The notes under the pieces were generated by a model. That model was given only the letters and a program-made list of their open reading frames with translations, had not been told where the DNA came from and did no database searches. Shown piece by piece: positions 1 through 60,482 of a stretch of 60,482 bases of DNA. A program made the translations under genes and the position numbers. Source of the DNA: Nitrospira sp. (GTDB taxonomy: Bacteria > Nitrospirota > Nitrospiria > Nitrospirales > UBA8639). Position 1 is the first letter of the stretch, and each line of letters begins with the position of its first letter. The stretch spans positions 1 through 60,482 of the forward strand of contig WTGX01000026.1 of NCBI GenBank assembly GCA_011523385.1, read 5' to 3'.

Positions 1-56
1 GAAGCGCGGAAGCGCGGAAGCGCGGAAGCGCGGAAGCGCGGAAGCGCGGAAGCGCC
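1..56. repeat. 8-bp tandem repeat at window start
   Basis: Seven head-to-tail copies of GAAGCGCG run from the first base. The unit length is not a multiple of three and no gene reads through it. It lies exactly at the window edge, so it may be where an assembly broke and the true copy number is unknown. Confidence 0.9.
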
Positions 57-470
57 TACTGTTTTCTGCGGTTTCTGCGGTGGGGTGAAGCGGACGTCAT
101 GCATGCTGAGCCCTCGTCTTGGGATTCTTGTTGTACCCTGCCCCGAATGAACCGACTGGCAAACAGAATAGACTACCCGGCGTGGGAAATCAAGTGCCGG
201 GCCGGGCCTGTCTCAGGTGGGTGTCGGGGTACGCTACGCGAATCCGACCTACGGGGCTTTGGGCTAACAATTCCCCTTTGCAGGCTTGCAGACTTCATCC
301 CAAGAGATGAAAATGGCCCAGGTGGTCACCCGCCTGTCTGGGTCCGTCGAAGAGAATTTCTGCTTGTCCTGGCGTTTGGTGGTTGAGCGAGAGATTCTTC
401 ACTTCGTTCAGAATGACAGATTCGGGACAGCGTTGGCTATTTTCATACCGAAGGATGAGAGGAGCACATC
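57..470. other. Intergenic region without a recognisable gene
   Basis: Short open frames here match no family and lack convincing ribosome sites. The stretch around 385-430 resembles the interspersed repeat seen elsewhere in the window (an 'ACTTCGTTCAGAATGACAG'-type tail). The last bases before position 471 carry a GAGGAG ribosome site for the antitoxin gene. Confidence 0.5.
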
Positions 471-695
471 ATGAACCATCCCAGAATTGGCGATCTGACG
501 GTCACCGAATTCAAGGAACTCCTTCGCGAAACCATGGCACAGTCGTTCACCGAGATGCTCGGCGACCCCGATGAAGGCTTGGAACTGCATGAGGATTTTG
601 CCGAAGAGCTACGGCGTTCCCTCGCCGATGTCAGGACGGACGAACAAACGTCGAACCTGTCGGACGTCGTGAGCAGACTCGAGTCGAACAAATGA
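471..695 (+). CDS. RelB-like antitoxin of a RelBE-type pair
   Basis: A 74-residue acidic protein directly upstream of a RelE-family toxin, with which it shares a 4-nt ATGA overlap. That arrangement is standard for toxin-antitoxin operons, antitoxin first. I see no strong domain signature in the protein itself; the role is inferred from size, charge and the toxin next door. The start ATG follows a GAGGAG ribosome site. Antitoxins of this type usually bind and neutralise the toxin and repress their own promoter. Confidence 0.7.
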   Translation: MNHPRIGDLTVTEFKELLRETMAQSFTEMLGDPDEGLELHEDFAEELRRSLADVRTDEQTSNLSDVVSRLESNK

Positions 696-979
696 CCTAT
701 GACGTTGTCCTGACGTCAACAGCGGAAGCTGATCTCCGCCGCTTGGATTCAGCGGTTGCGCGCCGCGTGATCGAAAAGCTTCAGTGGCTGGCTGACAACG
801 TCGAAACAATCAGGCTTGAGACATTGACGGGCTCGTGGTTGGGTGTGTGCAAACTCAGGATCGGGCACTACCGCGTGCTTTACACTCGTGAAGCAACAAG
901 GCGGCGGATAGTCGTTCATTTCGTCAGACACCGGCGCGACGTGTACAAGAAACCGGGAAGCCGGGGCAGGTCGGAGTAG
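692..979 (+). CDS. RelE/ParE-family toxin
   Basis: A 95-residue basic protein with the RelE/ParE fold signature: an N-terminal 'YDVVLTSTAEADLRRL' strand-helix, a central GVCKLRIGHYRVLY core and a C-terminal 'VHFVRHRRDVYK' strand. RelE toxins cleave mRNA on the ribosome, whereas ParE toxins poison gyrase; the RHR..VY ending fits the RelE mRNase branch better. It is translationally coupled to the antitoxin. It is convergent with prcA, from which a short GC hairpin (987-1000) separates it. Confidence 0.88.
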   Translation: MTYDVVLTSTAEADLRRLDSAVARRVIEKLQWLADNVETIRLETLTGSWLGVCKLRIGHYRVLYTREATRRRIVVHFVRHRRDVYKKPGSRGRSE

Positions 980-986
980 GCCTGCC

Positions 987-1000
987 CCCGCGAAAGCGGG
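987..1000. terminator. Short GC hairpin between convergent relE and prcA
   Basis: CCCGC-GAAA-GCGGG forms a 5-bp stem with a GNRA-type loop between two convergent genes. There is no clear T tract, so it may be a repeat hairpin rather than a true terminator. Confidence 0.35.
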
Positions 1001-1042
1001 AGTGGGCGTAGCATAAGGCTTTTTCCGTATCAATGACAGAGG

Positions 1043-1726
1043 TCAGGAAAGAAGATCGCCGGCTTCTTCTGCGCTGAGCCGGCGGAACTTTCGACCGGTG
1101 CGGGTGCGGTCGAGGAGGGCTACTTCGAGGGTGGGGAGGGAGACGGGCTGGCCCGTGGCGGTTTCCAAGGCTTTCATGCAGCGGGTGAGGGCGGCTTTCA
1201 GGTCGGGGACGTTTTCCGATCCCTTTGTGCGCAGGGCGGACACCACGGCGTCCGCTCGGCCTCCGATGGCGACGAATTCCTTTTCGTGAATGATCGTCCC
1301 ATCGAACGCGATCCGGTACAGTTCCGTCTGTTCGGGTCGTTCTCCGATTTGGGCCAGCAGGATTTCCACTTCGAAGGGTTTCAGTTCCTGACTGAAAATC
1401 GTGCCCAGGGTCTGCGAATACCCGTTGGCCAGGGAACGGGCCGTGACGTCTTCACGACTGTACATGAACCCCTTCAAGTCGGCGTGTTGAATGCCCGCTT
1501 TTCGCAGGCTTTCGAATTCGCTGTATCGCCCTGCTCCCGAAAAAGCAATGTTGTCGTAAATTTCGGAGATCTTGAACAACGAACTGCTGGGATTATCCGC
1601 GACGAAGAGCACGCCGTCCCGGTACTCGACGGCCACGATCGACCGGCCCTTGGCAATGCCCTTTTTGGCGTATTCCGCCTTGTCCTGCATCAATTGTTCG
1701 GGGGATACGTAAAACGGCAGCGTCAT
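1043..1726 (-). CDS. prcA: Proteasome subunit alpha
   Basis: A 227-residue alpha subunit of the bacterial 20S proteasome. Alpha rings form the gate of the barrel and dock the ATPase. The N-terminus begins with the gating segment MTLPFYVSPEQLMQDKAEYA and continues into the Ntn-hydrolase fold with no catalytic threonine, as expected for alpha. Its ATG overlaps the prcB stop by one base (TGATG), so the two subunits are coupled. It is the last gene of arc-dop-prcB-prcA; the ligase gene pafA, often next in such operons, is absent and RelBE lies there instead. Confidence 0.95.
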   Translation of the reverse strand: MTLPFYVSPEQLMQDKAEYAKKGIAKGRSIVAVEYRDGVLFVADNPSSSLFKISEIYDNIAFSGAGRYSEFESLRKAGIQHADLKGFMYSREDVTARSLANGYSQTLGTIFSQELKPFEVEILLAQIGERPEQTELYRIAFDGTIIHEKEFVAIGGRADAVVSALRTKGSENVPDLKAALTRCMKALETATGQPVSLPTLEVALLDRTRTGRKFRRLSAEEAGDLLS

Positions 1727-2562
1727 CAGGATTCACCCCCGGGTCGTGATTGAGCCAGCCGGTCGCATTGGGACGCCACGTCGGAGTCTTCCACGTCCCG
1801 CACGCCCCGGGCATCGACGATTTTGATCGTGGGATAAATACCCCTGAACGAATCGGGTCCGCCGGTTCCCAGGTCCTCTTCCGCCGCGCTCAGGATCGCC
1901 TGGAGCCCCAGGGAAATCGCTTCGGGTTGGGGGAGGTTTTTGCGAAACCGTTCCTTGATGGTCACCCGGGCGTCTTTTCCCCCGGACCCGACCGCGTGAT
2001 ATTCCGTTTCTTCGTATTTTCCGCCGGTGACGTCATATTTGAAAATCCGGCCTTCCTGTTGCTTCAGGTCAAAACCCACGAACAGCGGGATCACGACCAA
2101 CCCTTGGATGACCATGGGCAAATTGGCTTTCACCATCTGCCCCAACCGGTTGGCCTTCCCTTCGCAGGACAACGGCACGCCATCCAGTTTTTCATAATGT
2201 TCCAGTTCGATGCCGAACAACTTGGCCATTTCCATGCACGGGCCCGCGGCCCCGGCAATGGCGATGGCTGAATGGCTGTCGGTTTTGAAGACCTTCTCCA
2301 TACGACGCGACGCCACTTGGTAGCCTTCGATGGCGCGGCGGTCCCCGACGATCACCACGCCCTTTTCGTATTTCACGGCCAACACGGTCGTCCCGTGAGC
2401 AAGTTGCGACAGGACGTGCCGTTGAATCTCGTCCACCGACGCCGAGACGCGCCCCTCGCTCCCCCACCGCGCAGCGGGTGTCAGTTCGGGCCGAGTTTGA
2501 TGGATGAAATCAAAAAAACTCGAACACTGATTCACGGGCATTTTGGAAAAGATTGAATCCAT
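1726..2562 (-). CDS. prcB: Proteasome subunit beta
   Basis: The catalytic beta subunit. A propeptide of about 57 residues ends at HG, and the mature protein would begin TTVLAVKYEKGVVIVGDRR; the first of these threonines (residue 58 from the ATG chosen here) is the expected nucleophile. Asp in GDRR and Lys in the following EKVF segment match the other active-site positions known in Mycobacterium PrcB. I prefer the ATG at 2562 because it gives the same propeptide length as that enzyme; a GTG at 2571 is possible. Only about 48 bp, containing a hairpin repeat, separate it from dop, leaving no room for a Pup or UBact gene. Confidence 0.95.
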   Translation of the reverse strand: MDSIFSKMPVNQCSSFFDFIHQTRPELTPAARWGSEGRVSASVDEIQRHVLSQLAHGTTVLAVKYEKGVVIVGDRRAIEGYQVASRRMEKVFKTDSHSAIAIAGAAGPCMEMAKLFGIELEHYEKLDGVPLSCEGKANRLGQMVKANLPMVIQGLVVIPLFVGFDLKQQEGRIFKYDVTGGKYEETEYHAVGSGGKDARVTIKERFRKNLPQPEAISLGLQAILSAAEEDLGTGGPDSFRGIYPTIKIVDARGVRDVEDSDVASQCDRLAQSRPGGES

Positions 2563-2579
2563 GCTGAGCACCAGCCTTC

Positions 2580-2614
2580 TACCTCCCCTACCCTTCCTTA
2601 CAAAGGAGGGGAAA
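2580..2614. repeat. Intergenic hairpin repeat, type A (copy 1)
   Basis: CCTCCCCTACCC followed by a hairpin with arms CCCTTCCTT and AAGGAGGGG around ACA. A near-identical copy lies at 7431-7465 and a modified inverted copy at 46861-46920. It fills the dop-prcB gap. Confidence 0.8.
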
Positions 2615-2618
2615 AAGG

Positions 2619-4112
2619 TCAGGCCGACAAACGATCCAGGAGTTGTTGCGCGGTTTCCACGCCTTCCAGCAATTCATTGGTCAGATCCTGCGTTCCTCTC
2701 ATGGGGTCCATCAAAGGCACCCGTTTGACGGCGACATCTCCGACGTCGAGGAGCACCGAGGTCCAACTGGCTCCGTAGACCTGGTGGGGAAATTTCCGGA
2801 GACAGGCGCCGCGAAAATAGGCGCGCGTCCCTCTCGGAGCCTGTAATTCCGCGGCGGCGATTTCCTCGTCATCCAGCAAGCGTTCAATCCGCCGGCCCCG
2901 TTCGAGCGTATAATACAGGCCCCTGTCCGGCCGCACGTCGTGGTATTGCAGGTCCATCAAGGCCGCACGCGGATCATTCCATCCGCAGCCTTTCCGGTCC
3001 ACGTACGACTCAATCATTTGCCGTTTGGCCACCCAATCGAGTTCCGCGGTCAATTGCCTGGGGTCGCGTTCGAGTTTATCCAGGACATGTTCCCATCTCA
3101 CCAACACGTCCTTGGTCGCGGGCGATAACTCACGACAGGCATAAAACTCATGCGCGGCCCGGAGGTAGGCGCGTTGGATGGCCAACGCATTGGTCACGCC
3201 ACCCCGGGCCAACTTCAGGTCGGCCTTGACGGTGAGATCACGCGAGACGATCTTGACGGCATCCACGGGGTTCTCCAACTCAAACGAAGGGACGTCGTGG
3301 CCCTCGTCCAGCATGTGCGTGACGATCGCCGTGGTGCCCACCTTCAGGTACGTGGAGAGTTCCGCCATGTTGGCATCACCGACGATCACGTGTAACCGGC
3401 GAAACCGCGCGGGGTCCGCATGAGGCTCATCACGGGTATTGATCAGAGGCCGTTTGACCATGGTATTGAGATCCGCCACGCATTCAAAAAAATCCGCGCG
3501 TTGAGAGATCTGATACGTCGCGGGCGCGGCTCCATTTTCCGCTCCGACTTTCCCGGCTCCCGCAACAATGGGACGCGACACGAAAAACGGCAACAAGCCC
3601 TGAAGAATCACGTCGAACGGCACGGAACGGTTCATCAGATAGTTTTCATGGTACCCGTAGCTGTTCCCCTTGCCGTCGGAGTTGTTCTTGTACAGCACGT
3701 ACCCCTCCGCCGTCCGGTTCATGACCTCCAGGCACTTGGCGGCCACGAGTTCTCCCGCGCGTTCATACGCGACCAGTTCGCGAGCGGTACTGCACTCCGG
3801 CGTTGAATACTCGGGATGCGCCCCGTCCACGTACAGGCGACCGCCGTTCGCCAGGAGTTTGTTGAGCGCCCGGTTATACTCGGGACCCGGACGTTCGCGT
3901 TCGCCTTCGACTTCAAATCCACGCGCGTCACGCAGGGGGTTTTCGTTTTCGTAATCCCAAATGGCCCGTGGGGCGATGAGCGACGGGTATTGACTGATCA
4001 GATGGAGGGAATTCTCAACGGGATCAGACGTGTGGACGTGACGCGAGGCGACACCAAACTCCGTTTCTGTGCCGATAATGCGCTGCAAGGACTCCCCATT
4101 GGGCAAGAGCAC
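2619..4112 (-). CDS. dop: Depupylase/deamidase Dop
   Basis: A 497-residue carboxylate-amine ligase-like enzyme. In Actinobacteria, Dop deamidates Pup and removes it from proteins; the Nitrospirota counterpart acts on UBact/Pup-like tags. The GTETEFG metal/ATP-binding start, 'PLRDARGF' (the Dop loop), 'YVDGAHPEYSTPECS' and 'INTRDEPHAD' are all visible. The PLRDARGF segment and the C-terminal TRAYFRGACLRKF block favour Dop over the ligase PafA. It starts with GTG overlapping the arc stop (TAGTG), so it is coupled to arc. No substrate tag gene is found in the operon. Confidence 0.93.
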   Translation of the reverse strand: MLLPNGESLQRIIGTETEFGVASRHVHTSDPVENSLHLISQYPSLIAPRAIWDYENENPLRDARGFEVEGERERPGPEYNRALNKLLANGGRLYVDGAHPEYSTPECSTARELVAYERAGELVAAKCLEVMNRTAEGYVLYKNNSDGKGNSYGYHENYLMNRSVPFDVILQGLLPFFVSRPIVAGAGKVGAENGAAPATYQISQRADFFECVADLNTMVKRPLINTRDEPHADPARFRRLHVIVGDANMAELSTYLKVGTTAIVTHMLDEGHDVPSFELENPVDAVKIVSRDLTVKADLKLARGGVTNALAIQRAYLRAAHEFYACRELSPATKDVLVRWEHVLDKLERDPRQLTAELDWVAKRQMIESYVDRKGCGWNDPRAALMDLQYHDVRPDRGLYYTLERGRRIERLLDDEEIAAAELQAPRGTRAYFRGACLRKFPHQVYGASWTSVLLDVGDVAVKRVPLMDPMRGTQDLTNELLEGVETAQQLLDRLSA

Positions 4113-5791
4113 TAAAAGTAATGCCCGGCGCTCACGGTTTCAATTTCGCGCGTTTCTTCCGAGCCGGGGGTCAGGGTCCGCACGTGGATGATTTTTTCGC
4201 CTTTTTTCCCGGCGATGCGGGCCCAATCATCGGGATTCGTCGTATTGGGCAGATCTTCATGCGCCTTGAATTCATCCCGAATGGCGCACATAAGATCTTC
4301 TTCCTTCAGGCCCTTTTCTCCCGTGTCGATGGCCCGTTTCACCGCATATTTTTTCGCTCTCGAGACCACGCCTTCGATCAGGGCGCCGCTGGAAAAGTCT
4401 TTGAAATAGAGAAGGTCTTTTTCGCCGTTGGCATAGGTGACTTCCAGGAACTTGTTGTCTTCCGTCGTGGCGTACATCGCTTCCACCGTCAGGTCGAGCA
4501 GGCGTGAGACCACGGCCTGCCGGTCCTGGGCGTGCCGGTTGAGTTCCTCTTTGGCGAACGGCAGGTCATCGGTGAGGTACCTGGAGAAAATATCCCGCGC
4601 ACCTTGCTTGTTCGGTCTGGGGATTTTGACTTTCACGTCCAACCGCCCCGTTCGCAATACCGCGGGATCAATGAGGTCCTGCCGGTTGCTCGCCCCGATG
4701 ACGATCACGTTCTTGAGCTTTTCGACCCCGTCGATTTCCGCCAAAAACTGCGGGACGATGGTGGACTCGATATCGGAGGAGATCCCGGACCCCCTCGTGC
4801 GGAACAACGCGTCCATTTCATCGAAAAACACCACGACCGGATTGCCGGCGGCCGCCTTGTCCCGCGCTTTGGCGAAGACCTCGCGGATGTACCGTTCGGA
4901 TTCACCCACGTATTTGTTCAAGAGTTCGGGTCCCTTCACGTGCAGGAAGTAACTGCGCACGTCCTTGCCGGACAAATGCCGCATTTTCCTGGAAATGGAA
5001 TTCGCCACGGCTTTGGCGATCATCGTCTTTCCGCACCCCGGAGGCCCGTACAACAGGATACCCTTGGGCGGAGTCAGGCGATGCTCCTTGAACAGTTCGG
5101 GATACAAAAAAGGCAATTCCACGGCATCCGTCACCTGCTCGACTTCTTTGGTCAACCCCCCGACGTCTTCATATTGCACATCCGGCACTTCTTCGATCAC
5201 CAACTCTTCGATTTCGGCTTTGGGAATTTTTTCGATGACGTAGCCGGACCGGGGATCGTAGAGCAGGTGGTCTCCCACGCTCAGCGACTCGTGGAGTAAC
5301 GGCTCTCCCAGCTCGACGATGCGTTCTTCGTCGTGGTGCAATTGAATCAGCGCCCGCGCGCCATCCAGTTGATCTTTCAACTTCACGACTTGTCCCTGGG
5401 GATCGAAGGCCCGCGCCTCGATGATGTTCAAGGCTTCATTCAAGATCACTTCCTGCCCTTTTCGCAGAGACGCGCTCGCCACCGAATTGTGTACGCTGAC
5501 GCGCATTTTTCTGCCCGAAACGTAGACGTTGGCGCTGGCATCGTCATTCAAACTGCAGAAGAGCGCATACGACGACGGCGGAGCCGTGAGTTTGGCAATC
5601 TCCGTGCGGAGGGTTTCAATCTGGGTTTTCGCTTCCTGGAGACTGGCCGCCAACCGTTTGTTCTGTTTTTCCGATTGCTGGAGTTTCATGCGCGTCTCGT
5701 ACAGGTGGCGCATTTCGGTTTCCAGGGACTGGAGCTCTCCTCGTAGTTTTTCTATTTCCCGGTTGTAGTCTTCGTGTTTTCTCAAGCCCAT
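4112..5791 (-). CDS. arc: Proteasomal AAA ATPase ARC/Mpa
   Basis: A 559-residue hexameric unfoldase that feeds tagged proteins into the proteasome. Order: N-terminal coiled coil (about residues 8-68), OB-fold region (about 75-200), then one AAA module with Walker A GPPGCGKT (249-256) and Walker B VVVFFDEMDAL (320-330). The C-terminus is ...SAGHYF, like the GQYL end by which Mycobacterium Mpa docks on alpha subunits. It is the first gene of the minus-strand proteasome operon. The coiled coil is the segment that recognises Pup in other species. Confidence 0.95.
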   Translation of the reverse strand: MGLRKHEDYNREIEKLRGELQSLETEMRHLYETRMKLQQSEKQNKRLAASLQEAKTQIETLRTEIAKLTAPPSSYALFCSLNDDASANVYVSGRKMRVSVHNSVASASLRKGQEVILNEALNIIEARAFDPQGQVVKLKDQLDGARALIQLHHDEERIVELGEPLLHESLSVGDHLLYDPRSGYVIEKIPKAEIEELVIEEVPDVQYEDVGGLTKEVEQVTDAVELPFLYPELFKEHRLTPPKGILLYGPPGCGKTMIAKAVANSISRKMRHLSGKDVRSYFLHVKGPELLNKYVGESERYIREVFAKARDKAAAGNPVVVFFDEMDALFRTRGSGISSDIESTIVPQFLAEIDGVEKLKNVIVIGASNRQDLIDPAVLRTGRLDVKVKIPRPNKQGARDIFSRYLTDDLPFAKEELNRHAQDRQAVVSRLLDLTVEAMYATTEDNKFLEVTYANGEKDLLYFKDFSSGALIEGVVSRAKKYAVKRAIDTGEKGLKEEDLMCAIRDEFKAHEDLPNTTNPDDWARIAGKKGEKIIHVRTLTPGSEETREIETVSAGHYF

Positions 5792-5920
5792 GGAAGCTTC
5801 CCCTGCTCTATCGCTGAAACCCTTGTATTGATAGGGCTAAACCCAAATCCCACCCGCCTCACGCCGGGGGGCAAATTCTAGCACTGGTTTTCAGAAAGGG
5901 TCAATATATACGGGGCCGTT

Positions 5921-6568
5921 CTACCGCGATCGCCATTTGCGCAGTTGCGCGGCATACCTCGTTACGGCCTCACGTGAAGACGCCGCTTGAAAAATGGAAG
6001 AAATGACGGCAACGCCCACGGCGCCGGCCGCCATCACGTGCTCCACGCGAACCGGCGTCAGCCCACCGATCGCATACACGGGAATGGTACAATGCCGGAC
6101 GGCTTCTCGAATCACGTCAATACCCAACGGGGGACCATACTGTTGCTTGGACGGCGTCTCATACACCGGTCCGAGTACCACGAAGTCCGCGCCATCCTGC
6201 TCGCTTTGCAGGGCCTCGTCCGCGGAATGGACCGACTTCCCGATGAGATAGCCGTTGCCCAGGGATTTCCGGGCCTCTTTGGTCGGCATGCTGTCCGCAC
6301 GAAGATGCACGCCTGCCGCCCTGGTCGCGAGAACCAGGTCCACGCGGTCATTGATTAAACACGGAACACGAAAGGGACGCGCCAATTGGCGAACCGCTTC
6401 CACAAACCGTAGAAGCTCACGGGTGCCGAGGTCTTTTTCCCGGATTTGGATCATCATCCCCTGTTCGGGAATGATGTCTTCGAGGATTTCAAGAAATCTT
6501 TGCTCTCCGGTCTGGTGCCGGTCGGTGACCACGTACAAAGGAGGGAGAGGGCGCGTTGTCACAGACAC
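5921..6568 (-). CDS. thiE: Thiamine-phosphate synthase
   Basis: A 215-residue TIM-barrel enzyme that joins hydroxymethylpyrimidine pyrophosphate and thiazole phosphate to give thiamine phosphate. It carries the family signatures YVVTDR near the start, 'IQIREKDL', 'LINDRVDLVLA' and the phosphate-binding 'YAIGGLTP'. The start is GTG (6568). It is the last gene of thiS-thiG-thiE, 23 bp after thiG. No TPP riboswitch was recognised upstream of the operon. Confidence 0.95.
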   Translation of the reverse strand: MSVTTRPLPPLYVVTDRHQTGEQRFLEILEDIIPEQGMMIQIREKDLGTRELLRFVEAVRQLARPFRVPCLINDRVDLVLATRAAGVHLRADSMPTKEARKSLGNGYLIGKSVHSADEALQSEQDGADFVVLGPVYETPSKQQYGPPLGIDVIREAVRHCTIPVYAIGGLTPVRVEHVMAAGAVGVAVISSIFQAASSREAVTRYAAQLRKWRSR

Positions 6569-6591
6569 CGAAGGGCTCGTTCAGAGTGTGT

Positions 6592-7365
6592 CTACAGCAT
6601 GCCTTCGATCGGGCTGCTTGCGGTAGCATAGAGTTTTCGGGGGATGCGCCCGGCTTTGTACGCCAACCGGCCGGCTTCGACCGCGTACTTCATGGCTTCG
6701 GCCATGGCAACAGGTTCCTTGGCCCCCGCGATCGCGGTATTCATCAACACCGCGTCCGCTCCGTATTCCATGGCTAACGCGGCATCGGAAGCAGTGCCCA
6801 CGCCCGCGTCCACAATGACGGGGACGTGTACGGTTTCGAGGATGATCTTCAAATTGTAGGGATTGCGGATGCCCAACCCGGAACCGATGGGAGCCGCCAA
6901 GGGCATGACCGCCGGGCATCCGATATCGACCAGTTTTTGGGCCACGATGGGATCGTCGTTGGTATACGGCAACACCACGAATCCCTCCTTGATCAAAATC
7001 CTGGCGGCTTCGATGAGCCCGGCGGTGTCGGGAAACAAAGTCCGCTCATCGCCGATCACCTCGAGTTTCACCAGATCCGATACCCCGGCCGCGCGGGCCA
7101 AGCGGGCGTAGCGAACCGCGTCTTCCACCGTGTAGCAACCCGCGGTATTGGGCAGGATGGTGTATTGTTTGGGATCAAGATAATCCAGGAGATTCTCGGA
7201 ATTTCTGTCCGTGACGTTGACCCGACGTACGGCCACGGTGACGACGTCCGCGCCCGACGCTTCAATGGCTTTCTTCGTCTCGACAAAGTCCTTGTACTTG
7301 CCCGTTCCAACCCACAAACGAGACCGGAACTCCCTTCCGGCTATGGTCAAACGATCGTCACTCAT
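6592..7365 (-). CDS. thiG: Thiazole synthase
   Basis: A 257-residue TIM-barrel enzyme that builds the thiazole ring from deoxyxylulose phosphate, dehydroglycine/iminoacetate and ThiS-thiocarboxylate. The start '[19 protein letters not shown]', the Schiff-base lysine in '[10 protein letters not shown]' and the '[20 protein letters not shown]' phosphate site are typical. It lies between thiS and thiE on the same strand; a type A hairpin repeat sits in the thiS-thiG gap. Confidence 0.96.
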
Positions 7366-7430
7366 GGCCCGTCTCCATCTCTTGGGAGTCTTTTCTCCCG
7401 CTGTCTATCACTGCGCAATTCAAATGCCTC

Positions 7431-7465
7431 TACCTCCCCTTACCCCTCCTTACAAAGGAGGGGAA
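7431..7465. repeat. Intergenic hairpin repeat, type A (copy 2)
   Basis: A perfect 9-bp stem, CCCCTCCTT (7443-7451) and AAGGAGGGG (7455-7463), with an ACA loop. It overlaps the 3' end of thiS and supplies that gene's last codons and stop. Confidence 0.85.
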
Positions 7466-7697
7466 AAGCCTCACCGGACAGGACAACTCTAACCGGTGCG
7501 CCTCCGCCGATGAAGCTTAGAATTTCTATCCGGTCGCCTTCCTGTAACGTTTTGGCATCGAAGTCCCGTCTATCGAGGATTTCCAGGTTGACTTCCACGG
7601 CCACCCGTTCGACGTTCAGTTGTAAATCCCGGAGCAGGTCCGTCACATTGATCTCCTCACAAACCTGCCGCGGCTCCCCATTGACCTGGATGTGCAT
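7440..7697 (-). CDS. thiS: Sulfur carrier ThiS with a C-terminal tail
   Basis: A small ubiquitin-like sulfur carrier for thiazole synthesis, start ATG at 7697. Residues 1-66 are a normal-length ThiS ending FIGGG. Translation continues for 19 more residues (APVRVVLSGEAFPLLCKEG), and the end and stop codon lie inside a type A hairpin repeat. ThiS normally ends at Gly-Gly so that ThiF can adenylate the terminal carboxylate, so this form should need trimming or be inactive as made. It is the first gene of thiS-thiG-thiE. Confidence 0.9.
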   Translation of the reverse strand: MHIQVNGEPRQVCEEINVTDLLRDLQLNVERVAVEVNLEILDRRDFDAKTLQEGDRIEILSFIGGGAPVRVVLSGEAFPLLCKEG

Positions 7698-7853
7698 GCG
7701 TGATTGAAAACCCTCCGTCACTAACCGGCATCCTACGAGAGCCTCTCAAGCCTTGTCAATTTGGGAACGCGGGCGTCGGGCCGGTGCACCTATCATCGCC
7801 GGGCACAATCTTTTACAATAGACTCACTTCATCGTTTCTTATGGACTCACGGT

Positions 7854-8339
7854 ATGCCGACCGGTCACGACTCGAACCACGCCCTCGCCAATCTCTTTCT
7901 GTCCATGGCGGAATTGTTGAAGAAACACGAAGAAAACCCTTACCGCATTCGAGCCTATCAACGAGCAGCCGACACGATCGCTAACCTGGGATCGCCCGTC
8001 GAAGAACTGGTACGGACCGGGAATCTCCGACTCTTGCCCGGCATCGGGAAAGACCTTGCGGCCAAAATTCGAGAATACGTGGAAACCGGCGCGATCCAGG
8101 CCTATGAGGAACTCAAGACACCCTTGCCGCCCGCCATTCGACAATGGAGCGCCCTGCCCGGCCTTTCCGACCCTATCGTGCATGACCTGTACCATCGGCT
8201 CGGGATCCGGACGCTGGACGACCTGGAGACCCTGGCCCGTTCTCATATGTTGAGAACACGACCGGGCGTCGGCGTCACTGCAGACGAATTGCTGGTGGCC
8301 ATTCAACGTTTACGTGATGAGCAATTGCGGAGTGATTGA
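7854..8339 (+). CDS. Stand-alone PolX-type helix-hairpin-helix protein
   Basis: A 161-residue protein matching only the N-terminal DNA-binding part of family X DNA polymerases: 'HEENPYRIRAYQRAADTI', then the hairpin 'LRLLPGIGKDLAAKIREYV'. The polymerase palm and PHP nuclease domains are missing, and the downstream gene is unrelated. It may be a separate DNA-binding protein or the remainder of a split polX. I chose the ATG at 7854 because homology begins just after it. Confidence 0.75.
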   Translation: MPTGHDSNHALANLFLSMAELLKKHEENPYRIRAYQRAADTIANLGSPVEELVRTGNLRLLPGIGKDLAAKIREYVETGAIQAYEELKTPLPPAIRQWSALPGLSDPIVHDLYHRLGIRTLDDLETLARSHMLRTRPGVGVTADELLVAIQRLRDEQLRSD

Positions 8340-8424
8340 CCGGGCAGGAAGGCCTTTGATAAGGTCACTCGCCGTGCAGAACCGATGAAAAGGGCTACGC
8401 GCGCCCTGCCCCCAGAGGAAAGAA

Positions 8425-8661
8425 ATGGCCGTATCCGCATTTATCATGGTTAACGTGACGGGAGATCACACGAAAAGTGCGTACAAAACCATCACCCGCA
8501 TTCCCCTCGTCAAGAAAGTCGATGCCGTCACCGGTCCCTTTGATCTCGTGGTTCAGATTGAAGCGGACACGTTGGAAAGCCTCAACGAATTGGTCCTTTC
8601 ACGGATACGCGGCGTGGACGGCGTCGTGAAAACCAGCACCGCCATTATCCTCAACCTGTGA
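8425..8661 (+). CDS. Stand-alone Lrp/AsnC ligand-binding (RAM) domain protein
   Basis: A 78-residue protein equal to the C-terminal regulatory domain of Lrp/AsnC regulators without the helix-turn-helix. 'VAVTGPFDLVVQIEAD'-like segments (here VDAVTGPFDLVVQIEA) and 'SRIRGVDGVVKTSTAIIL' are typical. Such proteins form amino-acid-binding oligomers; the ligand is unknown here. AGAGGA precedes the ATG. Its stop region overlaps the 3' end of convergent ctpA by 11 bp. Confidence 0.9.
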   Translation: MAVSAFIMVNVTGDHTKSAYKTITRIPLVKKVDAVTGPFDLVVQIEADTLESLNELVLSRIRGVDGVVKTSTAIILNL

Positions 8662-9961
8662 CTCCCGATTCGAGGGGGTGCAGGTCCTTGAAAACTTTCC
8701 AGGTCTTGAGCAACTCGATCGCCTTTTGAAGCTGCACGTCCTTTTTCATGAGTTCTGCTTCAAGATCCTCCGGCTTCTCCGCACCGGCGTCCGACTCAGA
8801 TGAAGGGCCGGCCTCCGCTTCCGGTGAGGGCGACTCTTTTGGTTCTTCATCCGCGGTGACCGGTTTGGGCTCCACCACGATGTCCGGTTTGACGCCAACG
8901 GAATGGATCGACTCGCCGCGGGGCGTATAATATTTCGCCGTGGTCAGCCGAAGTCCCGACCCGTCCGACAACGGGAGAATCGTCTGAACGGAACCCTTCC
9001 CAAACGTCGTCTTACCCAGGATGACGGCTTTTCCCCAATCCTGCATGGCGGCCGCCACGATTTCCGACGCACTTGCAGAACCCTGGTTGACCAAGACGAT
9101 CATCGGATATTCCGGGGGATCCATCGGCGGGCTGGAACGATACTCATCCTTGCGACCGTCACGACCTTTAACCGACACGACCAACGTATCGGGCTGTAAA
9201 AACTGCTCGGATACCCCCACCGCCGAGGACAACAGGCCTCCGGGGTTATTGCGCAGATCCAGGATGAGGCCTTGAGTGCCATCGTCGTGCAATTTCACCA
9301 ATTCTTTCCCGAGATCCTGGGGCGTGGATTCCTGGAACTGTGAGACCCGCACGTAGCCAATGTGATCGTCGAGGAGCCGGGACCGGACACTTTGAATCTT
9401 GATCGTATCCCGGATCAGGGTGAAGCTCAGCGTGTCCGGGGTCCCTTCCCGCCGGACCGTCAGCGTGACCGAAGTCCCCTTGGGCCCCCGCATGCGTTGC
9501 ACGGCTTCCATCAGCGTCAGGTCTTTCGTCGGTATCTCATCGACCTTCAAAATCACGTCTCCGGCTTCGATACCCGCAGCGTGCGCCGGCGTTCCTTCGA
9601 TCGGAGCAATGACGGTGACGTGATGGTCCTTGATCCCGATCTGAATACCCAAGCCCTCGAATTCTCCCTTGGTTTCCACTCTCATTTCCTTATACATCTC
9701 CGGGGTCATATACGCGGAATGCGGATCCAAGGTTTTGAGCATGCCGCGAACGGCCCCATGAACAAGGTCGTTCGTCTGCACCTCTTCGACGTAATGCTTC
9801 TTGACTTGGGTCAAGACTTCCGCAAAAATTTTGAGTTCTTCGTAGGATTCACTGGCGTAGCCCGTTTTTTCGACACCCTTTCCAATCAGCAACCCCAGGA
9901 CGAGCGCCCCGACGACCACCAACCCTGAACCCCACGTGAATGAAGAGCGTTCCTTTTCCAT
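8651..9961 (-). CDS. ctpA: Carboxyl-terminal processing protease CtpA (S41)
   Basis: A 436-residue periplasmic serine protease anchored by an N-terminal hydrophobic segment (residues 13-27). A PDZ domain follows (about 95-180, 'VIAPIEGTPAHAAGIEAGDV'), then the S41 core with the nucleophile in 'NQGSASASEIVAAA' and the catalytic lysine in 'GKTTFGKGSVQ'. The C-terminal tail is low-complexity and acidic. These proteases trim or degrade envelope proteins, often regulators of peptidoglycan hydrolases, which fits its place downstream of ftsEX-envC on the same strand. Confidence 0.95.
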   Translation of the reverse strand: MEKERSSFTWGSGLVVVGALVLGLLIGKGVEKTGYASESYEELKIFAEVLTQVKKHYVEEVQTNDLVHGAVRGMLKTLDPHSAYMTPEMYKEMRVETKGEFEGLGIQIGIKDHHVTVIAPIEGTPAHAAGIEAGDVILKVDEIPTKDLTLMEAVQRMRGPKGTSVTLTVRREGTPDTLSFTLIRDTIKIQSVRSRLLDDHIGYVRVSQFQESTPQDLGKELVKLHDDGTQGLILDLRNNPGGLLSSAVGVSEQFLQPDTLVVSVKGRDGRKDEYRSSPPMDPPEYPMIVLVNQGSASASEIVAAAMQDWGKAVILGKTTFGKGSVQTILPLSDGSGLRLTTAKYYTPRGESIHSVGVKPDIVVEPKPVTADEEPKESPSPEAEAGPSSESDAGAEKPEDLEAELMKKDVQLQKAIELLKTWKVFKDLHPLESGVTG

Positions 9962-10002
9962 AACGACGTCCTAACTCTTTAAAAAGATAATGAACAAGTT
10001 TT

Positions 10003-10040
10003 CACCCTCGCCCCAGCCCTCTCCCGTCAAGGGAGAGGGA
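10003..10040. repeat. Intergenic hairpin repeat, type D
   Basis: CCCTCGCCCCAGCCC followed by CTCCC-GTCAA-GGGAG. Related 'CCCTCGCCCCTTGAGGG' copies cluster at 54361-54664 and 56408-56540. It lies between ctpA and envC. Confidence 0.7.
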
Positions 10041-10046
10041 ACGAAG

Positions 10047-11249
10047 TCACCGTTTGGCCAACCAGCGCAATGGATTCACCGGCTTGGTGCCTTTTCTCAA
10101 CTCAAAGTATAAAATGCTCCTGTTGGTCAATCCGGAGGAGCCGGTTTCCCCGAGCACGGCTCCCTTCGCCACCATTTCCCCCTCATTCACCAACAACTTG
10201 GAGGCATGAGCATAAAACGTAAAATAATTGTTGCCGTGATCCATAATCACAACAAGTCCGTATCCTCTGAGCCAATCCGCATAGACCACGTGGCCGCCTG
10301 AAACGGCCCTGATGTCACTCCCTTCTTTTGAGGCGATTTCAATCCCTTTCTTCCGGACGTACGTGTCAAACGCCGGATGCTTTTGCCGGCCGAAGACTCC
10401 CACCAAATCTCCGTCAGCCGGCCACAACAAGACGCCTCTTCGAAAGACATCCGTTGGGTGTTTCTTGATTGTTCCGGAAGCAATTTGACTGCGTTGCTCC
10501 AATTTTTTGAGCAGGATTTCCTTTCGGCTTTCAGCTTGATCGAGCGTGCGTAACATGAGTTCTTGAGAACGAGCGGTTTTTTTTAAACTCGACAGCACCA
10601 CGCGCTTTTGGGACTTCACGTCTCGAATGACGCTTAATTTTTCAGCGATGCGACTCTTCCGGGCGACCAAAGATTCCCGGATTTTCTCCTGTTTGGCATG
10701 GAGTCGCTCACTTTGAGCCACCTGTCTCCGGTATTCCTCAAACAGGTTGCGTTCCCACTTGGCCAGCGAGGAGAAATACAGCAAACGGCGTTGAAATTGC
10801 AGATAAGAAGTCGCGGCTGCCAACGGCGAGACCCAGCCGGCTCGTCCTTCCATATAGAGTCGTTTCAATCGGGTCCCTATCACGGCCTGTTTATCCCTCA
10901 TGTCCGATCGAAGTCCGGTCAACTGCGCATCAATTTTATCCAGTTCCCGGTCAATTTGCTTGATTTCCCGGTTGATTAAAGTCGATTCCCGCCGTTCCTT
11001 GTGCAACCGGCGATCAAGACGCTCGATCGATTGCAAGACCTCCGCTTGTTTTTTTCGTGACCGGTCCCGCTGCTCCCGGGTCTTCCGAATTTCCTGTTTG
11101 AGTTGTTGAAGGGTCTGTTTTTCTTTTTCAATTTTTTCCTGAAGAGAGGCTCCCCACGACCACAAAGGGGGCACCAAGGACAGCACGACACAACACGCGA
11201 GCACAAGGCGGCGTGTTTCAACCCGGCTTGCGGATCGCGAATTTCCCAT
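10047..11249 (-). CDS. envC: Murein hydrolase activator EnvC
   Basis: A 400-residue exported protein: signal segment, a long coiled coil (about residues 35-260) and a C-terminal LytM/M23 domain. The zinc ligands of active M23 enzymes appear lost: the usual H-x-G-x-D is KKGIEI and the usual LHFE is 'LYFE'. That degenerate state is typical of EnvC, which activates amidases rather than cutting peptidoglycan itself. It overlaps ftsX by one base, completing ftsE-ftsX-envC. FtsEX is expected to control it across the inner membrane. Confidence 0.92.
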   Translation of the reverse strand: MGNSRSASRVETRRLVLACCVVLSLVPPLWSWGASLQEKIEKEKQTLQQLKQEIRKTREQRDRSRKKQAEVLQSIERLDRRLHKERRESTLINREIKQIDRELDKIDAQLTGLRSDMRDKQAVIGTRLKRLYMEGRAGWVSPLAAATSYLQFQRRLLYFSSLAKWERNLFEEYRRQVAQSERLHAKQEKIRESLVARKSRIAEKLSVIRDVKSQKRVVLSSLKKTARSQELMLRTLDQAESRKEILLKKLEQRSQIASGTIKKHPTDVFRRGVLLWPADGDLVGVFGRQKHPAFDTYVRKKGIEIASKEGSDIRAVSGGHVVYADWLRGYGLVVIMDHGNNYFTFYAHASKLLVNEGEMVAKGAVLGETGSSGLTNRSILYFELRKGTKPVNPLRWLAKR

Positions 11250-12145
11250 CAGTTCCTCGCCTTCATCAAGCCGAAAACCGAGAGCACGCTACTTCCACAT
11301 CCTAACAGCATACCGGTCATCACCAAAAGAAACGAGACCCGGCCCGGGAAAATCGGGAGAATATGCTCCACGCCCACAAACCAACCCGACGCATCGAGTT
11401 CCAATCGAAAGAATTCGAACGCCCCTTTCAACAACGCGAGGGACAGACCACCGCCCATGGCGCCAAGGATCGTGCCTTCGATCACGTAGGGGATCGCAAT
11501 AAATACTCCCGTCGCGCCGATCAGCCGCAGGATCTCAATTTCTTCTTTTCTGGTGTGTAATGACAAACGGATCGTATTGGCAATAATCGTCACGGTGGCC
11601 ATGGCCAGAATCATCCCGATCACCACCGCTCCCAACTCAAAGTAACTGACCACCAACGTCAGCGTATCGACCCAGTCCTGACTGTACGCCACGTGGGTGA
11701 CACCGGGAAGCTGCTTGACGCGTTCCGCAAACGCACTCAGCGATTCGGTATCCAGAAATCGTGGGGACAGATTGACGACCACGGACGCGGGTAACGGGTT
11801 GGAGTCCATCTCTTCCAACAGGAGCGATTCCTCCGGAAATTGTTCGGAAAATTCTCGAAGGGCCTGTTCCCTGGACACAAACGTCAACGTTACGACTGCC
11901 GGTTCGGTCTCAAGACGTTTTTGGATCAGGGACACAACTTGCTCCGAAGCTCCAGGATCCAGGTAGACGATCACTTCAACGTCGCTCTGAAGCGTTCCCG
12001 TCACGTTTTTCAGATTCAGATACAGCAACAAAAACACGCCGAAACACACCAGAGTGAAGGCGGTCGTCACGATGCCGATCAGCACGTTTCCCCGATTCAC
12101 GCGGAGATTGTTCATCGCCTCCCGCAGGAGATACAGCGGCCGCAT
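11249..12145 (-). CDS. ftsX: Cell division protein FtsX
   Basis: An inner-membrane protein of about 298 residues with the FtsX layout: one N-terminal helix ('NVLIGIVTTAFTLVCFGVFL'), a large periplasmic loop, then three C-terminal helices. FtsX carries the ATPase signal from FtsE to periplasmic EnvC. The start ATG overlaps the ftsE stop (TGATG); a GTG three bases upstream is possible. A NotI site (GCGGCCGC, 12136-12143) lies in its first codons. Confidence 0.95.
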   Translation of the reverse strand: MRPLYLLREAMNNLRVNRGNVLIGIVTTAFTLVCFGVFLLLYLNLKNVTGTLQSDVEVIVYLDPGASEQVVSLIQKRLETEPAVVTLTFVSREQALREFSEQFPEESLLLEEMDSNPLPASVVVNLSPRFLDTESLSAFAERVKQLPGVTHVAYSQDWVDTLTLVVSYFELGAVVIGMILAMATVTIIANTIRLSLHTRKEEIEILRLIGATGVFIAIPYVIEGTILGAMGGGLSLALLKGAFEFFRLELDASGWFVGVEHILPIFPGRVSFLLVMTGMLLGCGSSVLSVFGLMKARN

Positions 12146-12813
12146 CACGAGGTTGCCTCCTGATCAGACACGACTCGGCCTTCCTGTAAATGAACGACCC
12201 GACCATTCATCTGCTCCACCACCCGTTCGTTGTGGGTGGCCAGGAGAATCGTCGTCCCCTCGGCATGAATCCGCCTGAACAATTCCACGATTTCTATCGT
12301 CAAGTCCGCATCCAAATTGCCCGTCGGTTCGTCGGCCAACAACAGAATGGGGCTGTTCACGATGGCCCGGGCAATACAAATGCGTTGTTGCTCGCCGGCC
12401 GAAAGTACCCCCGTGAGAATCTTCTGTTTATGCTCCATGCCGATGGCCTTCAGGACGTCCATCACTCGTTTGCGCGCTTCGCGTCTTTTAACACCCTGAA
12501 TGATAAGCGGCAGGAACACGTTTTCATAGGCGGTCTTTTTCGGCAGTAACTGAAAGTTCTGCAGCACGATCCCCATGGTGCGCCGCAAGTAGGGAATGGC
12601 ACCTCCACGTAACCTGGCGACGTTGCGGTTCTGGACGAGAATCTGACCCGAATCCGGAATCTCCGCACCGAAGATCACCTTCAACAGGGTGGTCTTGCCC
12701 GCGCCACTCGGTCCCGTGAGGATGACACATTCGCCTTTGTCGATCCGAAACGAGACGTCATCAAGCGCCACGCACCGGTCATAGAATTTGGAGACGTGGA
12801 ACAACTGAATCAT
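12145..12813 (-). CDS. ftsE: Cell division ATP-binding protein FtsE
   Basis: A 222-residue ABC ATPase with Walker A GPSGAGKTT, the signature LSAGEQQR and Walker B 'ILLLADEPTGNLD'. The 'MIQLFHVSKFYD' start and the 'LATHNERVV' switch are typical of FtsE. It forms the FtsEX complex that triggers septal peptidoglycan splitting through EnvC. It is the first gene of the minus-strand trio. Confidence 0.96.
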   Translation of the reverse strand: MIQLFHVSKFYDRCVALDDVSFRIDKGECVILTGPSGAGKTTLLKVIFGAEIPDSGQILVQNRNVARLRGGAIPYLRRTMGIVLQNFQLLPKKTAYENVFLPLIIQGVKRREARKRVMDVLKAIGMEHKQKILTGVLSAGEQQRICIARAIVNSPILLLADEPTGNLDADLTIEIVELFRRIHAEGTTILLATHNERVVEQMNGRVVHLQEGRVVSDQEATS

Positions 12814-12873
12814 CGTGACAACGGCTCGGCACGGCCACCTGTTCCCCGGCCCGTATGGTGATGTTCCGTGTGT

Positions 12874-13281
12874 TTACCAACGCCGATCATCGCCGGCCAC
12901 CTCAAAGGCGCTTTCGATGTGTTCAAGCACGGGAGACGCAGAACTCCCGGCATCATAGAGGAGCACGTCGAACCGGCACGGCTGACCTTCCAGGCGACGA
13001 CGCGCCAGGTAGCGGGCAGCCAATTGAATGAGTTGACGCTTCTTTTGTGCCGTCACCGCGTAGGCGACGCCTCCGTAACGATCCGTCCGGCGCGCTTTGA
13101 CTTCGACGAAGACCAACGTCTCTCCCACCCGGGCCACGATATCCAACTCACCGCGACCGACCCGCACGTTCCGCTCGAGAATCCGGTATCCTTTTCGGCG
13201 AAGCAACCTTTCGGCGGCAGCTTCGGCTTCCCTGCCCAGGAGTTGCCGGGTGAGACTCACACGCCCTCCCGCAAGAGACAC
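12874..13281 (-). CDS. YraN/UPF0102 family putative nuclease
   Basis: A 135-residue protein with the UPF0102 pattern: 'GREAEAAAERLLRRKGYRILERN', then 'GELDIVARVGETLVFVEVKAR', an E..D..E.K arrangement like PD-(D/E)XK nucleases. The biological role of the family is not settled. It overlaps rnhB by 25 bp and usually follows rnhB in bacteria, as here. GTG start is likely. Confidence 0.9.
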   Translation of the reverse strand: MSLAGGRVSLTRQLLGREAEAAAERLLRRKGYRILERNVRVGRGELDIVARVGETLVFVEVKARRTDRYGGVAYAVTAQKKRQLIQLAARYLARRRLEGQPCRFDVLLYDAGSSASPVLEHIESAFEVAGDDRRW

Positions 13282-13913
13282 CGTCGCACCGGACCAAAAC
13301 TGTGCCGGTGAAGCGGACTTGGTCCGAACTGACGGAGTAACCGGAGATGCTCCGGCGTGGGATACCCCTTATGAACATGGAAGCGATACCGGGGATCCCG
13401 CCGGTGGTATTCGCACATAATCCGGTCCCGGAAGACTTTGGCCAGGATGGACGCTGCGGCGATGGAACACGAAAGGCGATCACCGTGAATCACGGATCGA
13501 TGGGGGATGCCGAAATCAGCCCCCAGGTGCCCATCGATCAACAAAAAATCCGGTGGGGCATGCAACTGGTTCACGGCCCGCTGCCAAGCCAGCCGCGTCG
13601 CGCCGAGCACGTTCAGCGAGTCGATTTCAGCCTCGGAGGCGACGCCAACCCCCCAAGCCGTGGCTGACTCGGTGATGACCGAAAACAGCTCTTCCCGTTC
13701 CGTGGGACTCACTTTTTTCGAATCATCGAGGCTCCGCAACAAAAACCGGCGAGGCACAATCACCGCTGCCCCGACCACCGGGCCGGCCAGGGGGCCACGC
13801 CCGGCCTCGTCCAGTCCGGCTACGCGTCGATAGCCACGGGTCCGTGCTTCCTCTTCGAGATCGCACGTGGGACCAGCGGCGCCCAACCCTATGGCGTCAT
13901 CGGTCAACGTCAC
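13257..13913 (-). CDS. rnhB: Ribonuclease HII
   Basis: A 218-residue enzyme that nicks RNA in RNA-DNA hybrids and starts removal of misinserted ribonucleotides. The catalytic 'VAGLDEAGRGPLAGPVV' block is clear, with the later acidic residues in 'DSKKVSPTERE' and 'LLIDGHLGADFG'. It starts with GTG 11 bp after rplS in the ffh-yraN operon. Confidence 0.96.
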   Translation of the reverse strand: MTLTDDAIGLGAAGPTCDLEEEARTRGYRRVAGLDEAGRGPLAGPVVGAAVIVPRRFLLRSLDDSKKVSPTEREELFSVITESATAWGVGVASEAEIDSLNVLGATRLAWQRAVNQLHAPPDFLLIDGHLGADFGIPHRSVIHGDRLSCSIAAASILAKVFRDRIMCEYHRRDPRYRFHVHKGYPTPEHLRLLRQFGPSPLHRHSFGPVRRCLLREGV

Positions 13914-13924
13914 GCGACATCAAA

Positions 13925-14356
13925 TTATTCGGCAGGATCCTCTGCCGGAGTCTCCGCACTTGCCGTCGCTGCAGGTTCGTTCCTGGAAGCCTTGGGTTTG
14001 TTGGCAGTCCGAAAATAATCCCGTTCAGCGACTTTGGCCCGCTTCCCGATCTTGTCGCGCAAGTAGTACAACTTTGCCCGGCGCACTTTCCCTTTGCGGA
14101 TCACGTCGATTTTCGCGATATTGGGCGAGTTTACCGGGAAGATCCGCTCAACCCCCACCCCATACGAGATTTTACGAACGGTAAACGTCTCACTGATTTT
14201 CCTGCCTTTACGAGCAATCACCACGCCTTCAAAAACCTGGACCCGTTCTTTTTCGCCTTCGATCACTTTCACGTGCACGCGAACGGTGTCCCCGATTTCA
14301 AAGACGGGGACCGGATTCACCGGGAACGTCTGCTCTAGCCGTTGAAGCCGATTCAT
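13925..14356 (-). CDS. rplS: Ribosomal protein L19
   Basis: About 143 residues, beginning [20 protein letters not shown]. '[19 protein letters not shown]' and '[16 protein letters not shown]' are hallmark L19 segments. An alanine/glutamate-rich tail extends the C-terminus. It lies 4 bp after trmD, in the conserved rpsP-rimM-trmD-rplS order. Confidence 0.97.
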
Positions 14357-14360
14357 GATG

Positions 14361-15140
14361 TTATCCTCCACTCTCACGGGGGGACACAGGGGTACCCCCC
14401 CTCCATTCACACTCCTGGGAAATATCCGACAGCAATTGTTGATCTTCCTCAGTTAACGAGTCCCCTTGCAACAAATCCGGTCGCTTGTAATAGGTGTTTC
14501 GCAAGGCTTCTTTTCGACGCCACCGCCGAATAGCCTCGTGATTACCCGAAAGCAAGACGTCAGGCACGCCGTATCCGCGCACCGTCTGCGGCTTGGTATA
14601 ATGGGGAAAGTCCAACAGGGGTTCGACAAATGAATCCTGTTCCACCGAGGCAGGATCCCCTACAACCCCGGGCACCAATCGTACGGCGGCATCGAGCATC
14701 ACCAGGGCCGGCAGTTCTCCCCCGGTCAGCACGTAATCGCCAAGCGACAGTTCTTCGGGCTCCAGCCGGAGCAGTACGCGTTCATCAAGACCTTCATAGT
14801 GCCCGCATATCCACACCAGCCGTCGCGCTTCCCGGCTCAACTCTTCGGCAAGGCCTTGCGTGAATGGCCGTCCCTGCGGTGACGGCACGATAATCCGCAT
14901 TCCACCCCGGTCCTCGTCCAATGCCTCGACCGCCCGGAAAATAGGCTCGGCCTTCATGATCATACCGGACCCGCCCCCGTAGGGTGTATCGTCGGCCACG
15001 CGATGCCGGTCGTCACTGTAATCACGAATATTGTGGATGCGAATCGACACCAACCGCTTGTCCCGGGCACGCTTCACGATCGAATGCGATACGACGTTCT
15101 CCACCATTTCGGGGAACAAGGTAAAAATGTCACACTGCAT
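14361..15140 (-). CDS. trmD: tRNA (guanine37-N1)-methyltransferase
   Basis: A 259-residue SPOUT-class enzyme that methylates G37 of tRNAs to prevent frameshifting. '[12 protein letters not shown]' start, '[17 protein letters not shown]' and '[10 protein letters not shown]' motifs identify it. The ATG at 15140 overlaps the rimM stop by 11 bp. Confidence 0.97.
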
Positions 15141-15651
15141 CGTTACCCACCCATTCCACACTCGGTTTGACGGTCATGACGCCTCCGGCGGGATCGACCG
15201 ACATGATCCATTTCCGCAAAGCGGGCAAGAGATATTCCTTGTCCGGTCCGCGCACCACGAATACGTGTTGGTGCGGTAAGGTCATCACTTCCTCCAACGT
15301 CCCCAGCACGTGGCCCGACTCGTCCCGTACCGATAACCCGATTAATTCAAACTGGTAATGATGACCATCCGGTGCGGGAGGAACCTCCGTTCGAGGAATT
15401 TTCAACCACGCCCCGCAATAGGTCACCACCTCTTCGGGCGTCGAGAATGCCCCGAATCGCAAGAGATAGGACCGGCCGTCCGAATGGACGTCCGTGACCG
15501 TAGTCACCAGAGTTTGACCCGTGGGTGACTCCAGGGTCACTTCCTTGAGATTCTCGAACCTGTTCGGAACGTCCGTGAGTGAAAGAACCCGGGCTTGCCC
15601 TTTCACGCCAAAGGGCTTGACCAGTTTCCCGACGGTGACCATGCGCTCCAT
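15130..15651 (-). CDS. rimM: Ribosome maturation factor RimM
   Basis: A 173-residue protein that helps mature the 30S head and binds S19. The 'VGKLVKPFGVKGQARVLS' N-terminal domain and the C-terminal PRC-like 'HVFVVRGPDKEYLLPAL' are typical. I chose the ATG (MERMVTVGK) because homology starts there; the longer frame upstream has no family match. Confidence 0.95.
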   Translation of the reverse strand: MERMVTVGKLVKPFGVKGQARVLSLTDVPNRFENLKEVTLESPTGQTLVTTVTDVHSDGRSYLLRFGAFSTPEEVVTYCGAWLKIPRTEVPPAPDGHHYQFELIGLSVRDESGHVLGTLEEVMTLPHQHVFVVRGPDKEYLLPALRKWIMSVDPAGGVMTVKPSVEWVGNDAV

Positions 15652-15732
15652 CGACGTCACGGTTCTCTCATCCTTCAAGGTTCCGGCACGCACGCTTGTC
15701 GAGGTCCCGGTGCCCCGCATCGAACAAACCGA

Positions 15733-16011
15733 TCAGGCGTTCGCCTTCTTTTTCGATTCTTCGAACGTCTTTAAAATTCCCGAGCGTCGAAGGAGCGTGC
15801 GAACGGTCACCGAGGGTTGGGCCCCTTTGTGAAGCCAATCCAACACCCGGTCCGACTTCAAATTCGTGACAGCCGGGTCCTTCAAGGGATCATGCGTCCC
15901 GACGATCTCGATGTACTTACCATCCCGGCGCGCCCTGGAATCCACGGCCACCACCCGATAAAAAGGCCGTTTGTGCCGGCCCATGCGAGTTAAACGTAAA
16001 TGTACTGCCAC
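15733..16011 (-). CDS. rpsP: Ribosomal protein S16
   Basis: A 92-residue protein starting MAVHLRLTRMGRHKRPFYRV, the standard S16 N-terminus, with a lysine-rich tail. It begins with GTG. It lies between ffh and rimM in the operon. Confidence 0.97.
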   Translation of the reverse strand: MAVHLRLTRMGRHKRPFYRVVAVDSRARRDGKYIEIVGTHDPLKDPAVTNLKSDRVLDWLHKGAQPSVTVRTLLRRSGILKTFEESKKKANA

Positions 16012-16121
16012 GACTCCACACCTCCTGCAAAATAAGTTTTTTCAAAAGCTGGATATTATACTTGGTTCATAGTCAGAAATACACCCTATGCCGCTGTTCC
16101 GTCCATTATAAGACAGCCGGA

Positions 16122-17513
16122 CTAAGGGGATTGAAGGGCACGAATCAATTTTCCCCGCTTCTTGAGTTTTCCCAATTTCCCCGGTTTTCCGGGCTTTCCC
16201 CCGGTCAATGACTTCAACATATTGCGTGCCGTCAGAAATTGCTTGATGAGCCGATTGACCTCCTGAACGGAAGTTCCACTCCCCTTGGCTACACGTTTCT
16301 TGCGGCTGCCGTTCAGGATCGTATGGTCCGAACGCTCCGCGGGCGTCATCGAATCAATCATTGCGACGACTCGCTTCATTTCCTTTTCCGGCAGTTCCCG
16401 GCTCACCCCGGCGTTCATCATCGACTTGAGTTTCCCCGCTCCGGGCAACATCTCCAAAATTTGCTCCATGGACCCCAACTTGTTGACCTGTTTGATCTGG
16501 TCGCGAAAATCTTCAAGAGTCAGGGTATTACTTGAGGCCCGTTTCTGCAGCGCCAGAGCTTGTTCCTGCGAGAAAGACTGTTGCGCCTTTTCAATCAGCG
16601 ACAACACATCGCCCATTCCCAAAATCCGGGAGGCCATACGATCGGGATGAAAAGGTTCCAGGGCATCGGATTTTTCACCCACACCGAGATACTTGACCGG
16701 CTTTCCGATTGCCGCGCGCATCGAAAGCAGGGCACCGCCCCGCGCGTCGCCTTCGATCTTTGTCAGGATCACGCCGGTCACGTCCAAGCGTTGATCGAAC
16801 TGTTCCGCCACGTTGACGGCTTCCTGGCCGGTCATCGCATCCGCAACCAACAACACCTCTTGCGGAGTCACGCCGGCTTTGACGGATTCCAGTTCTCTCA
16901 TCAATTCATCATCAATGTGCAACCGGCCGCCGGTATCCAGGATCACAACGTCATAACCATGGTCTCGACCACGCAGGACGCCCTCCGAACAAAAACGCAC
17001 GACCTCTTCGCGGGTCGCCAGCGGCCGGTCGGCCCGATGCACGGGAACGTCCAGGCCGGCACCCAAGGCAGCCAACTGTTCCGCGGCAGCCGGACGACGG
17101 GGGTCCGCCGCAACAAGTAACGCGCGCTTTCCCTGTTGGGTAAATACCCGGGCGAGTTTGCCGCAAGTGGTAGTTTTCCCGGCTCCTTGCAGGCCCACCA
17201 TCATCACGACTGTGGGCGGTTGAGAAGCCAGTGACAGGCCGGAATGTTCATGGCCCATGAGATCGCGTAATTCTTCCCATACGATTTTGACGACCTGCTG
17301 ACCGGGAGTCAGGCTTTCGAGGACGGTGCTGCCCGTGGCTTTTCCCTGCACGCGGCCAATGAAGTCCTTGACGACTCTAAAGTTGACGTCGGCCTCAAGC
17401 AGAGCCAAGCGGACTTCCTTCAAGGCCTGAATGACGTCCTGTTCTTTGAGAACACCGGCGCCCCGGAGTTTTTTGAGAACACCGTCGATTTTTTCGGTGA
17501 GAGACGAAAACAC
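16122..17513 (-). CDS. ffh: Signal recognition particle protein Ffh
   Basis: A 463-residue GTPase that binds signal peptides and 4.5S RNA to target membrane proteins. N domain (1-90), then G domain with GLQGAGKTT (G1), 'DTGGRLHID' (G3) and 'TKIEGDARGG' (G4); the methionine-rich M domain follows with 'LGSMEQILEMLPG' and 'MTPAERSDHTILNGSRKKRVAKGSG'. The C-terminal tail is very basic (repeated GKPGK). Start GTG. It heads the ribosome/SRP operon. Confidence 0.97.
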   Translation of the reverse strand: MFSSLTEKIDGVLKKLRGAGVLKEQDVIQALKEVRLALLEADVNFRVVKDFIGRVQGKATGSTVLESLTPGQQVVKIVWEELRDLMGHEHSGLSLASQPPTVVMMVGLQGAGKTTTCGKLARVFTQQGKRALLVAADPRRPAAAEQLAALGAGLDVPVHRADRPLATREEVVRFCSEGVLRGRDHGYDVVILDTGGRLHIDDELMRELESVKAGVTPQEVLLVADAMTGQEAVNVAEQFDQRLDVTGVILTKIEGDARGGALLSMRAAIGKPVKYLGVGEKSDALEPFHPDRMASRILGMGDVLSLIEKAQQSFSQEQALALQKRASSNTLTLEDFRDQIKQVNKLGSMEQILEMLPGAGKLKSMMNAGVSRELPEKEMKRVVAMIDSMTPAERSDHTILNGSRKKRVAKGSGTSVQEVNRLIKQFLTARNMLKSLTGGKPGKPGKLGKLKKRGKLIRALQSP

Positions 17514-17626
17514 GAAAAACTCCTAACTATTGGAAAATACGAAAAAAATTGTGCGCAGTCTAGTCGAGCCTCAAAAAACCTGTCAAGAAAATAGCTGGGA
17601 CTTATACGGAACACTAGCCAATCGGC

Positions 17627-17780
17627 TTAGGCTTTGGGCTCAGCTTGTTTGCGACCAGCTTTGAAAATGGCCTGAGTAATCTCTTCGGGCGTGGCATTCA
17701 GCTTGATCGCACGAATGATCGGACGGCCAGGGGACGTTTGGGTTAGGAAAGTTTCATAGTTTTCCTGACGAGTCCCTTGT
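17627..17780 (-). pseudogene. Possible 3' remnant of a small conserved gene
   Basis: A frame ending RPIIRAIKLNATPEEITQAI... with a lysine-rich tail has the look of a real C-terminus. Upstream it runs into the NotI-like gene in a different frame. I read it as the stump of a gene cut by arrival of the restriction cassette. An overlapping small intact gene (to 17875) cannot be ruled out. Confidence 0.35.
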
Positions 17781-18632
17781 CTACACTGGTTGAAACAATG
17801 TTGATGAATTAATCTTTGCTTGAATCGTCTGAACAATAGCATCTGACTCAACCCTAGCCTCGACACGTAATCCAAGACAAATCGCAGATCCCTCTGCGTC
17901 CGTACTCAAACGGTCATTAAGCATGAGCTTATAGGAACGATTTTTCCTTTTTCTCAATTTATAGGCGTGCAAATGCAAAGAATCGCCGATCAAAGCGGGG
18001 TTCTTTAAATGACCAAAATCGAACTCACTCATCATGTAGTTCAACAGTTTGTCTTGCGTTACCAAAACAAGTCGTTTGTTGATATGTTCAATGGTCTTAA
18101 TTTTATGGTGTAGCTGCACGAGAATCGTCTTTGCAGTCATCTTCCAATTCATGCCAAATAACTTGTTCAACTTTTCACTCTTATCATGTCGAGGCACACC
18201 CAATTCCTTTAAGAGACGTTGCCGCTCCGGCCAGACCGTACCCGTCGTATCAAGTGTCTGAAGTTCAATGCCAACAAAATCTTTCACTTTCCCATCCCTG
18301 ACTGACACAAGGAAATAGTCAATGCTCCCACCAGGCACACTGACTTCTGATACAACGTGCAGTTCGTTTCCTGGCTCATGAGTTGTCAATAAATGCAAAC
18401 TATCTAAAAAAATTTGCCCACGATCAATAAGTCGTGTCGGACAAATAACAATAGGTTCAAGCAACTCCCCGTATAAAACCGTACAAGATCCTATAGAAGT
18501 TTGAGGATTGCTCTTGCGAATCTTGTAGCATGTTTTCCCAAGAAACGGGCATTGCTGTTCAGCAACTATGCGACCCCAATCGTCGTCGCGTAGCGAAGTT
18601 GGCCTGCCGAATAATTCAACAACCCTATTCAT
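17781..18632 (-). CDS. NotI-like type II restriction endonuclease
   Basis: A 283-residue protein resembling the NotI family. It has four cysteines (28, 35, 50, 64) in an N-terminal 'CPFLGKTCYKIRK' region, consistent with the Cys4 iron site known in NotI, and a candidate PD-(D/E)XK-type centre with D105 and E123-L-Q125, glutamine in the usual lysine position. NotI itself (recognition GCGGCCGC) is longer, so this is a shorter relative and its specificity is unknown. It overlaps the methyltransferase by 4 bp (ATGA). Base composition is AT-richer than the neighbouring housekeeping genes, suggesting transfer. Confidence 0.75.
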   Translation of the reverse strand: MNRVVELFGRPTSLRDDDWGRIVAEQQCPFLGKTCYKIRKSNPQTSIGSCTVLYGELLEPIVICPTRLIDRGQIFLDSLHLLTTHEPGNELHVVSEVSVPGGSIDYFLVSVRDGKVKDFVGIELQTLDTTGTVWPERQRLLKELGVPRHDKSEKLNKLFGMNWKMTAKTILVQLHHKIKTIEHINKRLVLVTQDKLLNYMMSEFDFGHLKNPALIGDSLHLHAYKLRKRKNRSYKLMLNDRLSTDAEGSAICLGLRVEARVESDAIVQTIQAKINSSTLFQPV

Positions 18633-19714
18633 AACAGGTCAGCACATCTTTCCCATGACTGCCAAAGGTACTGTCGTGATACGTCAATGCCTACGGACTT
18701 ACGCGCGAAGTTTCTTGCCGCTAACAGTGTCGTTCCTGTTCCGCAAAACGGATCAAGCACAATCCCATCGGACGGGCATGTCGCCAGGATTGGAATACGA
18801 CACAAATCAACTGGATATGGGGAGAAATGTGCCGTCCGACCTTGAGTATCTTCTGGAATGATGTCCCAAACATCAGTTGGTTTACTGCCGTTCGGATGGT
18901 ATTGCAAAAAATAGAACCCTTTATTATGTAATTCTTTCGCACGGCCCGAGACATGCTTGCTGTCTGAGTGAGTCGCGCGTTGTTGCGAGCGAAGAATCAT
19001 TCTGAAATCGGACACTTTCCCAGCAGCAACCTTTTCCAACATTGTGTTTAATGCTTGAAACGCTTCGTCTCGCTCCGAATCACTTAATGAGGTAGACAAT
19101 TCAATTTGTCTTTTGTACCGGACCCCAGAAACTCCCGTTGCAGTCACAACGGCCCCATTGACAATCTTGGCGTCTCGCGGCTTTGAGCGTATAGCATTCA
19201 TATTGTAGAAGTACCCAGTCGCTTGTTTCACAAAATGAAAGAAAAGTTCATGGACATTCCCTAAACGATTTTTTGTGCTATCCATCCCACTCTTGACTTT
19301 GTTCCATATCACGCTGTTTCGCATAATCCATTGCTGTGTATCCATCAATGTCAACGCCACTCGCCAAGGGATTCCAACAAGACGTTTATCTGTATAGCTA
19401 TCTCCTATGTTCAACCAAAACGAACCTGTCGGCTTCAACACTCGTTTCACTTCCTTACAGATTAAGGTCACATTTCTGATGTACTCTCGATGGTCTGCCT
19501 CAAGACCGATACCGCCATTGTGATATTCCCGCTTTCCCCAATATGGCGGTGAGGTTACAACACAGTCTATTGAATCGGCACGCAAATCTTGAAGGACTGT
19601 CAACGCGTCACCTTGCAACAACAAAGGACACACTCTCTTTTCCCTTAGATATTGATTAAAGGCGGTGAGGTAATTGCTAGAAACAATGGTTTCGTTAGCT
19701 GAGTCAGGTTTCAT
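18629..19714 (-). CDS. Site-specific DNA methyltransferase (beta class)
   Basis: A 361-residue amino-methyltransferase. The catalytic motif TSPPYWG (residues 54-60) comes before the SAM-binding motif DPFCGTGTTLLAA near the C-terminus, the circular order of the beta class. SPPY rather than NPPY suggests N4-cytosine methylation, although N6-adenine members exist. It is directly upstream of and overlapping the NotI-like nuclease, so it presumably protects that enzyme's sites. Confidence 0.9.
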   Translation of the reverse strand: MKPDSANETIVSSNYLTAFNQYLREKRVCPLLLQGDALTVLQDLRADSIDCVVTSPPYWGKREYHNGGIGLEADHREYIRNVTLICKEVKRVLKPTGSFWLNIGDSYTDKRLVGIPWRVALTLMDTQQWIMRNSVIWNKVKSGMDSTKNRLGNVHELFFHFVKQATGYFYNMNAIRSKPRDAKIVNGAVVTATGVSGVRYKRQIELSTSLSDSERDEAFQALNTMLEKVAAGKVSDFRMILRSQQRATHSDSKHVSGRAKELHNKGFYFLQYHPNGSKPTDVWDIIPEDTQGRTAHFSPYPVDLCRIPILATCPSDGIVLDPFCGTGTTLLAARNFARKSVGIDVSRQYLWQSWERCADLL

Positions 19715-19734
19715 CCAGACACCAATTCCCGAGA

Positions 19735-20060
19735 CCGCAGTCGCTTCTCAATGAAGCCTTTAGCTATAAAGGCCATTTGATCTGCGGCGTCCTATTCACG
19801 GATGTTATGCCGACCGGCAGGTTCGTTGATGTAGCGAGGAGGGTGCTTGGCACTCATCTAGTGATAGGTGCCGTGGTAGCTACATTTCAGTAAAGCCCCA
19901 AAGAACTCAATGCCGTTCATGTGGGCTTGTCCATTCAAGTATTTCTTCACGGAATAGTTAACGGATTCTAGCACATACCCTGATTTTCTCAAGCCCCAAT
20001 AGCCTCTATTCTGTCCGCTATAAACCGTCCCACCTGGTTCCGCGTTCACTTTCACAAACC
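19735..20060 (-). pseudogene. IS1595-family transposase remnant
   Basis: On the minus strand the C-terminal part of an ISXO2-like transposase can be read: 'GGTVYSGQNRGYWGL', then 'GQAHMNGIEFFGALLK', 'YHGTYH', a stop, 'MSAKHPPRYINEPAGRHNIRE', another stop and 'DQMAFIAKGFIEKRLR'. Two in-frame stops and a missing N-terminal two-thirds make it dead. No terminal repeats were identified. It supports a history of insertions in the restriction block. Confidence 0.85.
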
Positions 20061-20424
20061 GGTGGAACGTGGCTGCTCTGAACTTTTGGAATACTTAGGC
20101 TTTCACTTACTTGGGTTTTCTGGATTTCATACCTGATATCGTCCCTCGTGATATTGTATTTCAAGTTGCCTCCAATATCGGTTTCAATCAATATTTTTCT
20201 ACCGAATAGGTCATTGGCAGTTGCCTTCAACTCACGCAAGCTACTCCAAATAATGTAAAAACTTCGCCGCCGCACACTCCACTCAAACAGCCATTTGGCG
20301 AGTATTCCCTATTAATCCTAACCCGCTTTCTTGACTTGCCTGAAGAATTGCCGTACGTTCCCCGTAATTTCCCTTATTTTGCGGAAGTACGCCTTCTCAA
20401 TTTTCGGCCTGAGCGAGCATACCC
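20061..20424. other. AT-rich region with no recognised gene
   Basis: A minus-strand frame (20275 to about 20081, beginning MRRRSFYIIWSSLRELKA) is open but matches no family I know; it may be another remnant of the foreign block. The end of the region holds the upstream sequence of the DUF4321 gene. Confidence 0.4.
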
Positions 20425-20685
20425 GTGAAAAAATCAGGTTGGACGTTACTGGGGTTTATTTTTATCGGTGGTCTATTGGGTGGAATGTTAGGTGAAATCC
20501 TCTCCGTCTTTTCACCCTCGGAACAGATTCAAACCATTTTTGCAGGATCGCTGACACCGGGCATCGATCCGCCCCTGACCGTGAATCTGGTCCTGATCAA
20601 GGTGACCCTCGGCTTCCTCTTCAAAGTCAACCTGCTCACGATCCTAGGCATTTTACTCGGCGTCTATCTCTACAAAAACATCTAG
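20425..20685 (+). CDS. DUF4321 membrane protein
   Basis: An 86-residue protein with two hydrophobic segments: 'WTLLGFIFIGGLLGGMLGEIL' at the start and 'LLTILGILLGVYLYKNI' at the end. This layout and the 'KKSGWTLL' opening match the small DUF4321 family, whose function is unknown. GTG start. It is convergent with uvrB. Confidence 0.85.
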   Translation: MKKSGWTLLGFIFIGGLLGGMLGEILSVFSPSEQIQTIFAGSLTPGIDPPLTVNLVLIKVTLGFLFKVNLLTILGILLGVYLYKNI

Positions 20686-20729
20686 CCCGCATTCTTACCA
20701 GACTCCGAACGCGCCCCAGGCAGAGCCCG

Positions 20730-22736
<2,007 letters not shown>

Positions 22737-22873
22737 AACAACGCCATCATAGCATACTCGCCAGTGTGCCAGGGCAACGGTGGACGGAACCCTCATTCCC
22801 GAACATTACGGCAGTTCCACCGATTTCGACCTTCACAAGCCCAACAGATCACGGCATAATGGGCGTTACTCTT

Positions 22874-25249
22874 ATGATGACCGAAGCCGATACCTGTCGA
22901 AAGTACGTCCTTCCCAAATTGATACAAGCCGGGTGGGATAACGACCCTCACTCGTTTACCGAGCAAAAAACCTTTACGGATGGCCGGATCGTAGGTTCAG
23001 GTAATAAAGTCCGTCGTCGTCCTCAGAAACGAGCAGACTATCTGCTACGATACACACGTGACTTCACGATCGCAGTGGTTGAGGCCAAGGCTGCACACCA
23101 GTCACCAGGAGATGGATTAGCCCAAGCAAAAGAATACGCCGAAATCCTGGGACTGAAATTCGCTTATGCCACAAACGGGCACGGCATTGTTGAATTTGAT
23201 TACACGACCGGAAAAGAACGCGAAATAGAAATATTCCCTCCTCCCGATGAACTTTGGCAACGCTTCCGAAACCACCACAGCATCTCTGATGAGAAAACTG
23301 TCCGGCAGCTTTTAACTCCATCTAATCATCTTACGGGAAAAAGTCCACGGTACTACCAGGAAATCGCCATCAATCGCACACTGCAAGCGATTCTGGAAGG
23401 CAAGCAGCGAGTCTTACTCACCATGGCAACAGGAACAGGAAAGACCGTGGTTGCATTCCAAATTTGCTGGAAACTCTGGAGTAGCCGCTGGAATAGAACC
23501 GGCGAATACCGTCGTCCCAAGATGCTCTACTTAGCCGACCGCAATATCCTGATCGATGATCCCAAGGACAAAATTTTCGCAGCTATGGGGGATGCCCGTT
23601 GGAAAATCGAAAACGGGGAAGCCAGCAAAGGCCGCGAAATGTACTTTGCCATTTACCAAGCCATTGCAAGAGATGAACAACGACCCGGGCTCTACAAGGA
23701 ATACCCGCGTGACTTTTTTGACCTCATCATCGTGGACGAGTGCCATCGGGGAAGCGCACGAGACGCCGGCAATTGGCGTGAGATACTGGAGTATTTTTCA
23801 CCGGCCTTTCAACTCGGCATGACGGCGACGCCACTTCGCGAAGACAATCGGGACACCTACAAATACTTCGGTAACCCGCTTTATACCTATAGTCTTAGGC
23901 AAGGTATCGAGGATGGATTTCTGGCTCCCTATCGAGTCCACCGGGTCATGACCACCTGGGACGCTGTGGGATGGAGACCGAGCCAAACCGACCTCGACCG
24001 ATACGGCCGAGAAATCCCTGACGAAGAATATCAAACCAGGGATTTTGAACGAGTAATAGCACTTCGAAAACGGACCGAAGCCATTGCACGACATTTGACC
24101 GACTTTATGAAAAAAACCGATCGCTTTGCCAAAACGATCGTGTTCTGTGTAGACCAGGAACACGCCGACACCATGCGCCATGCACTCAATAATCTCAACT
24201 CGGACCTTGTCCAACAATATCCGGACTATGTCTGTCGGGTAACATCGGAAGAAGGCCAGATCGGCCGAGGTCACTTGGGACGATTTCAGGATGTGGAAAC
24301 AAACTCCCCGGTGATTCTCACAACGTCCAAACTGCTCACCACGGGCGTAGACGCTGAGACTTGCAAAAACATCGTATTGGCCCAAGTAGTGAACTCCATG
24401 ACGGACTTCAAGCAAATCATCGGACGGGGAACCAGAGTTCGGGACGATTACGGAAAGCTCTACTTCAACATTTTAGACTATACCGGATCGGCCACCCGAC
24501 TCTTTGCCGATCCGGATTTCGATGGAGAACCCGCGCTCATCACCGAAGAACAAGTCGACGAGGATGGCATTACCATCCCCACGACCTATGAGATCATTGA
24601 AGATCACGGTATCTCCGCAGAGACAGAAGAAACGTATCCTTCAGATCAAACGATTGAAGATGATGCTGAAGGGCCACCCCGGAAATACTATTTTGATGGA
24701 GGACAAGTCGAAATTGCAGCCCATTTAGTCTACGAACTTGATCCGGACGGCAAACAACTGTCGGTAGTCAAGTTTACGGATTATGCGGCAGACAAAGTCA
24801 GAACGCTGTATCTCTCAGCCGCCAACCTCAAAACCCAGTGGGCCAACCCGGAAAAACGCTCGGCAATTATCGAAAAGCTGGCTGAACGAGGGATCGACTT
24901 TGATGAACTGGCCCTCGTGACCCAGCAACCTCAAGCCGATCCATTTGATCTGCTCTGCCACGTTGCCTTTAATGCCCCGCTCCGCACACGAAGAGAACGC
25001 GCAGACCGTCTTCGCAAAGAGAAAAAAGACTTCTTCGAAAAATATAGTCAGGAAGTCCAAACAATATTGAACGAACTGTTGGAAAAATACGCCGAACATG
25101 GAACAGCCCAATTTCTGATTCCGGACATCCTGAAAGTCCCGCCGCTCTCCAAACATGGAAATGTGGTAGAGATTACCAACCTCTTCGGAGGACCCGACCA
25201 ATTACGAGCGGCCGTCCACCAACTTCAGTCTCTTCTTTACGCAGCATGA
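22874..25249 (+). CDS. hsdR: Type I restriction enzyme, HsdR subunit
   Basis: About 791 residues. An N-terminal nuclease domain (DIAVVEAK-like segment 'DFTIAVVEAKAAHQSPGDG', preceded by 'RADYLL') is followed by a superfamily 2 translocase: Walker A 'MATGTGKTVVAFQI', 'IIVDECHRG' as the DExH box, 'GMTATPLRE', and 'QIIGRGTRVRDDYGK' as motif VI. HsdR translocates DNA and cuts away from the unmethylated site. It has its own start after uvrB and is separated from hsdMS by the AbiE pair. Confidence 0.93.
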   Translation: MMTEADTCRKYVLPKLIQAGWDNDPHSFTEQKTFTDGRIVGSGNKVRRRPQKRADYLLRYTRDFTIAVVEAKAAHQSPGDGLAQAKEYAEILGLKFAYATNGHGIVEFDYTTGKEREIEIFPPPDELWQRFRNHHSISDEKTVRQLLTPSNHLTGKSPRYYQEIAINRTLQAILEGKQRVLLTMATGTGKTVVAFQICWKLWSSRWNRTGEYRRPKMLYLADRNILIDDPKDKIFAAMGDARWKIENGEASKGREMYFAIYQAIARDEQRPGLYKEYPRDFFDLIIVDECHRGSARDAGNWREILEYFSPAFQLGMTATPLREDNRDTYKYFGNPLYTYSLRQGIEDGFLAPYRVHRVMTTWDAVGWRPSQTDLDRYGREIPDEEYQTRDFERVIALRKRTEAIARHLTDFMKKTDRFAKTIVFCVDQEHADTMRHALNNLNSDLVQQYPDYVCRVTSEEGQIGRGHLGRFQDVETNSPVILTTSKLLTTGVDAETCKNIVLAQVVNSMTDFKQIIGRGTRVRDDYGKLYFNILDYTGSATRLFADPDFDGEPALITEEQVDEDGITIPTTYEIIEDHGISAETEETYPSDQTIEDDAEGPPRKYYFDGGQVEIAAHLVYELDPDGKQLSVVKFTDYAADKVRTLYLSAANLKTQWANPEKRSAIIEKLAERGIDFDELALVTQQPQADPFDLLCHVAFNAPLRTRRERADRLRKEKKDFFEKYSQEVQTILNELLEKYAEHGTAQFLIPDILKVPPLSKHGNVVEITNLFGGPDQLRAAVHQLQSLLYAA

Positions 25250-25267
25250 TACAGTTAATCAAAAACC

Positions 25268-25345
25268 TTACATTAGATGTAATTATTTTGAATTATAATT
25301 GATTTATAAAGACACTAGTGACATAATACCTTACATTAAATGTAG
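25268..25345 (+). promoter_or_regulatory. Promoter and paired operators of the abiE genes
   Basis: Two near-identical inverted repeats, TTACATTAGATGTAA (25268-25282) and TTACATTAAATGTAG (25331-25345), lie 63 bp apart. Between them is a sigma-70-like promoter, TTGATT (25299-25304), 17-bp spacer, CATAAT (25322-25327). The second repeat would cover the transcription start. AbiEi antitoxins are known to bind paired inverted repeats and repress their own operon, and this fits that scheme. Confidence 0.75.
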
Positions 25346-25356
25346 GGTATTTGATT

Positions 25357-25974
25357 ATGAAAAGAGACCCAAGGGAAACAGAACGAGCGCTAATCCAGAT
25401 TGCCAGAGAACAAGAAGGCTATTTCACTGCTGCCCAGGCTCTCTCAGTCGGCTATACCTACCGGCAACACCATCACCACAAGAATCGAGGCAATTGGGAA
25501 CAGATAGATCATGGAGTCTACCGCCTGCGTACCTACCCCGAAAGTGAATACGAAGACCTGATCCGTTGGTCTCTTTGGAGCCGTAATCAACGAGGTGAAA
25601 TCCAAGCGACTGTTTCTCATGAAACAGCTTTGGCAATCCATGAACTTGGAGACGTGATGCCGGGCAGAATCCACCTCACGGTCCCTCCCGGTTTTCGAAA
25701 AAAGATTCCAGGCGGATGCATTCCTCACAAAGCTATGCTCCAGCTTGACGAGATTGAACGACGCCGCGGGTTCAATGTGACAACTCCTCTTCGAACACTG
25801 CTCGACGTGGCAAACGGTCCCATCAGCCAGGATCTTCTTGAAGGAGCAATCCGTGATGCGCTTATGCAAGGCATTCTCCAGAGGAAACAGCTTCTCTCCA
25901 ATACCCTCTCCAACCACTCAAAAGCCAAACTGCAAGCTGCGATTGAAAAAGTCGAAAGCATGGAGGTCGCATAG
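25357..25974 (+). CDS. abiEi: AbiEi-family type IV antitoxin
   Basis: About 205 residues. An N-terminal winged-helix ('QEGYFTAAQALSVGYTYRQ') and a C-terminal antitoxin domain with 'YRLRTYPESEYEDLIRW', 'SHETALAIHELGDVMPG' and 'TTPLRTLLDVANG' match AbiEi. In type IV systems the antitoxin acts on the toxin's target rather than binding the toxin, and also represses the operon. The stop overlaps the GTG of abiEii by one base. The pair sits inside a type I restriction locus. Confidence 0.9.
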   Translation: MKRDPRETERALIQIAREQEGYFTAAQALSVGYTYRQHHHHKNRGNWEQIDHGVYRLRTYPESEYEDLIRWSLWSRNQRGEIQATVSHETALAIHELGDVMPGRIHLTVPPGFRKKIPGGCIPHKAMLQLDEIERRRGFNVTTPLRTLLDVANGPISQDLLEGAIRDALMQGILQRKQLLSNTLSNHSKAKLQAAIEKVESMEVA

Positions 25975-26864
25975 TGCCTGGGCCAAGCCGATTCACCACT
26001 GCAGGGGCATTCCGACAATCACTGGAAGAAAGACTGAAACAATTTGCCAAGCACCAAGGAACTGACTTAAACCGTTTGCGTCGCCGCGTGGCCTTTGAAC
26101 GTCTGCTTGCACGACTCTTTACGGAAAAACATCCTCGCTGGTTGCTGAAAGGAGGATATGCCATGGAGCTTCGCCTTCAAGAGATGGCACGAGCGACCAA
26201 GGATATTGACCTTTGCATGCACGACACCCCGGGCCAAGTCCTTCAAGGACAAAATACACAACAAATGCTCCGAGAAGTCCTGCAAGATGACCTTGCAAGA
26301 AAACTGAATGATTGGTTCACCTTTCGTTTGAGTGCAGCGACGGCTGACCTGCGAGCGGCTCCACTTGGAGGTGCGAGATTCCCGGTCAACGCGCAACTGG
26401 ATAACCGACTGTTTGCCAGATTCAACCTTGACGTGGGGCTTGGAGATGCCGCGACATCTGAGCCCGAATGGATCACCGGGCATGAACTCCTGAGTTTTGC
26501 AGGCATTCCTCCGGCACGAATTGCCATGGTGCCACTCGACCAGCAGTTTGCGGAGAAAATCCATGCCTATACTTTCCCAAGAAAATCATCACGCGTCAGA
26601 GATTTAATTGATCTCGTGCTCTTGATAGAAAACGGCCTTCCCGAACCCGCGCAAATTATTCGAGCCCTGAAAAACACGTTTGCGCGCCGAGACACCCATC
26701 CCCTGCCGACAAAACTTATGCCTCCTCCTGAGGAATGGAGAGACCCGTATGAAGCAGTGGCCAACGAATGTCACGTGGACGCCACAACCCTGGAGACCGC
26801 TTACGGACGTCTTGCAGCCTACTGGAATCAACTCGATCTATCCGCTGGAAAAAGGAAAGACTAA
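25974..26864 (+). CDS. abiEii: AbiEii-family nucleotidyltransferase toxin
   Basis: A 296-residue nucleotidyltransferase. 'WLLKGGYAMELRL' and 'RATKDIDLCMHD' give the KGG...D-x-D metal-binding motif of the family, with the later 'KIHAYTFPRKSSRVRDLIDLVLL' block. Members transfer nucleotides, in some cases to tRNA, and stop growth during phage infection. It starts with GTG overlapping the abiEi stop, and hsdM follows 37 bp later, so co-transcription with hsdMS is likely. Confidence 0.92.
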   Translation: MPGPSRFTTAGAFRQSLEERLKQFAKHQGTDLNRLRRRVAFERLLARLFTEKHPRWLLKGGYAMELRLQEMARATKDIDLCMHDTPGQVLQGQNTQQMLREVLQDDLARKLNDWFTFRLSAATADLRAAPLGGARFPVNAQLDNRLFARFNLDVGLGDAATSEPEWITGHELLSFAGIPPARIAMVPLDQQFAEKIHAYTFPRKSSRVRDLIDLVLLIENGLPEPAQIIRALKNTFARRDTHPLPTKLMPPPEEWRDPYEAVANECHVDATTLETAYGRLAAYWNQLDLSAGKRKD

Positions 26865-26901
26865 CTGCCAAAGAAATTTTAAAGGGATAGGCAGCAAAAC
26901 C

Positions 26902-28440
26902 ATGGCCAAAACAAAAAGCCCCTTTCATCCCCTGACCACGGCGCAACGACTCGGCAGCCTCATCAAATCCGCACGTGACATCATGCGGAAAGACAAAGGG
27001 CTGAACGGCGATCTCGATCGCCTACCCATGCTGACCTGGATCATGTTTCTCAAATTTCTCGATGACCTGGAACATAATCGAGAAATCGAAGCCGAACTTG
27101 CCAAAGAACCTTTCCGCCCTACCATTGAGCAACCATATCGCTGGCGCGATTGGGCGGCAAAGCCTGATGGCATCACCGGGGATGAACTCATTGCCTTCGT
27201 GAACAACGACGAAGCCGTCAGGCCAGACGGCAATCGTGGAGCCGGTCTCTTTGCTTACTTGCGCGACCTTCGAGGCGCCAATGGCGGCGACCGTCGCGAC
27301 GTCATTGCATCCGTGTTTCAGGGCACCATTAATCGAATGATCAACGGATACCTCCTGCGGGACGTCGTCAACAAGGTCAATAGCATTCACTTTACCTCAA
27401 GTGAGGAAATCCACACGCTCGGACACCTTTACGAATCCCTGCTAAAAGAAATGCGCGATGCCGCCGGAGATTCGGGGGAGTTCTACACCCCGCGAACTGT
27501 TGTACGGTTCATGGTCCAGGTCACTGATCCCCAACTTGGAGAAACCGTACTCGATCCGGCCTGCGGGACCGGCGGATTCCTCGTGGAAGCTTACACCCAT
27601 TTGGAAAAACAATGCGCGACCGTCCAGCAACGAAAAGTCCTTCAGACCAAGAGTCTATTCGGAGGGGAGGCCAAACCACTGCCGTACCTGCTGGCACAAA
27701 TGAATCTGCTCCTGCATGGGTTGGAGTCACCCAAGATCGACCCAAGCAACAACCTCCGTTTTCCCCTCAACGAGATCAGAGACAAGGACCGCGTTGACGT
27801 GATCCTCACAAATCCACCTTTCGGTGGAGAAGAGGAACGTGGCATCCTTTCGAACTTTCCCGAAGACAAACAAACCTCCGAGACCGCTCTTCTCTTTCTC
27901 CAATTCATCATGCGCAAACTTCGGCGAACACCCAAGCCAGGCAGGGCCGGAGTCGTCGTACCCAATGGAACACTTTTCGGGGATGGTGTCTGCGCCCGGA
28001 TCAAAGAAGAATTGTTGAAAGACTTCAATCTCCATACCATCGTCCGCCTGTCCAATGGCGTATTCGCGCCCTATACACCCATTCCGACAAATTTGCTGTT
28101 TTTCGATAGGTCAGGCCCAACCAAGAATGTATGGTATTACGAACAACCCTTGCCCGAAGGCCGCAAGCAATATACCAAAACCATGCCCATGCAGTTCGAA
28201 GAATTCAAAGACTGCCTCGCTTGGTGGAAGAAACGTAAAGAAACCGACCGAGCGTGGAAAGTTTCAGCAAAAGATCTACTGGCTAACAATTGCAATCTCG
28301 ACGTCAGGAACCCCAGGAACAAACAAGACCTCGAACACCTCCCCCCGGAACAATTGGTGGACGGCATCCTCAAAAAAGAACAGCGGATAATTGAAATCAT
28401 GGGGGAGATTAAGCAAGTACTAAAAGAAGCAGACACATGA
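26902..28440 (+). CDS. hsdM: Type I methyltransferase, HsdM subunit
   Basis: A 512-residue N6-adenine methyltransferase. The N-terminal HsdM bundle ('LTWIMFLKFLDDLE') is followed by the SAM site 'VLDPACGTGGFLVEA' and the catalytic motif NPPFGGEEE. Homology starts at MAKTKSPFHPL, so I use that ATG. Its last bases overlap hsdS (ATGA). With HsdS it methylates one specific asymmetric sequence, protecting host DNA from HsdR. Confidence 0.95.
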   Translation: MAKTKSPFHPLTTAQRLGSLIKSARDIMRKDKGLNGDLDRLPMLTWIMFLKFLDDLEHNREIEAELAKEPFRPTIEQPYRWRDWAAKPDGITGDELIAFVNNDEAVRPDGNRGAGLFAYLRDLRGANGGDRRDVIASVFQGTINRMINGYLLRDVVNKVNSIHFTSSEEIHTLGHLYESLLKEMRDAAGDSGEFYTPRTVVRFMVQVTDPQLGETVLDPACGTGGFLVEAYTHLEKQCATVQQRKVLQTKSLFGGEAKPLPYLLAQMNLLLHGLESPKIDPSNNLRFPLNEIRDKDRVDVILTNPPFGGEEERGILSNFPEDKQTSETALLFLQFIMRKLRRTPKPGRAGVVVPNGTLFGDGVCARIKEELLKDFNLHTIVRLSNGVFAPYTPIPTNLLFFDRSGPTKNVWYYEQPLPEGRKQYTKTMPMQFEEFKDCLAWWKKRKETDRAWKVSAKDLLANNCNLDVRNPRNKQDLEHLPPEQLVDGILKKEQRIIEIMGEIKQVLKEADT

Positions 28441-29594
28441 ACAGATCATGGCAGCCTACAAAGCTCCTCAAGGCACTTGCTCCCGTATCACGACCTGAGG
28501 CTGTAGACCCAATAAAAGAGTATCGGCTTTTGGGGATCCGTTTAGATGGCGGGGGACCATTCCTAAGAGAGACCATATCCGGCTCACAAAGCGCAGCCAC
28601 GAAGCTTTTCAAGGTTAAAACAGGAGATTTTATCTATAGTCGTCTGTTCGCATGGCGCGGAGCATTTGGGGTGATAATCAGTCCTTTTGATGACTGTTAC
28701 GTCTCCGGTGAGTTTCCGACTTTCCAAGCCATTTCAGAGATCCTTGACATTGAATTTTTAAAGTTGTGGTTTCGTCTACCTTCGACAATCAAGCAGGTGG
28801 AAGAAAACTGTACAGGCAGTACGCCGTTAACACGCAATCGATTTAAGGAAAATTTCTTTCTTGACCTTGAAATCCCTCTCCCTCCACTTCCAGAGCAACG
28901 GCGGATTGTGGCGCACATCGAAGCCCTTACGGCCAAAATCGAAGAAACAAAAAGGCTCAAGAAGCAGATTGAACAGGATTCAGATAAATTGCTCCTAGGT
29001 ACGTTCTACAAATTGATTTCTGGTGCAGATGAAGAACCCATGAGAGAAATCGCTCCCATTACACGACGCCCTGTCAAGATTGACACCGCTTCAAGCTATC
29101 CGGAAATAGGCATTCGATCCTTCGGAAAAGGGACGTTTCATAAGCCCAGCCTAACCGGTTGGGAGGTTGGTTCGAAAAAACTTTATAAGATTCAAGCAGG
29201 CGACCTTCTTTTTAATAATGTCTTCGCTTGGGAAGGCGCGGTAGCCGTTGTTCGTCCTGAGGATGACGGACGTGTCGGATCACACAGGTTTATTGCCTGT
29301 GTTCCCAAGAAGCAAGTCGTCACCGCCAATTTCCTACGCTTTTATTTTCTCACCGAAGAAGGTCTTGAAAAAACTGGACTTGCCTCCCCAGGTGGAGCAG
29401 GTAGAAATCGAACATTGGGATTGGAGAAACTTGAAGCCATAGCCGTGCCACTTCCCTCTTTTGAGAACCAGCTTTGGTTTGACAAACTCCATGTAACCGT
29501 AGAAAAAATAAGAGAAAGATTATCTCAGACCTACCTTGAACTCGACGCCCTCCTCCCCTCCATCCTCGACAAAGCCTTTAAAAGAAAACTTTAG
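28437..29594 (+). CDS. hsdS: Type I specificity subunit HsdS
   Basis: A 385-residue protein with two target-recognition domains (about 1-150 and 195-345), each followed by a helical spacer: 'IPLPPLPEQRRIVAHIEAL' and the more divergent 'VPLPSFENQLWFDKLH'. The two domains read the halves of a bipartite DNA site, which cannot be deduced from sequence alone. It is translationally coupled to hsdM. No inverted hsdS fragments suggesting phase variation were seen nearby. Confidence 0.92.
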   Translation: MNRSWQPTKLLKALAPVSRPEAVDPIKEYRLLGIRLDGGGPFLRETISGSQSAATKLFKVKTGDFIYSRLFAWRGAFGVIISPFDDCYVSGEFPTFQAISEILDIEFLKLWFRLPSTIKQVEENCTGSTPLTRNRFKENFFLDLEIPLPPLPEQRRIVAHIEALTAKIEETKRLKKQIEQDSDKLLLGTFYKLISGADEEPMREIAPITRRPVKIDTASSYPEIGIRSFGKGTFHKPSLTGWEVGSKKLYKIQAGDLLFNNVFAWEGAVAVVRPEDDGRVGSHRFIACVPKKQVVTANFLRFYFLTEEGLEKTGLASPGGAGRNRTLGLEKLEAIAVPLPSFENQLWFDKLHVTVEKIRERLSQTYLELDALLPSILDKAFKRKL

Positions 29595-29679
29595 ACCAGT
29601 TGCGCAAGTGAACTCAGACCAAGCAAACCTTGGGAATTGTAAATGTTCAGTCGTTCGTTGATAGCGTGAAGGGTTGGTT

Positions 29680-29865
29680 ACATTCAGAATGGTCATGCCG
29701 AGCGAAGTGCCTGTCCTGAGCTTGTCGAAGGAAGGAATCTCCTTGCTGTCATCCCCGTCCCGATCGGGGATCCAGGGTTGTTGTCATTGCGAACGGAGGG
29801 GAAAAAGAAAAGACCCTGGATCCTCGATTAAAGATGTCGAGGATGACAGAAGGAGGCAGCCGCTA
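29680..29865. repeat. Cluster of intergenic hairpin repeats
   Basis: Contains 'CCTGTCCTGAGCTTGTCGAAGG', a hairpin ATCCCCG...CGGGGAT (29751-29771) and a second hairpin ATCCTCGA...TCGAGGAT (29820-29844). The second, with flanks, is a 36-bp inverted identical copy of the element at 54426-54461. No gene lies in this gap between hsdS and convergent fhs. Confidence 0.8.
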
Positions 29866-29873
29866 GACTGCGA

Positions 29874-31556
29874 TCAAAACAGGCCGACGATGTCGCCCTT
29901 GGCGTCGAGGCCCACGGCTTCGGCAGCCGGGACGCGCGGCAGCCCGGGCATGGTCATAATGCCGCCGGTCAACACGACGAGAAATTCGGCTCCCAGGGAC
30001 AGCCGGACTTCTCGAATGGGGACCGTAAATCCGGTGGGGGCCCCTTTCTTCTCGGGGTCGGTCGAAAAGCTGTATTGGGTCTTGGCCATGCAGATGGGAA
30101 ATCGACCATATCCCTTGTTTTCCAGTTCCTCCAATTGCTTGAGCACGGGCGACGGCATATCCGCCTTTTCCGCGCCATAAATCTCTTTCGACACGCTCTG
30201 GATTTTTTCGGCCAGCGGCAGGTCATCGGCATAGAGGGGCTGAAAATCGGTGGGGTCGCCTTCGATCGTCTTCACCACCAATTCCGCCAATGTGACGGCC
30301 CCCTCCCCGCCTTTGGCCCAATGGTTCGCCAGAGCCACTTTTACTCCTCGCCCGGCGCACGCTTCATGGACCAGTTCCAATTCGGCCTTGGTATCGCTCG
30401 TGAACTCATTGATGGCCACCACCACGGGGACCCTGAATTTCTTCACGTTGTCCAGATGCCGGACTAAATTCGGGAGGCCGCGTTTGAGCGCGTCGAGGTT
30501 TTCCGTAGTCAGTTCTTTGGGATCGGCTCCGCCGTGCAGCTTCAGCGCCTTGACCGTTGCCACCACAACGGCGCAATCCGGCTTCAACCCGGCCCGCCGG
30601 CATTTGATGTTGAAAAATTTCTCCGCTCCCAGGTCCGCCCCGAACCCTGCTTCGGTCACGACGTAGTCCGCCAATTTCAAGGCCGCCTTCGTGGCTACGA
30701 CCGAATTGCACCCATGGGCAATATTACCGAATGGCCCGCCGTGCACAAAGGCGGGATTACCTTCCAGGGTCTGGACCAAATTGGGGTTCAACGCGTCCTT
30801 CAACAGGGCAGTCATGGCACCTTGGGCTTTCACGTCCCTGGCAAAGACAAATTCCTTTTGCGGAGTCAGCCCGACCTTGATGTTCCCCAACCGCCGTTGC
30901 AGATCGTGCAGGTCCGTCGCCAAGCACAGCACGGCCATGACCTCGGAGGCCGCGGTGATGTCGAAACTCCCTTCCCTGGCAAAGCCGTTCACGGCAGAAC
31001 CCAACCCCGTGACGATCTGGCGCAACGACCGGTCGTTCATATCCATGATCCTCCGCCAACTGATCTGCCTGGCATCCAGGAACGGGGCGTGTCCCCAATA
31101 CAAATGATTATCCACCATCGCCGCGAGCAGGTTATGGGCCGAGGTAATGGCGTGAAAATCTCCCGTAAAGTGCAGATTGATGTCGGTCATCGGCACGACT
31201 TGGGCGTATCCGCCTCCGCAGGCGCCGCCTTTCATGCCGAAACACGGCCCCAGGCTGGGTTCCCGCAAGGCCACCATCACTTTTTTCCCGATCTTCGCCA
31301 AGCCGTCCGTCAGGCCGACGGACGTCGTGGTTTTGCCTTCCCCGGCCGCGGTGGGCGACATGGCCGTCATCAAAATCAATTTCCCGTCGGGCCTTTCGTT
31401 CAAGCCACCGGGTAAGGAGAACGGAAGTTTGGTTTTATATTTTCCATAGAGATCCAGGACGTCCCGCTCAAGCCCCAATTTCTCCTGCGCGACCTGCTCA
31501 ATCGGCCGGAGAACCGCCTTGCCGGCGATTTCACTATTGATGTTTGTCTGTGCCAT
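29874..31556 (-). CDS. fhs: Formate-tetrahydrofolate ligase
   Basis: A 560-residue enzyme that makes 10-formyltetrahydrofolate from formate, tetrahydrofolate and ATP. The P-loop-like '[20 protein letters not shown]', '[27 protein letters not shown]' and '[11 protein letters not shown]' are diagnostic. It serves one-carbon metabolism. It is a single gene flanked by hairpin repeats and by divergent EEP-family gene. Confidence 0.97.
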
Positions 31557-31709
31557 GCCTCACCTCAGTCAGCTTTATAGACGTATTTTCCTCAGATTGC
31601 TCAAGAGCACGCCATGCCGCCCCATGCCCCAACGGACAACGGCCATCCACGCGCCACGGGGTAGGCTTTTGGGGTCAAGGTCTGGTATGAATGTATGCGG
31701 GAGATCGTT

Positions 31710-32807
31710 ATGCGGGTTTGCTTTTTGGTTGCCAGTTTCATTGTCGTTGCAACGTTCGGTGGTCTCGACGCCGTTCTTGCATACGCCTCTGAAGCGGGGT
31801 CCCATCCTGCTGTCCATCAAAGCTCTTCCGCGGAAGAAGCCCTGGTGTGGAAATCTTCGACGCACTGTGAACGCGTTGTCAAGGATGGCGGTCGCATGGC
31901 CGTCCCCGGTCCGAACGTACTGCGGGTCGGAACGTGGAATATCCGGTGGTTCCCCCATGGCAGCCCGCCTGACCGTCCGGATCGTTCCATTCCACCGACC
32001 GACCTGGAATGGCTGACGTGCACCATTGTCTGGATGCAAACGGATATCCTGGTTGTTCAAGAGAGCCTGACCACCACCGAGGCCCGGTCCGCGTGGGACC
32101 GGATGTTGACGGCGCTCGACCGGCGGACGGGAGCGTCCTGGCAATGGTCGGTTCAACCATGCGGAAGACCCGATGGGCACCACGTGGGGGCGTTATGGAA
32201 CGCAAACAGGGTGGCACTCTCCGCTATCCAAAGCCTCTGGCGCTTGAACGGTAAAGCCACGTCCGCACAAAATCCATGTGAGGGCGGACTCCGTCCCGGC
32301 CACTACGCGCGCGTTCAATCCAAACGCCAACCGGGTGCGGACTTTCACGTGATCGGTCTTCATCTCAAGTCTGGTCCTACGGTCGCGTCGGTTGAAACGC
32401 GGCATGCGGCGCTCAACCGCATCGACACTGCGGTTGCGCGTTTTCTCGAAGAGGATCGAGACGTGATGATCCTTGGGGATTTCAACACCATGGGTGCCGG
32501 CGACCGGCATTCACAACGATCGGAATTGAAATATCTCAGACGAATGGTGGCGAAAGAATCGCCCGGGTTTCACGACCTTGCCCCGGAGCCCCGGTGCTCG
32601 CATTACTTTCGCGGACGGGGCGATTGGTTGGATCACGTGCTGGTCGCGAAAGACATGACCGAAATACGCGCGCGGTCGGCGCGCGTGACCGGCTATTGCG
32701 CCGTGGCCGGGTGCCGGCGGATCAGGGGGGAATACCCGCTGGCTTATCAACGTTTATCCGATCATTGCCCCGTTATCATTGAGATCGACAACCGCGACAA
32801 GGATTGA
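31710..32807 (+). CDS. Exported endonuclease/exonuclease/phosphatase-family protein
   Basis: A 365-residue protein with a signal peptide (MRVCFLVASFIVVATFGG...) and the EEP fold: 'LRVGTWNIRWF', 'HVIGLHLKSG', 'VMILGDFNTM' and the closing 'RLSDHCPVIIEID' with the catalytic His/Asp residues. The substrate (nucleic acid or phosphoester) cannot be told. GGAG 7 bp before the ATG at 31710 decides the start. Its stop overlaps tag. Confidence 0.88.
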   Translation: MRVCFLVASFIVVATFGGLDAVLAYASEAGSHPAVHQSSSAEEALVWKSSTHCERVVKDGGRMAVPGPNVLRVGTWNIRWFPHGSPPDRPDRSIPPTDLEWLTCTIVWMQTDILVVQESLTTTEARSAWDRMLTALDRRTGASWQWSVQPCGRPDGHHVGALWNANRVALSAIQSLWRLNGKATSAQNPCEGGLRPGHYARVQSKRQPGADFHVIGLHLKSGPTVASVETRHAALNRIDTAVARFLEEDRDVMILGDFNTMGAGDRHSQRSELKYLRRMVAKESPGFHDLAPEPRCSHYFRGRGDWLDHVLVAKDMTEIRARSARVTGYCAVAGCRRIRGEYPLAYQRLSDHCPVIIEIDNRDKD

Positions 32808-33382
32808 TGATGAGCCGGCCAGTATCTACGCGATGTTCCTGGGCCACCAATACGCTCCTGACCCAATACCATGACGAAGAATGGGGCGTCCCCGTACACG
32901 ACGATCGACGGTTGTTTGAATTTCTCATTCTTGAAGGTGCCCAGGCAGGGTTGAGTTGGAACACGATTCTGCAAAAACGTGAAGCGTTCCGTATGGCCTT
33001 TGATCATTTCGACCCCGCATCAATCGCCAGGTACGACGCACGAAAAGTGAGTGCCCTGTTGAACAACCCCGGTATCATCCGGAACCGGCTCAAAATTCAA
33101 GCGGCTATTTCCAATGCACGGGCCTTTCTGCTCGTTCAGGAGGAAGTCGGCAGCTTTGATGAATATATTTGGCAATTCGTCAAAGGCCGGCCGGTCCGCA
33201 ATCGATGGACCTCTCCTCAGGATGTGCCCTGTCAGACGCCGGCCTCCGATGCCATGAGTCGAGACCTCAAACGCCGGGGCTTCATGTTCGCCGGCTCGAC
33301 GATTTGCTACGCGTTCATGCAAGCCATTGGCATGGTCAACGATCATACGACCGGTTGCTTTCGATACCGTCAGTTGCGCTAA
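32807..33382 (+). CDS. tag: DNA-3-methyladenine glycosylase I
   Basis: A 191-residue DNA repair enzyme that removes 3-methyladenine. 'CSWATNTLLTQYHDEEWGVPVHDD', 'LEGAQAGLSWNTILQKREAFR' and 'GSTICYAFMQAIGMVNDH' are the hallmark blocks, including zinc-binding Cys/His residues. The start codons ATGATG overlap the preceding stop. Confidence 0.95.
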   Translation: MMSRPVSTRCSWATNTLLTQYHDEEWGVPVHDDRRLFEFLILEGAQAGLSWNTILQKREAFRMAFDHFDPASIARYDARKVSALLNNPGIIRNRLKIQAAISNARAFLLVQEEVGSFDEYIWQFVKGRPVRNRWTSPQDVPCQTPASDAMSRDLKRRGFMFAGSTICYAFMQAIGMVNDHTTGCFRYRQLR

Positions 33383-33526
33383 CCAGTTTTCATCGCCCAC
33401 GGCATTCGTTGAGGAAAGGGATTTGCTTGATGATAGAATCTTCAACATAAAATTAAGTATCACTATCTATTGTATTTTATATAAACATGGCTACAATATA
33501 TTGTTGTTATGCCATAAAATAATAAA

Positions 33527-33575
33527 TTGAAAAAAATAAAGCATGTTGGTATAGTGTAGTTGGAACGTTTGTTCC
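33527..33575 (+). promoter_or_regulatory. Strong promoter with palindromic operator
   Basis: TTGAAA (33527-33532), 17-bp spacer, TATAGT (33550-33555), followed at about the start site by GGAAC-GTTT-GTTCC (33562-33575). The palindrome fits the GAAC-N4-GTTC form of LexA boxes known in Firmicutes and some other phyla. It would drive the 80-residue gene at 33732, leaving a leader of roughly 165 nt in an AT-rich region (33383-33731) with no other gene. Confidence 0.6.
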
Positions 33576-33731
33576 ATAAATCATGTGGAATGGCAAAAGT
33601 TGCCGTTCTCTTTGTTGCTATCGCTACTGCGGCAAGGGATTTCAATACAGCGTACTGCTCTCAGTTTCGATGGTTTATTCAGTTCTGATTGGGGAGAGAC
33701 ATAGCTGTTTCCACACAAAAGGAGGCACGTT

Positions 33732-33974
33732 ATGGCAAGTCAAGGCACCATTGAACGAGAAGTCGCAATTTTCGAACAACACCAGCGCGAGGGACAAACA
33801 CGATGGTTCGTTCGCGTATCCTGCAATTTTTTCGAACCACGAGTCTATGGTCCCTTTCCGGACGAACATGAAGCCGAACGGTTTCGAGGGGGGGCGGAGT
33901 TCGAACTCCGAAAATTGTTAGACTACCAACTCCCCAGCCTGTCCGACGATTGTCATTTCCCTGTCCTTCGTTAA
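33732..33974 (+). CDS. Hypothetical 80-residue protein
   Basis: Not recognised. A soluble protein with 'TRWFVRVSCNFFEPRVYGPFPDEHEAERF', which looks like a small alpha/beta domain. A strong AAAGGAGG ribosome site precedes the ATG and a good promoter with a palindromic operator lies upstream, so I regard it as real and regulated. A hairpin repeat (33990-34014) follows. Confidence 0.7.
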   Translation: MASQGTIEREVAIFEQHQREGQTRWFVRVSCNFFEPRVYGPFPDEHEAERFRGGAEFELRKLLDYQLPSLSDDCHFPVLR

Positions 33975-33989
33975 AGCATTCTTATGTGG

Positions 33990-34014
33990 ATTCCCGCTGG
34001 CTATCAGCGGGAAT
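33990..34014. repeat. Intergenic hairpin repeat, type C
   Basis: Arms ATTCCCGCT and AGCGGGAAT with a 7-nt loop. Related copies are at 44715-44734, 48156-48175 and 56581-56600. Confidence 0.75.
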
Positions 34015-34130
34015 CTATTGCATGTCAGTGCGACATCTCGCCACCCGTGTTCTGTCCTGAACAAAGGTGCGAGCTTGTCAGTCATCCACTGTCTGTTCAC
34101 AGGAACTTATTGTGAATTACGTACATGACT

Positions 34131-34148
34131 AAACATAACGTTATGTTT
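34131..34148. promoter_or_regulatory. Perfect 18-bp palindrome
   Basis: AAACATAAC followed directly by its reverse complement GTTATGTTT, in an AT-rich gap without genes (33975-34362). It has the size and symmetry of a dimeric repressor's operator. The regulator is not known. Confidence 0.5.
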
Positions 34149-34179
34149 TTATTGCACTATTGAACATCAACCGGCTTCG

Positions 34180-34345
34180 TCCACAAAAAATGGGGACAAC
34201 TTTGTGGATTCTTTTTGTACTGTATAAAATTGCAAAGTACCTAAGGCCATTGTGAGCGAGTTGCCTATTTTTTAGGCATAGCGGCTTCTTGGTCTGCACC
34301 ACAAAATCTGGTAAGGGAAAGACCCTTGGGGGCGGGTACTTAGAT
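34180..34345 (+). promoter_or_regulatory. Possible structured leader of the M32 peptidase gene
   Basis: Contains arms TCCACAAA/TTTGTGGA (34180-34208) followed by a T tract, a TATAAA box near 34222, then hairpins TGCCTA-TTTTT-TAGGCA, ACCA...TGGT and AAGGG-AAAGA-CCCTT before the ATG at 34363. No known riboswitch family was recognised. Confidence 0.35.
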
Positions 34346-34362
34346 CTCTCCCTTCACTGTAG

Positions 34363-35907
34363 ATGTCCGATCCAACGCAAACACTAACCGCTCTCAAATC
34401 CAAACTCCTGGAAATCCAACACCTCAAGGACGCCGCAGCCCTGCTGTCCTGGGATCAGGAAACCCATATGCCGGCCGGCGGAGGACAAACCCGCGCCGAG
34501 CAACTGGCCACGCTCCAGACCCTGGCTCACGCCAAGTTCGTCGCCCCGGAGATCGAAGACCTCCTGTTGCATCTTATCGATCCGGCAACGGGTTTAGCGA
34601 ACACCGGCGCCGGCGGGCTTGATGATGCCTCAAAGGCCCTGCTTCGGGAAACCTGGCGGGACTTCAGCCGGGCCAAGAAACTTCCATCGAATTTCATCAA
34701 CCGCCTGGAGCGTGAATCCTCCTTGGCCCAGCAAGTATGGGTCGAGGCCCGCGGGCGCGATGACTTCCTGCAATATCTTCCCAACCTGCAAACGATCATC
34801 GCCTTGAAATCTGAAGAGATCGACTATCTGGGCTACGACGATTGCCCATACGACGCGCTCCTGGACACCTACGAACCCGGGGCCACCGTGTCTCAACTCC
34901 AACCGCTGTTCGCCACGCTTCGTCACGGATTACTCGAACTGTTGGCACACGTCCGGGAATGCGCTGCACCGCCGGATGACCGGATCCTGTTTCAAACCTA
35001 CGACAAACAGCAGCAACTCGCGTTCGGAGAACTGGTGCTTCAGAAGATGGGATACGACTTCAACCGGGGACGATTGGATCTCTCGGCTCACCCCTTTACC
35101 ACGTCTTTCCACCCGACGGACGTACGCGTCACGACGCGCGTCTTCGAACAGGATCTGCCCTCATGCCTCTTCAGTTGTATCCATGAGGGAGGACATGGCC
35201 TCTATGAACAAGGTCTGGCCCAAGCACAGTACGGCACTCCTTTGGGCGAAACGCTTTCTCTCGGCATTCATGAAAGCCAATCGCGGCTATGGGAAAACAC
35301 CGTGGGGCGATCCAAAGCTTTTTGGATGCATTTCTTCCCCTTGCTGCAACAATACTTTCCGTCACAACTCGGAGCCACGTCCATGGATCGCTTCCATGCC
35401 GCCTTGAATAGGGTGAAGCCCTCCCTGATCCGGGTGGAAGCGGACGAAGTCACGTACAATCTGCACATCATGGTGCGTTTTGAAATAGAACTGGCCTTGA
35501 TTGAAAAACAGATTGCCGTCAAGGACCTGCCCGGTCTATGGCGGGAAAAAATGCAGGAATATCTGGGGGTCGCTCCCGAACGGGACGCCGACGGTGTGAT
35601 GCAGGACGTCCATTGGTCACTGGGAGCCTTGGGCTACTTTCCCACGTATACCCTGGGCAATCTTTATGCGGCCATGTTTTTTGAGCAGGCGTGCCGGGAC
35701 GTCCCCGCCCTGGAGACCGACATCCAACGAGGTTGCCTGCTGCCACTCAAAGACTGGCTCAACCGCAACATCCACCGGTACGGACGCCAATATTCGTCCG
35801 ACGACCTCCTGCAGCGGATCACCGGCTGCACGCTAAGCGTCGAACCATTCCTCTCATACCTTCGTACCAAAATCGGGGACGTGTACGGCTTCACCATTAA
35901 TCCCTGA
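34363..35907 (+). CDS. M32-family metallocarboxypeptidase
   Basis: A 514-residue Taq-type carboxypeptidase. The zinc motif HEGGH in 'FSCIHEGGHGLYEQGL', the 'HPFTTSFHPTDVRVTTR' substrate block and 'GIHESQSRLWEN' identify it. It removes C-terminal residues from peptides in the cytoplasm; no signal peptide is seen. It is a single gene with a long AT-rich upstream region. Confidence 0.95.
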   Translation: MSDPTQTLTALKSKLLEIQHLKDAAALLSWDQETHMPAGGGQTRAEQLATLQTLAHAKFVAPEIEDLLLHLIDPATGLANTGAGGLDDASKALLRETWRDFSRAKKLPSNFINRLERESSLAQQVWVEARGRDDFLQYLPNLQTIIALKSEEIDYLGYDDCPYDALLDTYEPGATVSQLQPLFATLRHGLLELLAHVRECAAPPDDRILFQTYDKQQQLAFGELVLQKMGYDFNRGRLDLSAHPFTTSFHPTDVRVTTRVFEQDLPSCLFSCIHEGGHGLYEQGLAQAQYGTPLGETLSLGIHESQSRLWENTVGRSKAFWMHFFPLLQQYFPSQLGATSMDRFHAALNRVKPSLIRVEADEVTYNLHIMVRFEIELALIEKQIAVKDLPGLWREKMQEYLGVAPERDADGVMQDVHWSLGALGYFPTYTLGNLYAAMFFEQACRDVPALETDIQRGCLLPLKDWLNRNIHRYGRQYSSDDLLQRITGCTLSVEPFLSYLRTKIGDVYGFTINP

Positions 35908-36114
35908 CAGCCACAGCATCGTCTCCGGCATCAGGCTTGCCTGCCACACCTGAAAAACTTCGTTCGCCTGACACCTGAAGATACAACCTTGCGTCCCCGA
36001 ATAGACGGTTCATACCGTTTCTCGCAGTCACGCGGTCATGGCCTTCCGAAAAGAAAAAACGCAAAACCCTTATCAAGCAACGCCCTTTGCGGGAAATTTG
36101 TTTTTCCGTCTTTC

Positions 36115-36129
36115 TGGCACGTTCCTTGC
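36115..36129 (+). promoter_or_regulatory. Sigma-54 promoter
   Basis: TGGCAC-GTTCC-TTGC is an exact -24/-12 element (GG and GC dinucleotides at the required spacing), 70 bp upstream of the exported ComEA-like gene. The rest of the 35908-36198 gap holds no gene. Sigma-54 promoters need an activator bound upstream, whose site is not evident. Confidence 0.65.
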
Positions 36130-36198
36130 CCGACGTAAAAACTGGAAATGCTTGACGCTATCTTTTCCATTCACCATTTTTCACAAGGAGGGACAGCC

Positions 36199-36519
36199 AT
36201 GAGAAACATTCATCAATTGAACCGGTCGCATTTCACAATCAGCATCATGGCGCTGATGCTCATTGTCAGTCTGTCGGGAATGGGGTTTGCCGCTGATGGC
36301 CGGGTGGACCTGAATACCAGCACCGCCAAAGAGCTTCAGCAATTGCCGGGAATCGGTAAGGGGCTGGCCAAGCGGATTGTCGACTATCGCACCGCCAATG
36401 GGCCATTCAAGACGGTAGAAGACTTGATAAAGGTCAAAGGCATCGGCAAGAAAATGTTTGCCAAGATGCAGGATCGCCTTACGGTCGGGAGTTCACCTCA
36501 GGTAGCCGCATCAGAATAA
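36199..36519 (+). CDS. Exported ComEA-like helix-hairpin-helix protein
   Basis: A 106-residue protein with a signal peptide (residues 1-31) and one ComEA domain: 'VDLNTSTAKELQQLPGIGKGLAKRIVDYR', then 'LIKVKGIGKKMFAKMQDRL'. ComEA proteins bind incoming DNA in the periplasm during transformation, but short versions are common in bacteria without known competence. AAGGAGGG precedes the ATG. A sigma-54 promoter lies upstream and a strong terminator downstream, so it is a single-gene unit. Confidence 0.9.
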   Translation: MRNIHQLNRSHFTISIMALMLIVSLSGMGFAADGRVDLNTSTAKELQQLPGIGKGLAKRIVDYRTANGPFKTVEDLIKVKGIGKKMFAKMQDRLTVGSSPQVAASE

Positions 36520-36565
36520 GTGCAGTACTTTTATCGATCATGGCCGGGACACCGGCAACGCGAGG

Positions 36566-36610
36566 AGCGGAGTCGGGCCGGATCAATCGGCCCGGCGCCA
36601 CTCCGCTTTT
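36566..36610 (+). terminator. Strong terminator after the ComEA-like gene
   Basis: Outer arms AGCGGAGT (36566-36573) and ACTCCGCT (36600-36607), inner arms CGGGCCG and CGGCCCG, ending in TTTT. It lies 47 bp after the stop codon. Confidence 0.75.
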
Positions 36611-36630
36611 CCAGCATAACCAACCAGCGA

Positions 36631-37200
36631 CTATGAGCCGAGGGCCTTATTCAGGAGAGCCAGTGTTTTGGCAGGAACGGAAAAATCTCCCGTTACTTCG
36701 ATGCGGGAGGGAACAAGCACAATGGAATGAAACGGAATATCCCGAACGCACAATTTTTCCTCGGGTCGATCTACTACGCTGATTTCAACGTCCTCCACGG
36801 ATTTCGTAATCTCTCCCACCTCTTGAGGCCCATAGGTCTCCACGACGGATTGCAGGATTTCCATCACCTGTTGGTTGACCTCGGTCCCGGAAGTCACTTC
36901 TTCATCCAACACGGGGACACATTCTTCCGCTGGACCGACGACGTCAAAATTCTGCAGCCGTTCTTTCTTGCGCAACGCCAGCAGATCGTTATCGAGGTCT
37001 TTGCTGAACGCTCCATAAGGAAACCGCATAAATTCGTAATGCAGCCCGCGAACGCCTTTTCCGAACATTTGCAACTCGGCCAAGAAGATCAACTGTTGCA
37101 CCTTCACGTCGCTGACCATCGAACACTCCTTTTCCTGGGCCAGGGACAGCCCATAAACCAACAACGTCCGATCAATCGTGATGTCTTGCGGTTTTCGCAT
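36631..37200 (-). CDS. Panacea (DUF4065)/YwgA-like protein
   Basis: About 189 residues. 'VSDVKVQQLIFLAELQMFGKG', 'YEFMRFPYGAFSKDLDNDLLAL' resemble the Panacea domain, found in many antitoxins (including SocA) and in YwgA-type proteins. No toxin gene is adjacent, so a toxin-antitoxin role is not supported. I start at MRKPQDITID; the longer frame upstream looks non-coding. It is divergent from fur. Confidence 0.55.
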   Translation of the reverse strand: MRKPQDITIDRTLLVYGLSLAQEKECSMVSDVKVQQLIFLAELQMFGKGVRGLHYEFMRFPYGAFSKDLDNDLLALRKKERLQNFDVVGPAEECVPVLDEEVTSGTEVNQQVMEILQSVVETYGPQEVGEITKSVEDVEISVVDRPEEKLCVRDIPFHSIVLVPSRIEVTGDFSVPAKTLALLNKALGS

Positions 37201-37309
37201 AATGAGAGACCAACAGGAAGGTGATCCTAACGAGCCCCTGGAAGACTCGTCAACGCGAAGGGACAGTCGGGTACTCATGCTCATTTCGTCAACGAGCCAT
37301 GATTCCTGC

Positions 37310-37338
37310 TTGACCCTTCGACCATATTCCGGTTTAAT
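37310..37338 (+). promoter_or_regulatory. Sigma-70 promoter of fur
   Basis: TTGACC (37310-37315), 17-bp spacer, TTTAAT (37333-37338), 30 bp before the fur ATG. No clear Fur box overlaps it. Confidence 0.65.
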
Positions 37339-37368
37339 AGTTTTTTATACACACGGTCGATTACTGTC

Positions 37369-37857
37369 ATGGTGAAGCCTACCAAAGAGCTTGAGATTCT
37401 CAAGCAGCACCTTTCGAAAAACGGCCTGAAACTGACCCGCCAACGGGAGAACATCCTTGCGACCTTTTTGAAAATGGAACACGTGACGGCCGAACAGATG
37501 TACCGGCTGCTCTCCAGGAAAGATCCCCACATCGGCCTGGCCACGGTCTACCGCACGCTTAAACTCCTGTGCGAGACCGGCCTTGCCCAAGAGCAACATT
37601 TCGGCAGCCAGACCCAATTCGACAACGTGGCCCACAAAGGGCACCACGATCATCTCATCTGCACCGTGTGTGATAAAATCATAGAATTCGAGAATTGCCA
37701 GATAGAAGAACTGCAGGATGAAGTCGCCAGAACGAACGGGTTTACGATTCGCACCCACAAGCTGGAACTGTATGGCACTCCCATGCAGTTGCCGAACGGC
37801 GATTGCAAAAACTGCGGAAAAGATTTGGAGAACCTGTCAAGGACGGGACGACGTTGA
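37369..37857 (+). CDS. fur: Ferric uptake regulator family protein
   Basis: A 162-residue metal-dependent repressor. N-terminal winged helix ('LSKNGLKLTRQRENILATFL', 'GLATVYRTLKLLCETGLA'), metal site 'VAHKGHHDHLICTVCDKIIEFE' and a second CxxC near the C-terminus ('CKNCGK'). The HH-x-H pattern fits Fur better than Zur or PerR, though these can be confused. It is followed directly by the ferric transporter genes it would be expected to control. Confidence 0.93.
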   Translation: MVKPTKELEILKQHLSKNGLKLTRQRENILATFLKMEHVTAEQMYRLLSRKDPHIGLATVYRTLKLLCETGLAQEQHFGSQTQFDNVAHKGHHDHLICTVCDKIIEFENCQIEELQDEVARTNGFTIRTHKLELYGTPMQLPNGDCKNCGKDLENLSRTGRR

Positions 37858-37952
37858 GACAACGGATTCAACAGAATTAGGCTTTTTGATCGCTGATTTT
37901 TGATTTTTGAATGTTTTAATCTCCGTTCCACAATCCACAACCACAATTCGTT

Positions 37953-37970
37953 TCATCATTCAAATGATGA
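37953..37970 (+). promoter_or_regulatory. Putative Fur box upstream of the ferric transporter
   Basis: TCATCATT-CA-AATGATGA, an 8+2+8 inverted repeat made of ATGAT-type half-sites, 10 bp before the ATG of the binding-protein gene. It resembles the classical Fur box. A repressor here would block initiation of translation or transcription of fbpA. Confidence 0.5.
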
Positions 37971-37980
37971 GGCTCAGATT

Positions 37981-38988
37981 ATGAGGATCTTATTTTCCTT
38001 TTTCGTGGTAGTGGCGACTTTAAGTCTGCCCTCTTGGGGCTATACTGATGACACGCTGGTGGTCTACTCCGGCCGGGCCGAACGGCTCATTCAACCGGTA
38101 CTCGACGCGTTTCAGACCGAGTCCGGCATCGGCGTTCAAATGCTGACGGCGGATAGCACGGCGTTGATCAACCGGCTTGAAATGGAAGGAACGCGGACGC
38201 CGGCCGACGTGCTCATCACCAATGACTCCGGCACCCTGGAACGGGCGCGGGAATTACAACTGCTCCAACCCGCCGCCGTCGCCGGTCTTGAGACAACGAT
38301 TCCCGCCCGCTTCCGAGCGCCGGACAACAGTTGGATTGGCTTGTCGGGGCGGATCTGGGTAGTCGTCTATAACACCACGATGGTCAGTCCGGATGACATC
38401 TCCTCCATCCTGGATCTCGCCGAGCCGAAATGGAAAGAAAAGATTGCTATTCCCAGCGCGGGCAGTATCTATTTGCAGACCGGCGTATCGGTCATTCGGG
38501 CGATAAAGGGAGACGAGGTCACCGCCGCGTTCCTGCGAGGCTTGAAGGACAACGCCGGATCATTCGTCTATGGAAAAAACCGGCAAATCGTGACAGCCGT
38601 GGCACGCGGGGAAGTGGCCGCCGGGCCCGTCAATCATTATTATATCAACCGCCACCTGGCCAAACATCCGGATGCGCCGATTGCTCCGCTTCCCACGGAT
38701 CAAGGAAAGCAGGGCATGGGTGTGGTGCTCAATGCCGCGGGAATCGGCGTCACCGCGCACACCAAACATCTGAAGCAGGCCCAGGCCCTGATCCGATTTC
38801 TTATCTCTCCCCAAGGGCAACGCATGTTCGCGGACGTCAACAAAGAATACCCTTTGAACCCGGACGTGACGGCTGCGCCCGAGTTGTTGCCGCTTCAGAG
38901 CATTCAGGTGGCCGGCGTCCCGTTAAGCCGGTTGGCTGAACTCCGCGATCCCACGATGACCGTCATTGAAGACGTTGGACTCCGTTAA
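37981..38988 (+). CDS. fbpA: Ferric iron ABC transporter, periplasmic binding protein
   Basis: A 335-residue exported protein. After a signal peptide (residues 1-21) comes 'DTLVVYSGRAERLIQPVLDAF', typical of the FbpA/FutA ferric-binding group, with later tyrosines such as 'VNHYYINRH' that coordinate Fe(III). It overlaps the permease gene. Fur and a Fur-box-like palindrome lie upstream. Confidence 0.92.
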   Translation: MRILFSFFVVVATLSLPSWGYTDDTLVVYSGRAERLIQPVLDAFQTESGIGVQMLTADSTALINRLEMEGTRTPADVLITNDSGTLERARELQLLQPAAVAGLETTIPARFRAPDNSWIGLSGRIWVVVYNTTMVSPDDISSILDLAEPKWKEKIAIPSAGSIYLQTGVSVIRAIKGDEVTAAFLRGLKDNAGSFVYGKNRQIVTAVARGEVAAGPVNHYYINRHLAKHPDAPIAPLPTDQGKQGMGVVLNAAGIGVTAHTKHLKQAQALIRFLISPQGQRMFADVNKEYPLNPDVTAAPELLPLQSIQVAGVPLSRLAELRDPTMTVIEDVGLR

Positions 38989-40579
38989 GCCTTTTCCCTC
39001 ACTGTCATCGGTCCGTTTTCGTTTGCCTTCCCCGCTGGTCCTGCTCGGCTTTTGTCTGGCCGTTGTGCTCATGCTGCCGTTGCTGTACGTCGTCTTATCG
39101 GCCATAACGGCGGACCCGGCCGTCTGGCGACGACTCTGGAACACGAGGGTCCCGGAACTGTTCCTCAATACGCTCTCCCTTTCCCTGGGCGTTGCAATCA
39201 TCAACCTGACCCTGGGCGTCTCACTCGCCTGGATCCTGACTCGCTATTCCTTTGCCGGGTCGAAAACATGGGATTGGCTGTTGATTTTACCCTTGTCCAT
39301 CCCCTCATACGTCCTGGCTTACACCTATACGTACCTGTTGAAACGCGGCGGCACGCTGGAACACGTCTGGCAGACCATTGCCGGACCGGAGGCCGTTGTC
39401 TTTTCACCGTTCAGTTTCGCGGGCGCCGTGCTCGTGCTGGCCTTGAACACGTTTCCGTTCGTCTACCTGCTGGCCCGTTCGGCGCTGAAGAATTTCAACG
39501 TCTCCTTTGAAGAGGTGGCCCGCACGACCGGAGCCGGTCGCGTCACCACGTTTTTCCGGGTCTCGCTTCCGCTCATCCGCCCATCGCTGATCGCCGGCCT
39601 GTTCCTGGCGATTCTCTACGTCGCGTCCGATTTCGGCGCGGTATCGCTGTTGCGCTTTCAAACCTTCACTTACGCCGTGTACCAGCAAATGACCGGGCGA
39701 TTCGACAACACGGCGGCCGCCTGCCTGAGCTTGGTCCTGGTGGCCTGCGCGTTCGTCTTTCTGTTCGGCGAACGATGGTTCCGGCGGCGAAGCCGGTTTT
39801 ACCAAACCACCGGCCGGTATCGGAAACCGGTTCCCCAGCCCTGCCGTCCGCTCACGGCCCTGCTGTTTACCGGCTATCTGCTCCTCGTGTTCGGAGCCGC
39901 ATTCGGCCTGCCGGTGCTTCTGCTGGTTCAATGGACCGTCACGGCGGCATCCGCCGGTGACATTTCCCACCAGTTCTTCGGCTACGTATGGAACAGTGTT
40001 TCCCTATCCGGGCTCACAGCCACTGCAGCCGTCCTCTGCGGGATTCCCCTCGCCTATCTGGCATGCCGGCGACGGACTTGGGCTGGCACCTTTTGCGTGC
40101 AAGGGGCGTATACCGGCTACGTGCTGCCCGGGCCGGTTGCGGCCCTCGCCATTCTGGTCCTGGTCTCACAAACCGTTCCCCAACTGTACGGCACGATTCT
40201 CGTCCTGCTCATGGCGTATCTGGTCCATTTTCTCCCGGCGGCGTTGCAAGGCATGGAGTCCACACTTCAGCAACTCACTCCGAATCTGGAGGAAGCGGCG
40301 CGGAGCCTGGGGGCCCGTTCACTCCGTACGTTCTTTCACGTGACCCTGCCGCTGGTGCGGGGCGGATTTCTGAGTGCCTGGATTCTGGTATTTGTCCAAT
40401 GCATGAAGGAATTGCCGGCTTCACTCCTGCTGCGGCCCGTGGGGTTCGATACGCTCGCCGTCAGGATTTGGCTCGAAGCCAGCGAGGAACTGTACCAATT
40501 GGCCGCTCCCCCGGCGTTGCTGATCGTGGTCATTACCATTCCGGTCGTGTTACTATTGATGCGAAGAGACCAGACGTAA
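38966..40579 (+). CDS. fbpB: Ferric iron ABC transporter, fused permease
   Basis: A 537-residue inner-membrane protein with two tandem permease domains, each with about six helices and an EAA loop: 'EVARTTGAGRVTTFFRVSLPL' and 'EAARSLGARSLRTFFHVTLPL'. This double permease is standard for FbpB-type transporters. The start is probably TTG at 38966, overlapping the fbpA stop. A NotI site lies at 39713-39720. Confidence 0.93.
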   Translation: MKTLDSVKPFPSLSSVRFRLPSPLVLLGFCLAVVLMLPLLYVVLSAITADPAVWRRLWNTRVPELFLNTLSLSLGVAIINLTLGVSLAWILTRYSFAGSKTWDWLLILPLSIPSYVLAYTYTYLLKRGGTLEHVWQTIAGPEAVVFSPFSFAGAVLVLALNTFPFVYLLARSALKNFNVSFEEVARTTGAGRVTTFFRVSLPLIRPSLIAGLFLAILYVASDFGAVSLLRFQTFTYAVYQQMTGRFDNTAAACLSLVLVACAFVFLFGERWFRRRSRFYQTTGRYRKPVPQPCRPLTALLFTGYLLLVFGAAFGLPVLLLVQWTVTAASAGDISHQFFGYVWNSVSLSGLTATAAVLCGIPLAYLACRRRTWAGTFCVQGAYTGYVLPGPVAALAILVLVSQTVPQLYGTILVLLMAYLVHFLPAALQGMESTLQQLTPNLEEAARSLGARSLRTFFHVTLPLVRGGFLSAWILVFVQCMKELPASLLLRPVGFDTLAVRIWLEASEELYQLAAPPALLIVVITIPVVLLLMRRDQT

Positions 40580-40646
40580 CCACGCCACTTGCCATGAGGT
40601 CCGCTTCGGGAAGCCATGGACCAATTCTGAACCGTAGCCATAGATC

Positions 40647-40707
40647 CCTGTAGCGGCGCCATCTCATGGCGCCTAGGAGTTGGCCGCATAAGATGCGGCC
40701 CTACACG
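40647..40707. repeat. Twin-hairpin intergenic element
   Basis: Two perfect 8-bp hairpins, GGCGCCAT-CTC-ATGGCGCC (40655-40673) and GGCCGCAT-AAG-ATGCGGCC (40682-40700), lie inside the short inverted flanks CTGTAG and CTACAC. The layout resembles a REP doublet (REPIN). It sits between fbpB and fbpC. Confidence 0.8.
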
Positions 40708-40717
40708 TTTATTGGAC

Positions 40718-41791
40718 ATGATTCCTCCTCCCAACGATAAACCCATGGTGCTTGAGTTACAGGACGTGACCTGCTCGTATGACACCGGCTCCCCGGCAGT
40801 GGAAGGGATTTTCTTTTCGGCGCGAAAAGGCGACATCATTTGTCTGTTGGGGCCGTCCGGTTGCGGGAAGACCACGACACTTCGGGCCATCGCGGGATTT
40901 GAGCCGGTTGCTTCCGGCGAAATCAGGTTGAACGGCAACGTTGTCTCGACAACGGGCCGGCACGTCCCGCCTGAACAACGGCGGGTCGGCATGGTATTCC
41001 AGGACTACGCCCTCTTCCCCCACTTGACGGTACGGAATAACGTGGGCTTCGGGCTGACGTCCGCCACGGCGAGCGACCGTCAAAACCGAATCGACGAGAT
41101 GTTGTCTCTCACCGGGCTTTCGGAATTGGCCGGGCGATACCCGCACGCGCTCTCCGGCGGCCAACAGCAGCGTGCCGCATTGGCGCGAGCCCTGGCCCCG
41201 CAACCCGTGTTGCTCTTGTTGGACGAACCCTTCAGCAACCTGGACCCCGACACGACTGAACGCATGCGACTGGAACTTCTGCGCCTGTTGAAAACGACCC
41301 ACACCACCGCCGTTCTCGTGACGCATGACCATAAAGAGGCCTTTGCCATGGCCGACTACGTGGCCGTCCTGAACAGCGGAAAACTGGAACAATTCGCCAC
41401 ACCCGAAACCATCTACCATCTTCCGGTTTCGCCTTTTGTCGCGGAGTTCGTGGGGCAGGCCGACTTCATTCCCGGAACCATTCGCGATTCCGCGATCGTG
41501 ACGCAACTCGGGACGTTTCCGGTTCCCCCAAGCTACCAGGGTGGGCCTGACGTCTCGGTCATGATTCGACCGGACGACGTTCACGTCCGTGAAAACGGGA
41601 ATGGAGACGGAACCGTGGAATCCCGTCAATTTCGCGGATCGGAGGTCATCTATGGCATCCGCCTGGGCTCCGGCGACGTCGTGCACAGCAGCGAAGCCTC
41701 GACCCGATTCTTCCCGCTTGACGCGAAGGTGGACTTGGAAGTCATGGCCACCCATACGGTCGTATTCGACCGGAAAGCATGGACGAACTGA
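40718..41791 (+). CDS. fbpC: Ferric iron ABC transporter, ATP-binding protein
   Basis: A 357-residue ABC ATPase: Walker A 'GPSGCGKTTTLRAI', signature LSGGQQQRAALARAL, Walker B 'VLLLLDEPFSNLD', and a C-terminal TOBE-like domain (about 285-355). It powers the FbpAB transporter. It is separated from fbpB by a twin-hairpin repeat that may affect expression within the operon. Confidence 0.93.
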   Translation: MIPPPNDKPMVLELQDVTCSYDTGSPAVEGIFFSARKGDIICLLGPSGCGKTTTLRAIAGFEPVASGEIRLNGNVVSTTGRHVPPEQRRVGMVFQDYALFPHLTVRNNVGFGLTSATASDRQNRIDEMLSLTGLSELAGRYPHALSGGQQQRAALARALAPQPVLLLLDEPFSNLDPDTTERMRLELLRLLKTTHTTAVLVTHDHKEAFAMADYVAVLNSGKLEQFATPETIYHLPVSPFVAEFVGQADFIPGTIRDSAIVTQLGTFPVPPSYQGGPDVSVMIRPDDVHVRENGNGDGTVESRQFRGSEVIYGIRLGSGDVVHSSEASTRFFPLDAKVDLEVMATHTVVFDRKAWTN

Positions 41792-41957
41792 CGAGTACGT
41801 GTTCTCGCGTCACGTGAAACAGGTTGGGATTCGCAATCGCGGCCTTCACCGTTTATAATGGTGTCATGATTGAAGTTGTGGAACCGGGAACGTCGAAACG
41901 TCTCAACCTTTTTTTGTTCCATCGACTGAACGTCTTTTGATGAAGGAGGAACTGAAG

Positions 41958-42677
41958 ATGAGTATCCATGAAGCCCCTCGTTGGTTGTTATCCGCTTCCT
42001 TATTGACCACGTTCTTCCTGCTGGCTGCCGTTCCGGTCTTTGCCGACCCTCATGGTGCCATGCACGGACATTCGAAAAGCCTGCATTCGAGTTCAGGCAG
42101 TCATGGCACGCACGGTTCCGTTCATCATGACGGGATGCACAAAAGACACGGTGGAGGCCACCATGCCATGCATTCCCCGGGACACGGCAAGCGCGGCCAC
42201 AGAGGGCATGGCGGCCATGGTCACGGGTCCACGCATCCCGGGAAGCATCAAAGCGCAGCGGAATTCATTACGCATATCCTGAAATTCAAGGACGGAATGA
42301 GCCTGACGGCCGAACAGCAGCAGAAACTTCATGCCCTCAAGACAACCTACAAGAAAGACCGAATTCGATTGAAAGCCGAAGTGGATTTAGCCAGCATCGA
42401 TTTGCATGAAGCCCTGAAGAACGAGCAAGCGAGCCTTCCCGGCATTGAAGCGGAATTCAACAAACTGCATGCCTTGAAGACGAAGCTGTACATGGCTTCC
42501 ATCAAGACCAAGCGGGACGCCAAAACCGTGTTGTCCGAAGAACAACGAGCGCGAATGGACAAAATTCACGAACGCATCAAGGCCCATGGCGGCAGCATGG
42601 GGCATTCCGGCGACTATTCCAAGTACAAGAAAATGAAGAAAAATATGGGCCACGGAACCGGCGGTCACATGAAGTAA
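41958..42677 (+). CDS. Histidine-rich Spy/ZraP-like periplasmic protein
   Basis: A 239-residue exported protein: signal peptide (residues 1-29, ending VFA), a His/Gly/Ser-rich region (about 30-95) likely to bind metal ions, then a helical domain with 'MSLTAEQQQKLHALKTTYKKD' and 'LSEEQRARMDKIHERI', the LTxxQ pattern of Spy/CpxP/ZraP chaperones. AAGGAGG lies 8 bp before the chosen ATG. It is a single gene closed by a strong terminator. Confidence 0.82.
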   Translation: MSIHEAPRWLLSASLLTTFFLLAAVPVFADPHGAMHGHSKSLHSSSGSHGTHGSVHHDGMHKRHGGGHHAMHSPGHGKRGHRGHGGHGHGSTHPGKHQSAAEFITHILKFKDGMSLTAEQQQKLHALKTTYKKDRIRLKAEVDLASIDLHEALKNEQASLPGIEAEFNKLHALKTKLYMASIKTKRDAKTVLSEEQRARMDKIHERIKAHGGSMGHSGDYSKYKKMKKNMGHGTGGHMK

Positions 42678-42706
42678 TTCATTCCGTTGTAACGCTCTCC
42701 ATGCCG

Positions 42707-42735
42707 AAGGGCCGCGTTAGGCGGCCCTTTGGCTT
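42707..42735 (+). terminator. Terminator of the Spy-like gene
   Basis: Perfect 9-bp arms AAGGGCCGC (42707-42715) and GCGGCCCTT (42721-42729) with a GTTAG loop, followed by a pyrimidine-rich stretch. Confidence 0.75.
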
Positions 42736-42792
42736 CTCCTTTCCCACCTGCGTACCGTTCAATATTTGAAACAGCAGCCTTCTTTTTGTGCG

Positions 42793-42871
42793 AAAATGGT
42801 GCAATATCACGACAAAGTAATGATGTATAGATACATAATTACATCATAACTAAGTAGTTTTGCACCACTTT
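42793..42871. repeat. Nested inverted repeat in AT-rich gap
   Basis: Outer arms TGGTGCAA (42797-42804) and TTGCACCA (42860-42867) enclose inner arms ATGATGTA (42820-42827) and TACATCAT (42840-42847). It could be a small MITE-like element, a structured RNA or a long operator. The rest of 42678-42973 shows no gene. Confidence 0.55.
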
Positions 42872-42973
42872 TAGACATTCGCTTGAAACAGATTGAATGA
42901 CAGAGACGCCTGACAAGCCCTTCGGTGGACGGCTCTTCGCGTCATGGGCTATCGCTTGTCAAATTGACTGGAG

Positions 42974-43987
42974 TTACGGGTGTTGGCTCAACTGCAACCG
43001 GCCTTGCAATCCCGACGAGACGGACACGGTACCGTCCGCACCGACGATCACGCCTTCGACTCCGGGCAGGCGTTCGATCAACGCCATGCCTTTTTCCGGA
43101 CCCATGACGAAGATGCCGGTATCCAGGCCATCGGCCAGCACCCCGGTTTCCGCCACGATGGTCACGCTCTGAGAGCGCCGGGCGGGCTGAAGCGTTTGCG
43201 GGTCGAGAATATGATGATAGCGAATGCCGTCCTTCTCGAAATAGCGTTGATAATCACCCGCCGTGGACACGGCCTCATCTTCGAGTTCGAGTTGCCCGAT
43301 CGTGACCCCATTTTCTTTTCGGGGATGCTGGATGCCGAATACGAACCGTTGGCCATCGGGCATACGGCCAAAAGTCTTGATGTCCCCCGAAATCGCGACC
43401 ACGCCGGCCGAAGCCCCGGCTTCCCGCATCACGCGAGCCGCGAAATCCGCAGCATAGCCCTTGCCGATACCGCCGATATCCACCCGCATCCCCGACCGGG
43501 CCAAATAGACGGTTCCCGCCTCCGCATCGATATGAATGGCGGAGAGATCCATGAGCAGGCGTGTGGTTTCCAATTCTTCCCTCGATGGAATGCGCCCTTC
43601 ACGACTGACGTTCCAGGCCTCGACGGCCGGACCGACGGCAATGTTGAATCCTCCCTCCGTCAACCGGGCCATTTCCAAGGAATGCGCCAGGAGTTCCATG
43701 GTTTCCTGCCCGGCTTTGACGGCCCGCTGTCCGGCCGCAGCATTGATCCGTGAGAGTTCGCTGTCGGGAATCCACGTGCTCAGAATTTGCTCCAGGCGAT
43801 GAATTTCAGCGAATCCCTTGTCAATGGCATCGTGGGCGAGTTGTTTCTCCGAAGCCACGGCAGTCAGAAAGACCATGGTGCCCATGTGCATCTGGGCACG
43901 CTTGACCACGTGCGGTGAAGCGGCATGTCCCCAAACTGGCCAACACACGAACCACAGCATCAACAAGACGAGAAAAGTTTTTTGCAT
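42974..43987 (-). CDS. apbE: FAD:protein FMN transferase
   Basis: A 337-residue exported flavinyltransferase. After a signal peptide (1-22) come 'RAQMHMGTMVFLTAV', 'STWIPDSELSRINAAAGQ', 'RVDIGGIGKGYAADFAARVM' and 'AVAISGDIKTFG'-like segments, ending with 'VLADGLDTGIFVMGPEKGMAL' (metal-binding site). It attaches FMN to a Ser/Thr of target proteins; a target with the right motif lies at 47373-48137. It is followed at 16 bp upstream by a lipoprotein gene on the same strand. Confidence 0.95.
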   Translation of the reverse strand: MQKTFLVLLMLWFVCWPVWGHAASPHVVKRAQMHMGTMVFLTAVASEKQLAHDAIDKGFAEIHRLEQILSTWIPDSELSRINAAAGQRAVKAGQETMELLAHSLEMARLTEGGFNIAVGPAVEAWNVSREGRIPSREELETTRLLMDLSAIHIDAEAGTVYLARSGMRVDIGGIGKGYAADFAARVMREAGASAGVVAISGDIKTFGRMPDGQRFVFGIQHPRKENGVTIGQLELEDEAVSTAGDYQRYFEKDGIRYHHILDPQTLQPARRSQSVTIVAETGVLADGLDTGIFVMGPEKGMALIERLPGVEGVIVGADGTVSVSSGLQGRLQLSQHP

Positions 43988-44002
43988 CTTCTATGCGGCA
44001 AC

Positions 44003-44581
44003 TTACCGGCGACGGAAATATCTGGCGTTCGGTTGCCCGTCAACCATGAACCCGCGCGTTTCAAACGTCTCGGGTTTCGGCAGGACCGTTGCAATGGGTG
44101 TTCGTTCCAATCCAAGCTCTGCGGAAAATTCCTTTGAGAAGTCCGCCTCCCCTTCGAGGATACGGATCTTCACGCCTCGAACGGTGCGAGGCGTTTCAAG
44201 CTCGATGTGCCACGAGCCCAAATACGCCAGTTTTTTCTCAGGCACGTCAAAGGTCAATTGGACGTGGGATTCCACCCTGAACGGGCCTTCACTGAATTGC
44301 AAACGGTCAACGACATACCGTCCCGGACGCAGCCTGGCGGAAAACACTCCCGACTCGGTATTCACGTTGACCCGGGATCGTTCTCCGGTCTCTTCGTTCG
44401 TCAGGAAAAAGAATCGGACTTTGGCTGGATAGATACGCGGGTTAGGCCCCTTGATTTCGACACGAACGTAACCGAACGCCAATTCATGGGGCGCGGAAGT
44501 CTCCTGAGGCGCGGAAACGCAGCCTGTCACGAAAACAAGAGCAAGAGTGGCAAATCCCAAAAAGAGTTTTCTCTTCATCAT
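44003..44581 (-). CDS. Hypothetical lipoprotein
   Basis: A 192-residue protein of unknown family with a lipobox (LVFVTGC, Cys about residue 21). The rest looks like beta-rich sandwich material ('ARLRPGRYVVDRLQFSEGPFRV'), similar in style to carboxypeptidase-regulatory or DUF-type envelope domains. It is 15 bp from apbE and probably in the same operon, so a link to the flavin system is possible but unproven. Confidence 0.75.
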   Translation of the reverse strand: MMKRKLFLGFATLALVFVTGCVSAPQETSAPHELAFGYVRVEIKGPNPRIYPAKVRFFFLTNEETGERSRVNVNTESGVFSARLRPGRYVVDRLQFSEGPFRVESHVQLTFDVPEKKLAYLGSWHIELETPRTVRGVKIRILEGEADFSKEFSAELGLERTPIATVLPKPETFETRGFMVDGQPNARYFRRR

Positions 44582-44863
44582 GGCTCCTGCGATAGTCTCA
44601 CGCCTGAGAACCATTCTCGCATCAAGGACCGCCTTCCGTCATCCCCGACCAGATCGGGGATCCAGAGTCTTTTGTCTTTTCCCATACCCTGGGACGTGAG
44701 TGACAAGACACTGGATTCCTGCCTCCACAGGAATGACAGTTCAAGATGCAATGAGTATTTTCATACCAATGCCAGAGAGAAGAGGAGCACGACAAGCCAA
44801 ACGCCTTATTCTATTAACACAAGAAACGGCTTGCAGTCATATTTTTTTCACTTCGAAATAAAG
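44582..44863. repeat. Intergenic region with type B and C hairpins
   Basis: Holds ATCCCCGA...TCGGGGAT (44641-44661) and ATTCCTG...CAGGAAT (44715-44734), members of repeat families found elsewhere in the window. No gene seen; the part after 44800 is AT-rich. Confidence 0.7.
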
Positions 44864-44918
44864 TTGACAGATCGCCGGCAATTCTATATTTTAAGAACCG
44901 TTGTCAAAATCAATTTTG
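44864..44918 (+). promoter_or_regulatory. Promoter and operator of the Com-like gene
   Basis: TTGACA (44864-44869), 17-bp spacer, TATTTT (44887-44892). Just downstream is CAAAAT-CA-ATTTTG (44905-44918) between two direct TTGTCAAAA copies, a plausible operator. Confidence 0.6.
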
Positions 44919-44994
44919 TCAAAAACAAAAATCATTTTTATTTGCAAACCTGTGAATGATTTGTTACATTTTCGTCGTTTTTGATTTTCACCCG

Positions 44995-45192
44995 ATGAAT
45001 TTCGACAGAAATACGCGGTGGCTGGGCGAGCACCACAAACCTGCCGAAGCCAGATGTGAATGCGGCCAACTCATCGCCAAACTTCGTGGGGATAACCTCG
45101 AAGTCAAGTGCAAGCGCTGCAAAAGGATCGTCTCTATTTCTTATAACAGACTCAAGGAGAGCGAAGTCATCCTGGCACCATGTATGCAGTAG
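44995..45192 (+). CDS. Com-like zinc-finger protein
   Basis: A 65-residue protein with 'CECGQLIAKL' and 'EVKCKRCKRIVSI', a four-cysteine zinc ribbon like that of the phage Mu Com translational activator. Com-type proteins bind RNA or DNA. No Mu-like gene is nearby, so it may be a domesticated phage gene. It has its own promoter with a candidate operator. Confidence 0.65.
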   Translation: MNFDRNTRWLGEHHKPAEARCECGQLIAKLRGDNLEVKCKRCKRIVSISYNRLKESEVILAPCMQ

Positions 45193-45381
45193 CAAATGGG
45201 GAAAGGAGAAGCCCACCCACCCTAGCCCCTGGACCCAAGCCTGCCCCGGACTTGAGGCCAATTAAGGAGACCGACGAATCCATTAAACGCTGAATTCACC
45301 AAGACATAATTTGAGGGCCCCAAGAGCCCCTTTAGTGGTCAAGAGGACCGTCTGAGTCCCCTACAATAAGGAGGTCGTCCG

Positions 45382-46854
45382 ATGCGACGATTTTTTTTGA
45401 TCACGGGGGCCATGATAGTCCTCATGATTATGCCGCAAGCAACGGTTTGGGCCGAGGAAGAATTCACTCCCGCTCAAATGAAACAGATACGCAAAATGTT
45501 TGAAGAGTGGTCAAAGCAACAGCGCCAACAACAGCCGCCACCTGCAGCGGGAGGGCCGGCCATAGCGGCCCCAAGACCACCGGCCCAAAAGGGCACTTCC
45601 ATCCCATCCATGGGCGACACCACGAAACAGTCAATCCGATACGGCACGGAATTCTCGGGTGGTAGCGGTCTGCAGGGTGGACGGACCATCTACGCCAGAC
45701 CCTTTGTCAAGGCGCCGAAAACCATCCTCGGTGGGTACATCGACTTCACGCTCACAAAATGTAACAACGGGGGAGCGCGGGATTGCGATGCGGTGTCGGG
45801 ATTCGACCAGGAACGCTTCGTGCCGTTCTTCTATTCCCAGGTCACGGACCGGCTCAGCGTGGCCGCGGAACTCGAGATTGAACACGGCGGCCCCCAGGGC
45901 AACCAATCGGACGGGGACATCAAGATGGAATTCGCCACCATGGACTACAGGTTCAACGACGCGTTCAACCTGCGTGGGGGCATCATCCTGGTGCCCATGG
46001 GCCGGTTCAACCTCATCCACGACTCGCCCTTGAACGATCTGCCTCTCCGGCCAATGGTGAGCCGTTCAATCCTGCCGTCCACGTTTGCCGAAAGCGGACT
46101 CGGCTTTTTCGGCACGATCTATCCGACCGCGTTGTCCAAGATCGACTACGAATTTTACGTCGTGAATGGCTTTACCGGAGATAACGGCCAGTTTCGGGAC
46201 GGAAACGGGACGCGAGGGTCTCGTGGAAGCCTGAAAAAGGATAACAACGAAAACAAGGCCATTGTCAGCCGTGTCTCGTTCAGCCCGATGTTGGGAGTCG
46301 AGGTGGCCGGCTCGGTGCACCACGGCAAATGGGACAAGAAGGACAAGTATGACCTGACCCTGTGGGCCATCGACGGGGCCCTGCAACGAGGCCCCTTTGA
46401 ACTCATGGGTGAAGCCGCCTGGGCCAACGCCGAAGGTCACGGGTTGTATCAGACTGTGGCGGGGACAGTATCCCGTCAAGACGGTGACGACTCAAACAGA
46501 CGCCAAGTTGACCAAGCAGGAGGCGAATTCTATGTCGTCCCCGAAAACATGTTCGGATATTACGTGCAATTGAATTACCACTTTATGCCCGAGGGCCTCA
46601 CCAGGGCCCTGCCCAGCTACTTCGGCCAGGACTCGACGTTTACGGGCATCCTTCGTTGGGGACGGGCGGATACCAACACCGATTCCGATATCAATCCAAA
46701 TGACGAACAACGGTTGACCTTGGGGCTCAATTTCCGGCCGATAGAAGACTCGGTCATCAAGTTCGCCTATACGTGGAACGAGAAGGGCGTGAACAATCCT
46801 GCGGGAGCCACGAATCACAACGGGTTCCAATTCAATTTGTCGTCGTACTTCTAA
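45382..46854 (+). CDS. Outer-membrane beta-barrel porin
   Basis: A 490-residue exported protein: signal peptide (1-24, ending VWA), a Gln/Pro-rich helical segment (about 27-70), then a barrel with alternating hydrophobic strands and a terminal phenylalanine ('FNLSSYF') as needed for BAM insertion. Its nearest style is the phosphate-selective/OprP-like porin group. TAAGGAGG precedes the ATG. It heads the plus-strand run of envelope genes up to 48780. Confidence 0.85.
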   Translation: MRRFFLITGAMIVLMIMPQATVWAEEEFTPAQMKQIRKMFEEWSKQQRQQQPPPAAGGPAIAAPRPPAQKGTSIPSMGDTTKQSIRYGTEFSGGSGLQGGRTIYARPFVKAPKTILGGYIDFTLTKCNNGGARDCDAVSGFDQERFVPFFYSQVTDRLSVAAELEIEHGGPQGNQSDGDIKMEFATMDYRFNDAFNLRGGIILVPMGRFNLIHDSPLNDLPLRPMVSRSILPSTFAESGLGFFGTIYPTALSKIDYEFYVVNGFTGDNGQFRDGNGTRGSRGSLKKDNNENKAIVSRVSFSPMLGVEVAGSVHHGKWDKKDKYDLTLWAIDGALQRGPFELMGEAAWANAEGHGLYQTVAGTVSRQDGDDSNRRQVDQAGGEFYVVPENMFGYYVQLNYHFMPEGLTRALPSYFGQDSTFTGILRWGRADTNTDSDINPNDEQRLTLGLNFRPIEDSVIKFAYTWNEKGVNNPAGATNHNGFQFNLSSYF

Positions 46855-46860
46855 CCGAAG

Positions 46861-46920
46861 GCCCCCCTCCTTTGCCTGCCCCGAGCCAAGTCGAAGGGTA
46901 AGGAGGGGATAGGGGAGGTA
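46861..46920. repeat. Intergenic hairpin repeat, type A (variant copy)
   Basis: Inverted copy with arms CCCCTCCTT and AAGGAGGGG, but the short loop is replaced by about 27 bp containing 'AAGTCGAAGG'. It ends in GATAGGGGAGGTAG, matching the flank of the other copies. Confidence 0.7.
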
Positions 46921-46935
46921 GAGTGCATTTGGTCT

Positions 46936-47391
46936 ATGGGTAGACACGTTGTTCTTTCCTTGTTTCTGGTCGTCTCCACGGTGGGGTGCGCCGCGGTTTC
47001 CGGCGCGCCCGGCATTGTGAAGGCCGGCTGTTCCTATGACCAGGCCTGGTCCGTGGCCCTCTCGAGTATGAACGAATTCGTGTTGACTCAAGAGGATAAG
47101 GACAAGGGGGTGATTGAAACCGATTGGGCAACCTTTGCTTCCCAGCGAAGTATCGGGGTGTTCCAACGCCAAGGCAACAAGGAACGCGTGCGGTTTTTTG
47201 TGAACGTCGAAGCGGTCCGGCAGCCGGTCAGGATCTCGGTTCGTCAAGCCCGGGAGTTTTTTTCTCCGGTGGGCGCGCGGTCGCAGGGCATAGCCTGGAA
47301 ACGCGTTCCTCCCAACGCCGAGGAGGAACAACGTCTGGTCCAACGGATTACCAATCAACTGCTGAGTGAAGGATGTACGGTCGTCGGTTGA
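46936..47391 (+). CDS. Hypothetical lipoprotein
   Basis: A 151-residue protein with a lipobox (STVGC, Cys about residue 18). The remainder includes 'CSYDQAWSVALSSMNEF' and 'GVIETDWATFASQRS', resembling small BamC/DUF-type envelope lipoproteins, but no firm family match. It overlaps the FMN-binding protein gene by 19 bp, which implies coupled expression. Confidence 0.8.
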   Translation: MGRHVVLSLFLVVSTVGCAAVSGAPGIVKAGCSYDQAWSVALSSMNEFVLTQEDKDKGVIETDWATFASQRSIGVFQRQGNKERVRFFVNVEAVRQPVRISVRQAREFFSPVGARSQGIAWKRVPPNAEEEQRLVQRITNQLLSEGCTVVG

Positions 47392-48137
47392 TACAGAGAC
47401 TTGCAGGGATTGTTGCCGTCTGGAAAGCGGGAATTCGGCTTTTCGTTACTCTTGCTGCGTGCAGTGTCCTAACGGGTTCCCTTTCATCCCAGGTCCTCGC
47501 TCAGGAGCAACCCGAGGAGGAACATCAGGAACGGATTTGGGACCATGAACTCAACCGCTGGCTCACGCCTGAGGAACTGGGACATCTGGAAATCTATTTT
47601 TCCGAGGATGAAGCGGCCCAAGTCATGTTCCCGGATTCCGAAAAGATCCGTAGGGAAACCTTGACCTTGACGTCAGACCAGAAAGCCTTCGTCGAAAAAG
47701 TCATCGGCTGGGAATTTCCGGAATATACCTTCGACGTCTTCATCGGCGAAACCCAGGGGAACGTTGACGGGTACGCGCTCATCCAGAATACCATCGGCAA
47801 GCATCGCCCGATTACGTACATGGTGGGCGTGACCGCGACAGGCGAATGCATGAACTTTGAAGTCATGGTGTACCGGGAAGCCCGGGGTAACGAGATCGCC
47901 ACCAAACGCTTCAATTATCAATATCAGGGCAAAACCATTGGAGACCCGATACGGATCAATCGCGATATCATCAACATCACCGGGGCCACGATGTCCGTGC
48001 GGTCCGCGAGTGCCGGAGTCAAACGCGTGCTCGTCCTGGTGAATGAATTCTATTTGAAACCTCGCGGGCTCGGCCGAGACGTTCTAGCGGCCAACAAACA
48101 GGAAAAAGGGTTCTTTGAAGTCCTCTTTGGGCTCTGA
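47373..48137 (+). CDS. Exported FMN-binding domain protein
   Basis: A 254-residue protein with an N-terminal export/anchor segment (about 20-43) and a C-terminal FMN-binding domain of the RnfG/NqrC type. The flavinylation motif is I-T-G-A-T-M-S (residues 202-208); Thr206 is the expected FMN attachment site for ApbE. The domain is preceded by a helical region with 'ETLTLTSDQKAFVEKVIG'. It lies next to a porin, a lipoprotein and a membrane protein, with apbE close by, so it is probably an electron carrier in the periplasm. Confidence 0.88.
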   Translation: MYGRRLIQRLAGIVAVWKAGIRLFVTLAACSVLTGSLSSQVLAQEQPEEEHQERIWDHELNRWLTPEELGHLEIYFSEDEAAQVMFPDSEKIRRETLTLTSDQKAFVEKVIGWEFPEYTFDVFIGETQGNVDGYALIQNTIGKHRPITYMVGVTATGECMNFEVMVYREARGNEIATKRFNYQYQGKTIGDPIRINRDIINITGATMSVRSASAGVKRVLVLVNEFYLKPRGLGRDVLAANKQEKGFFEVLFGL

Positions 48138-48155
48138 GGAAATGAAAACCACTGG

Positions 48156-48175
48156 ATTCCCGCGTTCGCGGGAAT
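48156..48175. repeat. Intergenic hairpin repeat, type C
   Basis: ATTCCCGCG-TT-CGCGGGAAT, a 9-bp stem, 18 bp after the FMN-binding gene. May also work as a transcript-end hairpin. Confidence 0.8.
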
Positions 48176-48261
48176 GACAAATTCTGGTTCTTGGCATAAG
48201 AATAACGGATGGGGCTCAATGACAGAAGGAGGTCAGGGCTCTACGTGAAGACGTTTTTGCA

Positions 48262-48780
48262 ATGCGGAATTTCAATACCCGGTTTCGGCTCCGTGACACC
48301 GACCGGCAGATCCGGCTGGTGTACACGTGGTTCCTGCTGCTCATGTTCGTGGGATTCGTCTTCACCTTTATCTGGGCGCACAGCATGACCGACCTGACGC
48401 CAAAAGGCATTGCCCTGCACTATCGCGGATCCCCTGAAAATTTCGGCGAGCCCATGTCCTTCGGGCAACTGGCCGAAACCACACATTTTCACTTGTTCAC
48501 GATGCCCGTCGTGTTCCTGATCATGGTGCACGTCCTGTACCTGACCATGGCCAGCCCTCTCGTGAAAATGTTGACCACGTGGGCCGCGTTTGTCGGCGTA
48601 ACGCTGGATCTCGTCTCGCCGTGGCTGATCACCTACGTGTCTCCCCTCTTCGTGTTAACCCTGTTGACCGGCGACGTGCTCATGACGATCACGTTTTTGA
48701 TCATGTTTGCCATTCCCATGTACGAAATGTGGATCTTGAACCATCCCTTTATCATGCGAAAAGGTGACGATACGGAATAA
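48262..48780 (+). CDS. Four-helix integral membrane protein, possible haem carrier
   Basis: A 172-residue protein with about four membrane helices (near 20-42, 73-95, 100-120, 125-150). 'THFHLFTMPVVFLIMVHVLY' places histidines at both ends of one helix, an arrangement used for haem in cytochrome b-type proteins. The family is not recognised. Position after the FMN-binding protein suggests it may pass electrons from quinol to that flavoprotein; this is inference. Confidence 0.7.
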   Translation: MRNFNTRFRLRDTDRQIRLVYTWFLLLMFVGFVFTFIWAHSMTDLTPKGIALHYRGSPENFGEPMSFGQLAETTHFHLFTMPVVFLIMVHVLYLTMASPLVKMLTTWAAFVGVTLDLVSPWLITYVSPLFVLTLLTGDVLMTITFLIMFAIPMYEMWILNHPFIMRKGDDTE

Positions 48781-48811
48781 ACGACCTGTGGTCGCCATTC
48801 CCTGTGTCGTC

Positions 48812-48874
48812 ATGAACAACGCGCTCCGCCGCCGGGTGGCGGAGTTAGTGACGCAATACAAGGCCCTCGGATGA
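48812..48874 (+). other. Very short open frame
   Basis: ATG to TGA encoding 20 residues (MNNALRRRVAELVTQYKALG). It may be the tail of a lost gene; no evidence that it is translated. Confidence 0.2.
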
Positions 48875-48938
48875 CGTGCGAGGCGCGGGCTTGACGAAGA
48901 TCAGCCTTGCCGTGGAACAAGAATGACCATTGGAAAAG

Positions 48939-49094
48939 GTGAGCATCCGTTCCGGTACATTTCGTGGCGTGCTCATGTGGCGGTGGCTCATTTGCTGTGG
49001 GATAGGCGTTTTCCTGTTGGACGCTACCTCCGCCCATGCGGCCACACTCCGCGTCACGGTAGAGAAAATTCGTAACGATGCAACGGGCTTATGA
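48939..49094 (+). pseudogene. Truncated exported protein, DUF2141-like start
   Basis: From GTG, a 51-residue frame gives a signal peptide ('WLICCGIGVFLLDATSAHA') then 'ATLRVTVEKIRNDATGL' and a stop. The mature start resembles DUF2141 proteins, which run on for about 100 residues more. It therefore looks like a gene cut short by a frameshift or deletion. Confidence 0.5.
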
Positions 49095-49153
49095 TCGGGA
49101 TGAGCGTCGGTTGCTCACAAAACCAGGTAGGTCACTGAGTTGCTCATTGACTC

Positions 49154-49447
49154 TCATGTAAACTTGAGCACGGCAATAATGATCCCAGCCAGCACGGTGG
49201 TCCAAGTCATTAACTTGACCTGAAGCTGGGCCATGTCGGTCTTCAGTTCCGTCTTCAGTTCGGCTATCTCGGTCTTCAGTTCCGTCTTCAGTTCGGCTAT
49301 CTCGGTCTTCAGGCCGGCAATGTCGGCTTTGGTTGCGAAGTGCTCGCTTTCATGTTCATGAATTGCTTGGGCAATTCCCTCAGCCTGAGGTTGATTGAAC
49401 CCATGCTCCCGCTCCAGTTTTTTGGCTAAGGCAATGGCGTTACTCAT
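49154..49447 (-). CDS. Coiled-coil membrane-anchored protein (DUF1640-like)
   Basis: A 97-residue protein: a helical N-terminus, a coiled coil with repeated KTEIAELKTEL units (about 45-72), and one C-terminal membrane helix ('TWTTVLAGIIIAVLKFT'). The layout resembles small DUF1640/CCDC90-type proteins of unknown role. The coiled coil is encoded by nearly exact direct DNA repeats, so its length may vary between strains. Confidence 0.75.
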   Translation of the reverse strand: MSNAIALAKKLEREHGFNQPQAEGIAQAIHEHESEHFATKADIAGLKTEIAELKTELKTEIAELKTELKTDMAQLQVKLMTWTTVLAGIIIAVLKFT

Positions 49448-49649
49448 GACGTTACTATACCAAATCGCCGGACGGTGGGCAATTCAGACGTTTGTAGCAA
49501 ATGAGAAAAGAATGGGTGCTCTCGCTTTCAATCTTTTCTTGGACATCATGTGTTTCACGGAATTGCCGGTTTACGCGCGCTAATCCGACCTAAAATACGT
49601 CAAAATGTATCCTCATTCGCTGACGGCGTGAGTGAACGTTGAGATTGCC

Positions 49650-52373
49650 TCACGTGCCGTCGTCATCTTGCAAAAACCGGTCGACGCGTTCTTGCAACCT
49701 CGTTTGAATGGATTCACACGTCCCGGCGTCTTCGACTTTGTTGCCGTTGCGTTCCGTGACGTGAAACACGTCCACGACTTGGTCGAGACGCGTTCCGATC
49801 CTGGCCGAGTGGACTGAGAGCTCGAGTTCGTACAGCGTTTTGGCGATCTCATGCAGCAGGCCCTGCTTGTCATCGGCAAACACGTCGATCACGGTGAAGT
49901 GGTCCGACGTCTCATTGTCGATCTTGACTTCCGTGCGATGCCGGCGAATCGGCATGTGGCTGCGAAATGACACACGTTGATTCTGCTTCATAAACGCTTC
50001 GATTGAAAGTTCACCCTTCAAGACGCTGACAGTCGCCTTCCCTACTTTTTCCAGCCTCGCCGGCGTGGGTTCGCCGCTGAAATCGTGGTCCTTGACCAAA
50101 AACGTATCCACCACAATGCCGTCCGGTCTCGTCACGATCTGGGCATCAAGCACCCGCAGGCCTTTCGCGGCCAGCACGCCGGTCATTTTCATAAAGATCC
50201 CGGACGCCACGGACTCGAAAGCAATGAGCGAATACTCGCACACCTTCAATTCACGGTTGTAGGTGGATTCGACCATGGGACGTTCCGGGGTCAAGGACCG
50301 GATGGCGGACAGGTGAGCGATGATTCGATCATTCGCCGTTCCGGAAAGGTAGCGCGCCGGAAAGACTTCCAATTGGCTCCTAACCCATTCACGGTTCGGA
50401 GCACCCTGGCCCTCGGCCGCCCGTCCACCTGCTTCAACGCGAGCGAGGCCCGCCTCCCAAGCCGCCATGACCTCGTTTGTCACTAGCTCGACGTCCGAAG
50501 CGGACCCCACCTGCTCGCTTTGTCCGGACACCTCAGGAAGCGACAGAAAATAGAGTTCGATCAGCAACGCCTCTTTCCATTTCGTCAGCATATCCGGTCC
50601 CACCGCCGCAATGTCCGCGGCCGTCAGGAGCAGGAGTTGTTTCAATCGTTCAGCATCGCCCACGGCCCGGCAGAACGTCTGCCGCACTTTTTCATCATGC
50701 GGGTCCCGTCGAAAGGCCGTTTTCGCCATCAGCAGGTGCTCATGAACCAGGAACTCCAGGGTTTGGGTTTCTTGTGCGTCGAGTGCCAATCTGAAGGATA
50801 CGTCCCGGGCGATCTTTTTGCCGACTTCGCTGTGGTCTTCAGGGAGACCTTTTCCTGCGTCATGAAGCAGCACGGCCAAGTGCAGGAGATCCTTCTCTTG
50901 AATCTCCTGGTACACCGTACCCAACCTTCCGGGTTGTTTCCCTAACGTCTCGACTTTTTTCACGGCCAGGAGGCTGTGTTCGTCCACCGTATATTTGTGG
51001 TATTGGTTGAATTGCATGAGGCCCCGTACACGACCAAAGGCGGGAATCAGTTTTTCCAGAACCCGGGCCTGATGCATCAACGTCAAGGTATCGGCAACCG
51101 CATCGGGTCCCGACAATATTTCTCGAAATCGACGGCTCACGGCCGGGGAAGCAAACAGGTGGTCGGGCATGCTTTCCATGTGGCGATGAATTTCTTCCAG
51201 CACCAAGCCGTCAATCGGCACTCCTTGTTTTTGCGCGACCTGAAAGAGGCTCAAGAGACGTTCCGGATCATCAAGGACCTGCATGAGTTTGTCGTCATGG
51301 ATGGACAACCTCCCGTCAACCGTTTGAAAAAAGCCGTCGATCAACGGAGCCGGCCACAGTCGTTTGAGGCGAGTCCAGAGATTTGCGGAATCTGCACGCT
51401 CCACGAATCGCATCGCACGCTGATGAATGCCGGTGGTCAGACGATAATACTGCTGCATGAACTGCTCAACGCCCAGCAGATGCGATTCATCGTGATAACC
51501 GAACTCCTCAGCCATGCGCACTTGTTCGTCGAACGACAGGATTTCCTGGGCCCGACCCGCGCCCAAATGAAGCAAGGCGCGCACCTTGAACAGAAACTCT
51601 CTCGCTTCGAGCAAGGCCGTATAATCCTGATGCGCCAAGACTCCACGGTCGACCAACCCCTGCAACGTGACGGCCTGATACCGGGCCATGCCAACCCATT
51701 GCAGCAAGTGAACGTCTCTTAACCCACCCTTGCTTTTCTTGACGTTCGGTTCCAGGAGAAACACGGTCTCTCCGAATTTGGCATAGTCCTGTTCCCGCTC
51801 TTCGAGTTTCTCACGGATGAAATTCCCCACTCGTCTTCCCAACACGCGCTTGGCAAACCGTCGCTGAAACTCTTGAAAGACTACCGGGTTACCTACTAGA
51901 AACCGTGACTCCATCAGCGCGGTTTTGGCCGACAAATCCCCCTCCGCCACTACCATACAATCGTGAATCGACCGGACGCTATGACCCACCTGAAATCCCA
52001 AGTCCCATAAATGGTGAAAGATCTGCTTGGAGAGATCCTGGACGACCGTGCTACCGCCGGCGCGATACAGCATCATGACGTCGATATCGGAATACGGAGC
52101 CAGTTCACGTCGACCGTAGCCCCCCACGGCCACCAGACAACAGTGCTGCATGCCTGAAGGCGCATCGCCGCTCCGCTGCCTAATCACGCTTCGATATCTG
52201 CCGATCAGGACCGTATCCACGAGGGAGGTAAAATCTGACACGACTTCTGTCCCGGACACCCCTTCGCGCAATCGCCCGAGCATGCCTTCACGGCGCGCAT
52301 CGAGGACGGCTTGCGTGGAGGACGCACCCGATTGAGACAAATCCACTGTTTGTTTCATGCGTTCCTGATTCAC
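49650..52373 (-). CDS. glnD: Bifunctional uridylyltransferase/uridylyl-removing enzyme GlnD
   Basis: About 907 residues. The enzyme senses glutamine and adds or removes UMP on PII proteins. Nucleotidyltransferase domain with 'GYGRRELAPYSDIDVMMLY', HD domain with 'LAVLLHDAGKG', and two C-terminal ACT domains for glutamine. AGGAG lies 7 bp before a GTG at 52373; an upstream TTG (52448) overlapping the nadE stop is the alternative. It follows nadE on the same strand. Confidence 0.94.
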   Translation of the reverse strand: MNQERMKQTVDLSQSGASSTQAVLDARREGMLGRLREGVSGTEVVSDFTSLVDTVLIGRYRSVIRQRSGDAPSGMQHCCLVAVGGYGRRELAPYSDIDVMMLYRAGGSTVVQDLSKQIFHHLWDLGFQVGHSVRSIHDCMVVAEGDLSAKTALMESRFLVGNPVVFQEFQRRFAKRVLGRRVGNFIREKLEEREQDYAKFGETVFLLEPNVKKSKGGLRDVHLLQWVGMARYQAVTLQGLVDRGVLAHQDYTALLEAREFLFKVRALLHLGAGRAQEILSFDEQVRMAEEFGYHDESHLLGVEQFMQQYYRLTTGIHQRAMRFVERADSANLWTRLKRLWPAPLIDGFFQTVDGRLSIHDDKLMQVLDDPERLLSLFQVAQKQGVPIDGLVLEEIHRHMESMPDHLFASPAVSRRFREILSGPDAVADTLTLMHQARVLEKLIPAFGRVRGLMQFNQYHKYTVDEHSLLAVKKVETLGKQPGRLGTVYQEIQEKDLLHLAVLLHDAGKGLPEDHSEVGKKIARDVSFRLALDAQETQTLEFLVHEHLLMAKTAFRRDPHDEKVRQTFCRAVGDAERLKQLLLLTAADIAAVGPDMLTKWKEALLIELYFLSLPEVSGQSEQVGSASDVELVTNEVMAAWEAGLARVEAGGRAAEGQGAPNREWVRSQLEVFPARYLSGTANDRIIAHLSAIRSLTPERPMVESTYNRELKVCEYSLIAFESVASGIFMKMTGVLAAKGLRVLDAQIVTRPDGIVVDTFLVKDHDFSGEPTPARLEKVGKATVSVLKGELSIEAFMKQNQRVSFRSHMPIRRHRTEVKIDNETSDHFTVIDVFADDKQGLLHEIAKTLYELELSVHSARIGTRLDQVVDVFHVTERNGNKVEDAGTCESIQTRLQERVDRFLQDDDGT

Positions 52374-52444
52374 GGACGTACTCCTGTGCCGTTGCCGCAC
52401 ACCACGCTCCTGCTCTCCTCGTATACCGGCTTGAACATTGTCCG

Positions 52445-54229
52445 TCAACGCTTGACGTATCGATTGGTGATCGGCATCCGCCGATCCTTCCCCAGTGCTT
52501 TTTGCGTGATCTTGATCCCGACCGGAGCTTGACGACGTTTGTATTCACTACGATCTACCATGGCCATCACGTGCTTGACGGTTTGCAAGGAAAAGCCCCT
52601 GCCGGCGATTTCCCGAAGGGAACAGTCTTGTTCGACGTACGCTTCCAGGATGGGGTCAAGGACTCCATAGGGCGGTAACGCGTCCTGGTCGGTTTGTCCG
52701 GGCTTGAGTTCGGCCGACGGCGCGCGGTCGATGACCCGTTGAGGAATCACAACCCTGCCATGGGTATCAACGGCCTTCAAGTTCCGATACCGTGCCAGGT
52801 CATACACCAGGATTTTGGGGACGTCTTTGATCACGGCAAAACCGCCGGCCATATCTCCATACAAGGTGGCATACCCGACGCTCATTTCGCTCTTGTTGCC
52901 GGTGGTCAGGACCAAGTGGCCGAACTTGTTGGACAAAGCCATGACAAGGGTGCCACGGATGCGCGCCTGGAGATTTTCTTCCGTGACATCGGACGCGCGT
53001 TCTCCAAACGTTGGAGACAAGGCCCGGACGTATTGTTTCCAGAGACGTGTAATAGAAAGGGTCAATAACTCAACGTGTAGGGCCTTCATCAAGGCCTTGG
53101 CGTCGCTACGGCTTTCCCGCGAGGTAAACGGCGAGGGCATGAACACCCCCGTCACCCGGTCGGGACCGAGGGCATCGGCGGCAATCACCGCGGTCAAGGC
53201 CGAATCGATCCCTCCGCTGACGGCGACTAACACGTGGCGAAAACCGTTCTTCCTCACGTAGTCGCGAACCCCCGTCACCAGAGCCTGATAGATTTCTTCC
53301 AAATCGTGAGGCAAGTCTCGATTTTTCAACGGCACCGGCTTTTTCGTTTTCCGTCGCTCCACCGAAGACAGTCTGACTCGCTTGACGGGATACTGTTGCC
53401 CGGCCCGTTTCACCCGAACCGCGGGACGCGCCTTCCGTTGATCATCGAACGACAGATCGGCCACCAGCAACTCTTCTTCAAAGGCTGCGGCACGCGCGAC
53501 GACCTGTCCCTTTCGATCGACGATCATACTGTTGCCATCAAACACGACTTCGTCCTGTCCTCCGACCATGTTGGTGTAACTCACCACCACGTTATTCTGC
53601 TTGGCACGCTCCGCCAACATGCGTTGCCGCGTTCTGACCTTGCCCACGTGATAGGGGGAGGCGTTGATATTCAGGATCAATTGCGCGCCGCCGACGGCTA
53701 CCTGATCCCGGGTAGGCCCACCGGCGTACCAGATATCCTCACAAATGTTCACGCCAAACCGCACTCCCCGGATTTGGCAGACCAGGGCTTTTTGGCCAGG
53801 CGAAAAATACCGGCTTTCGTCAAACACTCCGTAATTCGGCAGAAACGTTTTTTGACAAGTGGCCGCGACCCGCCGGTCATGAATCACCGCAGCCGCGTTG
53901 AAGACCTGCCGGAGCCCCGAGGGAACGACGAAGGATGCCCTCTCCCGCGAACGGGGGCTTCCCCCCTCTTCCAGATATCCGACAACCACGGTGAGATCCC
54001 GACACTGAGTCGTCAACCATTGGAGGGCGTGAGCCGTGTCGCGGAGAAAACTCGGGCGCAAGACCAGATCTTCCGGTGGATAACCGGTGATGGCCAATTC
54101 CGGGAAGACGACGATATCCGCTCCATCCTGACGAGCGTGTTTCACCCATTTGCCTATCGCACGCACGTTCCCATCCACGTCGCCCACGACGGGATTCATT
54201 TGAACCATGGCAATTCGGCAAGTTCGCAT
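52445..54229 (-). CDS. nadE: Glutamine-dependent NAD+ synthetase
   Basis: A 594-residue two-domain enzyme. The N-terminal nitrilase-type glutaminase ('RIAMVQMNPVVGDVDGN', 'VVFPELAITGYPPEDLV', catalytic Cys in 'GVNICEDIWY') supplies ammonia to the C-terminal synthetase ('LVAVSGGIDSALTAVIAADAL', 'TGNKSEMSVGYATLYGDMAGGF'). It makes NAD+ from deamido-NAD+. I start at MRTCRIAMVQMN; the longer frame upstream is not homologous. Confidence 0.96.
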   Translation of the reverse strand: MRTCRIAMVQMNPVVGDVDGNVRAIGKWVKHARQDGADIVVFPELAITGYPPEDLVLRPSFLRDTAHALQWLTTQCRDLTVVVGYLEEGGSPRSRERASFVVPSGLRQVFNAAAVIHDRRVAATCQKTFLPNYGVFDESRYFSPGQKALVCQIRGVRFGVNICEDIWYAGGPTRDQVAVGGAQLILNINASPYHVGKVRTRQRMLAERAKQNNVVVSYTNMVGGQDEVVFDGNSMIVDRKGQVVARAAAFEEELLVADLSFDDQRKARPAVRVKRAGQQYPVKRVRLSSVERRKTKKPVPLKNRDLPHDLEEIYQALVTGVRDYVRKNGFRHVLVAVSGGIDSALTAVIAADALGPDRVTGVFMPSPFTSRESRSDAKALMKALHVELLTLSITRLWKQYVRALSPTFGERASDVTEENLQARIRGTLVMALSNKFGHLVLTTGNKSEMSVGYATLYGDMAGGFAVIKDVPKILVYDLARYRNLKAVDTHGRVVIPQRVIDRAPSAELKPGQTDQDALPPYGVLDPILEAYVEQDCSLREIAGRGFSLQTVKHVMAMVDRSEYKRRQAPVGIKITQKALGKDRRMPITNRYVKR

Positions 54230-54337
54230 CACAAAAAAAACGTCCTCTTCCTTTCTGGGGAAGAAGGACGCCTTTGTCCAACACCGATCAAGCAATCGTC
54301 TTCGGAGTTTGTACCAACGATCCGGACGACCTGTCAA

Positions 54338-54670
54338 GGCCGCAGGTCAGTTAATAACCTCCCTCGCCCCTTGAGGGCCGGGGTGAGAGGTCTCCAGCGT
54401 CTTTTGGCTTTGTTTTTATCTTCATCTGTCATCCTCGACATCTTTAATCGAGGATCCAGGGTTTTTGCTTCTGTCTTACTCCCTCGCCCCTTGAGGGAGA
54501 GAGCCTGCCCCGGACTTGATCCGGGGGCTGGGGTGAGGGGCTCCAGTGTCTTTTGTCTTTGCTTTTGTCTTTATTTGTCATCCCCGACATCTTTAATCGG
54601 GGATCCAGGCTTTTGCTTTTGTCTTACTCCCTCGCCCCTTGAGGGAGAGGGCCGGGGTGAGGGGTATTCG
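54338..54670. repeat. Array of type B and type D hairpin repeats
   Basis: Three 'CCCTCGCCCCTTGAGGG' modules (54361, 54481, 54631) alternate with two hairpins: ATCCTCGA...TCGAGGAT (54431-54455) and ATCCCCGA...TCGGGGAT (54580-54604). The two hairpins differ by paired changes that keep the stem. No gene occurs between nadE and the DGR. Confidence 0.85.
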
Positions 54671-54832
54671 TATTTCCTGTATTGCCAGCACAGGAAGGAA
54701 CAAGCCGGCACCCCTTCCCCGCCGAAGCGGGGCAAAAGGGACACCGGTCGTGCATTCATCATGACCGTCCCTGGACGCTCGTTCGCACACCCGGCGGTCC
54801 CATGAGACCACCGGCTCTGGCAGCGGAGCGTG

Positions 54833-54950
54833 CGGGCAATACGGAACCCGTTATTGTTGTTCCGGTTGCCGGGATTGTTCCTGTCGCGGTTCGCGGGTCG
54901 CACGTTCTCCGGATTGTTGTTCCAGGAACCGCCGCGCAACACGCGCTGGC
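54833..54950 (-). other. DGR template repeat (TR)
   Basis: The minus strand here aligns with the 3' end of the variable-protein gene (offset 3104 bp). It is rich in AAC/AAT codons at the diversified positions, as TRs are, and would encode '...GGSWNNNPENVRPANR...' if read in the variable-protein frame. Its RNA is the template from which the reverse transcriptase makes adenine-mutagenised cDNA. It overlaps the last codons of the reverse transcriptase gene in a different frame. Confidence 0.92.
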
Positions 54951-56029
54951 AAGGGGACGGTCAGGCTCCCGGGCCGGGGGTACCCGTCCCGAAAGATCGC
55001 GTGACGCAAGCGCCACGTATGGGCATGTTCGGCGTGAGCCACCCACGCCTCGACCCGGCACGCCACCTCTTCGCCCGTGACCCGGCCGCAGGCCAAGCAG
55101 TCACGCAGCCCCCGCAAACGATTGCGGAACCGTCGCACGTTCGCTTCCGGCAGACGACGCCACCCGCCGGGCAAAAGAACAAATCCCAAAAACTCTGCGG
55201 GTTCTTTGGTTTCCATGATCCGCGTTTTACACGGATGCAGACGCAGGCGACGGCCTTCCAGAAACCCGGCAATCCGGTGCCGCCAGTCATCGAGACGATC
55301 GAGGTCGTCGTGAAACAGGGCAAAGTCGTCCACATACCGCAGGTACCCCTTGGCCCGCAGCACCTCCTTGCAGAAATGATCCAGGCCGTCCAGATACACG
55401 TTCGCAAAGAACTGGCTGGTCAGGTTGCCGATGGGCAAACCACGCCGCCTGCCATACGGGGTGAACAAATCGTCTCCGGGATAATAGTAGTTGACCGGCT
55501 CCTGAGGGTTGGACCCGTCGATGATCCGGTCCGCCAGGGCCAGGGTCCGGTGACAGGTGATACGGCGACGCAGGTCACGTTTCAACAGATCGTGGTCGAT
55601 GGACGGAAAATACCGCCGGATATCGCACCGCAACACGTACCGGTATTGCTCACGAAACGTCTCGTAGCGAGCCACGGCACGGTGCGTCCCTTTCCCTTTG
55701 CGGTTGGCGTAGCTGTCGAAGATAAACCCGCGCTCGAAGATCGGCTCACAGACCGCGCAAAAGGCATGATGTACCACGCGATCGCGAAACGGCGCAGCAG
55801 ACACGACCCGGTGCTTGGGATCGAAGATCTCAATCGTGGTGTAGCGGCCCGGGCGATACTGGCCGGTCGTGAGTTCCCGCTCCAGGCGCAAGGCCTCGGT
55901 CTCCAGGTTCGCGAGAAACGTTGCGGCCCCGGGTTTGCTCCATTTGCCCCTGGCCGCTCGCCGGCCGGCAGCCACCAGCGCAGAAAAATTCGCAATGGCG
56001 TCAAACAGGTCATGAGCTTTCCTGACCAC
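54851..56029 (-). CDS. DGR-type reverse transcriptase
   Basis: About 392 residues from a GTG at 56029. Motifs: 'APFRDRVVHHAF', 'FDSYANRKGKGTH', 'LRCDIRRYFPSIDHD' (motif A), 'LPIGNLTSQFFANVYL' with SQ in place of the usual SP, and the catalytic 'YLRYVDDFALF'. The SQ variant and the opening 'HDLFDAIANFSALVAA' are features of diversity-generating retroelement RTs. The frame stays open upstream to 56188, but homology begins after the GTG and overlaps avd by about 20 bp. Its last 30 or so residues, rich in Arg/Gln/Glu, are encoded by the TR and are probably not catalytic. Confidence 0.95.
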   Translation of the reverse strand: MVRKAHDLFDAIANFSALVAAGRRAARGKWSKPGAATFLANLETEALRLERELTTGQYRPGRYTTIEIFDPKHRVVSAAPFRDRVVHHAFCAVCEPIFERGFIFDSYANRKGKGTHRAVARYETFREQYRYVLRCDIRRYFPSIDHDLLKRDLRRRITCHRTLALADRIIDGSNPQEPVNYYYPGDDLFTPYGRRRGLPIGNLTSQFFANVYLDGLDHFCKEVLRAKGYLRYVDDFALFHDDLDRLDDWRHRIAGFLEGRRLRLHPCKTRIMETKEPAEFLGFVLLPGGWRRLPEANVRRFRNRLRGLRDCLACGRVTGEEVACRVEAWVAHAEHAHTWRLRHAIFRDGYPRPGSLTVPLPARVARRFLEQQSGERATREPRQEQSRQPEQQ

Positions 56030-56372
56030 GATGCGTCTTTCTCCACGCGCCGATCTTGCGCCCGGTGTCATCCAAAGACCGGGCCGCAAACTCATACCGC
56101 CGAGTGTCCAGATAGCGCAAATCCCGGGCCAACCGGAACAAAAAGCGCAATTTCTCAATCCCAAGATTGGCACGGGCGAGAAACACATCCCGTTGCCGGG
56201 TATAGGTGGCTTCGATCAGGGCATCCAGGACGTCCAAGGCTGTACCCTGGATACGGTCCCCCAGGAGAAATTTCTGGCTACGGGGGAACCGTCCAACCGC
56301 CGGGACCAGCCAGAGGATGAACCGGTAATGCGCTTCCAGCGCGGGACCCGTCTCACGTGCCCGGTCTTGCAA
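56010..56372 (-). CDS. avd: DGR accessory variability determinant Avd
   Basis: A 120-residue four-helix-bundle protein: 'HYRFILWLVPAVGRFPRSQKFLLGDRIQ', 'ALIEATYTRQRDVFLARANLGIEKLRFLFRLARDL' and 'RRYEFAARSLDDTGRKIGAW' match Avd. Avd forms a basic pentamer that binds the RT and TR RNA and is needed for mutagenic cDNA synthesis in the Bordetella phage system. The start appears to be TTG at 56372; no ATG lies in frame nearby. It overlaps the RT start by about 20 bp. Confidence 0.93.
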   Translation of the reverse strand: MQDRARETGPALEAHYRFILWLVPAVGRFPRSQKFLLGDRIQGTALDVLDALIEATYTRQRDVFLARANLGIEKLRFLFRLARDLRYLDTRRYEFAARSLDDTGRKIGAWRKTHRGQESS

Positions 56373-56399
56373 CGTCCGGCTCGCGTCCTCTGCTTCGTT

Positions 56400-56608
56400 G
56401 ACTTTCTTCCTCGCCTCTTGAGGGAGAGAACCGGAATGAGGAAGGCATCAGCAGCTTTCTCTTCAGTCTTTCTTTATCGATCATCCCCGACACTTGACTC
56501 CGGTCTGAACAGAGGGAGAGGGCCGGGGTGAGGGGGCTCCAGCGTCTTTGTCTTTTCGTCTGTGAGAAAAAAGACACTGGATTCCCGAGTGCGCGGGAAT
56601 GACAGAGA
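56400..56608. repeat. Hairpin repeats upstream of avd
   Basis: Type D modules at about 56408-56442 and 56512-56540 and a type C hairpin, ATTCCCG...CGGGAAT (56581-56600). They separate avd from the SH3-like gene; no coding sequence is evident. Confidence 0.75.
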
Positions 56609-56672
56609 CTGTAGGTCGTGTGAGCGTGGCGTCACCCGACAAGCTTCTTGCCCCCTCATGGACTCTTCCTTT

Positions 56673-56712
56673 GTCGGGTTACGACCTTCGACAAGCTCAG
56701 GGCTAACCCGAC
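56673..56712 (-). terminator. Hairpin directly after the SH3-like gene
   Basis: Perfect 9-bp arms GTCGGGTTA (56673-56681) and TAACCCGAC (56704-56712) with a 22-nt loop, touching the stop codon of the minus-strand gene. It may end or reduce transcription into avd-RT. Confidence 0.45.
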
Positions 56713-57786
56713 CTATTCTGACTGTTCTTTTTCTTGTATCCGTTTCACCTGCACCCAATGATGGCCATCAGCCACCGTTTGAGTTCTCAACACGTTGACT
56801 TGCTCATCAGGGTAAATGACGCCGACGATATGGGCGTGCTCTCCGAGTCGAACCCGCAGGTAGACCGACCCGATTGCGGTCAGGATATCGCCCTTCTCGG
56901 GCAGACGATCCTTCTCGCCATCCCAGTTGAAATATTTCTCGTCCCATTTCAGGCCCGCTCTGGTGCCGACGTACACCCAGCCGTCCGCTTGCCGGGCCGA
57001 TTCCACAGACGGAATAGTCACAGATGGCAACACGCTCGGAGTTGGATTTGACGGTGGGGTTGGTTGCGATTGTGAATCAGGTAGCGGAGATGGGAGCGTC
57101 TGGTCTTCTTTAGACTTCTCCGGTAAAGAGTGAGCGGGTGTCGGAGAATCTCCCTCATGAGTGCTTGTCACCGAAGACTCCGGACCCCTATCCGTGGACC
57201 CGGTCGACTCGGCTGCGGAATCTGCGGAGTTTTCCGCCGTGCTCGTATTTCGGGAACCGTCTGACTCATCTCTGGATATGGGGGAAAAGCCATTATTGTA
57301 GTCGCTCCATAATCCGAACAAAATTGCGGCCACTACAATTATTCCGATACAAACGGAACCCCACTTATTCTTCCCTGTCATCTCGGCTGAAACCTGCTTC
57401 TTCACCTCATTTGGGATTAACGCTTCGATTGTCCGTCCTGTCTGCTCCATCATCTCCTCTGCAACAGTTCTCGCTTCTTGGCGTGCTTCGATTTTCGCCC
57501 CATGTTCAATCCGAAACGTCATGAAGATAAATATCCCTGTAATGAGAATGCCAAAGAACGTAATAAGCGTTGTGAAGAATATTATCTGATACTGCTCGTT
57601 CAGGGTGCCGCCTGTAAGAAAACCACCAACAACGAGAAGAGGCGGTGTAAGACACAGCACGACCAAGACGATGAAAAAAGTTACCAGCAGCTTGAAGCCG
57701 TGCTCGTCAAGGCTGGCATAGAACTTTGATTCTTGCTTGGCCTGTGCAGGCGCAGCCGATTCATTTTTCGGACTTTCGTTCGCCAC
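56713..57786 (-). CDS. Membrane-anchored SH3-like protein (paralogue 2)
   Basis: A 357-residue protein with three predicted membrane helices (about 32-57, 67-92, 143-160), a Ser/Pro-rich linker (165-265) and a C-terminal SH3-like domain of about 85 residues beginning 'DGWVYVGTRAGLKWDEKYF'. The same C-terminal domain is found in the protein at 59533-60315, although the membrane parts differ. GTG start after AAAGGA. It lies between the DGR variable protein and avd. Function unknown; a partner or anchor for the variable protein is one guess. Confidence 0.8.
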   Translation of the reverse strand: MANESPKNESAAPAQAKQESKFYASLDEHGFKLLVTFFIVLVVLCLTPPLLVVGGFLTGGTLNEQYQIIFFTTLITFFGILITGIFIFMTFRIEHGAKIEARQEARTVAEEMMEQTGRTIEALIPNEVKKQVSAEMTGKNKWGSVCIGIIVVAAILFGLWSDYNNGFSPISRDESDGSRNTSTAENSADSAAESTGSTDRGPESSVTSTHEGDSPTPAHSLPEKSKEDQTLPSPLPDSQSQPTPPSNPTPSVLPSVTIPSVESARQADGWVYVGTRAGLKWDEKYFNWDGEKDRLPEKGDILTAIGSVYLRVRLGEHAHIVGVIYPDEQVNVLRTQTVADGHHWVQVKRIQEKEQSE

Positions 57787-57866
57787 GTGGTTTTCCTTTC
57801 GTTTGACTATGGGGTCACCTTAGACACGGGGGTCAACCAACGTACACAAACTTCACCTCACGCGAA

Positions 57867-57887
57867 CCAGGGGGCACAGCCCCCTGG
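57867..57887 (-). other. Perfect hairpin downstream of the variable repeat
   Basis: CCAGGGGGC-ACA-GCCCCCTGG, a 9-bp GC-rich stem with a 3-nt loop, 50 bp past the end of VR on the coding strand. In the Bordetella phage DGR a cruciform-forming hairpin 3' of VR helps mark the target site. With no T tract it is a poor terminator, so a DGR target role is plausible. Confidence 0.55.
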
Positions 57888-57920
57888 ACCCCCAAAGCCA
57901 GGACGTAAGGAGGTAAGGAT

Positions 57921-59465
57921 TCATGGGGTGAGCGCCCGGGCAATACGGAACCCGCTATTGACGTCCCGGACGCCGGGATTGTCCCAGCCGCGGTACGCGG
58001 GACGCACGTTCTCCGGATCGCAGAGCCAGCAACCGCCGCGCACCACGCGCCGGGAACAATCCCCCTCCCAACAATCTTCCGCCCACTCCCACACGTTCCC
58101 CAGCATGTCGTACAATCCCAACTCATTCGGAGCTTTTTCTCCCACCGCATGTGTCCTCTTCCCGCTATTCTCCCCATGCCACGCTCCGCCACCCGACCCC
58201 ACCACTGCCCCCCATTCCGCCTCTCGTAACAGTCGATACACCTGGCCTGTTTGACGTGACAACCACTGCACGTAGGCCTGCGCATCATGCCAATTGACAC
58301 ACGTGACCGGATGCCGGTCCGTCTGAGAAAAACCCGGATTGTGCCAACTGAAACCAGATCGCTCCCCCCACCCCTCTTCTTTGTTCCATATCCAACAGGT
58401 GTTGCCGGTACTGTGGCCGGTAGCCTGCACAAAGCGGGCAAACTCGCCCTTCGTCACTTCGTATTTGCCGACGGCGAACGGCGATTGGGAACGCTTCGCT
58501 GGCACCACCACCATCTCCGGACACTGCTCGCAATCACGGAAGGTCGATCCGGGCGTCAGTTCACCTGTTCTGCCTGCACCCGTGCCGCCCCCCGCCCGTT
58601 GCGGGTCCCCGGCCTGTTTCTTCTTGTCACAGGCCAGATCATAGCCCTGCGCCCGGTCCAGGGCCTGCCGGATGGTGGGATCGGCCTGGGCATTGTATAA
58701 CTGGTAGGGGGTGAACCCCTCGGCGTCCTGCACACACGGCTCCGCCCCGCCATTCAGCAAGGCCTGCACCACAGCGGGCAGACCGGAGCCGAGCCTGACC
58801 GCCAAATGCAACGGCGTGTCCCCGCCCGGCGTCTTGTGGTCCGGATTCGCCCCGGCCTTGAGCAACAGCGTCACGATTCTCCCATCGTTGGTGCCATCCT
58901 TGGCGAACCGCTGCAACACCGTCAGCCCCGCGCCATCCACCCGGTCCGGCTGCGCCCCGAGATCCAGGAGTGCCTTGATAACCGAGGCCTCATACGACCG
59001 GGTCACGGCCACGTGCAGCGGGGTCGACCCGTGGTGGTTGGTCCGGTGCAGGTCCGCCCCGTGTTGCCCCAACAGCCGGATGGCCGCGGGATGGTCCGAG
59101 GTTAAGAGCGCAGCCCCGCCCGTGCTGGCCCAGTGCAGGGGCGTATTCCCCTCTCCGTCTGGCAAGTTCGGGTTCCCGCCCGCTTGCAGCATGGAGGCTA
59201 GGTTCTTGACGGCCCCACGCTCGGCTGCCACGTGGATGGCCGCCCGTTGCAGCAGGACATCCACCGGCACGTTCGGGCTGACCCCTTTCGCCAACAGGGT
59301 CCGGACGTCGTCGTGCCATCGGTCGTCCTCCGCCGCATTGAACAGGCGCTGCTCATCCGCGGACACCGCCCCAGCTTGGCCGGCGGCCAGCAGGACGACT
59401 CCCAGGATCAGGAACCCGGCGAAAGGGAACCGGATGACGGCGATAGACTTTCTCAGACTCTTCAT
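57921..59465 (-). CDS. DGR variable protein: secreted ankyrin repeats plus FGE/C-type-lectin fold
   Basis: A 514-residue exported protein. Signal peptide (1-36), about five to six ankyrin repeats (40-275, e.g. 'GEGNTPLHWASTGG', 'HHGSTPLHVAV', 'GGDTPLHLAV'), a Gly-rich linker, then a formylglycine-generating-enzyme-like domain (about 305-512) with 'KYEVTKGEFARF', 'PVTCVNWHDAQAYVQWLS' and 'LGNVWEWAEDC'. Such domains adopt the C-type lectin fold used by DGRs as a diversified binding surface. The last 38 residues are the variable repeat. AAAGGAG precedes the ATG. Confidence 0.93.
   Translation of the reverse strand: MKSLRKSIAVIRFPFAGFLILGVVLLAAGQAGAVSADEQRLFNAAEDDRWHDDVRTLLAKGVSPNVPVDVLLQRAAIHVAAERGAVKNLASMLQAGGNPNLPDGEGNTPLHWASTGGAALLTSDHPAAIRLLGQHGADLHRTNHHGSTPLHVAVTRSYEASVIKALLDLGAQPDRVDGAGLTVLQRFAKDGTNDGRIVTLLLKAGANPDHKTPGGDTPLHLAVRLGSGLPAVVQALLNGGAEPCVQDAEGFTPYQLYNAQADPTIRQALDRAQGYDLACDKKKQAGDPQRAGGGTGAGRTGELTPGSTFRDCEQCPEMVVVPAKRSQSPFAVGKYEVTKGEFARFVQATGHSTGNTCWIWNKEEGWGERSGFSWHNPGFSQTDRHPVTCVNWHDAQAYVQWLSRQTGQVYRLLREAEWGAVVGSGGGAWHGENSGKRTHAVGEKAPNELGLYDMLGNVWEWAEDCWEGDCSRRVVRGGCWLCDPENVRPAYRGWDNPGVRDVNSGFRIARALTP
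57937..58050 (-). other. DGR variable repeat (VR)
   Basis: The 3' end of the variable-protein gene, aligned to the TR without gaps. From TR position 54850 to 54921 all 16 mismatches are at TR adenines (8 A to G, 7 A to T, 1 A to C), changing residues 481-483, 491, 493-495, 499, 501, 502 and 504. Non-adenine differences occur only toward the edges of the aligned block. Confidence 0.92.
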
Positions 59466-59532
59466 GATGCTTACTCCTTTCGGTATGACGGCATGGGGTG
59501 GTGAGTTGCCGGTTCTTTCCGTGTGCCTTCTC

Positions 59533-60315
59533 TCACATCCGCTTCACCTGCACCCAATGATGGCAATCCGCCACCGTTTGGGTTCTCAGCACCTGCACCT
59601 GTTCACCAAGAGCAATGGCCCCGACGATGGGAGCCTGACACCCCAATGGCATCCGCAGGTGGACCGACCCGGTTGCGGTCAGGATATCGCCCTCCCCGGG
59701 CAGGCGAGCCTTCTCGCCGTCCCAGTCGAAATATTTTTCGTCCCATTCCGGGCCCGACCTGGTGCCGACGTACACCCAGCCGTCCGCTTCCAGGGCTGAT
59801 GCCGCAGAGTGACTTGGTTTGGACTCAGCTTGCGCCGGGGGGACCGTTAATGAGGCTTTGGATGCGCAGTTGGACCGATCCGTTTTCTGCCAGCAACCGG
59901 TCTTTTCAGGCGGGCAGTTGAGATCGTCTAGCTTCCGGGAGAGCTCCTGTACGGTCAGGGAAAGTTTTTCTATCTTCTGAGAGGTCCCTTGGACGGTCTG
60001 GGACGTTTTGTTTACCTTCTGGAAGAGATCTTCGATCTTCTGGGAATCCCAGGATTTCTCATTTACGATCTGGACGATATGATAGGTCTCGTATGCCGTA
60101 CCACTAAGGCCAGTACCTACAAAAAAAAGAGCAGCTTCAAACAAAACTTTATGCCAGAAGCTTACTGGAAGATGCTTCCACGCAAGAACGGCGACGGTTA
60201 TCATCCCGATCAACATCAAAACCGTATCGACAAGAAACAGGGTTTGTATTCCATCACTGGATAAAAATTGATCGATAGAATTTAAAAGTCCAGCACGATG
60301 ATCAGACGGCGACAT
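59533..60315 (-). CDS. Membrane-anchored SH3-like protein (paralogue 1)
   Basis: A 260-residue protein with two membrane helices (about 25-45 and 52-72), a coiled-coil stretch ('SQKIEDLFQKVNKTSQTVQG' onward) and a C-terminal SH3-like domain starting 'DGWVYVGTRSGPEWDEKYF', clearly paralogous to that at 56713-57786. AAAGGAGG lies before the ATG. It is upstream of the variable-protein gene on the same strand, 67 bp away, and may be the first gene of the DGR operon. Confidence 0.82.
   Translation of the reverse strand: MSPSDHRAGLLNSIDQFLSSDGIQTLFLVDTVLMLIGMITVAVLAWKHLPVSFWHKVLFEAALFFVGTGLSGTAYETYHIVQIVNEKSWDSQKIEDLFQKVNKTSQTVQGTSQKIEKLSLTVQELSRKLDDLNCPPEKTGCWQKTDRSNCASKASLTVPPAQAESKPSHSAASALEADGWVYVGTRSGPEWDEKYFDWDGEKARLPGEGDILTATGSVHLRMPLGCQAPIVGAIALGEQVQVLRTQTVADCHHWVQVKRM

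Positions 60316-60482
<167 letters not shown>

Follow-up and report, generated by a model that had tools for sequence, protein, structure and literature searches.

A complete, probably working diversity-generating retroelement with an ankyrin-FGE target in Nitrospira, and indications of its horizontal transfer between phyla

Results and Discussion

Organisation of the locus

The window analysed is a stretch of 60,482 nucleotides of Nitrospira sp. DNA (contig WTGX01000026.1). The complete set of parts of a diversity-generating retroelement (DGR) was found on the minus strand of this bacterial chromosome at 54702-59465, in the gene order target-Avd-RT-TR, with the template repeat (TR) after the reverse transcriptase (RT) gene (Table 1). 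A preliminary description had named four parts, RT, Avd, TR and a target gene with a variable repeat (VR), and all of them were confirmed at the claimed position and strand. The ankyrin repeats of the target, the TR/RT overlap, the structured RNA after the TR, the hairpin after the VR and the SH3-like membrane-protein neighbours had escaped that description.

Table 1. Features of the DGR locus and its surroundings, in coordinates of the window
Feature	Coordinates	Strand	Basis or remark
Dispersed repeat copies, one side of the Avd-RT-TR unit	54373..54678	.	families D3-D5
Structured RNA (spacer-type element), directly 3' of TR	54702..54835	-	covariation; covariance model
TR, 30 adenines, whose 5' part encodes the C-terminus of the RT	54833..54949	-	TR/VR comparison
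DGR RT, 392 aa	54851..56029	-	PF00078 E=2e-18; motifs; 8ub7 match
Avd accessory protein, 120 aa	56010..56372	-	PF22296 bAvd E=3e-14; NF033474
Dispersed repeat copies, other side of the Avd-RT-TR unit	56387..56549	.	families D3, D4
Membrane protein encoded between target and Avd, SH3-like at its C-terminus	56713..57786	-	association only
Hairpin/cruciform CCAGGGGGC-TGT-GCCCCCTGG	57867..57887	-	same place in most clade members
Pyrimidine-rich tract TTACCTCCTTACGTC, after target stop codon	57902..57916	-	common to clade post-VR regions
Target (variable protein), 514 aa, with ankyrin repeats between a predicted signal peptide and an FGE-type C-type-lectin domain	57921..59465	-	
FGE-type domain of target, residues 319-510	57936..58511	-	Pfam FGE-sulfatase E=1.4e-42
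VR, end of target gene	57937..58053	-	TR/VR comparison
Ankyrin-repeat part of target, about residues 77-281	58623..59237	-	Pfam Ank_2 E=7e-30
Second membrane/coiled-coil protein; shares the SH3-like end and lies next upstream of the target	59533..60315	-	association only

The 3' end of the membrane-protein gene between target and Avd shared 81% DNA identity with the gene upstream of the target; the SH3-like assignment comes from a weak SH3_3 match (E=0.03). A protein related to the one between target and Avd adjoins the target at two related loci, L022 and L032. No further target was found elsewhere in the genome by TR/VR DNA search or by the landing-tract pattern, and a near-match on contig 29 was rejected as an extra target, its neighbouring genes being unrelated.

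Reverse transcriptase and Avd

The start of the RT, a GTG at 56029, was proposed from comparison with relatives, the open frame reaching 56188. Both motifs reported earlier were intact: IGNLTSQ at residue 200, the SQ form of motif 4 (xGxxxSQ), and YVDD at residue 232 (YxDD). Among solved structures the best match was PDB entry 8ub7 (E=2e-36), a deposition titled 'Reverse transcriptase'. The Avd gene and the start of the RT share about 20 nt; the helical Avd product matched PF22296 and also NCBIfam DivGenRetAVD (NF033474), the latter above its curated cut-off with 98 bits against 80 (E=2.5e-28). The RT could instead be read as a defence RT (DRT/UG) or a retron, with the repeats arising by ordinary gene duplication, since DRT and retron models do match it weakly. 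These matches were far under the curated cut-offs (Drt3a 42.9 bits against 200, retron_St85 39.4 against 235). Motif 4 of the RT is of the SQ form, its partner is Avd, and its TR shows adenine-specific change of a kind that duplication does not give. The adenine bias and Avd thus refute this explanation, and its probability is negligible.

Adenine-specific change between TR and VR

The comparison of TR and VR over 117 nt revealed 19 differences, of which 17 fall at the 30 TR adenines (hypergeometric P=1.3e-10), in accordance with the adenine-rich template and matching target end described before. No difference falls at a VR adenine, and the direction of transfer is therefore from TR to VR. The two differences off adenines both lie within the first quarter of the TR; in the last three quarters every change is at an adenine. 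The TR contains 12 AAC/AAT codons and none that an adenine change could convert to a stop, and it could give rise to about 10^17 variants of the protein. Similar profiles were observed in related loci, with 14-19 differences at adenines only in L023 (four of its five targets), L024, L027, L028 and L030. TRs were also more alike than VRs between loci; L022, for example, showed 5 TR against 22 VR differences over 108 nt.

The TR overlaps the 3' end of the RT gene here, while relatives show another frame, read-through or a stop upstream, the RT of L023 ending before its TR. The overlap is thus incidental, and dual coding of the RT tail by the TR was rejected as a function.

Structured RNA, proposed landing site and mechanism

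The RNA element 3' of the TR comprises a closing stem with the TR end, a hairpin, a conserved GTCCAGGGACGGTCATGATG core and a long hairpin. In an alignment of 13 sequences, 20 of 42 pairs showed compensatory change, and 54 double-change cells were counted, compared with 15.5 after shuffling and 7-15 after sliding of the pairing. The covariance model R1 scored 138 bits at the element in the window, and an Rfam search gave no known family for it.

Downstream of the VR, the pyrimidine-rich tract of CTTTACC-like repeats precedes the hairpin, and both were found in most clade members; YTTRC words in the post-VR regions of 10 clade loci were observed 23 times against 1.7 expected. The hairpin lies 49 nt beyond the VR end, and its loop, TGT or CTGTG, does not match the GRNA consensus of phage DGRs. 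BPP-1 requires a hairpin after its VR (PMC3240598). At L025 the two hairpin-bearing targets had the fewest non-adenine changes (2 against 4-13 in the others). The hairpin alone was nevertheless rejected as a marker of target activity, as the five L023 targets, with nearly all changes at adenines (0-1 elsewhere), have none and one hairpin-bearing L029 target carries 10 non-adenine changes.

By analogy with BPP-1, the RNA element probably serves as docking and priming site. In the proposed mechanism the TR-containing RNA would be made first, its structured 3' end (54702-54835) would be recognised by the RT-Avd complex, and cDNA synthesis would start there, the RT misreading TR adenines. The mutated cDNA would then replace the VR of the target, guided by the common TR/VR 3' end together with the tract and hairpin just past the VR. 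The adenine-containing codons of the TR fall in the C-terminal segment of the FGE-type lectin domain, carried behind the predicted signal peptide and the ankyrin repeats, so that each event could create a new binding surface on a secreted protein.

Target protein

The earlier reading of the variable protein as a secreted FGE-fold protein is supported by the FGE-sulfatase match at its C-terminus and by the predicted signal peptide. Foldseek matches of the FGE domain were PvdO, FGE and the DGR protein TvpA (2y3c). As a candidate formylglycine-generating or related enzyme, the domain shows the fold but is without three segments that relatives keep; it models poorly, with pLDDT <50 in the VR segment, and structure models were too poor for mapping the variable residues. 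As to its proposed nature as a surface or periplasmic binding protein, the diversified FGE/C-type-lectin target stands, while its location is given only by a signal peptide predicted by eye from the sequence.

Distribution of the RT clade

The RT belongs to a clade (support 100/100) with members in Nitrospirota, Binatota, Latescibacterota, Pseudomonadota and Myxococcota; related RTs were present in 22 of 296 sampled genomes, and the clade loci L023, L028 and L029 lie on long-read chromosomes. The RT is 76, 76 and 71% identical to those of the Latescibacterota, alphaproteobacterial and Binatota hosts, compared with 49, 40-55 and 33% for the housekeeping protein NadE; for the congener G013 the values are 79% (RT) and 75% (NadE). 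Cross-phylum RT identity of 71-76% against housekeeping identity of 33-55% indicates horizontal transfer, and that the cassette passed between unrelated bacteria. Within its own order, the nearest RTs outside the clade reach only about 50% identity. The DGR is not particular to this bacterium, and the occurrence of its RT clade in five phyla had escaped the preliminary description. Nitrospirota DGRs have already been recorded (PMC3521204).

A phage or plasmid carrier was rejected, as phage and plasmid records contained no RT above 60% identity and IMG/VR none. A number of members of the clade come from sponge MAGs or have names like those of sponge bins. The basal branches (L027, L030, L031) are in bins whose names resemble those of planktonic and lake samples, the habitats being presumed from these names. 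Among open-licence papers that mention both diversity-generating retroelement and sponge, none deals with DGRs of sponge symbionts, to go by title and abstract.

Empty, orphan and broken sites in congeners

The RT was present in only 3 of 14 congeners, and an empty insertion site was found in four. At the same NadE site, the congener G008 has a target with a VR-like end (orphan VR); its genome yielded neither an RT nor the RNA element. In the sister locus L032, with 93% RT identity, the RT is frameshifted and truncated and the TR absent, which shows that loss occurs in this group. Together these congeners, in which the site is empty, the target orphaned or the RT broken, form a natural loss series. 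The DGR in the window might likewise have stopped recently, its VR recording past activity of what is now a relic; the broken sister, the lone target of G008 and the scarcity of the RT among congeners fit such a history. It is quite unlikely, however, because the window retains an intact RT, Avd, TR, RNA element and hairpin and the last three quarters of the TR show changes at adenines exclusively, whereas the decayed G008 has more non-adenine changes and a broken hairpin. Very probably, the locus is a complete and probably working DGR that its lineage acquired through horizontal transfer; it is presumably active at present.

Target fronts and possible role

Across the clade the FGE tip is constant and the target fronts vary (ankyrin, kinase, caspase-like, SH3): Ser/Thr kinase in L023, caspase-like C14 with peptidoglycan-binding in L024, SH3 in L028 and Sel1-ankyrin in L029 and L033, with a TIR protein adjoining the L030 target. 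The target may bind ligands at a sponge or phage interface. One reading makes it a symbiosis factor, a secreted ankyrin-FGE protein binding changing sponge-host or matrix ligands, its lectin tip retuned per host. The signal peptide read from its sequence and the sponge-derived or sponge-named clade members agree with this role, as do sponge-symbiont ankyrin proteins that alter phagocytosis (cited in PMC8163846); the kinase and caspase-like fronts of other members, not obviously host-facing, and the presumed planktonic and lake habitats of the basal branches speak against it, and its chance falls somewhat short of even. A sensor in a biological-conflict system, its FGE tip detecting phages or other invaders and its swapped front acting as effector or relay, is likewise credible at a little under an even chance. 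The kinase, C14, SH3 and Sel1-ankyrin fronts and the TIR neighbour accord with it, and DGR targets of multicellular bacteria also carry FGE tips behind conflict domains (PMC10907252), but the window target is without a known effector domain and seems secreted, and PADLOC gave ankyrin-level matches for it only.

Tentatively, one DGR lineage may circulate across phyla in sponge microbiomes as an exchangeable module, each host fusing its own secreted or signalling front; the same tentative reading would hold RT, Avd, TR, RNA element, FGE tip and post-VR landing site constant. If true, portability of the module to new target genes would come from its structured RNA together with the landing site, made up of the CTTTACC-like tract and the hairpin.

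No targeted diversifier of proteins faster than the DGR is known in bacteria. Members of the present clade are carried by closed chromosomes from different phyla, some at least coming from sponges, and the target fronts suggest both host-facing and conflict roles. The RNA covariance model and the post-VR landing signature offer a way to locate such elements, as well as orphan targets and acceptor genes, that does not depend on searching for RTs.

Comparison with known systems

The locus resembles the BPP-1 DGR (bRT, Avd, TR, spacer RNA, Mtd) in its RT, which matches 8ub7, in its Avd and in the adenine-specific change from TR to VR; a structured RNA on the 3' side of the TR and a hairpin past the VR are also common to both. 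In BPP-1, however, the TR lies between avd and RT, whereas here it follows the RT and overlaps its 3' end; the hairpin stands 4-34 nt after the VR in the phage set (PMC3240598) but 49 nt here, with a loop other than GRNA; and the present element is chromosomal, with an ankyrin-FGE target instead of a phage tail protein. The overlap recalls DiGReF structural group 3, in which the TR runs into the RT ORF at either its 5' or its 3' end (PMC3521204), but is incidental here. The cyanobacterial plasmid DGRs of Fischerella, Microcystis and Acaryochloris share Avd with RT and a pyrimidine tract after the VR; Microcystis and Acaryochloris have FGE-type targets as annotated, the TR follows the RT in Fischerella and Microcystis, and Microcystis gives a weak RNA-model match at its TR end. 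Their RTs are about 50% identical and form a separate branch, and no GC-rich post-VR hairpin was found in Fischerella and Microcystis. Conflict-system DGRs of multicellular bacteria (PMC10907252) are alike in the FGE tip behind swapped fronts and in horizontal acquisition; in the present locus no STAND NTPase or trypsin-like partner was seen, the front being secreted ankyrin and the neighbours SH3-like membrane proteins. The element is a DGR of known kind, unusual for its spread.

Element layout and TR/VR pair

The preliminary description of a diversity-generating retroelement (DGR) at this locus was borne out and the name is correct; reverse transcriptase (RT) motifs, the accessory protein Avd, a template repeat (TR) and an FGE-type target ending in the variable repeat (VR) were all found on the minus strand.

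Coordinates of the DGR features in the window
Feature	Position	Strand	Remarks
DGR, whole	54702-59465	minus	transcription order: target, membrane protein, Avd, RT, TR, structured RNA
Target gene	59465-57921	minus	
Membrane-protein gene	57786-56713	minus	between target and Avd
Avd	56372-56010	minus	
RT	about 56029-54851	minus	
TR	54949-54833	minus	
Structured RNA	54835-54702	minus	

The TR and VR, each of 117 nt, differ at 19 sites, 17 of which lie at TR adenines (n=30, P=1.3e-10). VR adenines account for none of the differences, which sets the direction of information flow as TR to VR. The TR carries 12 AAC/AAT codons, adenine change yields a stop from none of its codons, and the target could take some 10^17 forms. 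Motif 4 of the RT has the DGR form IGNLTSQ and YVDD is also present; the best solved-structure relative is 8ub7, an entry titled only 'Reverse transcriptase', which we take to be the enzyme of Bordetella phage BPP-1.

The RT frame extends into the TR and ends there; TR/RT overlap of this type has been described before (group 3, PMC3521204). The overlap is incidental, because in the related loci L022, L024 and L025 the RT frame passes through the whole TR in a frame other than that of the window, while in L023 it stops at the first bases of the TR.

Copies of a dispersed repeat flank the Avd-RT-TR unit on both sides (54373-54678 and 56387-56549), and one like it comes after the truncated RT of the congener locus L032. 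The target gene lies between two otherwise unlike membrane proteins (56713-57786 and 59533-60315) with a common 287-nt 3' end, 81% identical, encoding an SH3-like domain; their relatives adjoin targets in L022 and L032. The contig terminates in a long (GA)n/(TC)n run (60425-60482), where the assembly probably broke.

Kinship and transfer between phyla

Scanning 84,980 species genomes yielded 15 loci, and 13 rows, the window included, formed one fully supported RT clade spanning Nitrospirota, Binatota, Latescibacterota, Pseudomonadota (alpha and gamma) and Myxococcota. The closest RTs of Nitrospirota beyond the clade reach about 50% identity, as do those of cyanobacterial plasmids. The RT identity to the window was compared with that of the housekeeping protein NadE in each genome: 76% vs 49% for L023 (Latescibacterota chromosome), 76% vs 40-55% for L028 (alphaproteobacterial chromosome) and 71% vs 33% for L029 (Binatota chromosome), unlike the congener G013 (79% and 75%). 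Judged by sequence identity, this contrast is the mark of horizontal transfer of the DGR. Mis-binning is unlikely for L023, L028, L029 and L025, since their contigs measure 2.9 to 5.7 Mb and bear the title of chromosomes. It could have affected the short contigs L022, L024, L031 and L033, above all L022, which may be of Nitrospira origin.

The RT of L033 (4631) lacks about 130 residues, 229 being joined to 362, and that of L029 (about 8468) is frameshifted; both TR/VR pairs look recent, and the defects are due either to errors of assembly or to loss not long ago. In a spirochaete DGR (L034, 652-747), an apparent in-frame TAG of the VR stands against AAG in the TR; adenine change would itself have created this stop in the target.

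L027, L030 and L031 presumably have the bin names of plankton and lake samples. The name CAR2 (L026) resembles a sponge code, the jk18x bins (L022, L024) came from Ircinia sponges (PMC9531527) and sponge Nitrospira have been matched to Nitrospira SB0677 (L032), a reference genome (PMC12203066). On these links and names the clade is partly sponge-associated; sponge-specificity is not claimed.

Insertion and loss within the genus

An RT of this kind was found in only 3 of 14 congeners. Four of them (G003, G004, G005, G012) have a sensor-like gene, GAF-type by eye, upstream of NadE with no DGR between, so the window element is an insertion at the NadE site. At that same site G008 (L098, contig 44, 73-921) carries an FGE target whose VR-like end differs from the window TR at adenines in 18 of 27 cases (P=1.5e-7) and whose post-VR hairpin is decayed. 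Searches of the G008 genome gave neither an RT nor the RNA element; a missing piece is possible because the contig ends 72 bases past the target. In G004, the genome of L032, the RT is frameshifted and cut shortly after YVDD beside a dispersed repeat, and no TR was found.

Structured RNA and putative landing site

The 134-nt stretch starting at the TR end is conserved in 13 loci, with the core GTCCAGGGACGGTCATGATG. Its consensus structure has 42 pairs, 20 of them with compensatory change; double-sided changes filled 54 cells vs 15.5 after shuffling, and shifting the pairing partner 1-3 bases lowered paired cells from 97% to below 48%. The Rfam search gave no fitting family. The covariance model recovers the RNA in every clade member used for building it, finds second copies in L036 and L025, and gives weak hits close to the TR in Microcystis and in several Nitrospirota DGRs of more distant kinship. 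According to the summary in PMC12875486, the post-TR spacer of BPP-1 is folded, draws in the bRT-Avd complex and acts as primer of the cDNA; by analogy, we infer that the window RNA may have the same role. The second L025 copy (2604-2736) is weaker and without evident TR. L036 (Spirochaetia MAG) has two clade TR-plus-RNA units (6198-6328 and 8627-8759), about 2.3 kb apart on opposite strands, adjoining only RT fragments.

A 9-bp hairpin, CCAGGGGGC-TGT-GCCCCCTGG, lies 49 nt past the VR end, and the same or a similar one follows the VR in L022, L024, L025 (two targets), L028, L030, L032 and L033; that of L029 is imperfect. Efficient homing in BPP-1 depends on a hairpin of this kind (PMC3240598), but the window's loop does not fit the phage consensus GRNA. 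Ahead of it lies a tract of repeated CTTTACC-like words (57902-57916). Such words number 23 vs 1.7 expected after the clade VRs (10 loci, related, so the counts are not independent) and 24 vs 3.6 in Nitrospirota and cyanobacterial DGRs outside the clade (11 loci); the open literature searched gave no mention of the tract.

In the congener locus L025, FGE target genes form a long tandem series about a single RT. Among its eleven FGE-type target ends, which lie between 817 and 14851, the two bearing hairpins have the fewest non-adenine changes (2 vs 4-13). The association is suggestive only, because L023 and one L029 target go against it. Within L025, near adenine-only change is limited to these two targets, and the remainder look like older copies.

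Target protein and its role

The target has 514 residues, with an N-terminus reading by eye as a predicted signal peptide, ankyrin repeats and an FGE-type domain ending in the VR. The FGE-domain model matches PvdO, formylglycine-generating enzymes and the DGR variable protein TvpA (2y3c); its pLDDT averages 65 and falls below 50 in the VR segment, too low for orienting the variable side chains. Relative to its relatives, the domain is without three segments, in frame. The target front is ankyrin in the window and L032, Sel1 with ankyrin in L029 and L033 (the latter also with a peptidoglycan-binding match), Ser/Thr kinase in L023, caspase-like with peptidoglycan-binding in L024 and SH3 in L028, and the FGE tip is the last domain in every clade target whose front was read. 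A TIR protein adjoins the L030 target.

Two roles are about equally probable for the clade. The targets may be host-facing binding proteins that are retuned, which would fit the effect on phagocytosis reported for sponge-symbiont ankyrin proteins (work cited in PMC8163846), or they may serve conflict systems as sensors, a role put forward for the DGR targets of multicellular bacteria (PMC10907252). For the window's predicted-secreted target, binding outside the cell is slightly favoured. The DGR itself is known in kind; this one is valuable for the spread of its clade across phyla, the covariation of its RNA, the landing signature and the series of losses among its congeners.
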